Assembly (NCBI GenBank): GCA_029935455.1
Contig: JAOZKI010000004.1
Location: 1-63,119 of the forward strand
Source: Lysobacterales bacterium
GTDB lineage: Bacteria; Pseudomonadota; Gammaproteobacteria; Xanthomonadales; SZUA-36
Direction of reading: 5' to 3'
Length of the DNA: 63,119 nucleotides
Shown: one piece after another, positions 1 through 63,119 of the stretch
How positions within the stretch are numbered: position 1 is the stretch's first letter
How the letters are laid out: every line of letters begins with the position of its first letter
Program-made: the position numbers and the translations under genes
Notes under the pieces: model-generated
What the model saw: the letters and a program-made list of their open reading frames with translations, nothing else
Databases searched by the model: none
Told to the model about the DNA's origin: nothing

Positions 1-457
1 ACTCGGACGCCAGCTGCGGTGCAACCTTGCGAATGCCGTCCAGGGCCACGCCTTCTTCATCACTGGTCAATAGCAGTCCCAGCTGACCGCGGTGCTGCGG
101 ATGTGCCTGCACAAAACGCTCCATGGCCACCACCATGGCCGCTACGGCGCCCTTCATATCGCTGGCGCCGCGCCCTACCAATTCGCCCTCGGCATTGACC
201 GTGGGCGCGAACGGCGGCGATGACCAGGAATCTTCCGGGCCCGGTGGCACCACGTCCGTATGACCGAGAAACCACAGGCTGGGAGCCGCGTCACCGTGCG
301 TCAGTAGCAGATTGCTCACCGACCCAAAGGGCAGCCAGCGGGCATGAAAACCCAGCGGCTCCAGACGCGTCACCAGCAGCTGCTGGCAGCCCGCATCTTC
401 CGGCGTGAGCGACGGCCGTTCAATCAGTGCCCGGGTCAGGTCCAGGGTCGCGGTCAT
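1..457 (-). CDS. dapE: Succinyl-diaminopimelate desuccinylase, 3' end cut by window edge
   Basis: Hydrolyses N-succinyl-LL-diaminopimelate to LL-diaminopimelate and succinate in the cytoplasm (lysine and peptidoglycan precursor pathway). About 152 N-terminal codons are present. They begin [19 protein letters not shown] and include the M20 peptidase metal-site motif GHTDVVPPG and the catalytic-base region TSDEEG. The rest, including the dimerisation domain, lies beyond position 1. The start overlaps the stop of the ArsC-like gene by four bases (ATGA), which indicates translational coupling. It is the last visible gene of the map-glnD-dapD-arsC-dapE run, so dapD and dapE share an operon. Confidence 0.93.
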   Translation of the reverse strand, partial: MTATLDLTRALIERPSLTPEDAGCQQLLVTRLEPLGFHARWLPFGSVSNLLLTHGDAAPSLWFLGHTDVVPPGPEDSWSSPPFAPTVNAEGELVGRGASDMKGAVAAMVVAMERFVQAHPQHRGQLGLLLTSDEEGVALDGIRKVAPQLASE

Positions 458-807
458 GCGGTCACCGCCAACAGATCGGCCAGTTCCTGGGGCTTGAAAC
501 CGATCGCCAGTAGCGTCTCGCCCTGCGCAAACAGCGGGCGTTTGATCAGCGTTGGAGTGGCCAGCAACAGGGCCTCCAGTTCCGCCCCAGAGGCGTTGCG
601 CTGCTGGTCTGTGAGGCCACGCCAGCTGGTGCTGCGCTTATTCACCAGCTGCGCAGCAAAAGGTGAACCCTGCCAGTGCCGCAGCTGTTCACCTGTCAAA
701 CCGTCCGCACGCAAATCATGGAACCGATGCGCCAAGCCGCGCGCCTCCAGCCATTTGAGTGCCTTGCGGCAGGTATCACATTGGCGGATGCCAAAAACGG
801 TGATCAT
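454..807 (-). CDS. ArsC/Spx-family thioredoxin-fold protein (YffB-like)
   Basis: 117-residue thioredoxin-fold protein of the ArsC/Spx/YffB family. The N-terminus [13 protein letters not shown] carries a CxxC at the usual ArsC active-site position, followed by RKALKWLE. The later KRPLF segment matches the conserved cis-proline region. Family members are arsenate reductases or putative glutathione-dependent reductases; in Pseudomonas and E. coli a YffB-type gene also lies next to dapE, and its physiological role is unclear. It overlaps dapD upstream and dapE downstream by four bases each (ATGA). The setting argues against a dedicated arsenic operon. A second family member lies at 56312-56674. 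Confidence 0.85.
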
Positions 808-1652
808 GTGTGGGCATACTCCCGAAGCAGTTCGTTGACGCTGGTTTTGGCGCGCGTCTGCGCATCGACCTGTTTGACGATAATGGCCGCGTAAAGTGAG
901 TGTGTGCCATCGGCGGCCGGCAGCGAACCCGGCACCACCACCGAACCGGGTGGCACCCGCCCCTGCAGCACACGACCGCTGTCGCGATCGTAGATGCGCG
1001 TGCTCTGACCAATATAAACGCCCATGGACAACACGCTGCCGGCACCAATCACCACGCCCTCGACCACTTCCGAGCGCGCGCCGATAAAGCAATCATCCTC
1101 AATAATGGTGGGGTTGGCCTGCAGCGGTTCCAAGACGCCACCGATTCCCACGCCACCGGACAGGTGCACATGGTTGCCAATCTGGGCACAGGAACCCACC
1201 GTCGCCCAGGTATCAACCATGGAGCCACTGCCCACGTAAGCGCCAAGGTTCACGTAGCTCGGCATGAGTACCGTATTGGCGCCCACATGGGCGCCACGAC
1301 GAACCACGGCGGGCGGCACCACGCGCGCACCAGTAGCGGCAATAGCTGCCGCACCGTCGCTATCACCAAAGCCCCAGCGTACGGGCACCTTGTCATAGAA
1401 GCGCAGACCCTCACCCTCCATAACCTGATTTTCGCGCAGCCGGAAGGAAAGCAGTACCGCCTTTTTCAACCACTGGTTAACGCGCCAGCCACCATCCTGA
1501 TCGGGCTCTGCAACCCGCAATTGCCCTGCCTCCAGACCATCCAGCACCGCCTCCACAGCAGCCCGCACAGGCTCTGGGGCCTGCGCTGGTGTCAAGGACT
1601 GACGTGTTTCCCAGGCCGCCTCAATCGGCGCCTTCAGTGATTCCCAATTCAT
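804..1652 (-). CDS. dapD: 2,3,4,5-tetrahydropyridine-2,6-dicarboxylate N-succinyltransferase
   Basis: Transfers succinyl from succinyl-CoA to tetrahydrodipicolinate, the step before DapC and DapE in lysine/diaminopimelate synthesis. The 282-residue product has the DapD N-terminal domain ([18 protein letters not shown]) and a left-handed beta-helix of hexapeptide repeats with the conserved segments [25 protein letters not shown] and [12 protein letters not shown]. Usual family length is about 274. The ATG at 1652 lies 4 bp past the glnD stop. An in-frame ATG at 1664, overlapping glnD, would add four residues; neither site has a clearly better ribosome-binding site. A longer reading to 1769 is not supported by the family. 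Confidence 0.95.
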
Positions 1653-1656
1653 GGCC

Positions 1657-4335
1657 CTATTCATGCTCCAGCGTTTGTAGCAGCGCCCGTTCCAACGCTG
1701 CCTGTTGTTCATGGCCCAGCGGCTGTCCGGCAGCATCACTGAGAACAAAGGTATCTTCAACCCGGTCACCCAGCGTGGTGATCATGGCATCATGGATGCG
1801 CACACCGCTCTGGTGTAGCGCCGCGGCCACTTTGGACAGCAGACCCGGTTCGTCGGTGCAATTTAATTCCAGCTCCGTCATGCGCCCATCATGGCTTTCC
1901 CGAAAGGTGATTTCCGGCGGCGCGACAAAGGGACGCAAGCGCCTCGGCAAGCGCCTGCGCGGCGGTGTTGGTACAGCCTCGGTCGCCAGGGCCGTCAACA
2001 GCCGTTGGCGAACCACTTCACTGTCACCCTCATCAAGCGGTTTGCCCTGCCGGTTCATCAACTGGAACAAATCGAAACTAAGACCGTCCTTGCCCGTCGC
2101 GATCCGCGCCGCGAGCACCTCCAGACCCAGCGCATCGAATACGCTCGTCATGCTGGCAAACAGGCCCTGATAATCAGCAGCCACCACCAGCACCTCGGTC
2201 ACGTCTCGCTGCGCACGCGGGCGCAAGGCCACCAGGGGCTGTTCCTCCGGTCGATCCAGGCGCACGCCGGTTGCCCAGGCCAGTTGCGAAGGCGAGTAGC
2301 GACGCAACACGCTGAGGGGCAAAGTGTCCCAGAAGGCCTCCACCGGCCCGGTCTCAATCCCCGCGTCCTGAAGCAACGCCAGGGCCGCTGCACGCGTTTG
2401 CTCGCGCGCCTGTGAACGATGCTGCGGCGTTTCTGGATCCTGCGCCAACATATGCCGGGTGGCTTCACGCAGTTCCCATAGCAGCCCACCCTTCCAGCCA
2501 TTCCAGAGGCGTGGGCTGGTAGCAGAAATGTCCGCCACGGTCAGCAGGTAAAGATAATCCAGCCGTTGCAGGGTCTGCACGCGATCGGCAAATTCGCGCA
2601 CCGTTTCCGGGTCGCTGATGTCCTTCTTCTGCGCGGTCTGAGACATGAGCAGATGCTGCTCTACCAGCCAAGCCACCAGTTCTGCGTCCCCGGCATCCAG
2701 CGACAAGTGGCTACAGAACTGCTGCGCATCCACCGCGCCCAACTCCGAGTGATCGCCGCCACGACCCTTGGCAATGTCATGAAAGATGGCGGCCAGATAC
2801 AGCAGCTCTGGGCGGTCTATGGCTTGAAAAACCGGCGCCGCATGCGGATAAAGCTCCTGATATTTACCATAGGCGAAGCGCCGCAGGTTGCGAACCACAA
2901 ACAGGGTGTGCTGATCGACCGTGTAAACATGAAACAGATCGAACTGCATGCGCCCAACGATGTTGCCAAAGGCGGGCAAAAAGCGCGCCAGCATGCCGTA
3001 GCGATTCATGCGCTGGAGCTGTGTGTAAACCCCCTGTGGCTGTCGCAGAAGTTCGAGAAAGCAGGCCAGCACCTCAGGATCGCGACAGAAAGACGCATCG
3101 ACTAGGTGCAGGTGATCAACAATTAGCCGAATGGTGGAGGCACGTACACCGGCAATATCGGCATGTCTGGCCAGCAACAGGAAGAGCTCCATAAGCGCCT
3201 GGGGCCGCTGCTGAAAAAGCTGCGCATCGGCCACTTCCAGATAGCCGCGCCGCAGCTGAAAGCCGTGCCCCAAGGGCTCAACAAGCGTTTGCTCCGGACT
3301 CAGAAGCTGCTCCTGAAAAAGCTGTAAGAGCCGCTCGTTGAGGCGCTCAAGCCGCGTCACCTCACGATAGTAGCCCTGCATGAACTGCTCCACCGCTTCA
3401 TTGCTCGCGGGATCACCACCATAACCAAACCACTCGGCAATGCGACGCTGAAAATCAAACAGCAGACGGTCTTCAGCACGTCCGGACAGCAGGTGCAGCG
3501 CGAAACGGACGCGCCAGAGATAGCGCTGTCCCTCGACCAATTCACGGTATTCAGACTCGTGCAGAAACCCGTGTTTGACGAGGCCATGCAGGTTGCGGGT
3601 ACCAAAATGACGCTTGGCTACCCAGCCCACCATCTGGATATCGCGCAGCCCACCGGGGCCTTCCTTGATATTGGGCTCGAGATTGTAAGCGGTTTCTCCA
3701 AACTGCTCGTGGCGCGCTTGCTGTTCCGCAAATTTGGCATGAAAAAACTCTCCAGCGGACCAGATCTCCGACGGCGCCACGGATGCCTGCAGCCGCTCAG
3801 CGAGGCCTTCGGGGCCAGACAAGCGCCGAATTTCCATAAGGCTGGTGGCCGTGGAGACATCTGTCGCAACGTCCTCGCGGCACTGGGACAGATTGCGCAC
3901 GCTGTGACCCAGGTAAAAACCCGCGTCCCAAAGCACCGTGACAAAGCGTTCCACAGCACACTGGGCCTGAGGGTCCAGCGCATCCGCTTCAAAGAGAATC
4001 AGAAGGTCCACATCCGAGTGCGGGTGAAGCTGTCCACGGCCATAACCACCGACCGCAATCAGTGCCATTCCCGCCGGTTCGGAACAGAGGGCAGACCAGG
4101 CAAAAATCAGCAGTTCATCCACAGCCCAGGCCCGGGCTGTGACCAGTTGCTGGATATCCGCCTGGGCATGAAAACGCCGTTCCAGTTCAGCATCTACCCG
4201 GGCCATGGCCTGCTTCAGACAAGTCACCAAGGCCGCGTCATCCGCTGCCTCAAGAAGCGTCGGATCCAGTAATTCATCAGCGAAGCGCGGCGGCGCCAGC
4301 GGCCCCCGGCATGCACCGTCCGCCGCGGCCTCCAC
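1657..4335 (-). CDS. glnD: Bifunctional PII uridylyltransferase / uridylyl-removing enzyme
   Basis: Nitrogen sensor that uridylylates PII proteins when glutamine is low and removes UMP when it is high. The 892-residue protein has the full domain order: nucleotidyltransferase motif [17 protein letters not shown] near residues 96-112, an HD hydrolase motif ([13 protein letters not shown]) from about residue 519, and two C-terminal ACT domains ([12 protein letters not shown] and [15 protein letters not shown]). The start lies 8 bp after the map stop, and dapD follows with a 4-bp gap. The map-glnD-dapD order is conserved in gammaproteobacteria. Nothing looks truncated; length is typical (about 890). 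Confidence 0.97.
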
Positions 4336-4343
4336 TGCTGTGC

Positions 4344-5129
4344 TCAGAGCGGGTCTCCGGGCAAGCGTGTGAGCACGTCATAGCCATCGTCGGTCACTGC
4401 AATCGTATGCTCCCACTGAGCCGAAAGACTGCGGTCTTTGGTCACCACGGTCCAGCCGTCGGGCAGCAGACGCGTCTCGCGACGCCCCAAATTCACCATG
4501 GGTTCGATGGTAAAAACCATGCCCGGCTCAAGCACTTCACCGGTACCGGGCCGGCCGTAATGCAGCACCTGCGGATCTTCATGAAAACCCTGGCCAATAC
4601 CATGACCACAGTACTCACGCACCACGGAACAACCCTGACCTTCCGCAAAGCGCTGAATGGTATGCCCAATATCGCCCAGGCGAACACCTGGCCGCACCAT
4701 CTCAATGCCCTTGACCATCGCCTGGTAGGCAATGTCGCAAATACGCTGCGCGCGGATTGTCGGCTTGCCCACAATAAACATCTTGCTGGTGTCGCCATGC
4801 CAGCCGTCTTTTATGACCGTAACATCGATGTTGACGATATCGCCGTCCTTGAGCTTTTTTGCACCCGGAATGCCGTGGCAGACGACGTTATTGACGGATG
4901 TACAGATTGACTTGGGAAAGCCCTTATAGTTGAGGGGTGCAGGTATCGCCTGCTGCTGCTCTGTAATGTAGGCGTGGCAGATATCATCAAGCTCGCCCGT
5001 GGTAATGCCCGGCTGCACGTGCTCGTGAATCATACGGAGCACCGTGCCGGCCATATTACCTGCGATGCGCATGGCTTCGATGTCCTCAGGAGATTTGAGG
5101 ATGATGCCGTTGTCTCTGGCTTGCAGCAT
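4344..5129 (-). CDS. map: Methionine aminopeptidase, type I
   Basis: Removes the initiator methionine from nascent proteins. The 261-residue product matches the E. coli enzyme (264) along its length. Metal ligands are visible: two Asp in NIDVTVIKDGWHGDTSK, His in CGHGIGQGFHEDP, Glu in FTIEPM and Glu in WEHTIAVTD. The chosen ATG gives MLQARDNGIILKSPEDIEAM and has GAGG five bases upstream. An upstream extension to 5204 is open but has no family match. It heads the operon. Unlike in many relatives, it is not divergent from rpsB, which here lies 34 kb away. Confidence 0.96.
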   Translation of the reverse strand: MLQARDNGIILKSPEDIEAMRIAGNMAGTVLRMIHEHVQPGITTGELDDICHAYITEQQQAIPAPLNYKGFPKSICTSVNNVVCHGIPGAKKLKDGDIVNIDVTVIKDGWHGDTSKMFIVGKPTIRAQRICDIAYQAMVKGIEMVRPGVRLGDIGHTIQRFAEGQGCSVVREYCGHGIGQGFHEDPQVLHYGRPGTGEVLEPGMVFTIEPMVNLGRRETRLLPDGWTVVTKDRSLSAQWEHTIAVTDDGYDVLTRLPGDPL

Positions 5130-5338
5130 GACTGCCTCGACTGTGTGTCTGGGCCCCTTATTGTACCCCCTGCCCACCCTTCCCGCGTAGCGTTTCATCT
5201 CCACTTGTGCTTCACGGCTGCCGTGTACCCTGCAGTTTGCGATAATGCACGGTTGCTGCGCTTATCAGTGGTCAGGGTAGCAACCAATAATCAAGGTGCC
5301 TGACCGGGAGTCGCGGCCCCGCAAAAAGAGACCAAGAG

Positions 5339-6571
5339 ATGACGTTCCTGCAAAAATTTTTCCGCTTTATCCTGCCCCTGGGGCTAATCGTGTGCGCGGT
5401 GTTCCTGGTCGTGGCCATGGGCATGATGTCCAGCGGCAAGCGACCCGCTCGGGAACAGGCCAGCCAACCGGCCATTCTCGTGGACGCGGTACGCGCTGAG
5501 GCCCGGTCCCTGAATCTGGTGGTCAATTCACAGGGTGCCGTGCGCCCACGCACGGAAACCACCCTGGTCTCGGAAGTGGGTGGCAAGGTGGTGGCCGTAT
5601 CTGAAAATTTCGTCGCAGGGGGCTTTTTTCGCGCCGGCGATGTGCTGCTGCGGATCGACCCCAGCGACTACGAAACGGCGGTAAAGCGAGCGCAGGCAGC
5701 GCTGGCTTCCCGCCAGGCGAAACTTGCTGATGAGCAGGCACGGGCCACCCAGGCGGAAAAGGACTGGCGCAATCTGGGCCGTCAGGGCAATCCGCCGGAT
5801 CTGGTGCTGCGCAAGCCCCAACTGGCGGATGCACAAGCCAATGTGCTGGCGGCCGAAGCAGACCTAGAGAAAGCCAGGCGGGATCTTGAGCGCACCGCCA
5901 TTTCCGTGCCCTATGACGGCCTGCTGAGCGAAAAGCGCGTCGACGTGGGTCAATTCGTATCACCGGGAACCCAACTGGGCGTCAGCTTCGCGGTTGATAG
6001 CGCAGAGATTCGACTGCCTCTGTCATCATCGGATCTCGCCTTTTTGGACCTCCCACGCGCCACGGACAAGCAACCGGAGGACTATCCGGAGGTCAGTCTG
6101 CAGGCGGAGGTTGCCGGCACGACCAAGACCTGGGCAGCACGGCTGATACGTACCGAGGGCGTGCTCGATGCCAACAGCCGCGTGCTCTACGCCGTTGCCG
6201 AGGTCCGCGATCCCTATGGACTGCTGGGTGAGAGCACGCAGGACGAATTGCGCATGGGCACTTTTGTACGCGCCGCCATTGAGGGGCGCTTTGTCGATAA
6301 CGTCGTGGTTTTGCCCCGCTTTGTGCTCAGCAATGACAACACGGTGCTGGTCGCCAACGCAGAGCGTGAACTCGAGGTGCGCGACGTGCAGGTGGCCCGT
6401 GCCGAACCCCGCGAGGTCTACCTCACTGGCGGTGTTGCCGCCGGTGAACTGGTGATCACCACGAACCTGGATGCGGCCATACCGGGCACGCGGCTGTTGA
6501 TTTCCGGAGACAGTCCGGCCGCAGACACCACCGCGGCCACCGCCCAGGATGCCAACGGGAGCGGTTCATGA
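5339..6571 (+). CDS. RND efflux periplasmic adaptor (membrane fusion protein)
   Basis: Periplasmic adaptor that would couple the inner-membrane pump encoded next to an outer-membrane channel. The 410-residue protein has an N-terminal signal/anchor helix (residues about 7-30), a barrel-sandwich half (VSEVGGKVVAV), an alpha-helical hairpin rich in Ala, Gln and Lys (about 105-180), the second lipoyl half (ISVPYDGLLSEKRVDVGQ) and a C-terminal beta domain. There is no lipobox Cys, so it is probably anchored by the N-terminal helix. It overlaps the pump gene by four bases (ATGA). No outer-membrane factor or local regulator is encoded nearby. Substrate cannot be inferred. Confidence 0.9.
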   Translation: MTFLQKFFRFILPLGLIVCAVFLVVAMGMMSSGKRPAREQASQPAILVDAVRAEARSLNLVVNSQGAVRPRTETTLVSEVGGKVVAVSENFVAGGFFRAGDVLLRIDPSDYETAVKRAQAALASRQAKLADEQARATQAEKDWRNLGRQGNPPDLVLRKPQLADAQANVLAAEADLEKARRDLERTAISVPYDGLLSEKRVDVGQFVSPGTQLGVSFAVDSAEIRLPLSSSDLAFLDLPRATDKQPEDYPEVSLQAEVAGTTKTWAARLIRTEGVLDANSRVLYAVAEVRDPYGLLGESTQDELRMGTFVRAAIEGRFVDNVVVLPRFVLSNDNTVLVANAERELEVRDVQVARAEPREVYLTGGVAAGELVITTNLDAAIPGTRLLISGDSPAADTTAATAQDANGSGS

Positions 6572-9500
6572 GCATGAATCCCTACACAGCCATGATTGAC
6601 TGGTTTGCGCGCAACTCGGTGGCCGCCAACCTGCTGATGGGCATCTTGATTCTCGGCGGCCTGTTCACGGCACTGACCATGAAGAAGGAGTCCCAGCCGC
6701 GCATCGAGACCAATTTTGTCACCGTCTCCATGCCCTTTCGCGGCGCCAGCCCGGAGGACGTGGAAGAAGGCATCCTGATCAAGATCGAGGAAGCGATTCA
6801 GGACGTCGAGGGCATTAAGGAGCTGCAGTCCACGGCCCGTCGTGGCAGCGGCACGGTCACCGCCGAGATCTTTAACGAATACGACATCGCAGAAGTGCTG
6901 GACGACATCAAGAGTCGTGTCGATGCGATCCCCACTTTTCCTGACAACACGGAAAAACCGGTGGTGTCGCGAACACGCTTTCAACAGCGGGTCATGATCA
7001 TCACCGTCTACGGTGATGTGTCCGAGCGTACGCTGAAGGAATTTGCCAAGCAGACCCGCAACGAACTGGTGACGTTGCCCGGCGTCAGTCGGGCCAATGT
7101 GCTCGGCACACGCGATTATGAGGTCAGCATTGAGGTCAGCGAATACACGCTGCAGTCCTACGACCTGACGCTGGCCGAGGTGGCGCGGGCCATTCGCCAG
7201 GGTTCACTGGACCTGCCGGCCGGATCGATCCGTTCCGACGCCGGTGATATTCAGGTACGCACCAAGGGCCAGGCCTATGTGGGGCGGGATTTCGAGACCA
7301 TCGTGGTCAAGACCAACCCGGACGGCACGCGCCTGCTGCTTAAAGACATCGCGGAAATCAACGATGGCTTTGTCGATGTGGGGCGCTTTTCCGAGTTCGA
7401 TGGCAAACCCGCGGTCTCCATTGAGATTCAGTCGGTCGGCACGCAAAGCGAGTTGGACATTTCCAAAACCGTGCGCGACTGGGTCGATGCACGCCAGTCC
7501 CAGCTACCGCCAGATATCAAGATGGCCTACTGGGCCGACATCACCTACTACCTGCAGGGCCGTTTGGATCTGATGCTGGAAAACCTTTTCTTTGGCGCCT
7601 TGCTGGTGTTCCTGTGCCTGTCCCTGTTCCTGCGGCTGAAGCTGGCGTTTTGGGTCATGGTGGGCCTGCCGGTGGCCTTTCTCGGCACCTTCCTCTTTCT
7701 ACCCACCCTGGATGTCACCATTAATCTGATTTCTCTGTTTGGGTTTATTGTGGTGCTGGGCATCGTGGTAGACGATGCGATCGTGGTCGGTGAATCGGCC
7801 TATACCAACATGCGCGCCAAGGGACATTCCGTGGACAGCATCGTGGAAGGCGTCCAGCGCGTGGCCGTGCCGGCGACCTTTGGCGTACTGACCACCATTG
7901 CGGCTTTCAGTCCGATCCTGCTGGTCAGCGGTACTTCCGGCCAGTTCATGTCACCCATCGGCTGGGTGGTGGTGCTGTGCCTGGTGTTTTCCATCGTGGA
8001 ATCGAAGCTGATTTTGCCAGCCCATCTGGCACACATGAAGGTCAAGCACTATGGCCCGGAAACCACCAACCCCTTTATCCGCTTCCAGCGCTTTTTCTCG
8101 GAAGGTCTGCACAAGATTGTCGACCGCTACTACGCACCTTTTCTCGAAAAAGCCGTGAAGCGGCGCTATCTCACCGTTGCCACCTTTATCGCTCTGCTGA
8201 TCCTCTCCGTCGGCCTGGTAATTGGCGGCGTGCTGCGCACGGTGTTTTTCCCGGACACCGCCTCAGACTTTCTGCAGGTCGAACTGGAGATGAACGAGGG
8301 CACGCCCGCCACGCAAACTCAGATCGCTTTGCGGCAGTTGGTCGACGGCCTCTACGCAGCCGACCAGCAGCTCAGCCGCGAGCAGGGTCAGGAATCAGGC
8401 GCAGTGGTCAACCATGCGCTGGCGGTCACCCGGGGCGAGACCTCCGGGCAGGTGATTACCGAACTGGTCAAGAACGAGGATGCAGGTCCTTCAGGCGCCG
8501 AAGTACTGCGCGTTTGGCGCGAGCAGGTGGGTGATCTGCCCGGCGTGAAGCAGCTGGGCTTCAGTAACCGCGCGGCTGGCCCCGGCGGGGGTGCCGCCGT
8601 TTCCATTCAGCTGATCGGCGCCAATATCGAGCAGGTGGCGCGTGCTTCGCAGGAATTGGAGCAGCGCATCGCCAGCTACACCGGCGTTTACGATATCCGC
8701 AACAGCTATGAGCGTGGCCGGCCGGAAATCAAGCTGAACATCAAGCCGGAAGCAGAATCACTGGGGCTGACGCTGAACGATCTGGCCAACCAGGTCCGGG
8801 CCGGCTTCTACGGTGATGAAGTGCAGCGCGTGCAGCGCGGTCAGGACGAAGTGCGGGTCATGGTGCGCTACCCGGCTGATGAGCGTGATTCGGTGGGCTA
8901 TCTGGACAATATGCGCATTCGCACACCCAATGGCGGCCGGGTACCTTTTGCCAGCGTGGCAGAAGTGGAAGAGACCGAAAGCCCGCTGTTTATCCAACGG
9001 TTCGACCGCGAACGGGCCATTCGTATCACCGCCGAGGTGGACAAGGAAATTGCCGAGCCAGAAAAAATTACCGCCGACATCCTGCGGCGCGAACTGCCCG
9101 AGGTACTGGCCCAGTTCCCCGGCGTGCGTTCCCGGCTGAGTGGTTCCAGTCAGGCGGCAGCCGAAGTGCAGGAAGAGCTGCTGGGTGGCGCGCTGCTGGC
9201 CCTGTTCCTGATCTATGCACTCATGGCCATACCGCTGCGCTCCTACTCCCAACCTCTGCTGATTATGTCGGTCATCCCCTTCGGCACGATTGGCGCTCTG
9301 GTGGGTCACTGGATACTCGGGATTCCCGTTTCCATGTTCAGCTACTTTGGCATCATTGCCCTGTCCGGGGTGGTGGTCAACGACAGCCTGATCCTGGTGG
9401 ACTACATGAACAAGGAACGCGCCCGGGGCGTGCCGCTGATGACGGCGGTGATCGATGCTTCCCGTGTGCGTTTCCGGCCCATTCTACTGACCTCCCTAAC

Positions 9501-9762
9501 CACCTTCCTGGGCCTGGCGCCGATTACCATTTTCGAGAAAAGTCTGCAGGCACAACTGGTGATCCCCATGGCCGCCTCGCTGGCCTTTGGCATTGTGTTC
9601 GCCACCTTCATTACGCTGCTGCTGATCCCGTCTCTCTACGTCATCCTGCATGACTTTGGCGACTGGTGGCGGGAAGCCTTGCGACAGCTGTTGCCGGGGC
9701 GCAAAGAGGAACCGCGGCATCCGCACCCCTTTGGCCAGACCAGACAGGCCGAGGATAGCTGA
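6568..9762 (+). CDS. RND family efflux transporter, AcrB/HAE1 superfamily
   Basis: Inner-membrane proton-driven pump of 1064 residues. The N-terminus has the family pattern: TM1 after a short cytoplasmic stretch (WFARNSVAANLLMGILI), then a large periplasmic porter domain. TM4 holds the proton-relay aspartate pair in VVDDAIVVGE (about residues 402-403). The second half repeats the layout (GGALLALFLIYALMAIPL, then SGVVVNDSLILVDYMN). Sequence style resembles the metal-independent, less studied HAE1-like branch (acriflavin resistance family) rather than CusA, but the substrate is unknown. It is translationally coupled to the adaptor; the channel protein must come from elsewhere. Confidence 0.93.
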   Translation: MSMNPYTAMIDWFARNSVAANLLMGILILGGLFTALTMKKESQPRIETNFVTVSMPFRGASPEDVEEGILIKIEEAIQDVEGIKELQSTARRGSGTVTAEIFNEYDIAEVLDDIKSRVDAIPTFPDNTEKPVVSRTRFQQRVMIITVYGDVSERTLKEFAKQTRNELVTLPGVSRANVLGTRDYEVSIEVSEYTLQSYDLTLAEVARAIRQGSLDLPAGSIRSDAGDIQVRTKGQAYVGRDFETIVVKTNPDGTRLLLKDIAEINDGFVDVGRFSEFDGKPAVSIEIQSVGTQSELDISKTVRDWVDARQSQLPPDIKMAYWADITYYLQGRLDLMLENLFFGALLVFLCLSLFLRLKLAFWVMVGLPVAFLGTFLFLPTLDVTINLISLFGFIVVLGIVVDDAIVVGESAYTNMRAKGHSVDSIVEGVQRVAVPATFGVLTTIAAFSPILLVSGTSGQFMSPIGWVVVLCLVFSIVESKLILPAHLAHMKVKHYGPETTNPFIRFQRFFSEGLHKIVDRYYAPFLEKAVKRRYLTVATFIALLILSVGLVIGGVLRTVFFPDTASDFLQVELEMNEGTPATQTQIALRQLVDGLYAADQQLSREQGQESGAVVNHALAVTRGETSGQVITELVKNEDAGPSGAEVLRVWREQVGDLPGVKQLGFSNRAAGPGGGAAVSIQLIGANIEQVARASQELEQRIASYTGVYDIRNSYERGRPEIKLNIKPEAESLGLTLNDLANQVRAGFYGDEVQRVQRGQDEVRVMVRYPADERDSVGYLDNMRIRTPNGGRVPFASVAEVEETESPLFIQRFDRERAIRITAEVDKEIAEPEKITADILRRELPEVLAQFPGVRSRLSGSSQAAAEVQEELLGGALLALFLIYALMAIPLRSYSQPLLIMSVIPFGTIGALVGHWILGIPVSMFSYFGIIALSGVVVNDSLILVDYMNKERARGVPLMTAVIDASRVRFRPILLTSLTTFLGLAPITIFEKSLQAQLVIPMAASLAFGIVFATFITLLLIPSLYVILHDFGDWWREALRQLLPGRKEEPRHPHPFGQTRQAEDS

Positions 9763-9811
9763 GCAGGCAGCGGGCCGGGTCTGACCCTGTCCGCGACCTC
9801 TACAGGCCACC

Positions 9812-10657
9812 ATGAACATGACACTGGTCGAGCACTTGAACGCTGCACGACAGCGTCTGGCGGCGCAGAGCGATGCGACCGCCAGTCCGCGGCTGGAGGC
9901 CGATCTGTTGATGTGCCAGGCCCTGGGCGTGCCACGCAGCCATCTTTTTGCCTACCCAGAACAGATGCTTGATCAGGCCGAACTGAACCGCTTTTCGGCG
10001 TTGCTTGAGCGTCGTCTGCAGGGCGAACCCATGGCCTATCTGGCGGGCCTACGGAGTTTCTGGTCACTGCAGCTGGAGGTCAACCCAGAGGTTCTGATTC
10101 CCCGACCGGAAACGGAGCTGCTGGTTGAGTGGGGCCTGGAGCTGTTGGCGGGCTCAGCGCGCGCGGCCGATCTGGGTACCGGCTCCGGCGCCATTGCCCT
10201 GGCGCTGGCCAGCGAGCGGCCCGGAGCCGATATTCACGCCACAGATTGCAGCGCCGGCGCCCTGGAAACCGCGCGCCGCAATGCCAGCGCGCTGGATCTG
10301 GATCAGGTGCAGTTTCATCTGGGCTCCTGGACCACCCCCCTGCAGGGACGCTTCGAGCTGTTAGTGAGCAACCCACCCTATGTCGCGGCCGATGATCCCC
10401 ATCTGCAACAGGGCGATTGCCGCTTTGAGCCTCGCGCTGCGCTCAGCCCCGGCGCCGACGCGCTGCTTGCCTACCGCGACATCATTGGCGAAGCACCGGC
10501 TGTGCTCCGACCCGCTGGCTGGCTGCTCTTCGAGCACGGTCATGAGCAGGGTTCTGCCGTAAGGGAACTGCTGCGCGAGGCAGGCTTTGAAAAGGTCAGT
10601 ACGCGGCGCGACCTAGCCGGCCTGGAACGCATCAGCGGCGGGCGCTGGCGCAGCTAG
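9812..10657 (+). CDS. prmC: Peptide chain release factor N5-glutamine methyltransferase
   Basis: SAM-dependent enzyme that methylates the GGQ glutamine of release factors RF1 and RF2. The 281-residue product has the N-terminal helical domain with PLAYLAG-type segment GEPMAYLAG, the RPETELLVEW segment, the SAM-binding DLGTGSGAIALAL motif and the substrate-binding NPPY motif at residues 187-190. In many bacteria prmC follows prfA; here prfA is absent and the gene stands 49 bp downstream of the efflux pump. Its stop codon shares the palindrome CTAG with the stop of convergent rmuC. Confidence 0.95.
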   Translation: MNMTLVEHLNAARQRLAAQSDATASPRLEADLLMCQALGVPRSHLFAYPEQMLDQAELNRFSALLERRLQGEPMAYLAGLRSFWSLQLEVNPEVLIPRPETELLVEWGLELLAGSARAADLGTGSGAIALALASERPGADIHATDCSAGALETARRNASALDLDQVQFHLGSWTTPLQGRFELLVSNPPYVAADDPHLQQGDCRFEPRAALSPGADALLAYRDIIGEAPAVLRPAGWLLFEHGHEQGSAVRELLREAGFEKVSTRRDLAGLERISGGRWRS

Positions 10658-12150
10658 GCCTGGGAATCCTCCTCTCCGGTAACCAGCTTCAAGGGCGTGT
10701 CGCCGGCGCTGTCCGCGTCCTGTTCCAGACGCTCGGTCAGGGCCGCGTCCAGCTGCTTCTGGTGACGTGCACCAAGCTTGCGCAAGTCCTCCACCTGATT
10801 CAACAGGTTGCCACGCCCCTTGGAGAGTTGGGAAAAGGCTTTGTCGTAAGCGCCCTGGGCCTGCTCCAGCCGGGAACCCACCTCCTGCAGGTTGCCCGTG
10901 AAGCCAACAAACTTGTCATAGAGACGGCCGGCTCGGGCCGCAATATCCCGGGCATTGGTGTTCTGCTTGTGCACCATCCAGATCGAAGCCACGGTGCGCA
11001 CCGTAGCCAGGAAATTAGCCGGTGACAGCAGTGCAACGCGCTTTTGCAGGGCGTATTCCGGCAAGGCTGGATCAGCCCTCAGGGCTGCGATCAGGGCCGA
11101 CTCAATGGGCACGAACATCAGCACAAAATCCAGCGCATTCAGTTCTTCCACATCCGCATAGTTCTTGCGCGCCAGCCCATCGATATGGCTGCGAATGGAG
11201 CGCGCATGATCGTTCAGCTCGCGCTCCTGCGCAGCGGCATCCGCTGCCGCCTGATAGCGCGTCCAGGCGGTCAGGGATACCTTGGAGTCGATCACGATGC
11301 TGCGCTGCTCCGGCAGGCTCAGCACCAGATCCGGACGCAGCGACTCGCCGTTCTGGCCCTTCACGGTCAGCTGCGTGTGATAGTGCTCGCCCGGCAGCAG
11401 GCCCGCCAGTTCCAGCAGCTTTTCCAACTGCTGCTCACCCCAGCCACCATGGCTGCGAACGTCACCAGTGAGGGCCTTGGTCAGCGCCTGCGCCTCTTCA
11501 TTCAGCTGTTTATTGGTGCCGGCCAGCACATCAATTTTTTCACGCAGGGCCGCGTGCAATTCCGCTTCGATCCGGTGCGTGTCATCAACGCGGCTACGGA
11601 AGCGCTCCAGATCCTTGCTGAGCGGTTTCAGAATATTGCCCAGCTGCTCATTGCTCAGCTCCGTGAAACGTTTCGCCCGCTCCTCAAAAATTGACCCGGC
11701 CAAGCGTTCGAACTGCTCTTTCAGCCGCTGCTCGGCCTGCTCGCGATCCTTTTTATGCTCCGCCGTGGCCTGCGACAAGGCTTCCTGATGACGACGCTCA
11801 GCCGCATCGCGATCCGCCGTGTGTTGTTGCTGCTGCGCCCGGCGCTGTTCCTGAGCTTCGGCAAAATGCTGCTGTTGAGATTCCAGGCGCGTACGCAAAC
11901 CGGCCAGTTCCTCGCGACCTGCCTGCAAGGCCTCGGTGCGCTCAGCCAGGGCAGACTCGAGCTCTTGCCGCGCGCCCGCTTCTTCTTCCAGGCGCTGCCT
12001 CAGGGCCGCCTGCGCCGGAGCCGCTTCTGCTGCCGCCACGCGACGTCCGGCGCGCCAGCTCAGAAAAGCCGCCAACGTCGCCAGCCCCACGCCCAGCAGC
12101 AGCCCTAAAGCCAGGCTTTCCGTGTGCAATGACTGCAGGAAATCGTTCAT
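10654..12150 (-). CDS. rmuC: DNA recombination protein RmuC
   Basis: 498-residue RmuC family protein. E. coli RmuC limits recombination at inverted repeats; the family has a PD-(D/E)xK nuclease-like core. An N-terminal membrane helix (residues about 12-30) is followed by a long Gln/Glu/Ala-rich coiled coil (about 35-170) and the conserved core: GGWGEQQLEKLLELAGL, RPDLVLSLPEQRSIVIDSKVSL and AVLLSPANFLATVRTVASIW-type segment VALLSPANFLATVR. It is the last gene of the PepSY-regulator-kinase-mazG-rmuC run, 9 bp after mazG. Stop codon overlaps that of prmC. Confidence 0.93.
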   Translation of the reverse strand: MNDFLQSLHTESLALGLLLGVGLATLAAFLSWRAGRRVAAAEAAPAQAALRQRLEEEAGARQELESALAERTEALQAGREELAGLRTRLESQQQHFAEAQEQRRAQQQQHTADRDAAERRHQEALSQATAEHKKDREQAEQRLKEQFERLAGSIFEERAKRFTELSNEQLGNILKPLSKDLERFRSRVDDTHRIEAELHAALREKIDVLAGTNKQLNEEAQALTKALTGDVRSHGGWGEQQLEKLLELAGLLPGEHYHTQLTVKGQNGESLRPDLVLSLPEQRSIVIDSKVSLTAWTRYQAAADAAAQERELNDHARSIRSHIDGLARKNYADVEELNALDFVLMFVPIESALIAALRADPALPEYALQKRVALLSPANFLATVRTVASIWMVHKQNTNARDIAARAGRLYDKFVGFTGNLQEVGSRLEQAQGAYDKAFSQLSKGRGNLLNQVEDLRKLGARHQKQLDAALTERLEQDADSAGDTPLKLVTGEEDSQA

Positions 12151-12159
12151 AGACCCTCG

Positions 12160-12924
12160 TTAACCCGTCTTTTTTATCTGTTGCCAGAGCGCTTCCTGCT
12201 GCTCCAGATTCAACTCAGAAAAAGCTTTGGCACCACCGGCCGCCGTCTCCATGGCCCGAAAACGCGCCTCAAATTTAGCGTTCGCCGCACGCAAGGCGAC
12301 CCCCGGATCAATCTTCAACTGCCGCGCCAGATTGACCGCAGCAAACAGCAAATCACCCAGTTCCTCCGCCACATGTTCAGCATCATCGGTCGCGATAGCC
12401 TCGCGCAACTCCGCGCCCTCTTCCTCGAGCTTGTCGAGCACCGGGGCCGGACCGGGCCAGTCAAAACCCGCCTCCGCCGCCCGCTTCTGTAGCTTTTTGG
12501 CGCGCATCCATTCGGGCAGGCCCGGCGCGACGCCATCCATAAGACTGGTCATGCCGCGGGCGGCCCGCTCCTCCGCCTTGCTGACCTCCCAGGCCACCGC
12601 CTGCGCATCCGCCGTTTGAATATCAGCGTCCGCGAATACATGCGGGTGGCGTCGTTCCATCTTGTCACTGATGGAGGTTACGACATCCTGAAACCCGAAC
12701 CAGCCCGCCTCATCCGCCATCTGCGCATGGAACACCACCTGCAGCAGCAGATCGCCCAGCTCATCACAGAGGTCGTGCTGATCATTACGGCGAATCGCAT
12801 CGGCGACCTCATAGGCCTCTTCAATGGTGTAGGGGGCGATGCTGGCGAAATTCTGGGCCACATCCCAGGGACAGCCCTGCTCCGGGTCACGGAGGCGGCG
12901 CATAATCTGCAGCAGACGTTCCAA
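12160..12924 (-). CDS. mazG: Nucleoside triphosphate pyrophosphohydrolase MazG
   Basis: Hydrolyses (d)NTPs to monophosphates and pyrophosphate; in E. coli it restrains ppGpp and cell death under starvation. The 254-residue protein has two tandem MazG domains, each with the EExxE...DELGD-type metal motif: EEAYEVADAI with DELGDLLLQVVFHAQ, then LEEEGAELREAI with EELGDLLFAAVNLAR. The conserved start RLRDPEQGCPWD aligns with E. coli MazG. Translation starts at TTG, with GGAG eight bases upstream, only 3 bp after the kinase stop, so it is probably co-transcribed with the two-component genes. Confidence 0.95.
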   Translation of the reverse strand: MERLLQIMRRLRDPEQGCPWDVAQNFASIAPYTIEEAYEVADAIRRNDQHDLCDELGDLLLQVVFHAQMADEAGWFGFQDVVTSISDKMERRHPHVFADADIQTADAQAVAWEVSKAEERAARGMTSLMDGVAPGLPEWMRAKKLQKRAAEAGFDWPGPAPVLDKLEEEGAELREAIATDDAEHVAEELGDLLFAAVNLARQLKIDPGVALRAANAKFEARFRAMETAAGGAKAFSELNLEQQEALWQQIKKTG

Positions 12925-12927
12925 AAC

Positions 12928-14295
12928 TCACACTCCGGCTGGGGGCAGGGTCACGGTGACGCGGGGGCCTCCCAGCTTACCCCTGGCAAAGGCCAAGTCG
13001 CCACCATAGATGCTGGCCACTTCACTGACAATGGTCAGCCCGAGACCATGACCTTCGGCGCGCTCGTCACCGCGTCGGCCGCGCTGCACATAGGCATTCA
13101 GATCCACGTAATCACCATCATTCTCCACCACCAAACGCAGGCCCGGACGGTGGCCACCACCTTCCTGCCGGGCGCTGCAATGGACTTCACCCGCGCCATA
13201 TTTGCAGGCGTTTTCCAGCAGATTACCCAGCAGCTCCAGCAAATCCCGCTCCTCGCCATAGAAATTCAGATCCGGAGGAATGGTAAGCGTCAGCGTTCGC
13301 AAATGCTGAGAATGCACCTTGCGCAAAGCCCGGGCCAGCCGCTCCGCCACCGGTGCCACAGCCACCGGTGCCGCCAGGGTGCGACGGGTACCGGCGGCGG
13401 CCCGTTCCAGCCGTGTAGCAATAAGCAGTTGCATGTCATCCACGGCCTGACGCTGGGCCCGAAGCGGTTCGTCATCATCAGCTGAGGAGTCCGGCAAACC
13501 GGCGCGCAAAACCGCCAGCGGCGTTTTCAGGCTATGCGCCAGTGAATCCAGCGCGTTGCGGTAGCGGTCCTGGTTGGCCTGTTCCGTTTGCAGCAAGCGA
13601 TCAATATTTCGGGTCAGGGGCTCCAGCTCCCGCGGAAAAGGTCCACCCAAGCGGTCGCTTTGTCCTGCCTCAACCCGGGCCACATCCTCTGCCACCTGAC
13701 GCAGGGGCCGCAGAATAATGGCGGTTAGCGCCAGCTGGGCGAGCACCAACAAGACGGCAGCCGCCCCCAGGGAACGCCACAGCCCACCCCGGAACGCCTG
13801 TAGCTGCGGCTCCAGGTAGCTTGCATGGACCTGGGCACTGATGGTCACCGGCGTGAGACGACCATCGGGCAGCTGCCAGTCCAGGCCAAAGGCACGGCTG
13901 AACCAGGGGCTAGCATCCGACGGCGTTGCAAAGCGTGTCTCTCCGGCCGGTAGCGCCGGCAGTTCCTGCTCCACCATGCCCAGGGTCGACAGGGAGCGCC
14001 ACTCATTACGAGTACCACGAATGCCGGCCATCACACCGGAATCAGGCTGTAAGAGGAGCGGGTCAACCGGCTCTACCGCCAGCGTGACCAGACCATCATC
14101 ATCCACCTCCATGCCCGCCATAATGGTGTAGGCCCAGCTGCCCAGCTGCTGATAGAGCGTGCTTTCCGCACTCTTTCTGAAGGCCGCATCCAGGGCCAGC
14201 CCCACCAGCCCCAAAGACACGAGCAGGGTCAGGCTGGCAGCCAGGGCCGTGCGCAGGCGCAGTGAATAGGCGGGCCGCACGGTGCTTTCAGCCAT
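12928..14295 (-). CDS. Two-component sensor histidine kinase, PhoQ-like
   Basis: Membrane sensor kinase of 455 residues. TM1 (about residues 12-32) and TM2 (about 165-190) flank a periplasmic domain containing an acidic patch (AGMEVDDDGL). A HAMP domain follows (LRPLRQVAEDVARVEAGQ), then the phospho-acceptor box SLAHSLKTPLAVLRAG and the ATPase domain (ENACKYGAGE N-box; GHGLGLTIVSEVASIYGG G2 box). The layout and sequence resemble PhoQ. It overlaps the response regulator by 8 bp; an ATG six bases upstream (14301) is an alternative start. Signal sensed is unknown; divalent cations or antimicrobial peptides are a family-based guess. Confidence 0.9.
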   Translation of the reverse strand: MAESTVRPAYSLRLRTALAASLTLLVSLGLVGLALDAAFRKSAESTLYQQLGSWAYTIMAGMEVDDDGLVTLAVEPVDPLLLQPDSGVMAGIRGTRNEWRSLSTLGMVEQELPALPAGETRFATPSDASPWFSRAFGLDWQLPDGRLTPVTISAQVHASYLEPQLQAFRGGLWRSLGAAAVLLVLAQLALTAIILRPLRQVAEDVARVEAGQSDRLGGPFPRELEPLTRNIDRLLQTEQANQDRYRNALDSLAHSLKTPLAVLRAGLPDSSADDDEPLRAQRQAVDDMQLLIATRLERAAAGTRRTLAAPVAVAPVAERLARALRKVHSQHLRTLTLTIPPDLNFYGEERDLLELLGNLLENACKYGAGEVHCSARQEGGGHRPGLRLVVENDGDYVDLNAYVQRGRRGDERAEGHGLGLTIVSEVASIYGGDLAFARGKLGGPRVTVTLPPAGV

Positions 14296-14980
14296 CCGCA
14301 TCGCTCAGGCCACGCACGTTCAGCCGATAACCACGGCCACGAAGCGTTTCTATGGGCTTCAAACTGCCATCAGGATCAATTTTCTTTCGCAGGCGACCGA
14401 CAAACACCTCAATCACATTGCTATCGCGATCGGCGTCTTCCTCGTAAATATGCTCGGCCAAACGGCTTTTGGTAACCACCTCATCGGGATGCAAAAGCAG
14501 ATACTCCAGCACCTTGTATTCGAAGCTGGTCAGCTCGATTTCCTCCGCCCCGAGCAGCACACGTTGCGTCGATAAATCCATGCTCAGGGGCCCAAAGCGG
14601 ACCTCCGGCTGCGCATGGCCGGCGGAACGTCGCAAAAGCGCTGCCACGCGGGCCTTGAGCTCTTCCGGATGAAAAGGCTTGGTGAGATAGTCATCGGCGC
14701 CTGCTTCGAGGCCCGCCACCTTGTCCTGCCAGTCCGAGCGTGCCGTGAGCACCAGGATCGGGAAGCTTCGCTCAGCCTGGCGCAGCGCGCGAATCAGATC
14801 GATTCCGGACAGCTCAGGCAGACCCAGATCAATAATGGCCAGATCGATGGGGTATTCCTCACCCAGATAGAGGCCTTCCTTACCATCACCGCTGACATCT
14901 ACCGCGTAGCCCGCAGCGCGCATGAGCGCGGCAATGGAATCCTGCAGCCTCACATCGTCTTCAACGATCAGGATGCGCAC
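14288..14980 (-). CDS. OmpR/PhoP-family response regulator
   Basis: 230-residue transcription regulator, partner of the kinase encoded next to it. The receiver domain (about residues 1-115) shows the acidic pair EDD, phospho-acceptor Asp in IDLGLPELSG, the conserved Thr in VLTAR and Lys in YLTKPF. The winged-helix DNA-binding domain spans about 125-225 (LTSFEYKVLEYLLLHPDEVV, EVFVGRLRKKI, ETLRGRGYRL). Sequence is closest in style to PhoP. It lies 12 bp downstream of the PepSY gene and starts the cytoplasmic part of the operon. Confidence 0.93.
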   Translation of the reverse strand: MRILIVEDDVRLQDSIAALMRAAGYAVDVSGDGKEGLYLGEEYPIDLAIIDLGLPELSGIDLIRALRQAERSFPILVLTARSDWQDKVAGLEAGADDYLTKPFHPEELKARVAALLRRSAGHAQPEVRFGPLSMDLSTQRVLLGAEEIELTSFEYKVLEYLLLHPDEVVTKSRLAEHIYEEDADRDSNVIEVFVGRLRKKIDPDGSLKPIETLRGRGYRLNVRGLSDADG

Positions 14981-14992
14981 GACTGCCCTCGC

Positions 14993-15229
14993 CTACTCGG
15001 GAACACGGACGGTTTTTACCACGCCTTTTTTGGTGACTACCTTGATCACATGCACGCGTTTGCCACCGGACTGGGTGACGGTTTTTGCCGACAGCACCCG
15101 CGCATTGTGCTCGCGCGCGACCTTGCGCGCTGCGTCTTGCAGGGAGATGGCAAAGGCCGTTAGGGACCAACTCATGGCAAGCGCAAGCACCAGAGCGGCG
15201 ACACGGCCCAATGGGATGGGCTTTCTCAT
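14993..15229 (-). CDS. Small periplasmic PepSY-domain protein
   Basis: 78-residue protein with a signal peptide (MRKPIPLGRVAALVLALAM, cleavage probably after ALTAFA) and a single PepSY-like module: helix ISLQDAARKVAREHNARVL, then two strands (KRVHVIKVVTKKGVVKTVRV). Small PepSY proteins are often encoded just upstream of PhoP/PhoQ-type systems in gammaproteobacteria and are thought to act as periplasmic modulators, which is an inference here. It is the first gene of the operon with the response regulator and kinase, with 12 bp before the regulator start. Confidence 0.85.
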   Translation of the reverse strand: MRKPIPLGRVAALVLALAMSWSLTAFAISLQDAARKVAREHNARVLSAKTVTQSGGKRVHVIKVVTKKGVVKTVRVPE

Positions 15230-15380
15230 GGCGCTATTCTAACCCGAGTCAGCCAGCTACCCCAGGTGGGGTGATTCCAAGCCCGGGCGATGAGCGCAGG
15301 GCCCGCGAAAGTGACCCGTGCCGCAGGATTGGGACTATCATGTAAAGGTAGCAGCCATCCGGCTGGCAGGAAATTTACCC

Positions 15381-17201
15381 ATGGCCAAGAACCCAACCCG
15401 GCAGCACAAGGCTGCTACGTCCAAGCACCAGCCTGAGGAAGATGCAGGGAGCGGTCCCGCGGGCTTTGCGCAGCTGGGACTGCCCGCCCCGCTGCTGGAA
15501 GCGATCAAACAACTGGGCTACGAGAAACCGTCACCCATTCAGGCCCAGGCCATACCGAGCCTGTTACAGGGTCGGGATCTGCTCGGCCATGCGCCCACGG
15601 GCACGGGAAAAACAGCCGCTTTCGCCCTGCCCCTGCTCGCTCGCCTGGATCCGCGCCGGCAGGAAGTGCAGGTGCTGGTGCTTACCCCCACGCGGGAGCT
15701 GGCCATTCAGGTCGCGGAAGCCTTCCAACGCTACGCCGCTGATGTGCCTCATTTTCACGTGATTCCCATTTATGGCGGTCAGGACTATGGGCTGCAGATT
15801 CGGGGGCTGAAACGCGGCGTTCAGGTAGTCGTCGGCACGCCCGGGCGCGTCATGGATCATATGCGACGTGGCACGCTGAAGCTGGGCGGACTGAAAGCCC
15901 TGGTGCTGGACGAAGCCGACGAAATGCTGCGCATGGGCTTTATTGATGATGTGGAGTGGGTGCTTGAGCAACTTCCGGCCCAGCGGCAGATCGCTCTTTT
16001 TTCCGCCACCATGCCGCGGGAAATCGAGAAGATTGCGCACCGGCACTTGCAGGAACCCCATGAAATTTCCATTCGTTCCCGCACCGCAACGGCGGACACC
16101 ATCCGCCAACGCTACTGGCTGGTTAGCGGACTGCACAAGCTGGACGCGCTGACCCGGATTCTCGAGGCCGAGGAACATGAGGCGGTCATCATTTTCGTGC
16201 GCACGCGGGTGGCGACCACCGAGCTTGCGGAACGCCTCAAAGCCCGTGGCTATGCGGTGGAAGCACTCAACGGTGATATGCAGCAGCGCCAACGCGAACA
16301 TATGGTGGAACAGCTCAAATCCGGCCGCTTGGACCTGCTGGTTGCGACGGATGTGGCGGCCCGTGGCCTGGATGTGGAACGCATCAGCCTGGTGCTGAAC
16401 TACGATATCCCCAACGACACGGAAGCCTATATTCACAGGATCGGACGCACCGGCCGTGCCGGCCGCAAGGGCGATGCGATTCTGTTCGTTGCGCCGCGTG
16501 AGCGACGCATGCTGCGCGCCATAGAGCGGGCCACGCGCCAGGAAATCGAAGCGCTGGAGTTGCCCTCCACCGAGCTGATCAACAACAAGCGCATTGCCAG
16601 CTTCAAGCAATCCATCACCGATATGCTCGGTCGCGGCGAGCTGGATTTCATGCGCAGCCTGCTGGAGCAGTATCAGGCTGAGCATAATGTGCCGCCGCTG
16701 GATCTTGCCGCTGCTCTGGCCAAGGCCTCCCTGGGCGATACGGATCTTTTGCTGCCGCCGGATAAACCGGTCAGGAAGCCCGGCACGGGGGCGCAGGATA
16801 AACGGCAGCAAAAGCGCAGTCGGCCGCGCGCCGTGGCGGGCGAAGGCAGCGAAACCTACCGCATCGAAGTGGGCAAGCGGCACGGTGTCAAACCCGGAAA
16901 CATTGTCGGCGCGATCAGCAACGAGGCTGGCCTTGAGGGGCGATATATCGGTCACATTGATATCCGCTACGACCACAGCCTGGTGGATATGCCCGGCGGC
17001 ATGCCCAATGATATTTTCCAGGATCTCAAGAAAGTGCGGGTCGCGGGCCAGAAGCTGCGCATCACGCGGCAGGGCGAGGCACCGGATAGGGAACCAGACG
17101 ACCGGCGCAGCAACGGCGGCAAGAAAGCCAAAAAGAAACCCCGCAAGGCCACGCCAAAGCGGCCGCAAAAGCGCAGGAACAGCCCCAGCAGGAAGAGCTA
17201 G
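15381..17201 (+). CDS. deaD: DEAD-box ATP-dependent RNA helicase, DeaD/CsdA type
   Basis: 606-residue RNA helicase. All core motifs are present: Q motif (GLPAPLLEAIKQLGYEKPSPIQ), Walker A in APTGTGKTAAF, DEAD (VLDEADEML), SAT (FSATMP), and domain 2 motifs ATDVAARGLDV and HRIGRTGRAG. After a dimerisation segment comes a DbpA/CsdA-type RNA-binding domain (YRIEVGKRHGVKPGNIVGAI) and a basic Lys/Arg-rich tail. E. coli relatives act in ribosome assembly and mRNA decay in the cold. The start MAKNPTRQHKA was chosen because residues read from a GTG at 15318 have no family counterpart. Confidence 0.93.
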   Translation: MAKNPTRQHKAATSKHQPEEDAGSGPAGFAQLGLPAPLLEAIKQLGYEKPSPIQAQAIPSLLQGRDLLGHAPTGTGKTAAFALPLLARLDPRRQEVQVLVLTPTRELAIQVAEAFQRYAADVPHFHVIPIYGGQDYGLQIRGLKRGVQVVVGTPGRVMDHMRRGTLKLGGLKALVLDEADEMLRMGFIDDVEWVLEQLPAQRQIALFSATMPREIEKIAHRHLQEPHEISIRSRTATADTIRQRYWLVSGLHKLDALTRILEAEEHEAVIIFVRTRVATTELAERLKARGYAVEALNGDMQQRQREHMVEQLKSGRLDLLVATDVAARGLDVERISLVLNYDIPNDTEAYIHRIGRTGRAGRKGDAILFVAPRERRMLRAIERATRQEIEALELPSTELINNKRIASFKQSITDMLGRGELDFMRSLLEQYQAEHNVPPLDLAAALAKASLGDTDLLLPPDKPVRKPGTGAQDKRQQKRSRPRAVAGEGSETYRIEVGKRHGVKPGNIVGAISNEAGLEGRYIGHIDIRYDHSLVDMPGGMPNDIFQDLKKVRVAGQKLRITRQGEAPDREPDDRRSNGGKKAKKKPRKATPKRPQKRRNSPSRKS

Positions 17202-17232
17202 CAGTCACTCCGGGTGGCGGGCCTGGCGCCAG

Positions 17233-18144
17233 TCAGAACAGCTCCGCCAGCATGCAGCGCAGGCTGCCACCCGCCCGCTCAGGCTCAGACAGATCCACGG
17301 CGTGCAGACGAAAGCCCCAGGCTTCCAGTCGTTGCCGGGATGTCGGCCGTAAATGGTCTGCAGCGCGCTCACTGAGGAACAGATCATGCGGCGTCAGGGC
17401 GATGCAATTGCCCGCAAAAGCGTCTTTCTCTGCCAGATCCAGGGACAGGCAACGCTGCGGATAGGCCGCTTCTAGCAGGCGCAGCACCGCGGGGTCGGGA
17501 AAGGCATCCGGCACCGCTACGCAGGCCCGTCCCGCGAGCACGGACAGCACCACATTCGTGTGATATTCGCCCGGACTGAGCGCAAAGCGGAAGGTGAGTT
17601 CCAGGCCCAGAGCCGCATGGGTCGCCGTCAGACCGGCGCCGTCCATGCGCTGGCTCATGCCACAAAAAGCCGCCTGCCGGGCCCGGTCAATCACCAGCGG
17701 ACCGGTCAATTCGGTCACCGCAGTACCAGTGGACAGATCATGCAAGCGGTAGCCCTGGGCCTCGAGCCAGCGACGGATATCTCCTCGCGCGGCCTCCGGC
17801 CGACGCCCCGGGTGCAGCATGCGCCCCACCACACAGCGGCCCGGTGCGGTGGCAAAGACATTGTTGGGGAACAGGCCATCCCGCTGATCCGCCCGGCCCG
17901 GGAAACAGGTGACCGGCACCCCAACCGCTTCCACCGCGGTGGCCAGCCTCTGCGCCTGGCGCAGCGCAAGATCGGGATCAGCCGCCTGCTCGAGCTGCAG
18001 ATAACGATTGTCCAGCGCCGATTCCGGATCGACAGAAAACTGCTCCGGCAAGACCATCATGACGCCCCGCGCGCAGGCCTGCTGAGGTCGCTCCGGCAGT
18101 TTTGACCAGGCCGCCAGAAATTGTTGCGGATCTGCCGTGATCAC
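17233..18144 (-). CDS. Arginine-deiminase-fold hydrolase (CtlX/amidinotransferase family)
   Basis: 303-residue member of the guanidino-group-modifying superfamily (arginine deiminase, DDAH, amidinotransferases), most like the citrulline-hydrolase CtlX group. The fold motifs are an early ESALDNRYLQ, the substrate-site Asn-Asn in FPNNVFAT, the catalytic His in EYHTNVVLSV and the nucleophile Cys in AGGSLRCMLAELF at the extreme C-terminus. The start is GTG, two bases after the dusA stop; the open frame extends further but overlaps dusA. Substrate is not established: citrulline, arginine or a methylated arginine are possible. No arginine-pathway gene is adjacent. Confidence 0.8.
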   Translation of the reverse strand: MITADPQQFLAAWSKLPERPQQACARGVMMVLPEQFSVDPESALDNRYLQLEQAADPDLALRQAQRLATAVEAVGVPVTCFPGRADQRDGLFPNNVFATAPGRCVVGRMLHPGRRPEAARGDIRRWLEAQGYRLHDLSTGTAVTELTGPLVIDRARQAAFCGMSQRMDGAGLTATHAALGLELTFRFALSPGEYHTNVVLSVLAGRACVAVPDAFPDPAVLRLLEAAYPQRCLSLDLAEKDAFAGNCIALTPHDLFLSERAADHLRPTSRQRLEAWGFRLHAVDLSEPERAGGSLRCMLAELF

Positions 18145-18145
18145 T

Positions 18146-19153
18146 TCAATCGCCGTGCCTTGGGCCCATGGCCTGCATCGCCTCCTGCAGGATATCCGCA
18201 TTGTGATCATCCCGGTGCGCGTTCTCACTGAGATAGCGGCGCCAGATACGGGCCCCCGGCTGACCCTGAAACAGACCCAGCACATGACGGGTGACGCGCT
18301 TGATGGGCACGCCCTGAGCCACCTGCGCCTGAAGATACTCGCTCAGTGGCGCAACCACCGCGGCTCGATCGCCTGGCGCGCCCGCACCCCAGAGCTGGTT
18401 CTGGCACTGCGCCAGCAGCCAGGGATCATGGTAGGCAGCACGACCGATCATTACGCCATCTACCTGCTGCCTGTGTGCCTGCACCTGCGCCAGCGTTTGC
18501 ACACCGCCGTTGATCACCACGGTCAGTGCCGGCAGCTCGGCCTTTAGTCGGTAAACCCAGTCGTGATCCAGCGGTGGTATGTCGCGGTTCTCCTTCGGAC
18601 TCAGACCCTGCAAATAGGCGCGCCGGGCATGGGCGATCAGCGTGCCGGGCCCCTCACCCATGACGGTCAGCACAAAATCACGAAAGTACTCATAGTGATA
18701 GAGCTCATCGACACCGAGACGGCACTTGACCGTGATGGGCAGCGCCACGGCGTCCCGCATGGCCGCCACACAGTCCCGCACAAGCTGCGGCTCTTTCATA
18801 AGGCAAGCGCCAAAGCGACCGCGCTGCACGCGATCCGAGGGGCAGCCTACGTTCAGATTGACCTCGTCATAACCCCACTGCTCGGCGATGCGCGCGCAGG
18901 CGGCCAGATCGTCCGGATCAGAACCACCCAATTGCAGGGCCAGCGGGTGTTCTTCGTCGCTGAAATTCAGGTGCCGCGGCTTGTCGCCATGCAAGATCGC
19001 GCCGGTGGTCACCATTTCCGTGTAGAGCAGGGCATTGGGCGCCAGCAGCCGATGGAAATAGCGGCAATGGCGATCGGTCCAGTCCATCATGGGCGCCACG
19101 CTGAGCGTGGGTGCCGGCGAGTCGGCTACGGACTTGCGTATGGGTTGGTTCAT
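18146..19153 (-). CDS. dusA: tRNA-dihydrouridine(20/20a) synthase DusA
   Basis: FMN enzyme that reduces uridine 20/20a in the tRNA D-loop. The 335-residue TIM-barrel protein starts with the DusA-specific segment LSVAPMMDWTDRHCRYFHRLL. The catalytic Cys lies in NVGCPSDRVQRGRFGACLM, and the FMN-binding KCRLGVD and VVINGGVQTL segments follow. Length matches family. The downstream hydrolase begins 2 bp after the stop, so the two are probably co-transcribed. Confidence 0.95.
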   Translation of the reverse strand: MNQPIRKSVADSPAPTLSVAPMMDWTDRHCRYFHRLLAPNALLYTEMVTTGAILHGDKPRHLNFSDEEHPLALQLGGSDPDDLAACARIAEQWGYDEVNLNVGCPSDRVQRGRFGACLMKEPQLVRDCVAAMRDAVALPITVKCRLGVDELYHYEYFRDFVLTVMGEGPGTLIAHARRAYLQGLSPKENRDIPPLDHDWVYRLKAELPALTVVINGGVQTLAQVQAHRQQVDGVMIGRAAYHDPWLLAQCQNQLWGAGAPGDRAAVVAPLSEYLQAQVAQGVPIKRVTRHVLGLFQGQPGARIWRRYLSENAHRDDHNADILQEAMQAMGPRHGD

Positions 19154-19298
19154 AATTCGGTGGAAGGAATCGCTGTGGTGCTGCGCTCAGCGGCACCCAT
19201 TAGCCACACTGCCCTGGATTCGCGGGGTTATACGCGGCGCGGTTCGCGGTGGCAGCATTTGCGCCACCCCGGGTAAGGGTCGGCGCCCGACGTCCTGC

Positions 19299-19318
19299 AG
19301 CACGCCAGTGAGCGTGCT
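19299..19318 (-). terminator. Hairpin directly after the cNMP-binding gene
   Basis: A perfect 7-bp stem (AGCACGC / GCGTGCT) with a 6-base loop abuts the stop codon of the cyclic-nucleotide-binding gene. There is no clear T run, so rho-independent termination is only possible. Confidence 0.35.
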
Positions 19319-19681
19319 CTAGCCCGCGATCACCTGATCGGCAACGCGCAAGCGATTGGCCATGACCTGCATCAGATGCAGAGCGAAGTCCGGGTTATCA
19401 ACGATGATGTCCCGGAACTGATCGCGGTTCACGCGAGCGGCTCGCACCGGGGTCAGGGTGGTTGCGGTAGCGGAACGGCGCGCATCGTTCAGCATGGCCA
19501 TTTCGCCAATCACACCCCCTTCAAGCTCAGCGCCCAGCGGCTCACCGCGCAGCGTCACTTCAACCTCACCGGCAAGAATGACGTACATGTAGTCCGCGGA
19601 CTCCAACTCTGAAAAGACCTGCGTCTGCTTGGGAAATTCCACCACGTCATCCCAACCCGTAAAATAATCCAGCATGTTCAC
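19319..19681 (-). CDS. Stand-alone cyclic-nucleotide-binding domain protein
   Basis: 120-residue protein consisting only of a CAP-family effector domain. The beta-barrel core is visible (YMYVILAGEVEVTLRG) followed by the phosphate-binding-cassette-like GGVIGEMAMLNDARRSATATTL, in which GEMA..N..RRSAT resembles the cAMP-contact segment. A C-terminal helix replaces the usual helix-turn-helix, so it should not bind DNA by itself. Translation probably begins at GTG 19681, which has GGGGGAG eight bases upstream; ATG at 19675 is the alternative. Proteins of this kind are seen as isolated cNMP sensors; the partner is unknown. Confidence 0.8.
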   Translation of the reverse strand: MNMLDYFTGWDDVVEFPKQTQVFSELESADYMYVILAGEVEVTLRGEPLGAELEGGVIGEMAMLNDARRSATATTLTPVRAARVNRDQFRDIIVDNPDFALHLMQVMANRLRVADQVIAG

Positions 19682-20041
19682 TTGGTACGCTCCCCCGGTA
19701 TCTGGCCGGTGTTTTCTGCATGAGCCTCCCGGTTCCATGCACCGGGCGGACCTGATTCTCAGGGCAGCAGGGTGCCACAATTCGGGGGCGGATTGCGAGT
19801 ATCGAGCGCCTTCCTGAACCGGAAAGCCCTGCGCCGGCCCTGCTCCCGCGGGCGCATCCAGTGTCGCCCGGGGGGCTGGCACGGGCTTGATCCGGAGCGG
19901 AGCAGGCTGCCGGAAGCCGGCGGGTGAACCGGTCCTGTAGCAACTGGCAGAGGGCAAGGTGTGCGTCCGCAGCGCGACATGGGAATAGCCCCGTAAAAAG
20001 GCTATAATCGTGAGCCGCCTCGCATCAGCAGAACGCCGCCG
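19682..20041 (+). promoter_or_regulatory. 360-bp divergent intergenic region with a TATAAT box before ETF-QO
   Basis: No credible gene was seen here. A perfect -10 hexamer TATAAT at 20003-20008 lies 34 bp before the ETF-QO start; the matching -35 region is weak. The rest is GC-rich without obvious repeats. The promoter for the leftward cNMP-binding gene should also lie in this interval. Confidence 0.5.
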
Positions 20042-21652
20042 ATGAGCATTCCAGAAAGCGACAGAGAAATCATGGAATACGACGTGGTCGTGGTCGGTGC
20101 CGGCCCGGCCGGCCTGGCCTGCGCCCTGCGTCTGAAGCAGCTCGATGACACGCTCATGGTAGCGGTGATCGAAAAGGCCTCGGAAGTGGGCGCCCACATC
20201 CTCTCCGGTGCGGTGATCGAACCGGCAGCGCTGGACGAATTAGTCCCTGGCTGGCGTGAAGACCCGCCACCCGTGTGCGTCGACGTCAGCGATGATGAAC
20301 TCTGGTATCTCACCCCGGATAGCGGCACCAAACTTCCTACGCCGCCGCAACAGAACAACCATGGCAATGTGATTGTGTCCCTGGGTGCAACCTGCCGTTG
20401 GCTGGCCGATAAGGCCGAGGCGGCCGGGGTCGATATTTTCCCGGGCTATGCAGCATCCGCGATTCACTACCGGGAAGACGGCGCCGTCGGTGGCGTGATT
20501 ATTGGCGATATGGGCGTGGGCCGGGATGGCCAGCCCAAAGATGCCTACATGCAGGGCATAGAGATTCATGCCCCGGTGACCGTGCTGGGCGAAGGTTGCC
20601 GCGGTCACTTGAGCAAGCAGCTCATCAAACGCTTCGAGCTGGACCGTGACGCGGACCCACAGACCTACGGCATCGGCATGAAAGAGCTGTGGAAGGTTGC
20701 GCCCGGCAAGGCAACGCCCGGCAAGGTGCAACATACCATGGGCTGGCCCCTGGACCCGGCGATCTACGGCGGCAGCTTTATTTACCATCTGGATGACGAC
20801 CGCATCGCCCTGGGCTTTGTGTGCGGCCTGGATTATGCCGATCCGGATTTCGTACCGTTCGAGGCCTTCCAACAGCTGAAGCACCACCCGAAGGTGCGTG
20901 ATCTGCTCGAGGGCGGTGAAATCATTTCCAGCGGCGCGCGGGCGCTGGTAGAAGGCGGGTTTCAGTCCCTGCCACGCCTTGAGATGCCCGGCGCGCTTTT
21001 GATTGGCGACGCCGCGGGCCTCCTGAATGTGCCGAAAATCAAAGGCACCCACCAGGCGCTGCGCTCCGGCATGCTGGCTGCGGAGCACTTGCACGCACAG
21101 AAGTCCGCGGCCGGCTTTGACGCCGCCCTGCGCGCTTCGCCGGTGGTGGAAGAACTGCACAAGGTGCGCAATATCCGCCCCGGCTTTAACAAGGGCCTGT
21201 GGCGCGGCCTGCTGACCGCTGCCATCGAGACGGTGACTGGCGGACGCCTGCCACGCACGCTCAACAACCACGCCGATCACACGCAGCTGGCGCAACGCGC
21301 GGACTATCACGCGCCAGACCGCCACTGGGTCGATCGCTCGCTAGCGCCACGGGATCGTCTGGCCTCGGTTTATTTCGCCGCTACGGAACATGACGAGGAT
21401 CAGCCGATTCATCTGCAGATCCTGGAGCCGGATGTCTGCGTTACCCGGTGCGTGGAGGAATTCGGCAATCCCTGTACCCGCTTTTGCCCCGCGCATGTCT
21501 ACGAAATGGTGGAGGAAGAGCAAGGCAAACGCCTGCAGATCAACAGCGCCAACTGCGTGCACTGCAAGACCTGTGACATCAAGGACCCGTATCAGATTAT
21601 CAACTGGGTGACGCCCGAGGGTGCGGCGGGACCCAACTACCAGAACATGTAG
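20042..21652 (+). CDS. Electron transfer flavoprotein-ubiquinone oxidoreductase
   Basis: Inner-membrane-associated FAD and 4Fe-4S enzyme that passes electrons from reduced ETF to ubiquinone. The 536-residue protein has the FAD dinucleotide motif VVVGAGPAGLACALRL near residue 15, the GDAAGLLNVPKIKGTHQA FAD/quinone segment, and a C-terminal ferredoxin-like region with four cluster Cys in CTRFCP and NCVHCKTCDI. The start MSIPESDREIMEYD suits the family; an internal ATG at 20072 is possible. etfB follows after 27 bp, so the dehydrogenase-to-quinone electron route is encoded together. Confidence 0.96.
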   Translation: MSIPESDREIMEYDVVVVGAGPAGLACALRLKQLDDTLMVAVIEKASEVGAHILSGAVIEPAALDELVPGWREDPPPVCVDVSDDELWYLTPDSGTKLPTPPQQNNHGNVIVSLGATCRWLADKAEAAGVDIFPGYAASAIHYREDGAVGGVIIGDMGVGRDGQPKDAYMQGIEIHAPVTVLGEGCRGHLSKQLIKRFELDRDADPQTYGIGMKELWKVAPGKATPGKVQHTMGWPLDPAIYGGSFIYHLDDDRIALGFVCGLDYADPDFVPFEAFQQLKHHPKVRDLLEGGEIISSGARALVEGGFQSLPRLEMPGALLIGDAAGLLNVPKIKGTHQALRSGMLAAEHLHAQKSAAGFDAALRASPVVEELHKVRNIRPGFNKGLWRGLLTAAIETVTGGRLPRTLNNHADHTQLAQRADYHAPDRHWVDRSLAPRDRLASVYFAATEHDEDQPIHLQILEPDVCVTRCVEEFGNPCTRFCPAHVYEMVEEEQGKRLQINSANCVHCKTCDIKDPYQIINWVTPEGAAGPNYQNM

Positions 21653-21679
21653 GGAATCGACGATTCCGGAGGACGTTTC

Positions 21680-22426
21680 ATGAAAATTTTGGTCGGCATT
21701 AAGCGTGCCGTGGACTATAACGTTCGCATCCGCGTGCGCTCGGACGGCAGTGGCGTGGAAACCGATGGGGTCAAGATGAGCATCAACCCCTTCGATGAAA
21801 TTGCCCTGGAAGAAGCACTGCGCATCAAGGAAGCGGGTAAGGCGGAAGAAGTGATCGTGGTGTCTATTGGCGGCGACGAGGTTCAACAACAGTTGCGTAC
21901 CGGCTTGGCCATGGGCGCTGATCGCGCTATTCAGGTCAATACTGACGAGGCCCTGCAGCCCCTGACGGTGGCTCGTATCTTTGCCGCCCTGGCGGAACAA
22001 GAGCATGCGGGGATCGTATTTCTCGGCAAGCAAGCCATTGATGACGACAGCAATCAGGTGGGCCAGATGACCGCCGCGGTTTGGGGGCGACCACAGGCCA
22101 CCTTTGCTTCCAAAGTGGACATTGACGGTGCCAGCGCACGCGTGACGCGTGAAGTCGATGCGGGCCTGGAGACCATTGAAATTGATCTGCCGGCAGTGAT
22201 CACTTCGGATCTGCGCCTTAATGAACCCCGCTTCGTGAAACTGCCAGACATCATGAAAGCGAAGCGCAAACCGTTGGACGTGGTGACCATTGATGCACTC
22301 GGCGGCCACGCTGGCAACGGCATCAGCGCGGGTCATCATGCCGCACCAGACGCCCGCAGCCGGGGCATCATGGTAGAAGATGCAGCCGCCCTGGTGGGTG
22401 AACTGAAAAACCGCGGACTGCTGTAA
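21680..22426 (+). CDS. etfB: Electron transfer flavoprotein beta subunit
   Basis: AMP-binding beta subunit (248 residues) of the ETF heterodimer, which collects electrons from acyl-CoA and other dehydrogenases. It starts MKILVGIKRAVDYNVRIRV and carries the beta-ETF recognition segments INPFDEIALEEALRIKE and LGKQAIDDDSNQVGQM, then the signature loop region around VITSDLRLNEPRFVKLPDIMKAKRKP. GGAGGA precedes the start. etfA begins 12 bp after its stop. Confidence 0.97.
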   Translation: MKILVGIKRAVDYNVRIRVRSDGSGVETDGVKMSINPFDEIALEEALRIKEAGKAEEVIVVSIGGDEVQQQLRTGLAMGADRAIQVNTDEALQPLTVARIFAALAEQEHAGIVFLGKQAIDDDSNQVGQMTAAVWGRPQATFASKVDIDGASARVTREVDAGLETIEIDLPAVITSDLRLNEPRFVKLPDIMKAKRKPLDVVTIDALGGHAGNGISAGHHAAPDARSRGIMVEDAAALVGELKNRGLL

Positions 22427-22438
22427 GGAGCGATACAC

Positions 22439-23374
22439 ATGAGTATTTTGATTCTCGCCGAACACGACGGCAGCCAACTTAACCCTGCTACCGCAAAAAC
22501 CATCAGCTGCGCCGCAGCAATCGGCGGTGCTATTGACGTGCTGGTGCTGGGTGATGCGATCGATAGCGTGGCCGCCCAGGCGGCTTCTTTGCAGGGTGTC
22601 AACCGGGTACTGGCCACCAGCGCGCCGCATCTGGCGGCTCCCCTGGCGGTGAACCACGCCGCTGAACTGGCGGCAGCAGCGGACGGCTACAGCCACCTGC
22701 TGGGTCCTTCGTCCACCTACGGCAAAGACGTGATCCCCCATGCGGCAGCGCTGCTGGGGGTCAATCAGGTTAGTGACATCATGGCAGTCGATGGACCACG
22801 CGCCTTCAAGCGACCTATCTATGCCGGCAATGCGATTGTCGATGTGAATGTACCGGACGACCAGATCGTGGTCGGAACCGCTCGCACGGCTTCCTGGAAG
22901 GCCGCCAGTGACGGAGGTAGCGGCAGCGTCGAGGCCCGCCCCGCCGCTGCTGAAGCCGCAGCGCACACGCGTTTTGTTGGCCTGGAATCCGGTGGTGGTG
23001 ACCGTCCGGACTTACAGACTGCCGACGTGGTGGTTTCCGGTGGACGTGCGCTGGGAAGCAGTGAGAATTTTGAGCTTATTTACCGCCTTGCCGACAAGCT
23101 TGGGGCAGGCGTGGGCGCCTCCCGCGCGGCGGTCGATGCCGGCTATGTACCCAACGATATGCAGGTTGGGCAGACGGGCAAGATCATCGCGCCTGATCTT
23201 TACCTGGCCGTGGGTATTTCCGGCGCCATCCAGCACCTCACGGGTATCAAGGACGCAGGCACGATTGTGGCCGTGAACAAGGACGCTGATGCGCCCATCT
23301 TTGAAATCGCTGACATTGGCCTGGTAGGCGACCTGTTCAGCGTGGTCCCGGAGCTCGAACAGCTTCTGGATTAG
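22439..23374 (+). CDS. etfA: Electron transfer flavoprotein alpha subunit
   Basis: FAD-binding alpha subunit, 311 residues. The C-terminal FAD domain carries the family signature: VVSGGRALGSSENF, GAGVGASRAAVDAGYVPND, GQTGKIIAPDLYLAVGISGAIQH and TIVAVNKDADAPIFEIADIG. The N-terminal domain is typical (MSILILAEHDGSQLNPAT). It ends the ETF-QO/etfB/etfA operon; a GC-rich hairpin follows. Confidence 0.97.
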   Translation: MSILILAEHDGSQLNPATAKTISCAAAIGGAIDVLVLGDAIDSVAAQAASLQGVNRVLATSAPHLAAPLAVNHAAELAAAADGYSHLLGPSSTYGKDVIPHAAALLGVNQVSDIMAVDGPRAFKRPIYAGNAIVDVNVPDDQIVVGTARTASWKAASDGGSGSVEARPAAAEAAAHTRFVGLESGGGDRPDLQTADVVVSGGRALGSSENFELIYRLADKLGAGVGASRAAVDAGYVPNDMQVGQTGKIIAPDLYLAVGISGAIQHLTGIKDAGTIVAVNKDADAPIFEIADIGLVGDLFSVVPELEQLLD

Positions 23375-23384
23375 CACAGACACT

Positions 23385-23411
23385 CCGGGCCGGGCTGCTC
23401 GCCCGGCCCGG
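23385..23411 (+). terminator. Strong GC hairpin after etfA
   Basis: A perfect 11-bp stem (CCGGGCCGGGC / GCCCGGCCCGG) with loop TGCTC lies 10 bp after the etfA stop. A five-T run follows about 10 bases later, so termination is plausible but not a classical intrinsic terminator. Confidence 0.55.
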
Positions 23412-23502
23412 CTCGGCTGTATTTTTCTCACCCCGCAGCCAGCACAATTCGGTATGCTTTCGCAGTGTTTTTTAACGCCGCTGCGAAGCAGGAGATCCGG
23501 TT

Positions 23503-25445
<1,943 letters not shown>

Positions 25446-25449
<4 letters not shown>

Positions 25450-25699
25450 AAAACGCCCTGCCGGGCTATCTCAGCCCGCTGCTATTAGGCACCAGCATAG
25501 CGCTGAGCGCTTGCGCGCGCGGGATTGCGACGTGTTGCTGACCCCGCACCCTGCTCAATTCCAGCTACAGGCCAAGCTGGCCCAGCGGGAGGCAGACCCG
25601 AAATCAGACCCGTTTACAACCCACAGGCCTGCCAAGAAGCTGCCCATGACGCGGAACTGACGTTGCAGGCACGCCTGGTTGCGGAGCGCAGCGACGAGA
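25446..25699 (+). pseudogene. Possible decayed lipoprotein-like gene remnant
   Basis: The 250 bp between aacS and the leftward CGL gene hold no intact gene. From TTG 25446, overlapping the aacS stop, a 31-codon frame encodes a lipoprotein-type leader (PLLLGTSIALSAC, lipobox LSAC) and then stops. Protein-like stretches continue in other frames: VLLTPHPAQFQLQAKLAQRE, then YNPQACQEAAHDAELTLQ. Joining them needs two frame changes. This could be a frameshifted lipoprotein gene, a sequencing error, or chance. Confidence 0.25.
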
Positions 25700-26860
25700 T
25701 CAGCCCAGTGCCTCATCCAGATCGGCCAGCAAATCTTCCAGATCTTCGATACCCACAGAAAGGCGCACCAGATCGTCGGTCATACCCAGCTTGGCGCGCG
25801 TTTCCGGCGGCACGGACGCATGCGTCATGATGGCAGGATGGTTTACCAGACTTTCCACACCCCCCAGGGATTCGGCCAGGGCAAACAGACGCGTGCGCTC
25901 CAGCATGGCTTTAGCCGCGGCAAACCCCCCCTTGGGTACCAGGCTGACGATACCACCGCCCAGGCCGGACATCTGACGCATGGCCAGCTGGTGCTGGGGA
26001 TGCGCGGGCAGGCCGGGATAAATCACCCGCTCAATGCGCGCATCGGCTTCCAGCCACTCGGCAATGGCCTGGGCATTTTCACAGGTCGCCCGCATGCGCA
26101 AATGCAGCGTTTTCAGACCACGCAGCGCCAGAAAGCTGTCAAAAGGCCCCTGAATGGGCCCAACAGAATTGAGTAAAAACCACAGCTCCTCAGCCAGTTC
26201 CGCTTCGCGCACCACCGCGATACCTCCGACGATATCGGAATGGCCATTCAGATATTTGGTGGCCGAGTGAATAACGATGTCGGCACCCAGTGCCAGCGGC
26301 CGCTGCAGCATGGGCGAGGCGAAGGTGTTGTCGACCACCAGCAGCGCGCCGATCTCACGGGCCACCGCTGCCACCGCTTCAATATCCACCAGCTTGAGCA
26401 TGGGATTGGTGGGCGTCTCCACCCAGATCATCTTTGTTTCCGGCCGGATGGCCGCGCGCAGGGCGTCCATATCATCAAGTGAGGCAAAACTGAATTTCAG
26501 CCCCGCCGAGCGTTCCCGCACGCGATGAAACAGGCGGAAACTGCCACCATAGAGATCATCCATGGCCACCACGTGGGCGCCGCTATCGAGGAGCTCCAGC
26601 ACCGTGCCAATCGCTGCCATGCCCGAGGCAAACGCGAAGCCGCGGGCACCGCCTTCCAGATCAGCAATGCAATCCTCGTAGGCTTTCCGCGTGGGATTGT
26701 GACTGCGCGAGTACTCCCAACCCTGATGCTCACCGGGACTGGACTGGACGTAGGTCGAGGTCGCGTAAATCGGCGGCATGATGGCACCGGTGGAAGGGTC
26801 CGGCTGCTGGCCCGCATGAATGGCACGCGTGCCCAGACGATAGGCTCGATCTTTACTCAT
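25700..26860 (-). CDS. Cystathionine gamma-lyase / gamma-synthase family PLP enzyme
   Basis: 386-residue Cys/Met-metabolism PLP enzyme. Recognised by SRSHNPTRKAYEDCIADLEGG, the cofactor-contact segment FASGMAAIGTVLELL, VETPTNPMLKLVDI, and the Schiff-base Lys (about residue 202) in HSATKYLNGHSD. Sequence alone does not cleanly separate gamma-lyase from gamma-synthase. Its position 33 bp downstream of a cystathionine beta-synthase gene supports gamma-lyase (cystathionine to cysteine, 2-oxobutyrate and ammonia) in reverse transsulfuration. Confidence 0.9.
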   Translation of the reverse strand: MSKDRAYRLGTRAIHAGQQPDPSTGAIMPPIYATSTYVQSSPGEHQGWEYSRSHNPTRKAYEDCIADLEGGARGFAFASGMAAIGTVLELLDSGAHVVAMDDLYGGSFRLFHRVRERSAGLKFSFASLDDMDALRAAIRPETKMIWVETPTNPMLKLVDIEAVAAVAREIGALLVVDNTFASPMLQRPLALGADIVIHSATKYLNGHSDIVGGIAVVREAELAEELWFLLNSVGPIQGPFDSFLALRGLKTLHLRMRATCENAQAIAEWLEADARIERVIYPGLPAHPQHQLAMRQMSGLGGGIVSLVPKGGFAAAKAMLERTRLFALAESLGGVESLVNHPAIMTHASVPPETRAKLGMTDDLVRLSVGIEDLEDLLADLDEALG

Positions 26861-26893
26861 AACTACTTTTCCTAAGGTGTTCGACGACGGGTC

Positions 26894-28267
26894 TTATGCG
26901 TCTGCGCGGCGGCGCAGATAGTGGAGCAGATCAACCCGGGTAATCAGTCCCAGAAAATCATCCCCATCTTTCACGATGGCGACATAATCCTGATCAAATA
27001 TGGGCAGCAGTTCATCAATATCAGCATCCACCTGCACGGCGTGGAGTTCCGCCACCATGGCATCACTCACCGGATGCTGGAATCGCTCCTGCTTGCCATA
27101 CACCGCCAGCAGCACGTCGGATTCATCCAGAATCCCGACCAGCTTGCCCTCCGCGATCACCGGCAACTGAGATACATCATAGAGTTTCATCCGCGTATAA
27201 GCATTGGCCAAAGGCTCGTCAGGACCGACCGTGACCGTATCCTTGGAATGAAACGGTCGCGCAATCAGATCACGCAGATCGCCATGCTCTTCCCGCTCCA
27301 GAAAGCCCTGATCACGCATCCAGAAGTCGTTGTACATTTTGGACAGGTAGCGGTTGCCGGTATCGCAGGCAAAGGTGAGCACGTTCTTGGGCTCGGTCTG
27401 GGCACGGCAATAGCGCAGGGCCGCTGCCAGCAAGGTGCCGGAGGAGGATCCCCCCAGGATGCCTTCCCGGCGCAGCAGCTCACGGCCCGCCTCCATACTG
27501 TCCCGGTCAGAAATCGCGTAGGCGCTGTGTACGCGGGTAAAATCGCTGATGGTGGGCAGGAAATCTTCGCCAATGCCCTCTACCAGCCAGCTGCCACTTT
27601 TTTCCGACAACGTGCCCTCGTTAATGTATTGCGCCAGAATTGAGCCTTCCGGGTCCGCGAGGACCAGCTCCAGATCTGGCGCGGCCTCAGCGAAGTAGTT
27701 GGAAAGCCCGGTTACCGTTCCGCTGGATCCCACGCCCAGCACGATGGCGTCCAGTTCGCCGCCCATCTGCTGCCAGATTTCCGGCCCCGTCACTTCCTCA
27801 TGGGCTCTGGGATTGGCCGGGTTACCAAACTGGTTAATAAAGAACGCGCCGGGCGTCCGGTCCGCAATGGTCTTGGCCAGATCCTGATAGTACTCAGGGT
27901 GGCCCTTGGCCACATCGGAGCGGGTCAGCACCACCTCAGCGCCCATGGCCTTGAGATTGGAAATCTTCTCGCGCGACATTTTGTCCGGGATGACCAGCAC
28001 CAGTCGGTAGCCCTTCTGTGCAGCCACCAGTGCCAGACCCAGACCCGTGTTGCCAGCGGTCCCCTCCACCAGGGTGGCGCCGGGCTGCAGCAGACCGTCG
28101 GCCTCCGCCTGCTCGATCATCTTCAGGCCGATTCGATCCTTGATGGAGCCACCCGGATTTTGACTTTCCAATTTGATAAACAGGCGACAGGGCCCGGTAT
28201 CAAAGGCATGCGATTCAATCACCGGGGTATTACCAATCAGGTCAAGAATACTGGCGTGTACGTTCAT
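26894..28267 (-). CDS. Cystathionine beta-synthase with C-terminal CBS domains
   Basis: Condenses serine and homocysteine to cystathionine. The 457-residue protein has a fold-type II PLP domain (about residues 1-325) with Schiff-base Lys43 in NPGGSIKDRIG, TAGNTGLGLAL, the glycine-rich phosphate loop GVGSSGTVTGL and the GGSSSGT segment, then two CBS regulatory motifs (about 340-457: VGPDEPLANAYTRM, VIAEGKLVGILDESD, VDADIDELLPIFD). Unlike the animal enzyme, there is no N-terminal haem region. It is the promoter-proximal gene of the pair with CGL. Plain cysteine synthase is less likely because of the CBS pair and neighbour. Confidence 0.92.
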   Translation of the reverse strand: MNVHASILDLIGNTPVIESHAFDTGPCRLFIKLESQNPGGSIKDRIGLKMIEQAEADGLLQPGATLVEGTAGNTGLGLALVAAQKGYRLVLVIPDKMSREKISNLKAMGAEVVLTRSDVAKGHPEYYQDLAKTIADRTPGAFFINQFGNPANPRAHEEVTGPEIWQQMGGELDAIVLGVGSSGTVTGLSNYFAEAAPDLELVLADPEGSILAQYINEGTLSEKSGSWLVEGIGEDFLPTISDFTRVHSAYAISDRDSMEAGRELLRREGILGGSSSGTLLAAALRYCRAQTEPKNVLTFACDTGNRYLSKMYNDFWMRDQGFLEREEHGDLRDLIARPFHSKDTVTVGPDEPLANAYTRMKLYDVSQLPVIAEGKLVGILDESDVLLAVYGKQERFQHPVSDAMVAELHAVQVDADIDELLPIFDQDYVAIVKDGDDFLGLITRVDLLHYLRRRADA

Positions 28268-28332
28268 GGTCAGGATCCAAAAAAACAGGGCGCCAGTATA
28301 GCGCTCATGGAGGGACAGGCGCTCGCCGGCGC

Positions 28333-28363
28333 AAAAAAAACGGCCGGATCGACCGGCCGTTTT
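28333..28363 (-). terminator. Intrinsic terminator after the DUF465 gene
   Basis: Perfect 7-bp stem (CGGCCGG / CCGGCCG), 5-base loop, flanked by eight A on the left and four T on the right. Read leftward it ends in eight U and closes the DUF465 transcript, separating it from the CBS gene. Confidence 0.85.
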
Positions 28364-28440
28364 CTACCTCCCGCCCTTTGTTCCTAGCATCGCGCTTGCA
28401 GAGCCGCATCGATGCCAGCGCCCAAGACGCGATCGTTTGA

Positions 28441-28653
28441 CTAATGCGCTAACGCCATAAGCTGGTTGAGCTGATCCTTGGCGTAGAGCTTTTCCTTCTT
28501 AAGCTGATGCAGTGTCAGATCATCCATGGGCCGACTACCGGCTTCTGCCTGAGAAACACGCTTATCCAATTCCTGATGCTTGTCGTACAAGCGCCGAAAC
28601 TCAGCGCTGGTCTTAAGCATGCTCTCCATCTCACTCTGGCGATGTTCAAACAT
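28441..28653 (-). CDS. YdcH family protein (DUF465)
   Basis: 70-residue, mostly helical coiled-coil protein of the DUF465/YdcH family: FEHRQSEMESMLKTSAEFRRL, YDKHQELDKRVSQAE and the conserved C-terminal LKKEKLYAKDQLNQLM. These small cytoplasmic proteins are widespread in proteobacteria and have no established function. AGGAGA lies just upstream of the ATG. Transcribed alone, with its own terminator. Confidence 0.9.
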   Translation of the reverse strand: MFEHRQSEMESMLKTSAEFRRLYDKHQELDKRVSQAEAGSRPMDDLTLHQLKKEKLYAKDQLNQLMALAH

Positions 28654-28983
28654 TGATTTCTCCTTTCAGGCCGCAGATCTTTTGTCCACGCGCAGCCGTG
28701 CCGACACGGCACGTCGCCGAACGATATGATCCGGGTAAGTTAAATGACTGGGAAAGACGAACTTTCGTTCGCATGATGGGCAGCGGCTTGGATACCGCTG
28801 GGGTCATACGCGAAAACCGATTTGGTAAGAATGAAACACCATCTGCCCTTTCAGACTACTCCTCAGCCTCCGCGGCATCAAGTCGCTTCGTCACATTGGG
28901 CTTATATGCGAAGATTAATTCGCGAATATAAATAAATATGATATCGAGATGACTTCTCTAATTTATACTCTAGTACGTTGTTT
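28654..28983. other. 330-bp intergenic region with an AT-rich right half
   Basis: No supported gene. The left half has normal base composition and should hold the promoter of the leftward DUF465 gene. From about 28905 to 28990 the sequence becomes strongly AT-rich, unlike the rest of the window, and contains a small hairpin (GCGAA / TTCGC with 6-base loop near 28908-28923). It lies downstream of the OmpA-like lipoprotein gene, so it is also that gene's 3' region. Confidence 0.6.
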
Positions 28984-29970
28984 TTACGAATTATCTAATA
29001 AGATTACGTCAACCCGGCGGTTCTTCGCCCGCCCGTCAACCGTGTCATTGCTGTCGATGGGATAGTCCTCTCCCATGCCCACTGCGCTCAAGCGGCCCGC
29101 GGCAACCCCCAGGTCCACCAGCGCCGCCTGCACCGCCTCTGCACGCAACTGTGACAGACGCATGTTTTCCTCAGCGCTGCCCGTGCTGTCCGTATGCCCC
29201 TCAATCCGGATCATCTTGTCGGGCTCGGTCTGTAGCAGATCAACCACCTCAACCAGGCTGGTCATGCCCTCTTCACGGAGGCTGGTCGCACCGCTGGCAA
29301 ACAGGACGTCGCCCAGGGTAACCACTACCCCACTCTCCGTCTCACGCAGCTGCAGGTTTTCTAACTGGCGCTTGAGCGAATCCATCTGCTCCATGGCCAA
29401 CTCAACTTCACGCCGCGCAAGCTCCGCCTCGGAGGCCCGCGAGTCAGCCAAACGGCGTGCCTGCGCCGCCTCCTCACGGGCCTGCTCCGCCAGGCGGGAG
29501 GACTCCTCTTCCTGCTCACGCGCTGCGGCCGCCTCAGCACGCCGCCGCTCGGCATCCTCGGCCGTCGCCGCCATCATCAGGCGGGCCTGGGCGGCCTCTT
29601 CCCGGGCCTGCTCCGTCTCCAGCTGACTGGCCCTGATCAACATGCGACTGCGTTGACTTTCGAGCTCACTGAACTGCGTGCGCAGCTGTTCACGCTGCGC
29701 CGTTGCGCGCGCAATTTGGATTTTCTTCTCCGCCAGATACAACTGCTGATCGCGGGCCGTTGACTGGGTCTCCAACTGCGCCTGCCGTAGGGCACGTTGG
29801 GCCTCCGCCAGGCTGGCAGAGCCATACCCCTGAAGCTCCTCATCCGCCTCCAGCTGCTCCAGCTGCATGCGTACCCGCTCCAGCGCAAGATCTTTTTTAG
29901 GTGCTACCTGACAGGCCGAAAGCGTCACGGCAAAGGCCAGGATGGCGGTGATTCGAATCCCGTAACTCAT
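28984..29970 (-). CDS. OmpA-family lipoprotein with long coiled coil
   Basis: 328-residue predicted outer-membrane lipoprotein. The signal peptide ends in lipobox LSAC (MSYGIRITAILAFAVTLSAC). A long Ala/Glu/Gln/Arg-rich coiled coil (about residues 30-210) follows, with the near-repeat REEAAQAR occurring twice. The C-terminal OmpA peptidoglycan-binding domain (about 215-325) shows VVTLGDVLFASGA, IEGHTDSTGSAEENMRLS and NRRVDVILL. The ATG at 29970 has GGGGAGG seven bases upstream and overlaps the DUF4398 stop as ATGA. It probably tethers the outer membrane to peptidoglycan. Confidence 0.88.
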   Translation of the reverse strand: MSYGIRITAILAFAVTLSACQVAPKKDLALERVRMQLEQLEADEELQGYGSASLAEAQRALRQAQLETQSTARDQQLYLAEKKIQIARATAQREQLRTQFSELESQRSRMLIRASQLETEQAREEAAQARLMMAATAEDAERRRAEAAAAREQEEESSRLAEQAREEAAQARRLADSRASEAELARREVELAMEQMDSLKRQLENLQLRETESGVVVTLGDVLFASGATSLREEGMTSLVEVVDLLQTEPDKMIRIEGHTDSTGSAEENMRLSQLRAEAVQAALVDLGVAAGRLSAVGMGEDYPIDSNDTVDGRAKNRRVDVILLDNS

Positions 29971-30341
29971 TGCCAATCCTCCCCGTAGGTATCGATCAGA
30001 TCCACCCGCAACGCCTCATTGGCGCGACGCAGTTCGTTGACCTTGCGACGCTGAGCCGCGGCCAGCGATTTTTCCAGCGCCAGCATGGCGTTAATCTCAG
30101 CCCGTTCCAAATCATTGAAAGCCAACGCGTAGTCTCGTCGATCACTGGCAGCGCGGGCGGTTTCGAGTCGCTCTCGTGCAAAACGCAGATCGGTGGGGGC
30201 AAGCTCCTCGGCACCTGCGGCCTCAGCCTCAGCGATGGCGCGCTCAGCCACAGCAAAGTTATCAGCGCTGGGTGGATTGGACGTGCATGCCGTCAGCAAG
30301 GCAAGGGCAAGGAGCAGCAGAAAGCGGGAAAGTTTAAGCAT
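29967..30341 (-). CDS. DUF4398 lipoprotein
   Basis: 124-residue lipoprotein: signal peptide MLKLSRFLLLLALALLTAC with lipobox LTAC, then an all-helical Ala/Arg/Glu-rich domain typical of DUF4398 (AVAERAIAEAEAAGAEELAP, LRFARERLETARAAS, YALAFNDLERAEINAML). The family is commonly encoded next to OmpA-like lipoproteins, as here, with a four-base overlap. The two proteins probably work together in the envelope; the biochemical role is not known. Confidence 0.85.
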   Translation of the reverse strand: MLKLSRFLLLLALALLTACTSNPPSADNFAVAERAIAEAEAAGAEELAPTDLRFARERLETARAASDRRDYALAFNDLERAEINAMLALEKSLAAAQRRKVNELRRANEALRVDLIDTYGEDWQ

Positions 30342-30418
30342 GGCCTGTTCGCCTGAGAGTCACTACCCAATTATGAAGCAAGCCTTGCCCGCCGTGAACC
30401 ACTGGTAGGGAGATCGTG

Positions 30419-31078
30419 TCAGTTGGCGTCCGGCTGCTGCTCGGGCGCGGCCGCGGCAAAGGCCGGCAGGGCCCGGCAGTGCGCCACAATACGTTCCAGC
30501 AAAGGATAGGGCTGCAGGGAAAATCCGAAGCGGTCCGCATTGTAGGCCTGGGCAACGAGGCACAGCTCAGCCAGCCCGGGCGCAGCCCCCAGACAGGTGT
30601 CCCCGGCGCGACCGTCCTGCTCCAGACGCCGCTCCATGGTCTGAAAACCAGACGCCATCCAATGATGCATCCAGGCTTCACGGGCCGCGTCATCGGCGCC
30701 CAATTCACGCCCGAGATACTGCTGCACACGCAGGTTGTTCAGCGGGTGGATTTCACAGGCCACATCCTGGGCGAGGGCCCGCACCAGGGCCCGGTCCTCT
30801 GCCGCAGCGGGCAGCAATGCCGGCTGCGGATGCACCTCTTCCAGGAACTCACAAATCGCCAGCGACTGGCTGATGCGCTGGCCCTGCCAAATCAGCACCG
30901 GAACCAGACCAGCCGGGTTGAGTTCCCGGTAGGTTTGCGCATGCTGCTCACCCCCGTCACGCACCAGGTGCACCGATTCGTAGCGCCAGTCGAGCCCCTT
31001 CAGATTCAGCGCAATGCGAACCCGATAGGCGGCGGTACTGCGCCAGTAGCCGTAGAGGACAGGCGCCTCAGGGCTCAT
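30419..31078 (-). CDS. maiA: Maleylacetoacetate isomerase (zeta-class GST)
   Basis: Glutathione-dependent cis-trans isomerase converting maleylacetoacetate to fumarylacetoacetate. 219 residues; the zeta-class active-site motif appears as YWRSTAAYRVRIAL, glutathione-site segments as NPAGLVPVL and ISQSLAICEFLEE, and the C-terminal helical domain has CEIHPLNNLRVQQYL. The ATG overlaps the end of fah by 11 bp; a TTG nine bases upstream is less likely. It is the last gene of the hpd-hmgA-fah-maiA operon. Confidence 0.94.
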   Translation of the reverse strand: MSPEAPVLYGYWRSTAAYRVRIALNLKGLDWRYESVHLVRDGGEQHAQTYRELNPAGLVPVLIWQGQRISQSLAICEFLEEVHPQPALLPAAAEDRALVRALAQDVACEIHPLNNLRVQQYLGRELGADDAAREAWMHHWMASGFQTMERRLEQDGRAGDTCLGAAPGLAELCLVAQAYNADRFGFSLQPYPLLERIVAHCRALPAFAAAAPEQQPDAN

Positions 31079-32051
31079 AGGCCTCAATCACCTGCTCAAT
31101 CGTGCCAAAGATATTTTCATCATCACCGTTGAGCATTTCGATACGAATCGTGTCACCAAAACGCATGAACGGTGTGGCCGGCTTGCCATCGGCAATAATT
31201 TCCAACATGCGCCGCTCCGCAAGGCAAGAAGCTCCGAGGGCCGTGTCCTGATTGGCGATGGTGCCGGAACCAACAATGGTGCCAGCGCTCAGCGGCCGCG
31301 TCTTGGCCGCATGCGCTACCAGCTGGCCAAAATTGAATTGCATATCCGTGCCCGCATCGGGGCTGCCAAACCACTCACCATTGAGATAGGAATGCAGCGG
31401 CAGGCGCAACTCACTGTCCTGCCAATCGTCACCGAGTTCATCCGGCGTCACCAGCACCGGGCTGAGCGCTGAACGGGGCTTGGACTGCAGGAAGCCGAAA
31501 CCCTTGGCCAGCTCACCTGGGATCAGATTGCGCAGACTCACATCATTGACCAACCCCACCAGCAGCAACTGCTCGGCCGCCTCTTCCGGGCTGGCGGCCA
31601 TGGGCACATCGCCGGTAACGACGACGACTTCCGCCTCAAAATCAATGCCGTAGTCTTCACTGACTACTGGCACCGGCGCGCGTGGTGGCAGAAACCCGGA
31701 AGCCGTGGCCTGATACATGAGCGGATCCTCGTAGAAGGTCTCCGGCACTTCGGCACCGCGAGCGCGGCGCACGCGCTCCACATGCGGCAGATAGGCGCTG
31801 CCATCTAAGAACTCAAAGGCCCGGGGCAGAGGGGAAGCGAGGGCCTCCATATCCAGTGGCTGGGCCTGATCGCAGTCGCCGGCATTCAGGGCCGCCGACA
31901 GGGCTTCGAGCTGCGGTGCTGCCTCAGACCAGTTTTCCAACGCCTCACGCAAGGAAGGCGCTATCGAATCGGCCAGCACGTACTCATCCAGTTCGCGTTT
32001 GACCACAATGAGGCGCCCATCGCGCCCATGCTTGAGAGATCCCAGTTTCAT
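31068..32051 (-). CDS. Fumarylacetoacetase (FAH family)
   Basis: 327-residue FAH-family hydrolase, placed to cleave fumarylacetoacetate to fumarate and acetoacetate, the last step of tyrosine breakdown. The FAH fold motifs are visible: DYGIDFEAEVVVV with metal-binding acidic residues, VGLVNDVSLRNLIPGEL, GFGFLQSKPRSALSPV and GSGTIANQDTALG. It is the short bacterial form, about 90 residues shorter than animal FAH, as in other gammaproteobacteria. It starts 42 bp after hmgA and overlaps maiA. Confidence 0.92.
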   Translation of the reverse strand: MKLGSLKHGRDGRLIVVKRELDEYVLADSIAPSLREALENWSEAAPQLEALSAALNAGDCDQAQPLDMEALASPLPRAFEFLDGSAYLPHVERVRRARGAEVPETFYEDPLMYQATASGFLPPRAPVPVVSEDYGIDFEAEVVVVTGDVPMAASPEEAAEQLLLVGLVNDVSLRNLIPGELAKGFGFLQSKPRSALSPVLVTPDELGDDWQDSELRLPLHSYLNGEWFGSPDAGTDMQFNFGQLVAHAAKTRPLSAGTIVGSGTIANQDTALGASCLAERRMLEIIADGKPATPFMRFGDTIRIEMLNGDDENIFGTIEQVIEAYEP

Positions 32052-32093
32052 GAGTTTTGTCCGTTCTATAAAGTCGTTTAGTGAGCCGGTGAA

Positions 32094-33218
32094 TCAGCCT
32101 TTCCAAGAGTCCACATAGCCGGTCCATTCGATCGGCTCGGCCGCATCCAATACCTGCAGCGCATCACGCGTATCCAGCATGACCGCCACCTCGTTGGTCC
32201 CTTCAGCCGCGGGCTTAAAGGCATTTTTCAGGGCTTTCGGGTGCGGCCCATGGGTAAAACCACAGGGGTGCAGCGTCATCATGCCCGGATGGATGTTATC
32301 GCGGGAGAAAAACTCGCCAGCGTGGTAGAACAACACCTCATCATAGTCATCATTGTTGTGGAAAAACGGCACCTTCAGCGCACCCGGGTCGCTCTCAAAA
32401 GGCCGCGGCACAAAGGTACAGACCACAAAGCGGTTGGCCACAAAAGTGGTGTGGGCCGACGGTGGCAGATGATAGCGGTGACTCATGAGGGGACGAATAT
32501 CGCGCCAGTTGATGCGCACGGGCATGAGATCACCGTGCCAACCCACCGCATCCAGTGGATTGAAGGGATACACCATGGTGGTAATTTGATTCTGCCGTTT
32601 GATCAGCAGCTCCCACTCTGTCTCGTCCTGTTGGGCCCGGAAGGCCTCATCCAGGCTCGGTGTATCCAGCATGGCTGGGTCGAAGATGGCATGCGGGCCC
32701 AGCAGCCCCTTCTCGGGCAACTGATAGCTGGAATTGGTGGCTTCGATCAGCAGCATCCGCATGGGCGCCGCTGACTCCAGACGCCACATGGTGCCTCGCG
32801 GCAGCATGATGTAATCGCCCTCAGCTACTTCCAGATGACCATAGTCGCAAAACAGATGACCACTGCCAGCATGGATAAACAGCAGCTCATCACCATCGGC
32901 GTTGCGCACCAGTTGGTCCATGGACGCGGTCATCTCCCATAACCTGACGCTAACCTGAGCATTGCCCAAAAGGGCGCGCGCGTGCCAGGGCGTGGGGCCA
33001 AACTCCGCCAGCCGGGTGGTATCGAAAGCGCGCGGACGCAGCGGGCCCTCCATGCGGGTCCAGGCCGTGGGCGGATGCTGATGGTGCATATGACTGGCCG
33101 GGCCGAAAAAGCCCTCCTTGCCCAGTTCCCGCTCATAGGTGCCCTCAGGCAGGTCCGTATGCGCCTGACGCGACGCATTGCCTTCTACCCTGGGCGTGCT
33201 GATCCAGCGCTTGGCCAT
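32094..33218 (-). CDS. hmgA: Homogentisate 1,2-dioxygenase
   Basis: Cupin-fold Fe(II) enzyme that opens homogentisate to maleylacetoacetate. 374 residues, shorter than the roughly 430-residue Pseudomonas and human enzymes but like a compact form found in other gammaproteobacteria. Recognised by FGPASHMHHQHPPT, the cupin segment GDELLFIHAGSGHLFCDYG, GDYIMLPRGTMWRLE, and the C-terminal iron-site region (LFYHAGEFFSRDNIHPGMMTLHP contains the expected His/Glu ligands). It lies 18 bp after hpd in the operon. Confidence 0.92.
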   Translation of the reverse strand: MAKRWISTPRVEGNASRQAHTDLPEGTYERELGKEGFFGPASHMHHQHPPTAWTRMEGPLRPRAFDTTRLAEFGPTPWHARALLGNAQVSVRLWEMTASMDQLVRNADGDELLFIHAGSGHLFCDYGHLEVAEGDYIMLPRGTMWRLESAAPMRMLLIEATNSSYQLPEKGLLGPHAIFDPAMLDTPSLDEAFRAQQDETEWELLIKRQNQITTMVYPFNPLDAVGWHGDLMPVRINWRDIRPLMSHRYHLPPSAHTTFVANRFVVCTFVPRPFESDPGALKVPFFHNNDDYDEVLFYHAGEFFSRDNIHPGMMTLHPCGFTHGPHPKALKNAFKPAAEGTNEVAVMLDTRDALQVLDAAEPIEWTGYVDSWKG

Positions 33219-33236
33219 GCTGCTACCCCCCGTGCT

Positions 33237-34286
33237 CTACAGGACGCCGCGGCGCACCTGATCCAGTTCAATGGACTCGAACAGGGCCGTGAAGTTGCCC
33301 TCACCAAAGCCCGTGTTGCCCTTGCGCTGAATGATTTCGAAAAAGATCGGGCCGATATTGGTCTGCGTAAAAATCTGCAGCAGCAATTTCTTACCCGTCT
33401 CCTGATCCGCATCAATCAAAATGCGGTTTTCACGCATACGCTCAACGTCTTCATCATGTTCCGGCACGCGCCGGTCAATGATCTCATAGTAGGTGTCCGG
33501 CGTATTCAGGAAGCTCACTTCCTGCGCCCGCATGCGTTCAATCGTGTCATAGATATCATCCGTGAACAGGGCAATATGCTGCACACCTTCGCCCCGATAC
33601 TCTTCCAGATACTCATTGATCTGGCTTTTCGGATCTTCCGATTCGTTAATAGGAATACTGATCACGCCGGTGGGCGAGGTCATGGCGCGGGACAGCAGAC
33701 CAGTCTGCTTGCCCTTGATGTCGAAGTAGCGCACTTCGAAGAATCCAAACAGGCGCTCATAGAAACTGGCCCACTGATTCATATTGCCGAAATACACGTT
33801 GTGCGTGAGGTGATCGATAAAGGTCAGACCAAAACCTTCATGCTCACCGCTGGCGCCCGGCAGCAACTCGTAGTCCCGCGCCAGAGGCGAGCCATCCTGG
33901 CGATCGACCAGATAGAGCATGGAGCCGCCGATGCCTTTGATCTTGGGGCCATCCAGCGCACTGCCCGGGAACTCACTCATGGATTTTGCATCTTTACTCA
34001 GGCACGAGCGGTAGGCCTTGTCGGCGTCGGCAACGCGTAGGGCGAATCCCGTACAGCAGGGCCCATGCTTGGCCGCAAATTCAGCGGCAAAGCTGTCCGG
34101 TTCCTCGTTCACCAGAAAATTGATGTCACCCTGACGATAGAGCGTAATGGCGCGCTGCTTGTGACGCGCAATGGGTGCAAAACCCATCTGCGTGAACAGC
34201 TCGTGCAGAAGCTGCGCATCGGGCGCTGCATACTCGATGAATTCAAACCCCTCCACACCCAGTGGATTGTCGCGTAGGTCGGTCAT
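33237..34286 (-). CDS. hpd: 4-hydroxyphenylpyruvate dioxygenase
   Basis: Converts 4-hydroxyphenylpyruvate to homogentisate. 349 residues in two vicinal-oxygen-chelate domains. The C-terminal one holds the 2-His-1-Glu iron site: His in FIDHLTHNVYFG, His in GVQHIALFTDDI and Glu in PIFFEIIQRKGN. The start MTDLRDNPLGVEGFEFIEYA is preceded by GGAGG at five bases. It is the promoter-proximal gene of the tyrosine operon and is transcribed away from marR through an overlapping promoter region. Confidence 0.96.
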   Translation of the reverse strand: MTDLRDNPLGVEGFEFIEYAAPDAQLLHELFTQMGFAPIARHKQRAITLYRQGDINFLVNEEPDSFAAEFAAKHGPCCTGFALRVADADKAYRSCLSKDAKSMSEFPGSALDGPKIKGIGGSMLYLVDRQDGSPLARDYELLPGASGEHEGFGLTFIDHLTHNVYFGNMNQWASFYERLFGFFEVRYFDIKGKQTGLLSRAMTSPTGVISIPINESEDPKSQINEYLEEYRGEGVQHIALFTDDIYDTIERMRAQEVSFLNTPDTYYEIIDRRVPEHDEDVERMRENRILIDADQETGKKLLLQIFTQTNIGPIFFEIIQRKGNTGFGEGNFTALFESIELDQVRRGVL

Positions 34287-34368
34287 GATGTCCTCCGGGG
34301 CCATCGGGAATCCGAGTGGCCAGGTCAAGTAATTGGCAGCCAGGGATGCGGGCTGCGAGCATGCCCGT

Positions 34369-34398
34369 TATAATAGTTTCAATTGTAACTATTGGCAA
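34369..34398. promoter_or_regulatory. Overlapping divergent hpd/marR promoters with a 20-bp palindromic operator
   Basis: Leftward hpd promoter: -35 TTGCCA (34393-34398, minus), 17-bp spacer, -10 TATTAT (34370-34375, minus). Rightward marR promoter: perfect -10 TATAAT at 34369-34374, weak -35. A 20-bp inverted repeat at 34373-34392 (half-site ATAGTT, core CAATTG; 18 of 20 positions symmetric) fills the hpd spacer and overlaps both -10 boxes. This is the arrangement expected for a MarR-family repressor controlling both its own gene and the operon. Confidence 0.75.
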
Positions 34399-34425
34399 GC
34401 ATTAGGCACCTCGGGAGGGCTATCT

Positions 34426-34902
34426 ATGCCACAGGATCTGAAGCAGTTTGAGCTCGAACACTTCCTGCCCTATCGCCTGTCACTGCTGTCCAACACAGTC
34501 AGTGAGGGCATCTCACTCGCCTACCGTACCGCCTATGGCCTGAGCGTAACGGAATGGCGCGTTATTGCCATTCTGGGCCGCTTCCCTGGCCTGACAGCAT
34601 CTCAGATTCGCGCCCGTGGCATGATGGATAAGGTGGCCGTAAGCCGGGCAGTCGCCAAGCTGGTGGAAAAAGAACTGGTGGCGCGGGAGGACCATGAGGA
34701 AGACCGCCGACGGGTTCTCCTGACACTGACCAAAGACAAAGGTCGAGGCCTGTTCCGGCGGGTCGTGCCACAAGCCATGCGTTATGAAGCGAAGCTGTTG
34801 AACAGCCTGAGCGTGTCAGAGCGCGCACAGCTCGATGGCTTGCTGGAAAAACTGCAGACTGCGGCGCTGACGCTGAACCAGGCCGACCAGGAGCACGCCT
34901 AG
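34426..34902 (+). CDS. MarR-family transcriptional regulator of the tyrosine operon
   Basis: 158-residue winged-helix regulator. The helix-turn-helix is visible (SVTEWRVIAILGRFPGLTAS, then DKVAVSRAVAKLVEKELVAR) with the wing EDHEEDRRRVLLTLT and flanking dimerisation helices. ATG at 34426 is preceded by GGGAGG; the extra upstream codons to 34333 cross the promoter and are not family-like. Divergent position and the palindrome between the genes suggest that it represses hpd-hmgA-fah-maiA and itself, with a tyrosine-pathway intermediate as likely inducer (inference). Confidence 0.88.
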   Translation: MPQDLKQFELEHFLPYRLSLLSNTVSEGISLAYRTAYGLSVTEWRVIAILGRFPGLTASQIRARGMMDKVAVSRAVAKLVEKELVAREDHEEDRRRVLLTLTKDKGRGLFRRVVPQAMRYEAKLLNSLSVSERAQLDGLLEKLQTAALTLNQADQEHA

Positions 34903-34920
34903 GCCAGCAGCAGCCTGGGT

Positions 34921-35778
34921 CTACTGACCCAGCGCTGTGCGCACGTCCATAAGCTCCGGGAAGAAGGTCAGGTCCAGGGCCTTGCGCAGAAACCCGACGC
35001 CGGAAGAACCGCCAGTACCGGTCTTGAAACCAATCACACGCTCTACCGTTTGCAGATGCCGAAAGCGCCAAAGCTGGAAACTTTCCTCCACATCTACCAA
35101 CTTTTCGCACAGCTCATACTCTTCCCAGAAGCGGTTGGGCTGCTCATAGATGCGCTGATAGACCGGCACCAGACCTTCATCGCGCACGTGCGGTATGGAC
35201 CAGTCCCGCTCGCAATGATGGCCGTCGATGGCGTGGCCCCGCCGTGCCAGAAAACAGAGAAACTCGTCATAGAGGCTGGGGGCCTCCAGCGCCTCACGCA
35301 GGGTTTCCTGACCCCCCGGGTCATGCCGGAATACCTTGATCATTTCGTGATTCTTGTTGCCGAGCAAGAACTCCACCAAACGATACTGAAGCGATTGAAA
35401 GCCGGAAGCAGAGCGCAGCGCGCCGCGGAACTGGACATATTCCGTGGGCGTTAGCGTCGCCAGCACGGACCATTGCTCGGACAGCTGCCGCTGCACCTGC
35501 TTGACCCGTGACAAAATTTTGCTCACGGGCCCAGGGTTATCGCCGGCGATGTGTTCACAGGCCGCGCGCAACTCATGAATAATGAGTTTCATCCACAGCT
35601 CAGCCACCTGGTGCTGGACGATAAACAGCATTTCATCGTGATGACGCGGCTCACTGAGCGGCTCCTGAGCCGATAGCAACCGATCCAGCCCCAGGTAGCC
35701 ACTGTAGGTCAGACGGTCGGCCAGCGAAGTCTTGATACCCGCCTCCAGAGGCCGTCGATTCTCTTTTTCTTCACTCAC
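34921..35778 (-). CDS. kynA: Tryptophan 2,3-dioxygenase
   Basis: Haem enzyme that opens tryptophan to N-formylkynurenine. 285 residues with family landmarks: [39 protein letters not shown] (distal and substrate-binding residues), [18 protein letters not shown], and the C-terminal proximal-His region [24 protein letters not shown] 35778 has GGAG eleven bases upstream; GTG 35790 is the alternative. It converges on marR with an 18-bp gap. Kynureninase and formamidase are not in the window. Confidence 0.94.
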
Positions 35779-35849
35779 AGCTGTGCACACTCCGCGCGCT
35801 TTTTATGCGACTTCTAAGGGCGGCTAGACCTGCCCGGCCAAAACGGAAG

Positions 35850-35855
35850 TATAAT
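35850..35855 (+). promoter_or_regulatory. Probable -10 box for the pdh operon
   Basis: TATAAT lies 75 bp before the pdhA start. A weak -35-like TAGACC sits 19 bp upstream. The leader contains a run of eight G and no other obvious element. Confidence 0.5.
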
Positions 35856-35930
35856 AGCCAACTTTTTTCTGCCCCGGGGGGGGATTTCGACCTTCCCTTC
35901 CGCCCACCCGGACTCGAAAGGACGCCTGAT

Positions 35931-37004
35931 ATGCCGGCCACCGTTGCCTCTTTTAAGATCGACTTTTTCCAGTTCCTGACGCCCGACGGCCACCTTGTGA
36001 AAGGCGAGGTTCCGCCGCTGGCCACCGATTTTGAGGAACTGATTCGTCTCTATAAGCTCATGGTCAAGACCCGTGTATTCGACAAGAAGGCCATCGCACT
36101 GCAGCGCACGGGCAAGCTCGGCACCTACGCCTCCTGCCTCGGCCATGAGGCCGCTCATATGGCCATCGGCAGCGCCATGCAGCAGGAAGACTGCTTTGCA
36201 CCCATGTACCGCGAGTACGGGGCCCAATTCTGCCGTGGCGTCAAAATGTCCGATGTTCTTAACTACTGGGGTGGTGATGAGCGCGGCAGTGATTTCGCCG
36301 GGCCAGCGCATGATTTTGCCTGGTGCGTGCCGATCGCTACCCAGTGCCTGCACGCCGCCGGCGCCGCGCTGGCCTATAAGCTGCGGGGCGAGGCGCGAGT
36401 GGCCGTGTCCGTGGTCGGCGATGGCGGCAGCTCCAAGGGTGACTTCCTCGAGGCCATTAATGCAGCCAGTGCTTTCGAACTGCCACTGGTGCTGGTGATT
36501 GTGAACAATCAGTGGGCCATTTCCGTGCCCCGCTCCAAGCAGAACTCGGCCCAGACCCTGGCACAAAAAGGGGTGGCCGGGGGCCTGCCCTCCATTCAGG
36601 TGGACGGTAACGACGTGATTGCCGCCCGCTGGGCCATGGACGAAGCCATCGCCGGGGCCCGGGCCGGTAAGGGCGGCACCGTGGTGGAGATGATCACCTA
36701 CCGCCTGTCAGACCACACGACCGCAGATGACGCCACCCGCTATCGGGACACGGAAGAGGTCGATGCGGCCTGGAAACAGGAGCCTATCGTGCGGCTGCGC
36801 CGCTATTTGACCGCGCAGGACCAGTGGAGCGATGAGCAGGAAGCAGCCCTGGAAAAGGAAGCGGCAGCCGAGGTGGATGCGGCCGTTAAGGAATATCTGG
36901 ATCTGGGCAAACCGTCCATCGAATCCATGTTTGATTATATGTACGCCGAGCTGCCGCATGACCTGGCGGCCCAGCGGGAACGCGCGCTGGAGGAGCTCAA
37001 GTAA
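35931..37004 (+). CDS. pdhA: Pyruvate dehydrogenase E1 component, alpha subunit
   Basis: Thiamine-diphosphate-dependent E1 alpha of an alpha2beta2 2-oxoacid dehydrogenase, 357 residues. The TPP/Mg motif runs from VVGDGGSSKGDFLEAIN to VIVNNQWAIS, and the phosphorylation-loop region YRLSDHTTADDATRYR is present. GKLGTYASCLGHEAAHMAIG marks the substrate-channel region. The N-terminus (FKIDFFQFLTPDG) suits the pyruvate-type enzymes rather than the branched-chain type, but specificity is inferred. AAAGGA precedes the ATG. The stop overlaps pdhB (TAATG). Confidence 0.88.
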   Translation: MPATVASFKIDFFQFLTPDGHLVKGEVPPLATDFEELIRLYKLMVKTRVFDKKAIALQRTGKLGTYASCLGHEAAHMAIGSAMQQEDCFAPMYREYGAQFCRGVKMSDVLNYWGGDERGSDFAGPAHDFAWCVPIATQCLHAAGAALAYKLRGEARVAVSVVGDGGSSKGDFLEAINAASAFELPLVLVIVNNQWAISVPRSKQNSAQTLAQKGVAGGLPSIQVDGNDVIAARWAMDEAIAGARAGKGGTVVEMITYRLSDHTTADDATRYRDTEEVDAAWKQEPIVRLRRYLTAQDQWSDEQEAALEKEAAAEVDAAVKEYLDLGKPSIESMFDYMYAELPHDLAAQRERALEELK

Positions 37005-37984
37005 TGGCGAACGTTGCAATGGTAGAAGCGGTCACCATGGCGCTGGCCTGGGAAATGGCCAACGACGACGCGGTGGTGGTGCTGGGTGAAGACGTGGGTA
37101 TCAACGGCGGCGTGTTTCGCGCGACGGCCGGGCTCGCTCAGCGCTTCGGTGATGAGCGCGTTATTGATACACCGCTGGCGGAGACCATGATCGCTGGCCT
37201 GTCCATCGGCATGGCAGCCCAGGGCATGAAGCCGGTGGCCGAAGCCCAGTTCATGGGCTTTATCTATGCCATGGTCGATCACATGATCTGCCACGCCGCG
37301 CGCATGCGACACCGGACCCGTGGTCGCCTGAGCTGCCCCATGGTGCTGCGAGCACCCTTCGGCGGCGGCATCCATGCGCCGGAACATCACTCGGAAAGTA
37401 CGGAAGCCCTGTTTGCACACATTCCGGGGCTCCGCGTGGTGATTCCCTCATCCCCCTCGCGTGCCTACGGACTGCTGCTGGCAGCCATCCGCGACCCGGA
37501 TCCGGTGGTCTTTCTGGAGCCGAAGCGCATCTACCGACTCAATAAGGAGGAGGTAGAGGACAATGGCGAAGACCTGCCGCTGGACGTGTGCTACGTGCTG
37601 CGCGATGGCACGGACATCACCCTGGTGACCTGGGGTGCCATGGTCAAAGAGACGCTGGAGGCGGCCGACAAGCTGGCCGAGCAGGGCGTAAGCGCCGAGG
37701 TCATTGATGTGGCGACCATCAGCCCATTGGATATGGACACGATTATCGAGTCGGTGGAAAAGACCGGTCGCTGCGTCATCGTGCATGAAGCGGCCCGCAT
37801 GTGCGGCGTGGGCGCGGAGATTGCCGCCAACCTGGCTGATGCAGGCCTCTATAATTTGCATGCGCCCGTGCGGCGCGTCACCGGCTATGACTCAGTCATG
37901 CCGCTGTACAAAATGGAAATGAAATACATGCCCAGCGTCGGGCGCATCCTGAACGCTGTTACGGAGGTGCTGGAAGTCTCATGA
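37004..37984 (+). CDS. pdhB: Pyruvate dehydrogenase E1 component, beta subunit
   Basis: 326-residue transketolase-like beta subunit that completes the E1 active site. Typical segments: MVEAVTMALAWEMANDDAVVVLGEDVG (Glu that activates TPP), ADTPLAE-type segment RVIDTPLAETMIAGLSIGMA, EAQFMGF, APFGGGIHAPEHHSES, and the C-terminal domain DGTDITLVTWGAMV and VIHEAA-type VIVHEAARMCGVG. It overlaps pdhA by 1 base and pdhC by 4 bases, so stoichiometric coupling is likely. Confidence 0.93.
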   Translation: MANVAMVEAVTMALAWEMANDDAVVVLGEDVGINGGVFRATAGLAQRFGDERVIDTPLAETMIAGLSIGMAAQGMKPVAEAQFMGFIYAMVDHMICHAARMRHRTRGRLSCPMVLRAPFGGGIHAPEHHSESTEALFAHIPGLRVVIPSSPSRAYGLLLAAIRDPDPVVFLEPKRIYRLNKEEVEDNGEDLPLDVCYVLRDGTDITLVTWGAMVKETLEAADKLAEQGVSAEVIDVATISPLDMDTIIESVEKTGRCVIVHEAARMCGVGAEIAANLADAGLYNLHAPVRRVTGYDSVMPLYKMEMKYMPSVGRILNAVTEVLEVS

Positions 37985-39237
37985 AGATCTTTAACCTGCC
38001 GGACCTGGGCGAAGGCCTGCCGGATGCAGAAATCGTTGAGTGGCTGGTCGCCGAGGGCGATGAACTGACGCTCGATCAGCCCATGATCAATATGGAAACT
38101 GCCAAGGCCGTGGTGGAGGTCCCCTCACCGTTCACGGGCAAACTGGTGAAGTGTTTCGGTCAGGCCGGAGACGTGATTGAAACGGGCAAGCCCCTGGCCG
38201 GATTCGATGTCGGTGACGGCACCGATGCTGCCGATGATGCGCCCGAAGCCGATGCGCCGGTAACGGAGGCAGACGCCGCACCGGACGCCAGTGGCGATCA
38301 GGATGCGCGCGCCGACAGCGGTACCGTCGTTGGGGCCATGGAAACATCAGATCAACTGGTGCGGGAGACCGTGTCCAGCGTAGCTGGCATCAAGGTAACT
38401 CCGGCGGTGCGCGCCATGGCGCGCAAACTGAAGGTGGACCTGGCACGGGTCACAGCGACCGGCAAGGATGGTGTGGTGACCCGGGCTGATGTGGAAGCGG
38501 CAGCCAAGAACCCACCCGCTGCTGCCCCCGCCGCTCCGGCCAGCCCAGCACCGGCGGCAGCCGCTCCAGCGACGCCACCGCCGGCGCCCGCTGCCGCAAC
38601 CGGCGAGTGGGAGCCTATCCGGGGCACGCGCCGCACCATGGCACGGGTGATGAGCGAATCCCATGCGCAGGTGGTGGCCACCACGCTTATGGACGACGCC
38701 GACATTCACGCCTGGGACCACCGCCAGGACGTCACGGTACGCCTGTTACGAGCCCTGTGGGCCGGAGCCTGTGTGGAACCGGGCCTGAACGCCTGGTACG
38801 ACGGCGACAAGGGCATGCGCATGATCCACAAGAATATGGACGTGGGCATGGCCGTGGATACACCGGATGGCCTGTTCGCCGCCGCCTTACGGCGCGTAAA
38901 CAGCAATACGCCGGAACAGGTACGCGCTTCCATTGACCGCCTGAAGGTGAACGTCAAGAACCGCTCCATTCCGCCGGAAGACCTGCGCGATTACACCATT
39001 ATGCTTTCCAACTTCGGTGTTTTCGCCGGCCGCTATGCCACGCCCATCATCAATCCGCCCTGCGTGTGCATTGTTGCTGCTGGCAAAAGCCGACATGAGG
39101 TAGTGCCCGTGCTGGGTGGTTTTGAGGTGCATCGCATCATGCCTTTGTCGCTCACCTTTGACCATCGCGCCTGTACGGGCGGGGAGGCAGCGCGCTTCCT
39201 GAAAGCCATGCTTGAAGACCTGCGGCGCCCGGACTAA
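37981..39237 (+). CDS. pdhC: Dihydrolipoamide acyltransferase (E2) of the pyruvate dehydrogenase complex
   Basis: 418-residue E2. One lipoyl domain (residues about 1-80) with lipoyl Lys42 in METAKAVVEVPSP, an acidic Asp/Ala linker, a peripheral-subunit-binding domain (about 130-170: TPAVRAMARKLKVDL, GKDGVVTRADVEAA), an Ala/Pro linker, and the catalytic domain (about 205-418) ending TFDHRACTGGEAARFL. The usual DHRxxDG active-site motif has Thr in place of Asp here. It ends the pdhABC operon; no E3 (lpd) gene is nearby. Confidence 0.92.
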   Translation: MKIFNLPDLGEGLPDAEIVEWLVAEGDELTLDQPMINMETAKAVVEVPSPFTGKLVKCFGQAGDVIETGKPLAGFDVGDGTDAADDAPEADAPVTEADAAPDASGDQDARADSGTVVGAMETSDQLVRETVSSVAGIKVTPAVRAMARKLKVDLARVTATGKDGVVTRADVEAAAKNPPAAAPAAPASPAPAAAAPATPPPAPAAATGEWEPIRGTRRTMARVMSESHAQVVATTLMDDADIHAWDHRQDVTVRLLRALWAGACVEPGLNAWYDGDKGMRMIHKNMDVGMAVDTPDGLFAAALRRVNSNTPEQVRASIDRLKVNVKNRSIPPEDLRDYTIMLSNFGVFAGRYATPIINPPCVCIVAAGKSRHEVVPVLGGFEVHRIMPLSLTFDHRACTGGEAARFLKAMLEDLRRPD

Positions 39238-39241
39238 CTTC

Positions 39242-39258
39242 GCGGCTCGCAGAGCCGC
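39242..39258 (+). terminator. GC hairpin just after pdhC
   Basis: Perfect 7-bp stem GCGGCTC / GAGCCGC with a 3-base loop, 4 bp after the pdhC stop. No T run follows, so termination is uncertain. Confidence 0.45.
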
Positions 39259-39269
39259 CAGAGCCCGGC

Positions 39270-39298
39270 TTGTACTTCCAGCGTGCTTTTAGTACCAT
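39270..39298 (+). promoter_or_regulatory. Sigma70-type promoter of rpsB
   Basis: -35 TTGTAC (39270-39275), 17-bp spacer, -10 TACCAT (39293-39298). Transcription would start near 39305, giving a leader of about 235 nt. Confidence 0.6.
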
Positions 39299-39304
39299 GC
39301 GCGC

Positions 39305-39541
39305 GCCTGAAAGAGCGGTACGCCGCACCTTCAGGCAAAAACTCATTCCATCCAGGACTGCGGTCCTACCGGGTGGAAAATACGCACACTTGCCGCAACG
39401 GTCCGGTTGGGTGCCCTGACATGAAAACAGGGTTTCCGGACAGGGCAAGTGGAGGACAAACCCGGGAATCAGCCCTGCGCTGACGGTGCCAGCTTTGCCG
39501 GCCGCCGCGGCTATGGCATTCCCTTTAATAGGAAGACACCA
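39305..39541 (+). promoter_or_regulatory. Structured rpsB mRNA leader, probable S2 autoregulatory element
   Basis: Three well-formed stem-loops can be drawn by eye. (1) 39305-39336: 7-bp stem GCCTGAA/TTCAGGC enclosing GCGG-TACG-CCGC. (2) 39346-39378: TTCCATCC/GGGTGGAA (one T-G pair) continuing into AGGAC-TGCG-GTCCT with a 3-base bulge. (3) 39388-39450: three nested stems, ACTTGCC/GGCAAGT, GTCCGG/CCGGAC and CCCTG/CAGGG. In E. coli, S2 represses rpsB-tsf through the rpsB 5' UTR, so this leader is the natural candidate for the same control. It fills the whole 304-bp gap together with the promoter. Confidence 0.7.
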
Positions 39542-40633
39542 ATGGCAGACGTCACCATGCGCCAAATGCTTGAAGCAGGCGTACACTTCGGTCATCAGAC
39601 CCGCTACTGGAACCCGAAAATGGCTCCGTTTATTTTCGGCGCCCGGGGCAAGATTCACATTATCAACCTGGAGAAAACGCTGCCGCTGATGGTGGATGCG
39701 TTGAACTACACCAGTGGCCTGGCAGCGCGACGCGGCAACATTATCTTCGTTGGCACCAAGCGCGCAGCCTCCCAATCCATTCAGGAAGAAGCGCAGCGCT
39801 GCGGCATGCCCTATGTGTCCCACCGCTGGCTGGGCGGCATGCTGACGAACTTCCGCACCATTCGTCAGTCCATCAAGCGCCTCAAGCACCTTGAGCAGTC
39901 GGCTGAGGACGGTTCCTTCTCCCACCTGCAGAAGAAAGAAATCCTGCAGCTGCAGCGCGAGCAGGAAAAACTGGAGCGCTCCCTGGGCGGAATCAAGGAC
40001 ATGAAAGGCCTGCCAGACGCCATGTTTGTGGTGGACGTCAGCCACGAAGACATCGCCATCAAGGAAGCCAAAAAGCTGGGCATTCCGGTCATCGCAGTAG
40101 TGGATACGAACTGCTCTCCGGAAGGCATCGACTATGTGATCCCGGGCAATGACGACGCGATCCGTTCGGTCCGTCTCTATGCACAGCTGGTCGCTGACTC
40201 GATTCTGGAAGGTCGCGCCTCCATGCCGGCCCCGGAAGACGCCAACGATGAGTTCGTCGAACTGGATGCGGATGGCAACCCGGTCAAGCGCGCCCGCGGC
40301 AAGAAAGAAGAAGCCAAAAAGCCGGCACGCAAGAAGGTGAGCAAAAAGGTCAGCAAGAAAGCCGCACCGAAGAAAGAAGCGGTAGCGGATGCTGAAGAGA
40401 AAGCACCGGCAAAAGCGAAGGACGAAGCCAAGGCTGGCGAGCAGCCCGCCGCAGAGCCCGCCGCGGAAGAGGAAGCCAAGCCGGCGGCCAAGAAAGTCAG
40501 CAAGAAAGCCGCGCCCAAGAAGAAAGTCGCCAAAAAGAAGGTGACCAAGAAGGCAGCAGCGAAAAAAGCGGACAGCGCGAAAGAGGAAAAAGCCGCTGAG
40601 CCGAAAGCCGACAAGGCCGAAGACGACAGCTAA
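39542..40633 (+). CDS. rpsB: 30S ribosomal protein S2 with long Lys/Ala-rich C-terminal extension
   Basis: S2 core, residues about 1-240: [73 protein letters not shown] and [21 protein letters not shown]. coli S2 has 241 residues; this protein has 363. Residues 253-363 form a tail with 35 Lys and 31 Ala in 111 residues, including VSKKAAPKK twice, resembling histone-H1-like bacterial tails. ATG 39542 follows AGGA; an upstream extension to 39449 lies in the leader. The reading frame is clean, so this does not look like an assembly error. Confidence 0.96.
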
Positions 40634-40645
40634 GGCTGACCCAGG

Positions 40646-40706
40646 GGCGCCGCAGTAGCGGCGCCACCCGGGCCCGTTACGCCAAATCCCGCGATACAGG
40701 ATTTGG
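40646..40706 (+). promoter_or_regulatory. Two perfect hairpins in the rpsB-tsf gap
   Basis: First: GGCGCCGC / GCGGCGCC, 8 bp, loop AGTA (40646-40665). Second: CCAAATCC / GGATTTGG, 8 bp, 9-base loop (40682-40706). Neither is followed by a T run. They may act as an attenuator or as RNA-stability/processing signals between rpsB and tsf. Confidence 0.5.
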
Positions 40707-40739
40707 ACATCTGAACGCATTGATTGAGAGGTAAGTCCC

Positions 40740-41603
40740 ATGGCAGTGACAGCTGCATTGGTTAAGGAACTCCGCGAGCGCACCGGCGCTGGCATGATGG
40801 AATGCAAAAAAGCCCTGGTAGAAACCAACGGCGACATGGATACGGCCATTGAAAACCTGCGCAAATCAGGTTTGGCCAAAGCCGACAAGAAAGCCGGTCG
40901 CGTTGCCGCCGAGGGCAAAGTCGTTGTGGCCCAGCAGGGCGCACGCGCCGTGCTGGTTGAGGTCAACTCGGAAACGGACTTCGTGGCCAAAGACGAAAAC
41001 TTCCTGGCATTTGCGGACGCGGTCGCGCAGGCAGCCCTGGACGTAGACAGTGTAGAAGCGCTGCAGGCCGCAGCGCTGGATGGCGCTTCTGTGGAAGATG
41101 CGCGTCAGGCACTGGTTGCCAAGCTGGGTGAAAATATTCAGGTGCGCCGCATGGCAGGCCTGTCCAGCGAAGGCACCATCGGCTCCTACATCCACGGTGG
41201 ACGCATTGGCGTGCTGGTGGAACTGGAAGGTGGTGATGAAGCGCTGGCCAAAGATCTGGCCATGCACGTGGCGGCTCTGAGCCCGGCCTATGCCACGGCT
41301 GATGAGGTACCGGCCGAGGTACTGAACAAGGAAAAAGAAATCTTGGTCGCTCAGGCTGCCGATTCCGGCAAACCGGCTGAGATCATCGAAAAGATGGTGG
41401 AAGGTCGCCTGCGCAAGTTCCTGGCCGAGATCACTCTGGTGGGTCAGCCATTTGTAAAAGACGGCGATGTTACCGTCGGCAAACTGCTTGATCAGAAGGG
41501 TGCGTCTGTGAAAGGATTCACGCGTCTTGCCGTTGGCGAAGGCATCGAGAAGAAAGAAGAGAACTTCGCTGAAGAGGTCATGCAACAGGTGGCCGGCAGC
41601 TGA
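40740..41603 (+). CDS. tsf: Elongation factor Ts
   Basis: Guanine-nucleotide exchange factor for EF-Tu, 287 residues. The N-terminal UBA-like domain has [20 protein letters not shown], and the EF-Tu-contacting TDFVA motif is in [12 protein letters not shown]. Core repeats include [14 protein letters not shown] and AMHVAALSP, then [23 protein letters not shown] precedes the ATG. It follows rpsB as in most bacteria. Confidence 0.98.
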
Positions 41604-41619
41604 TTCAACAGGAGCCCCT

Positions 41620-42333
41620 GTGAGCACACCGGTCTACCAACGCATTCTACTTAAACTCAGCGGTGAAGCACTGCTGGGCGGCGAAGACTACGGCATTGAT
41701 CCGCTCATCCTTGAGCGGATCGCCGGAGAAATCCGTGAGGTCAACGGCGCCGGGGTAGAGGTCGCCGTGGTCATCGGCGGCGGCAACATCTTTCGCGGCG
41801 CTGGCCTGGCCCAGTCGGGTATCGACCGGGTTACCGGCGACCATATGGGCATGCTGGCCACGGTCATGAACTCCCTGGCGCTGCAGGACGCGCTGGAGAA
41901 GAACGGCACAGCGGCCCGGGTCATGTCTGCCCTGGCCATTCACGACGTGTGCGAAGACTACATCCGCCGGCGCGCCGTTCGGCACCTGCAGAAAGGCCGC
42001 GTGGTTATCTGTGCAGCCGGTACCGGCAACCCCTTCTTCACCACCGATACGGCCGCCGCCCTGCGCGCGATTGAGATCGGCGCTGATATCGTACTCAAGG
42101 CCACCAAGGTCGACGGCATCTACACGGCCGATCCGAAACTGGTAAAGGAAGCCTCGCGCTACGAATCCCTGTCCTATGACGAAGTCATCGAGGGCAAACT
42201 GCGCGTCATGGACGCCAACGCGATCGTGCTCTGCCGTGAACAGGAAATGCCCATTCGCGTCTTCAACGTGTTCGAACCCGGCAATCTGATGAAGCTGGTC
42301 ACCGGACACCCGGTGGGATCCATCGTTCACTGA
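41620..42333 (+). CDS. pyrH: Uridylate kinase (UMP kinase)
   Basis: Bacterial amino-acid-kinase-fold UMP kinase, 237 residues, making UDP from UMP and ATP. Visible motifs: [62 protein letters not shown] and [13 protein letters not shown]. Starts at GTG 41620 with GGAG five bases upstream, 16 bp after tsf. It belongs to the tsf-pyrH-frr series. Confidence 0.97.
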
Positions 42334-42441
42334 CGCACCGCTTCCATCCGCAACCGCGGACGGATAGCTGCTAGAATTTCACGCCTGACTGCCGTGCTCG
42401 GCCTCAAGACCGTAGCCACCGGCCTGTAATGGGAGTAAACC

Positions 42442-42999
42442 ATGCTGGAAGACATCAAAAAAGACACGAAAATCCGCATGCGCAAGTCCTTGGACGCGCT
42501 GCAGAATGAACTAAAAAAAATCCGTACCGGGCGCGCCCATCCCAGCTTGCTGGAACACGTACAGGTGGATTACTACGGTAGCCAGGTGCCCATCAGCCAG
42601 GCGGCCAACGTTAAGGTAGAGGATGCCCGGACCCTGGCCGTCACGCCGTTTGACAAGTCCATGACCGGCACCATTGAGAAAGCCATCATGACCTCGGATC
42701 TGGGGCTGAACCCCACCTCTGCCGGCGAGGTGATCCGCATTCCCCTGCCCCCGCTGACGGAAGAACGCCGGCGCGATCTGGGCCGGGTCGTGCATCAGGA
42801 AGGTGAGAACGCCAAAATCGCCATCCGCAATATCCGACGCGATGCCAACACCTCCCTGAAGGAGCTGGAAAAGGAGAAAGAGATCTCTGAGGACGAAGAG
42901 CGGCGCGGTGAAACCGAGGTGCAGCAGATCACCGACCAGATGGTGTCCGAAGTCGACACCATCGTGGCGGAGAAAGAAAAGGAACTGCTGGAAATCTGA
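42442..42999 (+). CDS. frr: Ribosome recycling factor
   Basis: Splits post-termination ribosomes with EF-G. 185 residues, the standard length, with the three-helix-bundle segments [56 protein letters not shown] and KISEDEE-type [13 protein letters not shown]. The 108-bp gap from pyrH has a small hairpin (TCCGC/GCGGA at 42347-42360) and a TAGAAT box at 42372, so an internal promoter is possible. The stop overlaps uppS (TGATG). Confidence 0.98.
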
Positions 43000-43739
43000 T
43001 GTCGGAGCGCGTGCTACCGGGTCATGTCGCCATCGTGATGGACGGCAATGGCCGCTGGGCGGAGCGGCGCAAGCTCTCCCGTAACCTGGGCCATCAGGCC
43101 GGGCTGCGGGCCCTGCGACGAACCGCGCGGCACGGCGCCAAAATCGGCATCAAGACGCTAACCGTATTTGCCTTCTCCAGTGAAAACTGGAATCGTCCGG
43201 AAAAAGAGGTCTCGCGCTTGATGGACCTGTTCATGAGCGCCCTCGACAAGGAAATGAAAGGCCTCTACGAACACGGCGTGCGCATGCGCTTTATTGGTGA
43301 TCGCTCAGCCTTTCACCCGGCGCTGCAGGAACGCATGCAGGCCGCCCAGGAACTGACCGCGGGCAACACGCGCACCCAACTGAACGTCGCCGCTAACTAT
43401 GGCGGGCGCTGGGACATCCTGCAGGCGGCTCAAAAATTGGCTGCGCAGGCCCAGGCCGGCAATTTGGACCCCGCGGCTATCGACGAACAGTGCTTCGGCG
43501 GCGCTTTGGCTCTGCATGACACGCCCGATCCCGATCTGTTTATCCGTACCGGCGGCGAACAACGCATCAGCAACTTTCTGTTGTGGCAATCGGCCTACAC
43601 GGAGTTCTACTTTAGCGACAAGCTCTGGCCAGACTTCAACGGTGAAGAGCTGGATCGGGCCATCAGCGCTTACCAGTCCAGGGAACGGCGCTTCGGACTC
43701 ACTGGCGAGCAATTACGCGCCCGCGCCAGGGCGGGCTGA
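42999..43739 (+). CDS. uppS: Undecaprenyl diphosphate synthase (cis-prenyltransferase)
   Basis: Makes the C55 lipid carrier precursor for peptidoglycan and O-antigen. 246 residues; catalytic Asp and phosphate loop in HVAIVMDGNGRWAERR, FAFSSENWNRP, and the C-terminal DLFIRTGGEQRISNFLLWQ and EFYF segments of the Z-type family. It is coupled to frr (1-base overlap) and to cdsA (1-base overlap). Confidence 0.97.
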   Translation: MSERVLPGHVAIVMDGNGRWAERRKLSRNLGHQAGLRALRRTARHGAKIGIKTLTVFAFSSENWNRPEKEVSRLMDLFMSALDKEMKGLYEHGVRMRFIGDRSAFHPALQERMQAAQELTAGNTRTQLNVAANYGGRWDILQAAQKLAAQAQAGNLDPAAIDEQCFGGALALHDTPDPDLFIRTGGEQRISNFLLWQSAYTEFYFSDKLWPDFNGEELDRAISAYQSRERRFGLTGEQLRARARAG

Positions 43740-44557
43740 TGCTCAAAACCCGCATCCTCACCGCGCTGGTGCTGCTGCCAGTCGCGCTCAGCGGCATCTT
43801 CCTCTTGACGCCGCAGAACTTTGCGCTGGCCGTCGCCCTGCTGTTGCTGGTTGGGGCCTGGGAATTCCACCGATTGGCCCGTTTGCAGAGCATGGGCGGC
43901 GTCATGCTGGTCCTGCTGCAGGCCGCTTTACTGGCGCTCCTCTGGCACTACGCGGACCATTGGCGTCCGGACCCTATTCGCACCATGGAGGGGCTGTGCG
44001 TGCTCTGGTTGCTGCTGTTCAGTCAGCTGCGCTGGCATGACCCGAGCCAGCCACCGCGATCCATCTATACGCTGCAAGTCTGTGGCAACGCGCTGGTCAG
44101 CATCAGCGGTGCCTGGCTGGCTCTATCCTGGCTGCGCGCAGAGCCGGCCGGCCAATGGTGGATTCTGACCTTGCTATTGACCATCTGGGCGGCCGATATC
44201 GGCGCCTATTTTGCCGGGCGCCGCTTCGGCAAGCGCAAGCTGGCACCCCGCATCAGCCCGGGCAAGACCTGGGCCGGCTTGTTCGGTGGCCTGGCCAGCG
44301 CCATGCTGGTGGCCGTACTGGCCGGACGCTATCTGCCGGGACTGGCAGCACCAGCACTACCCATGGCTATGCTGGGCGCCCTCACGGCCCTGGTGTCGGT
44401 CGCCGGCGACCTCTTCATCAGCCTGCACAAACGGACCGTGGGCATGAAAGACACGGGGCGCCTGTTTCCGGGCCACGGCGGTGTGCTTGATCGCTTCGAC
44501 AGCTTGCTATCGGGTGCGCCTTTCTTCGTGCTTGGCAAATTATTGTTGGGGCTTTGA
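43739..44557 (+). CDS. cdsA: Phosphatidate cytidylyltransferase
   Basis: Integral inner-membrane enzyme that forms CDP-diacylglycerol, the branch point for phospholipids. 272 residues, with about eight hydrophobic segments and the CdsA signature in the C-terminal part: HKRTVGMKDTGRLFPGHGG followed by VLDRFDSLLSG. The DIGAYFAGRRFGKRKLAP and SPGKTWAG segments precede it. It overlaps uppS at its start; its stop lies just before the dxr start. Confidence 0.96.
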   Translation: MLKTRILTALVLLPVALSGIFLLTPQNFALAVALLLLVGAWEFHRLARLQSMGGVMLVLLQAALLALLWHYADHWRPDPIRTMEGLCVLWLLLFSQLRWHDPSQPPRSIYTLQVCGNALVSISGAWLALSWLRAEPAGQWWILTLLLTIWAADIGAYFAGRRFGKRKLAPRISPGKTWAGLFGGLASAMLVAVLAGRYLPGLAAPALPMAMLGALTALVSVAGDLFISLHKRTVGMKDTGRLFPGHGGVLDRFDSLLSGAPFFVLGKLLLGL

Positions 44558-44559
44558 GC

Positions 44560-45750
44560 GTGGCATCACGCGAGCAACTTGCCGTCCTCGGTGCCACCGG
44601 CTCCATCGGCACCGCCACGCTGGATGTGGTGGCCCGTCATCCACAGCGCTATCAGGTATACGGCCTCAGCGCTCATAGCCAGGTCCATGAACTGGCCCGG
44701 CTGTGCCAACAGACTGGCGCCGAAGTGGCCGTTATTAGCGATCCTGAACGCTATCAAGATCTGCAGCGGGCGCTGAGCGCAGCCGGCAGCAAGGCGCGGG
44801 CGCTGGCCGGTCCAGAGGGACTGCTGGAGCTGGTGGAGCAGGACCAGGTCACCACGGTCATGGCCGCCATCGTCGGCGCTGCGGGCCTCGCGCCGACGCT
44901 CCGGGCAACGGAACTGGGCAAGCGGGTCCTGCTGGCCAACAAGGAATCCATGGTCATTGCCGGTCCGCTGTTTCGCCACACGCTGGAGCAAAGCAGTGCC
45001 ACTCTGATTCCCGTGGACTCAGAACATAACGCGCTGTTTCAGGCGCTGCCGTCAGACCATCAGGACGGACTGGCCCAATGCGGCGTGGAGCAACTCATAC
45101 TCACGGCCAGCGGTGGCCCTTTTCTGCACGCCAGCGAGACCGATTTAGAAGCGGTGACGCCGGCTCAGGCCTGCAAACATCCAAACTGGGATATGGGCAG
45201 AAAAATCTCGGTGGATTCAGCCACACTCATGAATAAGGGGCTGGAGGTGATCGAAGCCCGCTGGCTCTTCAACGCGGCTCCGGACCAATTGGATGTGGTG
45301 GTACACCCACAAAGCATTGTGCATTCCCTGGTGCGCTATCGGGATGGCTCCCTGCTCGCCCAGCTGGGCCTGCCGGATATGCGCACGCCGATTGCCCACG
45401 CGCTGGCCTGGCCCGAGCGCATCGAATCCGGCGTCGCAGCGCTGGACCTCACGGCCATGGAAAAACTTGAATTTCATGCGCCGGACCGCAATCGTTTTCC
45501 CTGTCTGGCACTCGCTTTCGAGGCCATGCAGGCGGGCGGCAGTGCTGCCGCCAGTCTGAACGCAGCCAACGAGATTGCCGTGCAGGCTTTCCTCGATGGT
45601 GAAATTAGGTTTACGGACATCGCACGCGTGGTGGCCCATACTCTGGATCAGGCGGGCAGCCACGGCGCTGCCAGTCTCGAGCACATCATGGCGGCTGATC
45701 AGGAAGCACGAACACTCGCGCGGACTGTGATCTCGCAACGGATAGGTTAA
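44560..45750 (+). CDS. dxr: 1-deoxy-D-xylulose 5-phosphate reductoisomerase
   Basis: First committed step of the MEP isoprenoid pathway, NADPH-dependent. 396 residues. NADPH-binding LAVLGATGSIGTATLDV, LLANKESMVIAG, metal/substrate residues in PVDSEHNALFQ, LTASGGPF, and MNKGLEVIEARWLF are all present. GTG 44560 has GGGG eight bases upstream; TTG 44554, overlapping the cdsA stop, is less well placed. Feeds the same isoprenoid supply used by UppS. Confidence 0.97.
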   Translation: MASREQLAVLGATGSIGTATLDVVARHPQRYQVYGLSAHSQVHELARLCQQTGAEVAVISDPERYQDLQRALSAAGSKARALAGPEGLLELVEQDQVTTVMAAIVGAAGLAPTLRATELGKRVLLANKESMVIAGPLFRHTLEQSSATLIPVDSEHNALFQALPSDHQDGLAQCGVEQLILTASGGPFLHASETDLEAVTPAQACKHPNWDMGRKISVDSATLMNKGLEVIEARWLFNAAPDQLDVVVHPQSIVHSLVRYRDGSLLAQLGLPDMRTPIAHALAWPERIESGVAALDLTAMEKLEFHAPDRNRFPCLALAFEAMQAGGSAAASLNAANEIAVQAFLDGEIRFTDIARVVAHTLDQAGSHGAASLEHIMAADQEARTLARTVISQRIG

Positions 45751-45752
45751 CA

Positions 45753-47129
45753 ATGCTGGAAGTACTTGGATCAATCTGGTGGCTTATCGTCGCCCTGGGC
45801 TTACTGGTCACCTTTCATGAGTTCGGCCACTACTGGGTCGCGCGCCGCTGTGGCGTCAAGGTACTCAAATTCTCTGTTGGCTTTGGCAAAGCCATCTGGT
45901 CACGTACCGCCCGCGACGGGACGGTCTGGGCCATCGGAGCCCTGCCGCTCGGCGGCTATGTGAAAATGCTCGATGAGCGCGAGGGTCCGGTGCCCGCCGA
46001 GGCTCAGGACGCGGCCTTTAACAGCAAACCGGTGGGTCAGCGCATCGCCATCGTGGCCGCCGGCCCGATCTTCAACCTCGTATTCGCGGTCTTTGCCTTC
46101 TGGATCATGTTCATGATCGGCGTTCCCGAAACCCGGCCTGTGGTCGGCGAGGTGACCGGCATTGCGGCCGAAGCCGGCTTCGAAAATAACGATGAGATTA
46201 TCGCTCTGGATGGCGATCGCACCCGCACCTGGTCTCATGCTCTACTGGCACTGATCACCCATGCGCTGGACCGCGACACGGTGCGCGTCACCGTAGAACA
46301 ACCCGGCGGTATTCGTCGCGACCTGAGCCTGGATCTCAGCGGCCTGGGCGATGATTTTCGTGAAGAAAATACGCTGGAAGCCGTGGGTTTGCAGCCCTGG
46401 CGGCCCGAACTGCCGGCCCTGATTGGTGAGGTGAGTGCGGACAGCGCCGCCGCGGAGGCTGGCCTCCGGGCCGGTGACCGTATCGTCAGCATCAATGGCG
46501 AGGCGGTGGAAAACTGGAGCTGGGTGCCGTTTCTGGTCAGCAAGCACGCTCCGGAAGGGCAGACCCTGGATCTGGAGCTTGAGCGTGACGGTGCGGTTTT
46601 TGAACGCCGGCTCACGCCGCGCCCGATAAAGGAAGGCATGTTTGGGCAGCGCTTCGTTATCGGCATCACCAGCGCGCCACCGGATGCGGAGGCTCAGGCC
46701 GGTTTTGATCGAACTTTTATGGAGCTCCAGTATGGCCCCGTAGCGGCTATGGGCCAGGCCTTTTCGGAGATGGCACGACTCAGTGGCGCGACCCTCGGAC
46801 TAATCGGCCGCATGATCACCGGTTCCGCCTCCGTGCGTAACGTATCCGGCCCCATCGGCATTGCTCAGTTTGCCAATGACTCTGCCAGTGCCGGCCTGAC
46901 CAGTTTCCTGTTCTTTCTCGGGCTGATCAGTCTCAGCCTGGGCATTCTTAATCTGTTACCCATCCCGGTACTGGATGGAGGTCACCTGCTCTATTACTTG
47001 ATAGAATGTGTGAAAGGAAGCCCGGTTTCGGAGCAAACACAGATGACCGGACAGACCATCGGTCTGGTCGCCCTGTTTGGTCTCATGAGCCTGGGCATCG
47101 TTAACGACATTTTAAGGCTGGTCGGATAG
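45753..47129 (+). CDS. rseP: Site-2 intramembrane protease RseP
   Basis: Inner-membrane zinc protease that cleaves anti-sigma factor RseA and leftover signal peptides. 458 residues. The zinc motif HEFGH is at residues 22-26 in TM1; the GGYVKMLDER segment and two PDZ domains follow (about 115-195 and 200-285, the second with AAAEAGLRAGDRIVSING). The C-terminal NLLPIPVLDGGH gives the third zinc ligand. It starts 2 bp after dxr, as in the E. coli sigma-E-related block. Confidence 0.97.
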   Translation: MLEVLGSIWWLIVALGLLVTFHEFGHYWVARRCGVKVLKFSVGFGKAIWSRTARDGTVWAIGALPLGGYVKMLDEREGPVPAEAQDAAFNSKPVGQRIAIVAAGPIFNLVFAVFAFWIMFMIGVPETRPVVGEVTGIAAEAGFENNDEIIALDGDRTRTWSHALLALITHALDRDTVRVTVEQPGGIRRDLSLDLSGLGDDFREENTLEAVGLQPWRPELPALIGEVSADSAAAEAGLRAGDRIVSINGEAVENWSWVPFLVSKHAPEGQTLDLELERDGAVFERRLTPRPIKEGMFGQRFVIGITSAPPDAEAQAGFDRTFMELQYGPVAAMGQAFSEMARLSGATLGLIGRMITGSASVRNVSGPIGIAQFANDSASAGLTSFLFFLGLISLSLGILNLLPIPVLDGGHLLYYLIECVKGSPVSEQTQMTGQTIGLVALFGLMSLGIVNDILRLVG

Positions 47130-47170
47130 AATTCCGCAACATTAAACCGGCCACGCTGGACCTGCATTCA

Positions 47171-49660
47171 ATGAGAAAATATCTGCTGGCCGTTCTGGCC
47201 CTGCTGCTGTGTGGCCCGGCACACGCGCTGACACCTTTCGAGATCACCGATATCCGTGTCGATGGGCTGCAGCGGATTTCTGAGGGTACGGTATTCAACT
47301 ACCTGCCGCTGAATCCCGGCGACACGCTGACCTCAGCGCGCGTCCGTGACTCCATTCGCGCCCTGTACCGGACTGGCTTCTTCTCCGACATCGACTTCAC
47401 GCGCGAAGGTGACATCCTGGTGATTGTGCTGCGCGAACGCCCGGCCATCGCCACCATTTCCCTGTCCGGTAACAAAGCCATCAAGGACGACGATCTGCGC
47501 CGGGTACTGGCTGATATCGGACTCACGGAAGGCGAGGTGTTCGATCCGCAGGCCCTGGATAGAATCCAGCAGGAGCTGGTCGGTCAGTACTACAGCCAGG
47601 GCCGATACTCGGTGAGCGTCGATACACGTGTCACCGAACTGGATCGCAACCGGGTGCGCATCGCCATCGTGGTCGACGAGGGTAAAACCGCCAAGATTCG
47701 CCACATTAATGTCACCGGTAACACCCTGTTTACCGATGAGGAAATTCAGGAAGAATTCGAGTCTGGCACACCGCCATTCTGGAAGTTTTGGTCCAAGGAA
47801 GCCGATTACACGCGGGAAAAATTGTCCGGGGACCTGGAGAAAATCCGCTCCTACTATCAGGACCGTGGCTACATTGATGCGAATGTGGAGTCGACCCAGG
47901 TCGCCATCAGCCCGGACAAACGCGACATCTTTATTACCGCCAACGTGACCGAGGGCGAACTGTTCAACCTCAACGATATCCAGATTACCGGCGATCTCGT
48001 GGTTGATGAAGCCACGCTGCGACGCCTGATCATGACCGACGAGGGGGAAGTGTTCTCCCGCAAGGAAATGGAACAGAGCGTGGAAAACATTACCGCCCTG
48101 CTCTCCAACGTCGGCTACGCCTTTGCCAACGTCAACCCGATTCCGCAAATCGATCGGGAAAACCTGACCGTGGACATCAACTATTACGTCGATCCCGGTA
48201 AGCGCGTCTACATTCGTCGCATTCAGTTTGTGGGCAATACGGGCACGAAAGATGAGGTCCTGCGGCGCGAAATGCGACAGATGGAAGGTGCCTGGTTCTC
48301 TCAAGCTGCCATTGATCGCTCGAAGCTGCGCCTGCAGCGCCAGACCTACTTCGAGAACGTCGAGATTGAGACGCCACCGGTCCCCGGTACGGACGACCAG
48401 GTCGATATCGTGGTGTCTGTCACGGAACGTCCCGCCGGCAGCTTCTCCGTGGGCCTCGGGTACTCGGAGATCCAGGGCCTGATCTACTCCCTGTCAATCC
48501 AGCAGGATAACTTCCTTGGCAGTGGTAATCGGGTGGGCGCGTCTGTTTCTTCCAGTGACATCATCAGCAGCTTCAACTTCAGCTATGACGATCCCTACTG
48601 GACCGATGACGGCGTTAGTCGCGGTTTCTATGCCCGCTACTCGGAGTTCAACCGGGCCGCGGCCAACATTTCAACGTTCACCAGCAGCGAAGCCGCGGCC
48701 GGCATGTCCTTCGGTGCGCCGCTGACGGAAATTGACTATGTCCGCGCGGGCTTTGGCCTGCGTTCCACCGACATTAATATCGGCCAGTTTGTTCGCGACG
48801 GCGAGGTGCCGGACCCGGACGACGAAGACAATACCATCTGCTTCCCGGGCCTAACCGGTGGTCTGCCGCCTTGCGGTCAGACCTATTTCGTCCCCATCGC
48901 TGGCGATCCGCTGTCCAATTCTCTCGACTTTAACGGCGATGGCGTCCTGTCCGCGGACGAACGGGAGTTTAAGGTGGGTGATCTGACCCTGTCCTGGTCC
49001 CGTGACAGCCGCAACCACTTCCTGAACCCGACCATGGGCTCATCCCAGCGCCTGTCGCTGGAGCTGTCAGTTCCTGGATCAAGCCGCGAGTATTACAAGA
49101 TCGCCTATCGCTATGCCAAATACGTGCCGATCACCCGTGGCCTGACCTTTTCCTATCACGGCGACATCGGCTATGGCGATGCCTATGACAGCTATGACAG
49201 GAAATCGCAGGCGGTGCCGCAGGATACGACGCTGCGACCTGGCAGCGAATGTCTGCAGGAAGAGGTTATTGCACTGGACACCGGCCTGCCCTTCTACGAG
49301 CATTTCTACGGCGGTGGCGTGCGCGACATCCGCGGTTTTGATGACAACACACTGGGGCCGAAAGACCCCTTCTGCCGCGCCGTCGGCGGTGATCTGAAGG
49401 TCTCGGCCGGCATGGAACTGGCCATCCCAACGCCGTTTACTCAGGGCTCGGGTTCGCGCATCGCCCTGTTCGTGGATGTCGGTAACGTGTATGAAAACAT
49501 CGAGGCCTTCGATGCAGATCTGCTGCGCGCCTCGGCAGGCCTGTCCGTTACCTGGCAGGCCCCCATCGGCCCGATCATCATGAACTTCGCGTTCCCGCTG
49601 ATTGAGAAACAGGGCGACCGGACAGAGACCATCCAGTTCTCTTTTGGCACCACCTTCTAA
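47171..49660 (+). CDS. bamA: Outer membrane protein assembly factor BamA
   Basis: Omp85 insertase of the outer membrane, 829 residues. A signal peptide (MRKYLLAVLALLLCGPAHA) precedes five POTRA domains (about 20-420) and a 16-strand barrel. The lid-loop motif appears as GGVRDIRGFDDNTLGP, and the C-terminus ends FSFGTTF with the terminal Phe beta-signal. One predicted surface loop has a Cys pair (557, 568) and an EF-hand-like acidic loop at 586-597 (DFNGDGVLSADE). A second Cys pair brackets the lid loop. An intrinsic terminator follows the gene. Confidence 0.97.
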   Translation: MRKYLLAVLALLLCGPAHALTPFEITDIRVDGLQRISEGTVFNYLPLNPGDTLTSARVRDSIRALYRTGFFSDIDFTREGDILVIVLRERPAIATISLSGNKAIKDDDLRRVLADIGLTEGEVFDPQALDRIQQELVGQYYSQGRYSVSVDTRVTELDRNRVRIAIVVDEGKTAKIRHINVTGNTLFTDEEIQEEFESGTPPFWKFWSKEADYTREKLSGDLEKIRSYYQDRGYIDANVESTQVAISPDKRDIFITANVTEGELFNLNDIQITGDLVVDEATLRRLIMTDEGEVFSRKEMEQSVENITALLSNVGYAFANVNPIPQIDRENLTVDINYYVDPGKRVYIRRIQFVGNTGTKDEVLRREMRQMEGAWFSQAAIDRSKLRLQRQTYFENVEIETPPVPGTDDQVDIVVSVTERPAGSFSVGLGYSEIQGLIYSLSIQQDNFLGSGNRVGASVSSSDIISSFNFSYDDPYWTDDGVSRGFYARYSEFNRAAANISTFTSSEAAAGMSFGAPLTEIDYVRAGFGLRSTDINIGQFVRDGEVPDPDDEDNTICFPGLTGGLPPCGQTYFVPIAGDPLSNSLDFNGDGVLSADEREFKVGDLTLSWSRDSRNHFLNPTMGSSQRLSLELSVPGSSREYYKIAYRYAKYVPITRGLTFSYHGDIGYGDAYDSYDRKSQAVPQDTTLRPGSECLQEEVIALDTGLPFYEHFYGGGVRDIRGFDDNTLGPKDPFCRAVGGDLKVSAGMELAIPTPFTQGSGSRIALFVDVGNVYENIEAFDADLLRASAGLSVTWQAPIGPIIMNFAFPLIEKQGDRTETIQFSFGTTF

Positions 49661-49683
49661 ACACGCGCCGGACGCCAGCAAAG

Positions 49684-49709
49684 AAGCCCCGCCCTGTCGG
49701 GGCTTTTTT
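49684..49709 (+). terminator. Intrinsic terminator after bamA
   Basis: AAGCCCCG / CGGGGCTT stem, 6-base loop, then six T. Located 24 bp after the bamA stop, it would limit read-through into skp-lpxD. Confidence 0.9.
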
Positions 49710-49795
49710 ACTTAAGCGGATATTAAAAATCGATAAATCAGCAGCTTAGCCAAGTAACGGTAGAATTTATTTGCGTTTCTTCAGTTGCGGTGTTC

Positions 49796-50341
49796 ATGTA
49801 CAATCATTTTGTGAACATCCGTCCAACATTCCTGCTCGGCCTCTTGGCCTTGTGGCTCAGCAGCACTGCGCTGGGCCAGAGCCCGCGTATTGGCTATGTC
49901 AACATGAAAGCCGTGCTCGATAACGCCCCGCAAGTGGTCGCTGGGCGCGATGCGCTGGATCTGGAATTTCGGCCACGGAATGACCTTATCGAAGTCGCTG
50001 AAGCGGAGCTCAGGCAGCTGGAGCAGCGTTTGCAGACCGGTGATCTGAGCAGCGAGGACCGGGGCCGACTAGAACGCACTATCCGGGAAGACCAGCGTCG
50101 CATTAATCGCCAGCGCGAGGATCTGCGCGACGAACTGTCCTTCCGTCGCACGGAAGAGGTTCAGCGCCTGGAGGATCAGATCAACATCGCGGTGCAACAG
50201 ATCGCCAAACGCTATGGCTATGATTTGGTTCTGTCCAGCCCGGTCGTCTACGCGGACGATGCGCTGGATATTACGGACCTGATTTTGCAGCGTCTGCAGG
50301 AAGAATACGACGCCGATCAGCTTGAGCAGGAACAACCCTGA
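49796..50341 (+). CDS. skp: Periplasmic chaperone Skp/OmpH family
   Basis: About 181 residues. A signal peptide (IRPTFLLGLLALWLSSTALGQ) is followed by the OmpH segment RIGYVNMKAVLDNAPQVVAG and long amphipathic coiled-coil arms rich in Arg, Glu and Gln (about 60-140), ending with a short beta strand region. Skp holds unfolded outer-membrane proteins for BamA, encoded just upstream. The start is uncertain: GTG 49790, ATG 49796 and GTG 49811 are in frame with no strong ribosome-binding site; GTG 49811 would put the signal peptide right at the N-terminus. Confidence 0.9.
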   Translation: MYNHFVNIRPTFLLGLLALWLSSTALGQSPRIGYVNMKAVLDNAPQVVAGRDALDLEFRPRNDLIEVAEAELRQLEQRLQTGDLSSEDRGRLERTIREDQRRINRQREDLRDELSFRRTEEVQRLEDQINIAVQQIAKRYGYDLVLSSPVVYADDALDITDLILQRLQEEYDADQLEQEQP

Positions 50342-50357
50342 CCCTGTCGAGGCGGCC

Positions 50358-51395
50358 ATGAACCCTTCTGAATTTTATACGCTGGCAGAGCTGGCGGATC
50401 GCTTTGCGCTGACGCTGGTTGGTGACGGTGAGCATCGCGTCAACTGTGTCGGCACGCTGGCAGAAGCCGGCCCGGATGCGGTGGGCTTTCTTTCCAATCC
50501 CGCCTACCGTAACCAGCTCGCTGATTGCCGTGCCGGCGTGATTATTGTGTCCGAGGCCGACAGCGCGGACTGCCCGGGCAACCATCTCATCGCCCGGCAG
50601 CCCTATCTCGCCTACGCGCGCATTGCCGCCCTGTTCGACACACGCCCCGCGACGCCAGCGGGGCGCCACGCGAGTGCGGTGATTCATCCTTCCGCGTCAC
50701 TCGCTTCCGGTGTCGCCATTGGCGCGGGTGCCTATATTGGCCCGGACTGCGTGCTAGAGGCCGGTGTGTCCGTGGGACCCGGCTGCGTACTGGCCAGCGA
50801 TGTGCATCTCGGTGAGGGCTGCCGACTCATCGCGCGGGTAACCCTGGGCGATGGCGTGCGTCTTGGCCAGCGCGTGCTGATCCACCCTGGCGCCGTTATC
50901 GGCGCCGATGGCTTTGGTATCGCGCACGCCGGCGACCACTGGGAAAAGGTGCCGCAGCTGGGCAGTGTCCGTATCGGCGATGACTGCGAAATTGGCGCCA
51001 ATAGCTGCATCGACCGGGGCGCCATCGGCGACACGGTGCTGGAAGAAGACGTGCGCATCGATAACCTGTGCCAAATCGGTCACAACTGTCATATCGGTGC
51101 GCATACGGCCATGGCCGCCTTTACCGGTATTGCGGGCAGCACGCGCATTGGCAAGAACTGCCTGTTTGCGGGTCGCGCCGGAGCGCATGGCCATATTGAA
51201 ATCGCCGACAGCGTCACCGTCTCAGCCATGACCATGGTGAAAAAATCCATTAGCGAGCCCGGTACGGTCTGGTCCTCCGGCATTCCCGCGCAACCCATGC
51301 GCGAATGGCAAAAGACGCTGGGACACCTGCGCCGCCTCGGCGTCACTTTGAAGAAGCTCCGGGCGCGCCGCCCGGCATCGGGGAAAGAAGAATGA
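50358..51395 (+). CDS. lpxD: UDP-3-O-(3-hydroxyacyl)glucosamine N-acyltransferase
   Basis: Third enzyme of lipid A synthesis, 345 residues. An N-terminal uridine-binding domain (VGTLAEAGPDAVGFLSNP) precedes a left-handed beta-helix of hexapeptide repeats. The catalytic His is in the conserved QIGHNCHIG, and VIGADGFGIAHAG and GSTRIGKNC are typical. The C-terminal basic helix carries the acyl-carrier-protein recognition region. ATG has GAGG five bases upstream. It overlaps fabZ by 4 bases. Confidence 0.97.
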   Translation: MNPSEFYTLAELADRFALTLVGDGEHRVNCVGTLAEAGPDAVGFLSNPAYRNQLADCRAGVIIVSEADSADCPGNHLIARQPYLAYARIAALFDTRPATPAGRHASAVIHPSASLASGVAIGAGAYIGPDCVLEAGVSVGPGCVLASDVHLGEGCRLIARVTLGDGVRLGQRVLIHPGAVIGADGFGIAHAGDHWEKVPQLGSVRIGDDCEIGANSCIDRGAIGDTVLEEDVRIDNLCQIGHNCHIGAHTAMAAFTGIAGSTRIGKNCLFAGRAGAHGHIEIADSVTVSAMTMVKKSISEPGTVWSSGIPAQPMREWQKTLGHLRRLGVTLKKLRARRPASGKEE

Positions 51396-51865
51396 ATGAC
51401 GACAAGCGGAGCACGGCTCCAGTGAATGGTCCCGTTGCCATCGAGACCATTGAAACGCTGATTCCACACCGCTACCCGTTTTTACTGGTGGACCGGGTAC
51501 TGGACTGGCAGCAGGAACCACCCACCATTACCGCCATTAAGAATGTGACGTTTAACGAGCATTTTTTTCAGGGACATTTTCCCGGCTCGCCGGTCATGCC
51601 CGGCGTGATGATCGTTGAAGCCATGGCCCAGTGCGCCGGTATCCTCGGTGCCCTGCTGGCCAACGGTGCCATGGGGGGCAACCTCTATTATCTGGCCAAG
51701 GTGGACAATGCACGCTTCAGCAAGCCAGTGGTCCCGGGCGACCAGCTGGTCATGACCGTCAACGAAACGGGGCGCCGCCGCAGCATGGGGTTCTTCGATT
51801 GTCGTGCTGAAGTCGACGGCCAGCGGGCCGCTTCCTGCCAGATTGTCTGCGCGGGGAAACGCTAA
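51392..51865 (+). CDS. fabZ: 3-hydroxyacyl-[acyl-carrier-protein] dehydratase FabZ
   Basis: Hot-dog-fold dehydratase of fatty acid elongation; 157 residues. The catalytic His is in NEHFFQGHFPGSPVMPGVMIVEAMAQ (split: FFQGHFPG and PGVMIVEAMAQ), with the Glu in VEAMAQ. The core begins IETLIPHRYPFLLVDRVLD. Its position in the lpx cluster reflects competition between phospholipid and lipid A synthesis for 3-hydroxyacyl-ACP. Start overlaps the lpxD stop; the stop overlaps lpxA (TAATG). Confidence 0.97.
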   Translation: MNDDKRSTAPVNGPVAIETIETLIPHRYPFLLVDRVLDWQQEPPTITAIKNVTFNEHFFQGHFPGSPVMPGVMIVEAMAQCAGILGALLANGAMGGNLYYLAKVDNARFSKPVVPGDQLVMTVNETGRRRSMGFFDCRAEVDGQRAASCQIVCAGKR

Positions 51866-52641
51866 TGAGCAACATTCACCCGACGGCTATTATTGATCCT
51901 GCTGCGCAGCTGGCCGAGGACGTTGAGGTGGGCCCCTGGTCCATGATTGGCCCCCAGGTCACGATCGGCGCCGGCAGCCGCATTGGACCGCATGTGATCA
52001 TTAACGGGCGCACCACCATCGGTTCCGGCAACCGGATTTTTCAATTCAACTCCATCGGCGAAGAACCCCAGGATAAAAAGTACGACGGCGAAGACACGGA
52101 ACTGGTGATCGGCGATAACAATACGATCCGCGAGTTCTGTACCCTGAACCGCGGCACCATTCAGGACGGCGGCGTTACCCGTATTGGCAATGACAACTGG
52201 ATCATGGCCTATGTGCATATCGCCCACGACTGTCATCTGGGCGATCACATCATCATGGGCAACAACGCTAGCCTGGCTGGTCACGTCACCATTGGCGACT
52301 GGGCCATCCTCAGCGGTTTCGCACAAATTCACCAGTTCTGCGACATCGGCGCCCATTCCTTTATTTCCTTCTCCAGCCTGGTGAATCGCAGCGTGCCACC
52401 CTATGTGACCGTCTCGCCGGACAAATCGCGGCCGCGCGGCATCAACAGTGAAGGCCTGCGCCGGCGAGGCTACACACCGGAGCAGATTCAGAACGTTCGC
52501 CGCGCCTATCGCATCCTCTACCGCTCCGGCTACACGCTGGAGAAAGCACGCAACGAGATTGAATCCATGGCCGCGGATGCGGAGGAGTTGCAGATGATGG
52601 TGGACTTTATTGACCAGGCGGACCGCTCCATCATTCGCTAG
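51865..52641 (+). CDS. lpxA: UDP-N-acetylglucosamine acyltransferase
   Basis: First enzyme of lipid A synthesis, 258 residues. Begins IHPTAIIDPAAQLAEDVEVG, a left-handed beta-helix of hexapeptide repeats, with the catalytic His in YVHIAHDCHLGD, then GFAQIHQFCDIGAHSFI and a C-terminal helical domain (RRRGYTPEQIQNVRRAYRIL). Length fits the family (262 in E. coli). Followed by lpxB after 3 bp. Confidence 0.97.
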   Translation: MSNIHPTAIIDPAAQLAEDVEVGPWSMIGPQVTIGAGSRIGPHVIINGRTTIGSGNRIFQFNSIGEEPQDKKYDGEDTELVIGDNNTIREFCTLNRGTIQDGGVTRIGNDNWIMAYVHIAHDCHLGDHIIMGNNASLAGHVTIGDWAILSGFAQIHQFCDIGAHSFISFSSLVNRSVPPYVTVSPDKSRPRGINSEGLRRRGYTPEQIQNVRRAYRILYRSGYTLEKARNEIESMAADAEELQMMVDFIDQADRSIIR

Positions 52642-52644
52642 CCT

Positions 52645-53817
52645 ATGACAACCGCCACCCGTCCTCTGACCATCGCCCTGGTCGCCGGCGAAGCGTCCGG
52701 AGATCAACTCGGCGGCAAGCTCATCAGCGCCCTGCGCCAACGCTATCCCCATGCGCGCTTTTGCGGTGTTGGCGGAGATCACATGCGGGCTGCCGGCTTT
52801 GAAAGCTGGTGGGATCGTAAGGAACTGTCCGTGATGGGCCTGGTTGAGGTGCTGCGCCACTTGCCGCGGTTGCTGCGTCTGCGCCGGGCCCTGTTCAAGC
52901 GACTATTGGACGAGCGCCCGGATCTTCTGATCGGCATCGATGCGCCAGACTTCAATCTGGGGCTTGAGCGCCGCGCCCGCAACGCCGGCATCACCACCGT
53001 GCATTATGTCAGTCCAACCGTTTGGGCCTGGCGCCAGGGGCGGGCGGCCAAGATTGGACGCAGTGCAGATCTGGTCTTGTGCCTGTTTCCTTTCGAACCG
53101 GATTTTTATGCGGATCAGGGCGTACGCGCCGAGTACACGGGGCACCCCATGGCGGATGTGATCGATGCCGACCCCCCCGCTGATCATGCCCGCCAGGCGC
53201 TGGCGCTGAATCCTCAGCAGCGCACCGTCGCTTTACTGCCCGGCAGCCGCCAGGGGGAAGTCAGCCGCCTGGCGGAGCCTCTCATCGCGGCGGCTCTGCA
53301 GCTGCAGAAGACCCACCCTGACCTGCAGTTCGTGGCGGCGCTGGCGGATACCCAGACCGGCGATCTGTTGCGCCAGGCGCTGGCCGCTGCACCAGCATTG
53401 AAGTGCACCGTCGTCACCGGTCGGGCGCTGGAGGTCATGGCCGCCAGCGACCTGTGTCTGGTTGCCTCCGGCACCGCCACGCTGGAGTGCCTGCTGGTCA
53501 ATCGCCCCATGGTGGTGGTCTACCGCCTGGCAGAGAGTACGCATTGGCTGGCCAGCCGCCTGCAACTGGTCAAAAGCCCGTTTATCGCGCTGCCCAATAT
53601 CCTCGCCGGTGAGTCGCTGGCCCCGGAATTGATTCAGGATCAGGCCAACGGCCCTGAGATTGCCGCTGCCGCCGCCAAATTGCTGGACGATCCCCAGGGC
53701 CGCGCCTATATCCAGCAGCGCTTTGCTGCGCTGCATCAATCGCTGCGCTGCGATGCTGCAGCCCAGGCAGCAGCGGCCATTGGCAGGCTGCTCGCGGAGC
53801 GTGGCCGTGACCGCTGA
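52645..53817 (+). CDS. lpxB: Lipid-A-disaccharide synthase
   Basis: Peripheral-membrane glycosyltransferase (GT19) that joins UDP-diacylglucosamine to lipid X; 390 residues. N-terminal LVAGEASGDQLGG, DAPDFNLGLERRARN, YVSPTVWAWRQGRAAKI and LCLFPFEPDFY, then the nucleotide site LPGSRQGEVSRL and SGTATLECLLVNRPMVVVYR. The end overlaps rnhB by 11 bp. Confidence 0.97.
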   Translation: MTTATRPLTIALVAGEASGDQLGGKLISALRQRYPHARFCGVGGDHMRAAGFESWWDRKELSVMGLVEVLRHLPRLLRLRRALFKRLLDERPDLLIGIDAPDFNLGLERRARNAGITTVHYVSPTVWAWRQGRAAKIGRSADLVLCLFPFEPDFYADQGVRAEYTGHPMADVIDADPPADHARQALALNPQQRTVALLPGSRQGEVSRLAEPLIAAALQLQKTHPDLQFVAALADTQTGDLLRQALAAAPALKCTVVTGRALEVMAASDLCLVASGTATLECLLVNRPMVVVYRLAESTHWLASRLQLVKSPFIALPNILAGESLAPELIQDQANGPEIAAAAAKLLDDPQGRAYIQQRFAALHQSLRCDAAAQAAAAIGRLLAERGRDR

Positions 53818-54412
53818 GCTTGAGCTCCCGGCCGGTCTTGAGCGCATCGCCGGCGTCGATGAGGCCGGGCGCGGCCCGCTGGCAGGCCCGGTGGTGGTGG
53901 CCGCCGTCATTCTGCCGGAAGGGCACGGGCTGACCGGTCTGGATGATTCCAAGAAACTGACCGAAGCCGACCGTGACTCCTTGTTTGAACCGATCCAGGC
54001 CCGGGCCACGGCCTTCCATATCGAATCGGTCGATGTGCAAGTGATAGAGCAGCGCAATATTCTGGGCGCAACGCTTTGGGGCATGCAGCGCTGCGTACAG
54101 GCTGTGACCGCAGACTATGCGCTCATCGACGGCAATCGTCTCCCGGAATTACCCTGCCCGGGCCAAGCTCTGGTAGGTGGTGATGGCCGGGTGGCCGCCA
54201 TTTCTGCGGCCTCCGTGCTGGCCAAGGTGTATCGGGACCGGCTCATGACCCGACTGCATGAGCGCTATCCTGCCTATGGCTTTGACCGGCACAAGGGCTA
54301 TGGCACACCGGAACATCTGCAGCGTCTGGAACAACATGGGCCCTGTGCGGCGCATCGGCGCGGTTTTGCCCCGGTCCGACGGCTCCTGGAGCCCGGCCTG
54401 TTTAACCGCTAA
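53807..54412 (+). CDS. rnhB: Ribonuclease HII
   Basis: Removes ribonucleotides from DNA; 201 residues. Acidic active site visible in IAGVDEAGRGPLAGPVV (Asp-Glu), with LDDSKKLTEADRD, the DYALIDGNRLP segment (third Asp), AAISAASVLAKVYRDRLM and YGFDRHKGYGTPEHL. GTG 53807 has GGAG seven bases upstream; GTG 53801 is possible. In many relatives dnaE follows; here the block ends and a convergent gene begins. Confidence 0.95.
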   Translation: MTAELELPAGLERIAGVDEAGRGPLAGPVVVAAVILPEGHGLTGLDDSKKLTEADRDSLFEPIQARATAFHIESVDVQVIEQRNILGATLWGMQRCVQAVTADYALIDGNRLPELPCPGQALVGGDGRVAAISAASVLAKVYRDRLMTRLHERYPAYGFDRHKGYGTPEHLQRLEQHGPCAAHRRGFAPVRRLLEPGLFNR

Positions 54413-54473
54413 ACGGTGCTGCTTAGAAGGACTTGACCGGGTTCAGCTCTGCGCTGGGACTGGGGCGCGAAGG

Positions 54474-54965
54474 TCAGTCCGCATCCCAGCTATCGATAAA
54501 GGCCTCGATCTCAGCGCCGGTAACCGGCCCAACGAAGGTCTTGACCGGTCGGCCTTCAGGATCGAGCACAATTGAGGTGGGCAGCGCACGCGGCGCACCG
54601 AAGGGTTGCGGGGGATCGAATACGTCTACCAGCAGATTCGGATAGCTCGGATCGAACTCTTCCAGAAACGCCAGGAATTCAGCGGGCTCTGTATCTTCAT
54701 AGGCAAGACCAACCACAAATACGTGTGGCGCACGCGCATGCAGCTCACTCAGATCCGGAATTTCCTTGCGACAGGGCGCGCACCAGGTGGCCCAGTAGTT
54801 GAGCAGCACCCATTGCCCCCGTAGATCCTCCATGGCCAGGGTACCACCGCCCAACTGCGTCAGCTCGAAACTGACCGGTTCAGCCGTTGATTCCTCGGCA
54901 CTGCTGGGCGCGCCGAACGCCATCAGGAGAAGCGCTAGCAGCGCCGTAGCTAAGAGCTTATTCAT
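54474..54965 (-). CDS. TlpA-type periplasmic thiol-disulfide protein
   Basis: 163-residue thioredoxin-fold protein of the TlpA/ResA group. The signal peptide (MNKLLATALLALLLMAFG, cleaved near APSSA) directs it to the periplasm. The active-site WCAPC is at residues 61-65 and the cis-Pro in ALPTSIVLD; the central insert (VFVVGLAYEDTEPAEFLAF) is typical. It probably reduces periplasmic disulfides, perhaps for cytochrome c maturation (inference). It lies 14 bp downstream of the YihY gene, a neighbourhood also seen in Pseudomonas. Confidence 0.88.
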   Translation of the reverse strand: MNKLLATALLALLLMAFGAPSSAEESTAEPVSFELTQLGGGTLAMEDLRGQWVLLNYWATWCAPCRKEIPDLSELHARAPHVFVVGLAYEDTEPAEFLAFLEEFDPSYPNLLVDVFDPPQPFGAPRALPTSIVLDPEGRPVKTFVGPVTGAEIEAFIDSWDAD

Positions 54966-54979
54966 TGCCTGTTCCTTGT

Positions 54980-56224
54980 TTAGTTCGCCACAGCCTGATC
55001 GTAGAGTGCGGCCAGCGGTTGATCCAACGTCAGCGTATCTTGCCCCAGCAGCGTCAGCAACGGGGCGTCAAACGGGCCGCTGCCGGGCACGGCAGCCTGT
55101 CCACCCAACGGCAGGTGATAGTCACCTGCCAGATAGAGCTGCTGCAGGCTGTAATGGTGCAGATCACGCGCCAGCAACCAATTTTCATCGGCGTTCTGGC
55201 TGATCAACTGCTCATCCCGCAGCCTATGCAGCAGCGCCTGAAGGCGTGATGAAGTCACGCCCGGCTCGCGCTCCATCAGGTCATTCAGGCTCAAAGCCTC
55301 GCCGCTGCGCTGGGCCAGATAAAAATGCCCCAGCAAACGATAGACCAGCACAAACTCCAGGGCTGCAGGCCAGCGCCAGTCGCTGCCGCGGTCGGCAAAA
55401 CCGGTCAGCGAAGCCGCCAGGGAGGCGCCCAAAAGGATCACACCCCACACCACGTACAACCACAGTAGAAAAATCGGAATGCTGGCCAATGCGCCATAGA
55501 TCACGCTGTAGTTCGCTCGGCTCACATAGCCCACAAAACCGGTCTTGGCCAGGGTGAAGAGCAGCGTTGACACGAGACCACCGGTCGCAGCGTAAGCCAG
55601 CGGCACGCGGCAGTTGGGTACCAGCAAAAACATGAGCGTAAAAGCCAACCAGGTAAACAGAAAGATACCCAGCGTACGCAGCAGGCCAGCGTCCAGCGCA
55701 TCGGCACCCAACAGTTCCAGCATGGGCTGGGCACTGAGCGCAGTTGCTGCCCCCAGGGTTAGGGGGCCAAGGGTAAGCACCGCCCAGTACATGGTAATTT
55801 TTGGGACCAATGGCCGCGCCCGGGTAACGCGCCAGATCCGATTGAAGGTCTTCTCAATGCGCATCAACAGCAGCAGCGCAGTGATAATCAGAAAGAATGT
55901 GCCAGTAAGCGTCAGCGCACTGACGCTGCCAAGGAACTGTTCGATGCTCTCCTGCACCTGCATACCGGAGTCGGGTACCAGATTGTCAAACACCAACTGT
56001 TTAAACTGGCCGGACCAGTTTTCAAAGACGGGAAACGCGGCCGCGATACCAAAGATGACCGCCAGCAGCGGCACCAGCGACAGCAGACTGGTATAGCTCA
56101 GCGAGGCGGCTTCGTCGAAGCAGCGATCTTCCCGATAGTGTCGCCACACATGCTTGAGCAGGCGCTTGCTCCGAGAAGGGCTGCGGAGAATAGCGCTTAG
56201 CTTCTGATGCGAACGTTCGGTCAT
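54980..56224 (-). CDS. YihY/virulence-factor-BrkB family inner-membrane protein
   Basis: 414-residue membrane protein with about six transmembrane helices in the first 290 residues and a cytoplasmic winged-helix-like C-terminus (LMEREPGVTSSRLQALLHRLRDEQLI). Family hallmarks are AASLSYTSLLSLVPLLAVIFG, RIEKTFNRIWRV, and YSVIYGALASIPIFLLWLYV. Once misannotated as RNase BN; the true function is unsettled. Transcribed divergently from arsC. Confidence 0.92.
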   Translation of the reverse strand: MTERSHQKLSAILRSPSRSKRLLKHVWRHYREDRCFDEAASLSYTSLLSLVPLLAVIFGIAAAFPVFENWSGQFKQLVFDNLVPDSGMQVQESIEQFLGSVSALTLTGTFFLIITALLLLMRIEKTFNRIWRVTRARPLVPKITMYWAVLTLGPLTLGAATALSAQPMLELLGADALDAGLLRTLGIFLFTWLAFTLMFLLVPNCRVPLAYAATGGLVSTLLFTLAKTGFVGYVSRANYSVIYGALASIPIFLLWLYVVWGVILLGASLAASLTGFADRGSDWRWPAALEFVLVYRLLGHFYLAQRSGEALSLNDLMEREPGVTSSRLQALLHRLRDEQLISQNADENWLLARDLHHYSLQQLYLAGDYHLPLGGQAAVPGSGPFDAPLLTLLGQDTLTLDQPLAALYDQAVAN

Positions 56225-56311
56225 GACGGCTCCTCGCAGGTGGCTCTGTTAGCCTTCGTCTGTGCGCCAGTTTACCCAACCGGGCCGCCTATCTAAAATG
56301 CAGCTTTAACC

Positions 56312-57272
<961 letters not shown>

Positions 57273-57273
57273 C

Positions 57274-57648
57274 ATGGACACTCTGGAGGCACGACGGCTG
57301 CGCGGCCGGCGCTGGGGACGAATGATCTGGCTGGCACTGATTGTCTGGCAAACCATATGGCTGCTGGCCCTGCCCGAACCGCTCGGAAAACGCAGCATTG
57401 AGTGGACCCTGCTAACGGTTCTGCCCTTGCTGCTCCCGCTGCGCGGCCTGCTGCGCCTGGAAGCCAGAGGCATGATCTGGGGCGGCTATCTGGCCCTGTT
57501 TGCGGCCATGTTTGGTTTTATGGAGGCCTGGGCCGCGCCGGCGCAGCGACCGGCAGCCAGCTTACAACTCCTGCTCTGCCTGGCCTTCCTCTATGCCCTG
57601 TTCGTCGGTACCCGAAAGCCCAGCCGGCAACGGCGCGGCAACCCCTGA
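57274..57648 (+). CDS. DUF2069 inner-membrane protein
   Basis: 124-residue protein with four hydrophobic segments (WLALIVWQTIWLLAL, WTLLTVLPLLLPL, WGGYLALFAAMFGFMEAW, LLLCLAFLYALFV), matching the DUF2069 pattern. No biochemical role is established. The ATG lies 1 bp after the wrbA stop. Its last 29 codons overlap the 3' end of the large convergent gene (87 bp shared, opposite strands). Confidence 0.85.
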   Translation: MDTLEARRLRGRRWGRMIWLALIVWQTIWLLALPEPLGKRSIEWTLLTVLPLLLPLRGLLRLEARGMIWGGYLALFAAMFGFMEAWAAPAQRPAASLQLLLCLAFLYALFVGTRKPSRQRRGNP

Positions 57649-60558
57649 GGGCGGCGCATCAAAAAACCGGGCCCGAATATCTTCAAGCCGTAGCAGCGCG
57701 TGCGCGACGGCGTCGCTGGGTGCGCCCTGCTGGCGCACCGCCGGCGACAGGCTTTGCCACTCAGCAAGAAACTGTTCCAGCCTCACAAACGACGTTTCCA
57801 GCAACTGATCAGCCGGCTCGGCCCGCTGCGCACTGCGCTGAACCTGACGAATATCCAGTAAACCCTGCTGGCCCGCCAGCGCTTCACGCAAACCATCTTC
57901 ACGCGCCAGCAAACGGGGATAAAACATCATCAACTGGCTACGCAGCAGCAGCTTGCCAATATCCACCTCTGCCATGGCCCGAGGCAGACCCTCTTCATTG
58001 CCAGGCCCCGCCGATGGCTGCATTTCACCCAGCAAGCTGCGCTGTTCCTCGCGATAAAGGGCCTGCAGGTGCTGATTCAAAGCCGCGTCGATTGCTGGGG
58101 GCGGCGGCACCTCCAGCGGCGTAACACCCAGCCCGGTAACGAACCAGTCGCGCCATTCCTCCCCCTGCTCCCAGTGGCTGGCCAGCAAACGGGAGGGCTG
58201 CGCGCGCGCCGCCGTCAGGTAGGTGAGTCGATTGGGCACGATACGACTGCGCCCAGCCGGTAACTCGGTCACGATGCGCTCACCAATCCACTCCACGGGA
58301 CAGGCGTCTGCCAGCACCTCGTCCGCGGCCATGGCGAACAGGTAGTGTGACTCTTCCGGTGCAATAAAGCGGAAGGCAAACAGATCGGAGGTCTCAGCCT
58401 CCTGGCGATAGCGCCCGCGCAGATCAAAGGCGAGCCGGCCGTAGTAATTGGCCACATTCTCGTCACCTGGCCGTACCGGCTCACTGCGTCGATCCACCCA
58501 CTCCATCCGGTCGTAGCAAATCTCCAGTGTGCCAAAGCCGGTCTGGTCTGCCACCAGGAAGGACTCATCGAAAAGGCCAAAGAGCGCGCGCGTCGCACTG
58601 AGCGAGCCACTCATCTCACACACCTTCTGAGGGTCACAGGGTCCAATACTTAATTCTTCTGGTCGATAGGCAGTGGCCTGACGCGGTTGGCCTTCGAGAC
58701 GCACATCGGCTCCTGGCGCCAGCCGCTCTGCGCGCCAATCCCTTCGCGCGTCCTCCAGCCCGCGCCCCAGGTCACGCAGACGGAGCTCATAATCGGTGCT
58801 GACGCGATACACCGGATCATTGAGCGTCTCACCGGCACCCACCAGACAATCAAGCTGCGCCGACAAGCCCTCCGTCAGCTCACGACCAACGGCCAGCATG
58901 CGCTGCAGCCGCTGCTCGTTTTCCGGCGTTTGAAAGAACACGGGCGACTGTTCCGCAAACCAGGCCATAAAGTTCGCCAGGTACGCCCACTCCAACGGGT
59001 TGGGCAGTGGTCGCGCGGGCAAATCACAGGCGGTCACCAGGCGATCATCGATCCAGCCCAGCACGTAGTTCACCCGCTGGGCAGTGGTCAAGCGCAACTC
59101 GCGGCGAAGATTCGAGGCTTCAAAGGGCCCGCCGACACTACCCGCCAGCTGCGCGGTTCGACTCTCAAAGCTGGCCAGTTCCAACAGCGTTTCCTGGCAG
59201 TCGTCGAACAGCTGCCGAGTCATGGCCGGTGTGCCATCAGCATCCACACTACCGGCAATGGCGGTGCACGCGTCGAGGCTCCCGGCAATGGGATCACGAA
59301 CCGGCTGATCGAAGTAATAACCAATATCCGGTACCAGCAGCGTCAGCGCCGCAACCGCGTCAGCAAGACGCAGGCGCAGTGCCGCGAGTTGCTGGGCCGA
59401 CACCTCTCCCGAAAGGGTCTGAAGCGCATCAAAACTGGTGGCTAACACCGAGTTGACGCGAGGATCAACCGCCGAGAAGGAATACCCGAAGTGCTCCGAC
59501 AATAAGGGCAACTGTTCCGTCAGCCAAGCGGCGAACCAGCGTGTCTGGGCTGGATAGAAAGGGGCATCTCCCTGGAGACCCGCAACCAGTGCAACCAGAC
59601 CGTTCGCAAAGGGCAGATATTCATCCCGGTACAACCCCTCAATCAGACTGGCCAGCTGCAACAGACCCGCTGCGTGGGCGCGGCGGCCCGCATCCAGCTC
59701 CGGCAGCGCCAGCTGCAGGTCCCGGCGCACACGATAGAGCCGCAGCAGATCTGGCGGCCCTACGGATACCGCTTGTCGCAGGGACACCGCCAAGGAATCC
59801 ATGGCTGCTGCCAGCACCTGATCATCGATTGCCATTGCAGCAAGCTCGGGGGACGGTGTGCGTTCGGTTGCTGCGGGCCAGGCAAACCACTCGGGCAGTT
59901 CCTGGAGCAGTTGTGCGGCCAGCCAGGGGTCACTGGCGAGTCGCACCCTCAGGCCCTGCCACTCGACACTGGCATTGGCATCCAGATACCAGAGGAGTTG
60001 TGGCAGCGCACTGGCGGCCAGGGCCGGATGCTGACGATCAAACAGCTGTCGCCGCAGCGGTGCTTGTCCGGGACCCAGAGGCGTCGTAAGCGTCGTGGCA
60101 GGCAGTTCGACCCGATCCAGTTGCACTTGCAGCTGCCAGGCAGCGGTATCCATTAGCGGGCTGCGGATCAGCGGCGGCGCATAGCGTGCGCGCAACTGCT
60201 CCAGCCATTCCCGGTGGCTACGCAGCTTGCCAAGCAGCTTGGCCGCCGCGTCCGCATCAGTGGCCGGCGCTACGTCTCTCAGGGTGGTCAGCGTAGCCAG
60301 TGTCAGCAGCGCCTGCGTGCGTGTTTCCGACCCGGCAACGGCTTCCGCCAGCGAAGCGACGGGGGCAAGCTCAACCAGCTCCGGCGGCACCAGCACCGGC
60401 TCAGTCACGGTCGCTTCAGGCAGCGCAACTGGCGCTGATTCGTCACTCTGCCCCCAGCCGCTCAGCGGCATGGCCAGTAGCAGCAGGCACAGCCAGCCCG
60501 GGCGGTTAAGGAACCGCCGCGTCCAGTCCAGCTTCTGAGCTTGCAAGTGCTTCAACAA
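57562..60558 (-). CDS. Large exported protein of unknown function
   Basis: 998 residues, not recognised. The N-terminus carries a probable signal peptide (GWLCLLLLAMPLSGWGQ, about residues 21-38). The mature part is Leu/Ala/Arg-rich, mostly helical, without clear transmembrane segments, low-complexity blocks or catalytic motifs. Eight Cys lie after the signal, two of them close together in GPCDPQKVC, which suits a periplasmic disulfide protein. The start is unusual: TTG 60558 (or the next codon, also TTG), with no ATG or GTG before the signal-peptide core. The 3' end overlaps the DUF2069 gene by 87 bp. The open frame of 3 kb and normal composition support a real gene. Confidence 0.8.
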   Translation of the reverse strand: MLKHLQAQKLDWTRRFLNRPGWLCLLLLAMPLSGWGQSDESAPVALPEATVTEPVLVPPELVELAPVASLAEAVAGSETRTQALLTLATLTTLRDVAPATDADAAAKLLGKLRSHREWLEQLRARYAPPLIRSPLMDTAAWQLQVQLDRVELPATTLTTPLGPGQAPLRRQLFDRQHPALAASALPQLLWYLDANASVEWQGLRVRLASDPWLAAQLLQELPEWFAWPAATERTPSPELAAMAIDDQVLAAAMDSLAVSLRQAVSVGPPDLLRLYRVRRDLQLALPELDAGRRAHAAGLLQLASLIEGLYRDEYLPFANGLVALVAGLQGDAPFYPAQTRWFAAWLTEQLPLLSEHFGYSFSAVDPRVNSVLATSFDALQTLSGEVSAQQLAALRLRLADAVAALTLLVPDIGYYFDQPVRDPIAGSLDACTAIAGSVDADGTPAMTRQLFDDCQETLLELASFESRTAQLAGSVGGPFEASNLRRELRLTTAQRVNYVLGWIDDRLVTACDLPARPLPNPLEWAYLANFMAWFAEQSPVFFQTPENEQRLQRMLAVGRELTEGLSAQLDCLVGAGETLNDPVYRVSTDYELRLRDLGRGLEDARRDWRAERLAPGADVRLEGQPRQATAYRPEELSIGPCDPQKVCEMSGSLSATRALFGLFDESFLVADQTGFGTLEICYDRMEWVDRRSEPVRPGDENVANYYGRLAFDLRGRYRQEAETSDLFAFRFIAPEESHYLFAMAADEVLADACPVEWIGERIVTELPAGRSRIVPNRLTYLTAARAQPSRLLASHWEQGEEWRDWFVTGLGVTPLEVPPPPAIDAALNQHLQALYREEQRSLLGEMQPSAGPGNEEGLPRAMAEVDIGKLLLRSQLMMFYPRLLAREDGLREALAGQQGLLDIRQVQRSAQRAEPADQLLETSFVRLEQFLAEWQSLSPAVRQQGAPSDAVAHALLRLEDIRARFFDAPPSGVAAPLPAGLSGTDEQGIEEGQAEQEL

Positions 60559-60648
60559 TTAGGTCCGCGCGGCGGCAGTCCGGCTATACTACCGGACTGC
60601 CCGTTAAGGGCAAAACTCGCCTCAGGAAACAGTACGGAAACCGCGCGC

Positions 60649-61137
60649 ATGAACGACAGGCTATTGATCATCACCACCGGCGGTACGATCGACAAAATCT
60701 ATTTCGACGATAAGAGCGACTACCAGATTGGTGAGCCGCAGGTATCAGAGACGCTGGCGCTGATGAATGTCGCGCTGGACTATGAGGTACTGGCGCTCAT
60801 GCGCAAAGACAGCCTGCATCTGGACGCGGAGGACCGGCAAAAGATCCGGGGCGCTATCGAGGCCAGCGATGCGCGCTATGTGCTGATCACCCACGGCACC
60901 GACACCATGGTGGAAACCGCCGCAGCGCTGGATGGGCTGGGCGAGCGGCGCATCGTACTTACCGGCGCCTTGCACCCGGCCCGCTTCCGCGACTCCGATG
61001 CGGTGTTTAATATCGGCTGCGCCCTCGGGGCCGTGCAGGCGGTTGCGCCGGGCGTCTGGATCACCATGAATGGCCGGCTCTGGGATCCGAAAACGGTGGT
61101 AAAAAACGTCGCAGCGAACCGCTTCGAGGCGCGCTAG
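60649..61137 (+). CDS. Single-domain asparaginase family protein
   Basis: 162 residues covering only the N-terminal domain of L-asparaginase, which is normally about 330. Both active-site threonine motifs are kept: TTGGTIDKIYFD and THGTDTMVETA, with the following TGALHPARFRDSDA segment. The smaller C-terminal domain, which completes the active site in classical tetramers, is absent, and the sequence ends normally. Short forms like this exist as a separate family in proteobacteria; activity is unproven. GGAAA precedes the ATG. It diverges from the large exported-protein gene. Confidence 0.85.
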   Translation: MNDRLLIITTGGTIDKIYFDDKSDYQIGEPQVSETLALMNVALDYEVLALMRKDSLHLDAEDRQKIRGAIEASDARYVLITHGTDTMVETAAALDGLGERRIVLTGALHPARFRDSDAVFNIGCALGAVQAVAPGVWITMNGRLWDPKTVVKNVAANRFEAR

Positions 61138-61140
61138 GGA

Positions 61141-62379
61141 TCAGGCCGTAAACTGGGTGATGGCGTGAATCACCAATCCCACCAGGCCACCCACCAGCGT
61201 ACCGTTAATACGAATAAACTGCAGGTCGCGACCCAGCGCCAGCTCCACCCGGTGACTGGTTTCATGCCCATCCCAGGTGCGTACCGTATCGCTGATCAGG
61301 CTGGCGATCTGCAACCGGTTCTGATCCACCACGGCCACCATGGCATCGACCAGCCAGCGATTCATCCAGTCCTGCATCTCTGCGTCTTGCTCCAGCTCCC
61401 GGGCAACGCGCTGCACGGCAGCTGCAATTTCGCGGCGCGTGCGCGAATCCGGGGCATCAAGATCTGCCGTAAGACGCTCGGCGATATCCACCCACAGGCC
61501 GTAGAGGTAGTCCTGCAGCTCTTCATTCTCAATCAGCTGGCGCTTCAAACGCTCGCCGGTACGGCGATGCTCCGGTGCCGTCCGCAGCTCTTCCGCCAGT
61601 TGCAACAGCCAGTCGTTGAAACGCTCGCGCAGTTCATGCTCCGGATCCAGACTCATCTCCAGCAGCCGCAGCTCAACGCGGTCCAGCACCTGGCGCAGGA
61701 TACGATCGTCAACAAAGCCAGGCACCCACCAGGGGCTTTCCTCCGCCACGCGCTCACGTAGCAGTGTGCGGTTGTCATTCAGTACCACGATGGCATAGCG
61801 CAGCAACTGGGTCAGCATGTCCTGATGACGTTGACCGCGCACCAGCCAATCGATCGTATGCCCCAGGGTGCGGGCCAAATCCAGCGAGGCCAGCTGCTGG
61901 CGGGTGAGCCGGGCCAGAAAACGGCGCACGCGCTGCTCATCCAGAGCCTGCAACACCCAGCGAATGCCGGCATCAACCAGCGCCAGTAAACGTTCCTGAC
62001 CCCGATCACTCTGCAGCCAACGCACGCCCAGTGCCGCCAGATTGATGGATTCGAGCTTGGAACGTACCGCAGGCGGGGCGAGAAAGTGATCGGATACAAA
62101 GCGCGCCATGGCATCGCCCAGCTCGTCCTTACGTCGAGGAATAATGGCGGTATGCGGAATCGGCAGACCCAGGGGGTGCTTGAACAAGGCCACCACCGCG
62201 AACCAGTCGGCCAGGGCGCCTACCATGCCGGCCTCGGCAAAGGCGTGTACCCAGCCGGCCCAGGCAGCCGGATGATTGAGCGTGGCCAGAAACATGACCG
62301 CCATCAGCAGCAATAGCAGCAGCGGCAGCCGCTTCATGCGCGCCAGCGCCCGCGCGCGCTCCGCTTCCTGATCTGTCAC
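61141..62379 (-). CDS. DUF445 family membrane protein (YjiN-like)
   Basis: About 412 residues. An N-terminal membrane helix (RLPLLLLLLMAVMFLATL) is followed by the family signature AEAGMVGALADWFAVVALFKHPLGLPIPHTAIIPRRKDELG, here divided by position: GALADWFAVVALF then PIPHTAIIPRRK; a long charged helical region and a C-terminal hydrophobic helix (GGLVGLVIHAI). Function unknown. Start is GTG 62379 or GTG 62391; neither has a strong ribosome-binding site. It lies 20 bp downstream of the DUF962 gene, probably one operon. Confidence 0.88.
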   Translation of the reverse strand: MTDQEAERARALARMKRLPLLLLLLMAVMFLATLNHPAAWAGWVHAFAEAGMVGALADWFAVVALFKHPLGLPIPHTAIIPRRKDELGDAMARFVSDHFLAPPAVRSKLESINLAALGVRWLQSDRGQERLLALVDAGIRWVLQALDEQRVRRFLARLTRQQLASLDLARTLGHTIDWLVRGQRHQDMLTQLLRYAIVVLNDNRTLLRERVAEESPWWVPGFVDDRILRQVLDRVELRLLEMSLDPEHELRERFNDWLLQLAEELRTAPEHRRTGERLKRQLIENEELQDYLYGLWVDIAERLTADLDAPDSRTRREIAAAVQRVARELEQDAEMQDWMNRWLVDAMVAVVDQNRLQIASLISDTVRTWDGHETSHRVELALGRDLQFIRINGTLVGGLVGLVIHAITQFTA

Positions 62380-62398
62380 GGCGCGATTCACTGCGTCA

Positions 62399-62704
62399 TC
62401 AGAAGGGAATGCGCCCCAGCAGCATGTCACGCCACATAACCCAGTCGCCGGCAAAGCTGTAGAAGGGGTGTCGGAAAGTGGCGGGGCGGTTCTTCTCAAA
62501 AAAGAAGTGACCCAGCCAGGCAAACGCATAGCCGCACAAGAGCGCCAGCAACAGGCCCCAGCCCCAGCCGGTGAAAGCGCTGAACAATATCACCAGCAGA
62601 GCGAGCGAGGTGCCGACAAAGTGCAGGCGGCGGCAGGTCCGGTTCTGGTGCTCTTGCAGATAATAGGGATAAAAACTGCTGAAGCTGCTAAAGCGCTGGC
62701 TCAC
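62399..62704 (-). CDS. DUF962 / Mpo1-like membrane protein
   Basis: 101 residues. Two hydrophobic hairpin segments (LALLVILFSAFTGWGWGLLLAL) and the conserved His motifs YYLQEHQNRTCRRLHFVGT and WLGHFFFEKNRPATFRHP identify DUF962. The yeast homologue Mpo1 is an Fe(II) dioxygenase in 2-hydroxy fatty acid alpha-oxidation; whether bacterial members do this is unknown. Starts at GTG with GGGAG five bases upstream. Length suits the short bacterial form. Confidence 0.88.
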   Translation of the reverse strand: MSQRFSSFSSFYPYYLQEHQNRTCRRLHFVGTSLALLVILFSAFTGWGWGLLLALLCGYAFAWLGHFFFEKNRPATFRHPFYSFAGDWVMWRDMLLGRIPF

Positions 62705-62826
62705 AAGGGGCTCCCGGACGATGGTTCAGGCCCATGATGGAGAGCGGGATCAGAAGGGTCAAGCCATGGGGCATTGAGACGTGCTGGCTGGCGCTCGGGA
62801 TCGCGGTACCCAGCACCTGAAATTGC

Positions 62827-62855
62827 TTGACGCGGAGCGGTCAAATGATTAGATT
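62827..62855 (+). promoter_or_regulatory. Promoter of the tRNA-Val gene
   Basis: -35 TTGACG (62827-62832), 17-bp spacer, -10 TAGATT (62850-62855), then a GC-rich discriminator (GCGCCCCC) as expected for stable RNA promoters. The tRNA starts 15 bp after the -10 box. Confidence 0.7.
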
Positions 62856-62870
62856 ATGCGCCCCCTCGGA

Positions 62871-62946
62871 GGGCGATTAGCTCAGTTGGGAGAGCGCTGC
62901 AGTCACATTGCAGAGGTCACTGGTTCGAGCCCAGTATCGCCCACCA
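62871..62946 (+). tRNA. tRNA-Val (anticodon CAC)
   Basis: 76 nt with encoded CCA. Acceptor GGGCGAT pairs with ATCGCCC; D arm has AGCTCAGTTGGGAGAGC; anticodon stem CTGCA/TGCAG with loop GTCACAT, anticodon CAC at 62904-62906 (reads GUG); T arm ACTGG/CCAGT with loop TTCGAGC; discriminator A. Position 32 is G instead of the usual pyrimidine. Confidence 0.95.
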
Positions 62947-63003
62947 ATCAAAGGCCAGCCAAAAAATCTGCTGTAGCGGCGGCAGGCCCGCAGCCGACGA
63001 TTC

Positions 63004-63119
63004 CTATGGACTTAGCCGGCGCAGACCAAATACGGCCAGCAGGCCCGCCAATAGCAAGAGAAACGGCGCCGGTAAAACCGGGACCGGAGGTGGCTTGCCG
63101 GAAAACTCCACATCGTCCA
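63004..63119 (-). CDS. 3' end of a gene encoding a PEP-CTERM-like C-terminal sorting signal
   Basis: Only the last 37 codons are inside the window. They encode DDVEFSGKPPPVPVLPAP, then a hydrophobic helix FLLLLAGLLAVFGL, then RRLSP and stop. Motif, transmembrane helix and basic end form the tripartite plan of exosortase-type (PEP-CTERM, VPLPA/IPTL-like) protein sorting tails. The N-terminal part and function of the protein are beyond the right edge. Confidence 0.65.
   Translation of the reverse strand, partial: DDVEFSGKPPPVPVLPAPFLLLLAGLLAVFGLRRLSP

Follow-up and report, generated by a model that had tools for sequence, protein, structure and literature searches.

The 998-residue protein encoded on the minus strand at positions 57562 to 60558 of the window, the 63,119-nucleotide stretch of Lysobacterales DNA analysed here, belongs to a genuine gene family that is restricted, in the searches made, to parts of one order. 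The family is real and conserved and has no family assignment, and its structure can be modelled with confidence without any significant match to a solved structure. The best overall explanation, put forward tentatively, is an old, mostly vertically inherited and exported protein, rich in disulfides, that acts as a periplasmic scaffold or binding protein. That a large exported protein maintained by strong selection across five families of the order is unannotated reveals a blind spot in annotation.

The whole gene (57562..60558, minus strand) comprises 998 codons with TTG initiation, as the preliminary description of this DNA had stated. The start is a tandem TTG TTG immediately behind an in-frame TAA, so no earlier start is possible for this frame. 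The closest sister sequence, L003, is 88.6% identical, and the Nei-Gojobori comparison with it over 996 codons gives a dN of 0.068, a dS of 0.760, and a dN/dS of 0.089, which is strong purifying selection. In L003, L004, and L020, the aligned frame stops 2 to 18 residues short of the end of the query, which fits the single stop reported in each. The preliminary description had named loss of the reading frame in sister strains as a finding that would count against it; the frame is kept, and the claim stands. An inner TGA was reported in the G019 homologue, and single stops were reported in some others.

No family was found for the window protein in Pfam (E ≤ 1), NCBIfam (E ≤ 5), or PHROG (E ≤ 1). 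PADLOC (E ≤ 0.1) returned no match for it and 0 families for the four family members that were given, and the best phmmer match in the PDB had an E value of only 1.6. Searching Pfam-A and NCBIfam with 46 homologues produced scattered weak matches only, confined to one or two members each, and none passed a curated cut-off. Phage and plasmid collections contained no match to the family. The first impression of a protein without a recognisable family was thus borne out by Pfam, NCBIfam, PHROG, and PADLOC. In a paper on Wenzhouxiangella AB-CW3, a term look-up found none of "asparaginase," "hypothetical protein," and "uncharacterized."

Homologues occur in 40 of 61 genomes, the window's own genome counted. 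Across the order, a 23-row profile was positive in 102 of 398 genomes, and among the genomes listed for the window's own family (f1) it gave 36 positives and 3 negatives; that list omits 276 of the order's negative genomes and seems to put members of this family at its head. With a 46-row profile, 32 of 33 genomes were positive in family f8, 30 of 43 in f9, and 4 of 4 in f5, one of which (G040) contributes only a contig-end fragment that is uninformative on the presence of the gene. The distribution within f9 follows genus, with 29 of 30 genomes positive in g22, the single genome in g68, and 0 of 12 in the remaining five genera. One f10 genome, G045, also carries a homologue. Outside the order, the own genome was the only positive in a class sample of 369 genomes. 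A phylum sample of 398 genomes gave eight positives at E ≤ 0.1, of which one was the own genome and the other seven were weak, local matches (E values from 0.0016 to 0.058). Two of the seven were read and appear to be a MalT-like LuxR regulator and a UbiB-like kinase, both unrelated. The genome_contigs collection yielded 33 homologous loci, in metagenome-assembled genomes labelled Lysobacterales, Xanthomonadales, Chromatiales, Oceanospirillales, Gammaproteobacteria, or Proteobacteria. No genome searched had a clear second copy of full length. The proposal of a lineage-specific exported factor agrees with this confinement of homologues to parts of one order and with the signal-like N terminus described below.

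The N terminus of the protein has a hydrophobic run at about residues 22–34 that is preceded by Arg residues. A signal-peptidase-I-like end, read as a putative cleavage site between GWG and QS, would delimit a signal-peptide region of residues 1–37 (60448..60558, minus strand). A hydrophobic stretch is present at the N terminus of all 46 homologues, for which the start codons were partly chosen by hand; the pattern used for the signal-peptidase site is so loose that 46 of 46 pass, and it carries no evidential weight. A lipobox was looked for and was found neither in the window protein nor in any of the 46 homologous N termini. Computed from residue 38, the mature protein is large and acidic, with a mass of 105.8 kDa and a pI of 4.66. 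The mature stretch 391–409 scores above the hydrophobicity threshold used for membrane segments and is modelled as one helix (388–406), through which the protein may be attached to a membrane.

The protein contains nine cysteines. Cys-24 lies in the signal region and is followed by eight in the mature protein (C431, C454, C511, C571, C641, C647, C681, and C753), in agreement with the count given in the preliminary description. Conservation was assessed on an alignment, A2, whose 46 homologues represent at least five families; L107 and truncated homologues were left out. Each of the eight mature cysteines is kept in 46 of 46 sequences, and the only other column with at least six cysteines is that of C24 in the signal region (7 of 46). 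The evidence as a whole favours an exported, probably oxidatively folded protein with no obvious enzymatic character. Sec would export the protein, signal peptidase I would cleave it, and folding would be oxidative, the eight invariant cysteines probably forming four disulfides. We infer a periplasmic location, and a soluble scaffold or binding protein in that compartment is our best guess for its role.

The large size and acidity of the protein, together with the signal-like N terminus and the variable, low-confidence ends of the model, would also suit a structural protein outside the cell or on its surface (surface-layer, matrix, or adhesin) that crosses the outer membrane after disulfide folding. 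We regard this as unlikely, as no sorting tail or outer-membrane anchor was seen by eye. The sole surface-layer protein that came up in a literature search is NpdA, whose mature form is reported to be 52 kDa (PMC10765051), against 105.8 kDa here, and identity with NpdA was set aside on mass alone.

The AlphaFold2 model of the whole protein has a mean pLDDT of 87.8 and a pTM of 0.81. Helices extend from residue 67 to 612, followed by strands at 637–781 and further helices at 788–966; the ends are of low confidence, as are residues 30–52. The earlier characterization of the protein as helical is partly correct, since the model includes a β domain at about residues 637–781 as well. The confident model thus predicts a helical solenoid, an inserted β domain, and a helical C terminus. 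Conservation is best at about residues 400–830 and lower in the N-terminal half.

All parts of the model are encoded on the minus strand. The N-terminal helical region (residues 67–405, 59344..60360) belongs to the less conserved half. It is followed by a conserved helical core (residues 412–612, 58723..59325) with C431, C454, C511, and C571, and by the β domain (residues 606–828, 58075..58743) with the other four cysteines, C641, C647, C681, and C753. Modelled in isolation, the β domain 606–828 reaches a pLDDT of 91.1. The C-terminal helices (residues 824–966, 57661..58089) lead into a variable, low-confidence tail (residues 967–998 and the stop codon, 57562..57660), and the last 87 bp of the gene overlap the 3' end of the DUF2069 gene in antisense. 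In a periplasmic scaffold or binding protein of this architecture, the curved helical solenoid would display the inserted β domain at the envelope, where it would meet a ligand or partner.

Foldseek found nothing in the PDB at E ≤ 0.001 with either the whole model or the β domain. SPLUNC1 leads the list for the whole model with an E value of 0.12, and the best value for the β domain, 0.064, belongs to a row for PBP2a. With VIA-align, the whole model gives a best Z of 7.8, to helical proteins, which is not significant by the tool's own yardstick; the best Z for the β domain, 3.8, is below significance and at noise level by the same yardstick. The top rows for the β domain include HpaA (Z 3.8), LptE (Z 3.7), FlgT (Z 3.6), CsgG (Z 3.5), and LBP and SPLUNC1 (Z 2.8–2.9). 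Most of the top rows are of lipid-handling or outer-membrane biogenesis types, and SPLUNC1 also heads the whole-model Foldseek list, so the protein might carry a very diverged fold of this kind (LptE-, HpaA/CsgG-, or TULIP-like) on a helical carrier and move or plug a lipid or an outer-membrane protein. This is improbable, however, because every match falls below significance, the best Foldseek row is PBP2a, FlgT is an equally good match, and the lipobox Cys at the end of the signal peptide that is expected of an LptE-like lipoprotein is found in 0 of 46 N termini.

A PDB profile match at E 1.8e-4 to Crov588, a giant-virus protein with FNIP/FGxxFN leucine-rich repeats, was rejected as a summed repeat artefact. 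It is the sum of seven stretches of at most 5 bits each, mostly on one short VPNRLTYL-like motif, and Crov588-type tandem LxxLxFGxxFN repeats do not run along the 998-residue protein.

Besides the cysteines, Y415, R421, R486, Q494, N520, E523, W524, Q672, Y682, W687, R690, R777, T779, W796, and W802 are invariant in the 46 homologues. The invariant set includes no His, Asp, Ser, or Lys and has E523 as its sole acidic residue, so that a classical hydrolase or metal site is not visible. Invariant cysteines without an invariant His, Asp, Ser, or Lys suit a scaffold or binding protein braced by disulfides better than they suit an enzyme. It is hard to credit that the protein is a secreted enzyme whose unusual active site is formed by invariant Arg, Glu, Tyr, and Trp: Y415, R421, R486, Q494, N520, E523, Q672, Y682, R690, R777, and T779 could line a pocket, and T779 and the cysteines would still be possible nucleophiles, but the four residue types named above are missing and no enzyme family was matched.

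The gene is situated between a convergent gene for a DUF2069 membrane protein (57274..57648, plus strand) and a divergent gene for a one-domain asparaginase (PF00710; 60649..61137, plus strand), its most constant neighbour. Pfam confirmed the neighbours named in the preliminary description as BrkB/YihY, a thioredoxin-like TlpA, an FMN_red/WrbA-like protein, and DUF2069. The adjacency of TlpA and WrbA is weak evidence for an envelope role because both also occur together in genomes that lack the gene, and "envelope factor" is a function that we infer for the protein. The idea that the gene always accompanies DUF2069 did not hold. Of the 51 loci that extend far enough downstream, 37 contain DUF2069, which amounts to 35 of 49 distinct genomes, and DUF2069 also occurs without the gene; the loci of f5 and f8 and the f1 loci L045, L047, and L053 yielded no DUF2069. 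A small protein occupies the expected place of DUF2069 in two f5 loci. Taken as a whole, the earlier interpretation is partly supported.

A steadier partner than DUF2069 is the asparaginase, which lies divergently upstream in 43 of 45 loci. As L059 and L113 come from one genome, and L061 and L112 from another, the corrected count is 41 of 43 distinct genomes. Evolutionary distances of the 998-residue protein and the asparaginase correlate with an r of 0.779 over 40 paired loci, which in part reflects shared phylogeny. The gap between the two genes reaches about 1.7 kb in L056, and no asparaginase was found near the gene in L104, from f8, or in L103, from f10. Most f1 and f9 loci share a conserved block of lpxA-, lpxB-, and rnhB-like genes, a TlpA-like gene, YihY, ArsC, WrbA, DUF2069, the gene, and the asparaginase, to which f1 adds DUF445 and an Mpo1-like gene; individual members, WrbA above all, were not found in many loci. 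In f8, the asparaginase is instead grouped with YciO-, ScpA-, ScpB-, and RluB-like genes. The names LpxA, LpxB, RnhB, YciO, ScpA, ScpB, and RluB are those we presume from reading the sequences. Eight f8 loci were examined; in seven, the gene is divergent from the asparaginase, with an intervening gene in three, and L104 is the eighth. In three of these eight, all in one branch, the gene is followed on its own strand by a DsbD-like gene (checked with Pfam on L105). DsbD is a periplasmic thiol reductase, and this neighbour is in keeping with a redox-dependent periplasmic life.

Fourteen loci without the gene were taken from genomes of the order. DUF2069 and the asparaginase are adjacent on one strand in five of them (L133, L134, L135, L141, and L145). 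L133, a gene-less f1 locus, retains the full block, LpxB through Mpo1, and its DUF2069 and asparaginase matches are about 115 nt apart. The two are about 2 to 3.4 kb apart in L136, L140, and L142. In L143, no DUF2069 was found and WrbA is nearby, and in the remaining five the asparaginase is elsewhere or on a short contig. The adjacency suggests either that the gene is a reversed insert that split an old WrbA-DUF2069-asparaginase order or that it was cleanly lost. A tree of the asparaginase from 59 loci, built from one short gene with a midpoint root, accounts for the 14 absences with 3 changes, compared with a mean of 12.7 after shuffling. One early gain with few losses is the simplest reading. 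The family is probably an old one in several Lysobacterales lineages, inherited mostly vertically. Mobile cargo or a defence gene inserted at a core locus, as the reversed orientation between two genes that are adjacent in 5 of the 14 gene-less loci might suggest, is very improbable for a gene that is near-universal in most groups having it, mostly lies beside the same asparaginase, has no match in PADLOC, PHROG, or the phage and plasmid collections, and requires just those 3 changes.

The absence of the gene from 14 sampled genomes that keep the asparaginase indicates that it is dispensable there. The pairing of gene-bearing and gene-less loci, together with the gene-less genera inside a positive family, provides a natural test of its cellular role. 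The joint absence of asparaginase and gene from G053 was considered as a sign of functional coupling and dropped; the ScpA of this genome is just 31% identical to that of another family member.

The intergenic region between the two start codons contains a perfect 10-bp inverted repeat around CTATACTA. This repeat around TATACTA (60574..60601) is probably a shared core promoter, with candidate -10 elements TATACT on the plus strand (60585-60590) and TAGTAT on the minus strand (60591-60586). Read in the direction of the gene, TAGTATA occurs in 29 of 46 asparaginase upstream regions (29 of 44 distinct genomes), at varying distances, compared with 0.55 expected from mononucleotide shuffles. It is missing from the f5 loci, the f8 loci, and some f1 loci. 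In six f9 loci, the ATG of the gene lies 6–7 nt past TAGTAT, a spacing that suggests a leaderless message. A scan for the sigma-70 consensus found no site in the window, the TATACTA core included. A symmetric core common to divergent genes is an arrangement described in bacteria (PMC12825309, PMC10268837). The symmetric TATACTA core probably serves both genes, and the exported protein would be transcribed head-to-head with the asparaginase, probably from this shared -10.

When the model is set against known systems, two giant-virus proteins are conspicuous in a library of predicted viral structures, where Foldseek lists A0A3G4ZLL3 at an E value of 2.6e-6 and A0A481YRC7 at 8e-5, the next row being at 0.36. 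These proteins from Terrestrivirus (968 residues) and Marseillevirus LCMAC101 (1192 residues) align with the whole model over about 970 and 1230 columns, but with a TM of 0.22–0.29, rmsd values of 54 and 26 Å, and 10–11% identity. Two scans of viral_contigs confirmed no sequence relative among 65 pattern matches each. The resemblance to giant-virus proteins is no more than a lead. A long shot is that the family has a new fold and forms a new envelope system that was present in the ancestor of the order, in which a disulfide-braced solenoid would carry an inserted lipid- or protein-binding β domain, with loss in other branches and a recurrence of the architecture in giant viruses.

The LptE/HpaA/CsgG-type proteins (PDB 5iva, 8t8d, and 7brm) are exported, like the 998-residue protein, and are prominent in the weak list for residues 606–828. 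However, Z does not exceed 3.8 (3.7 for the LptE fold) and identity is 7–8%; the listed chains have about 130–260 residues, whereas here the domain lies within a protein of about 960 residues that has no lipobox. TULIP proteins (SPLUNC1/BPIFA1 and LBP), whose hallmark is a curved antiparallel sheet wrapped around a long helix, are top Foldseek rows for the whole model and reach Z 2.8–2.9 with the β domain, but their Foldseek E values for that domain are 0.068 or worse with a TM of about 0.2, and the PDB search gave no sequence match to them. HEAT/TPR-like solenoids (RalGAP, VPS35, and importin-β) share the general arrangement of helix pairs, with Z up to 7.8 over about 70–210 aligned residues, values that by the tool's yardstick are usual for unrelated helical proteins. 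Bidirectional promoters have a pseudo-symmetrical core from which both directions are driven, and the conserved symmetric TATACTA is a candidate counterpart here.

Divergently upstream of the gene for the exported orphan protein (57562-60558, minus strand), the window encodes a one-domain asparaginase of 162 residues (60649-61137, plus strand), which matches only the N-terminal domain, PF00710. Relatives were found in 17 of the 25 genomes searched, and all 17 genomes belong to the order. Between the two genes, a perfect 10-bp inverted repeat (60574-60601) flanks the TATACTA core of the probable shared promoter. Pairing, as judged by eye, is kept at 8 of the 10 positions in the sister locus L032 and at fewer elsewhere. 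The repeat is possibly the site of a regulator.

In the six loci of family f9 (L095–L099 and L110), the TAGTAT core, which reads toward the homologue of the orphan protein, ends 6–7 nucleotides before the chosen ATG in every case. Because of this short gap, the message of the homologue is probably leaderless in these loci.

In three loci of family f8, a gene for a protein of ~260 residues separates the asparaginase from the homologue and lies on the homologue's strand (in the homologue's orientation, at 6238 in L107, 6217-7008 in L109, and 6062 in L114). A search with the L109 copy matched no Pfam family. In three other f8 loci (L105, L106, and L108), the homologue is followed by a DsbD-like gene in the same orientation, with a spacing of ~17 nucleotides in L105. 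In the window, the 3' end of the orphan gene overlaps that of the DUF2069 gene in antisense by 87 bp (57562-57648).
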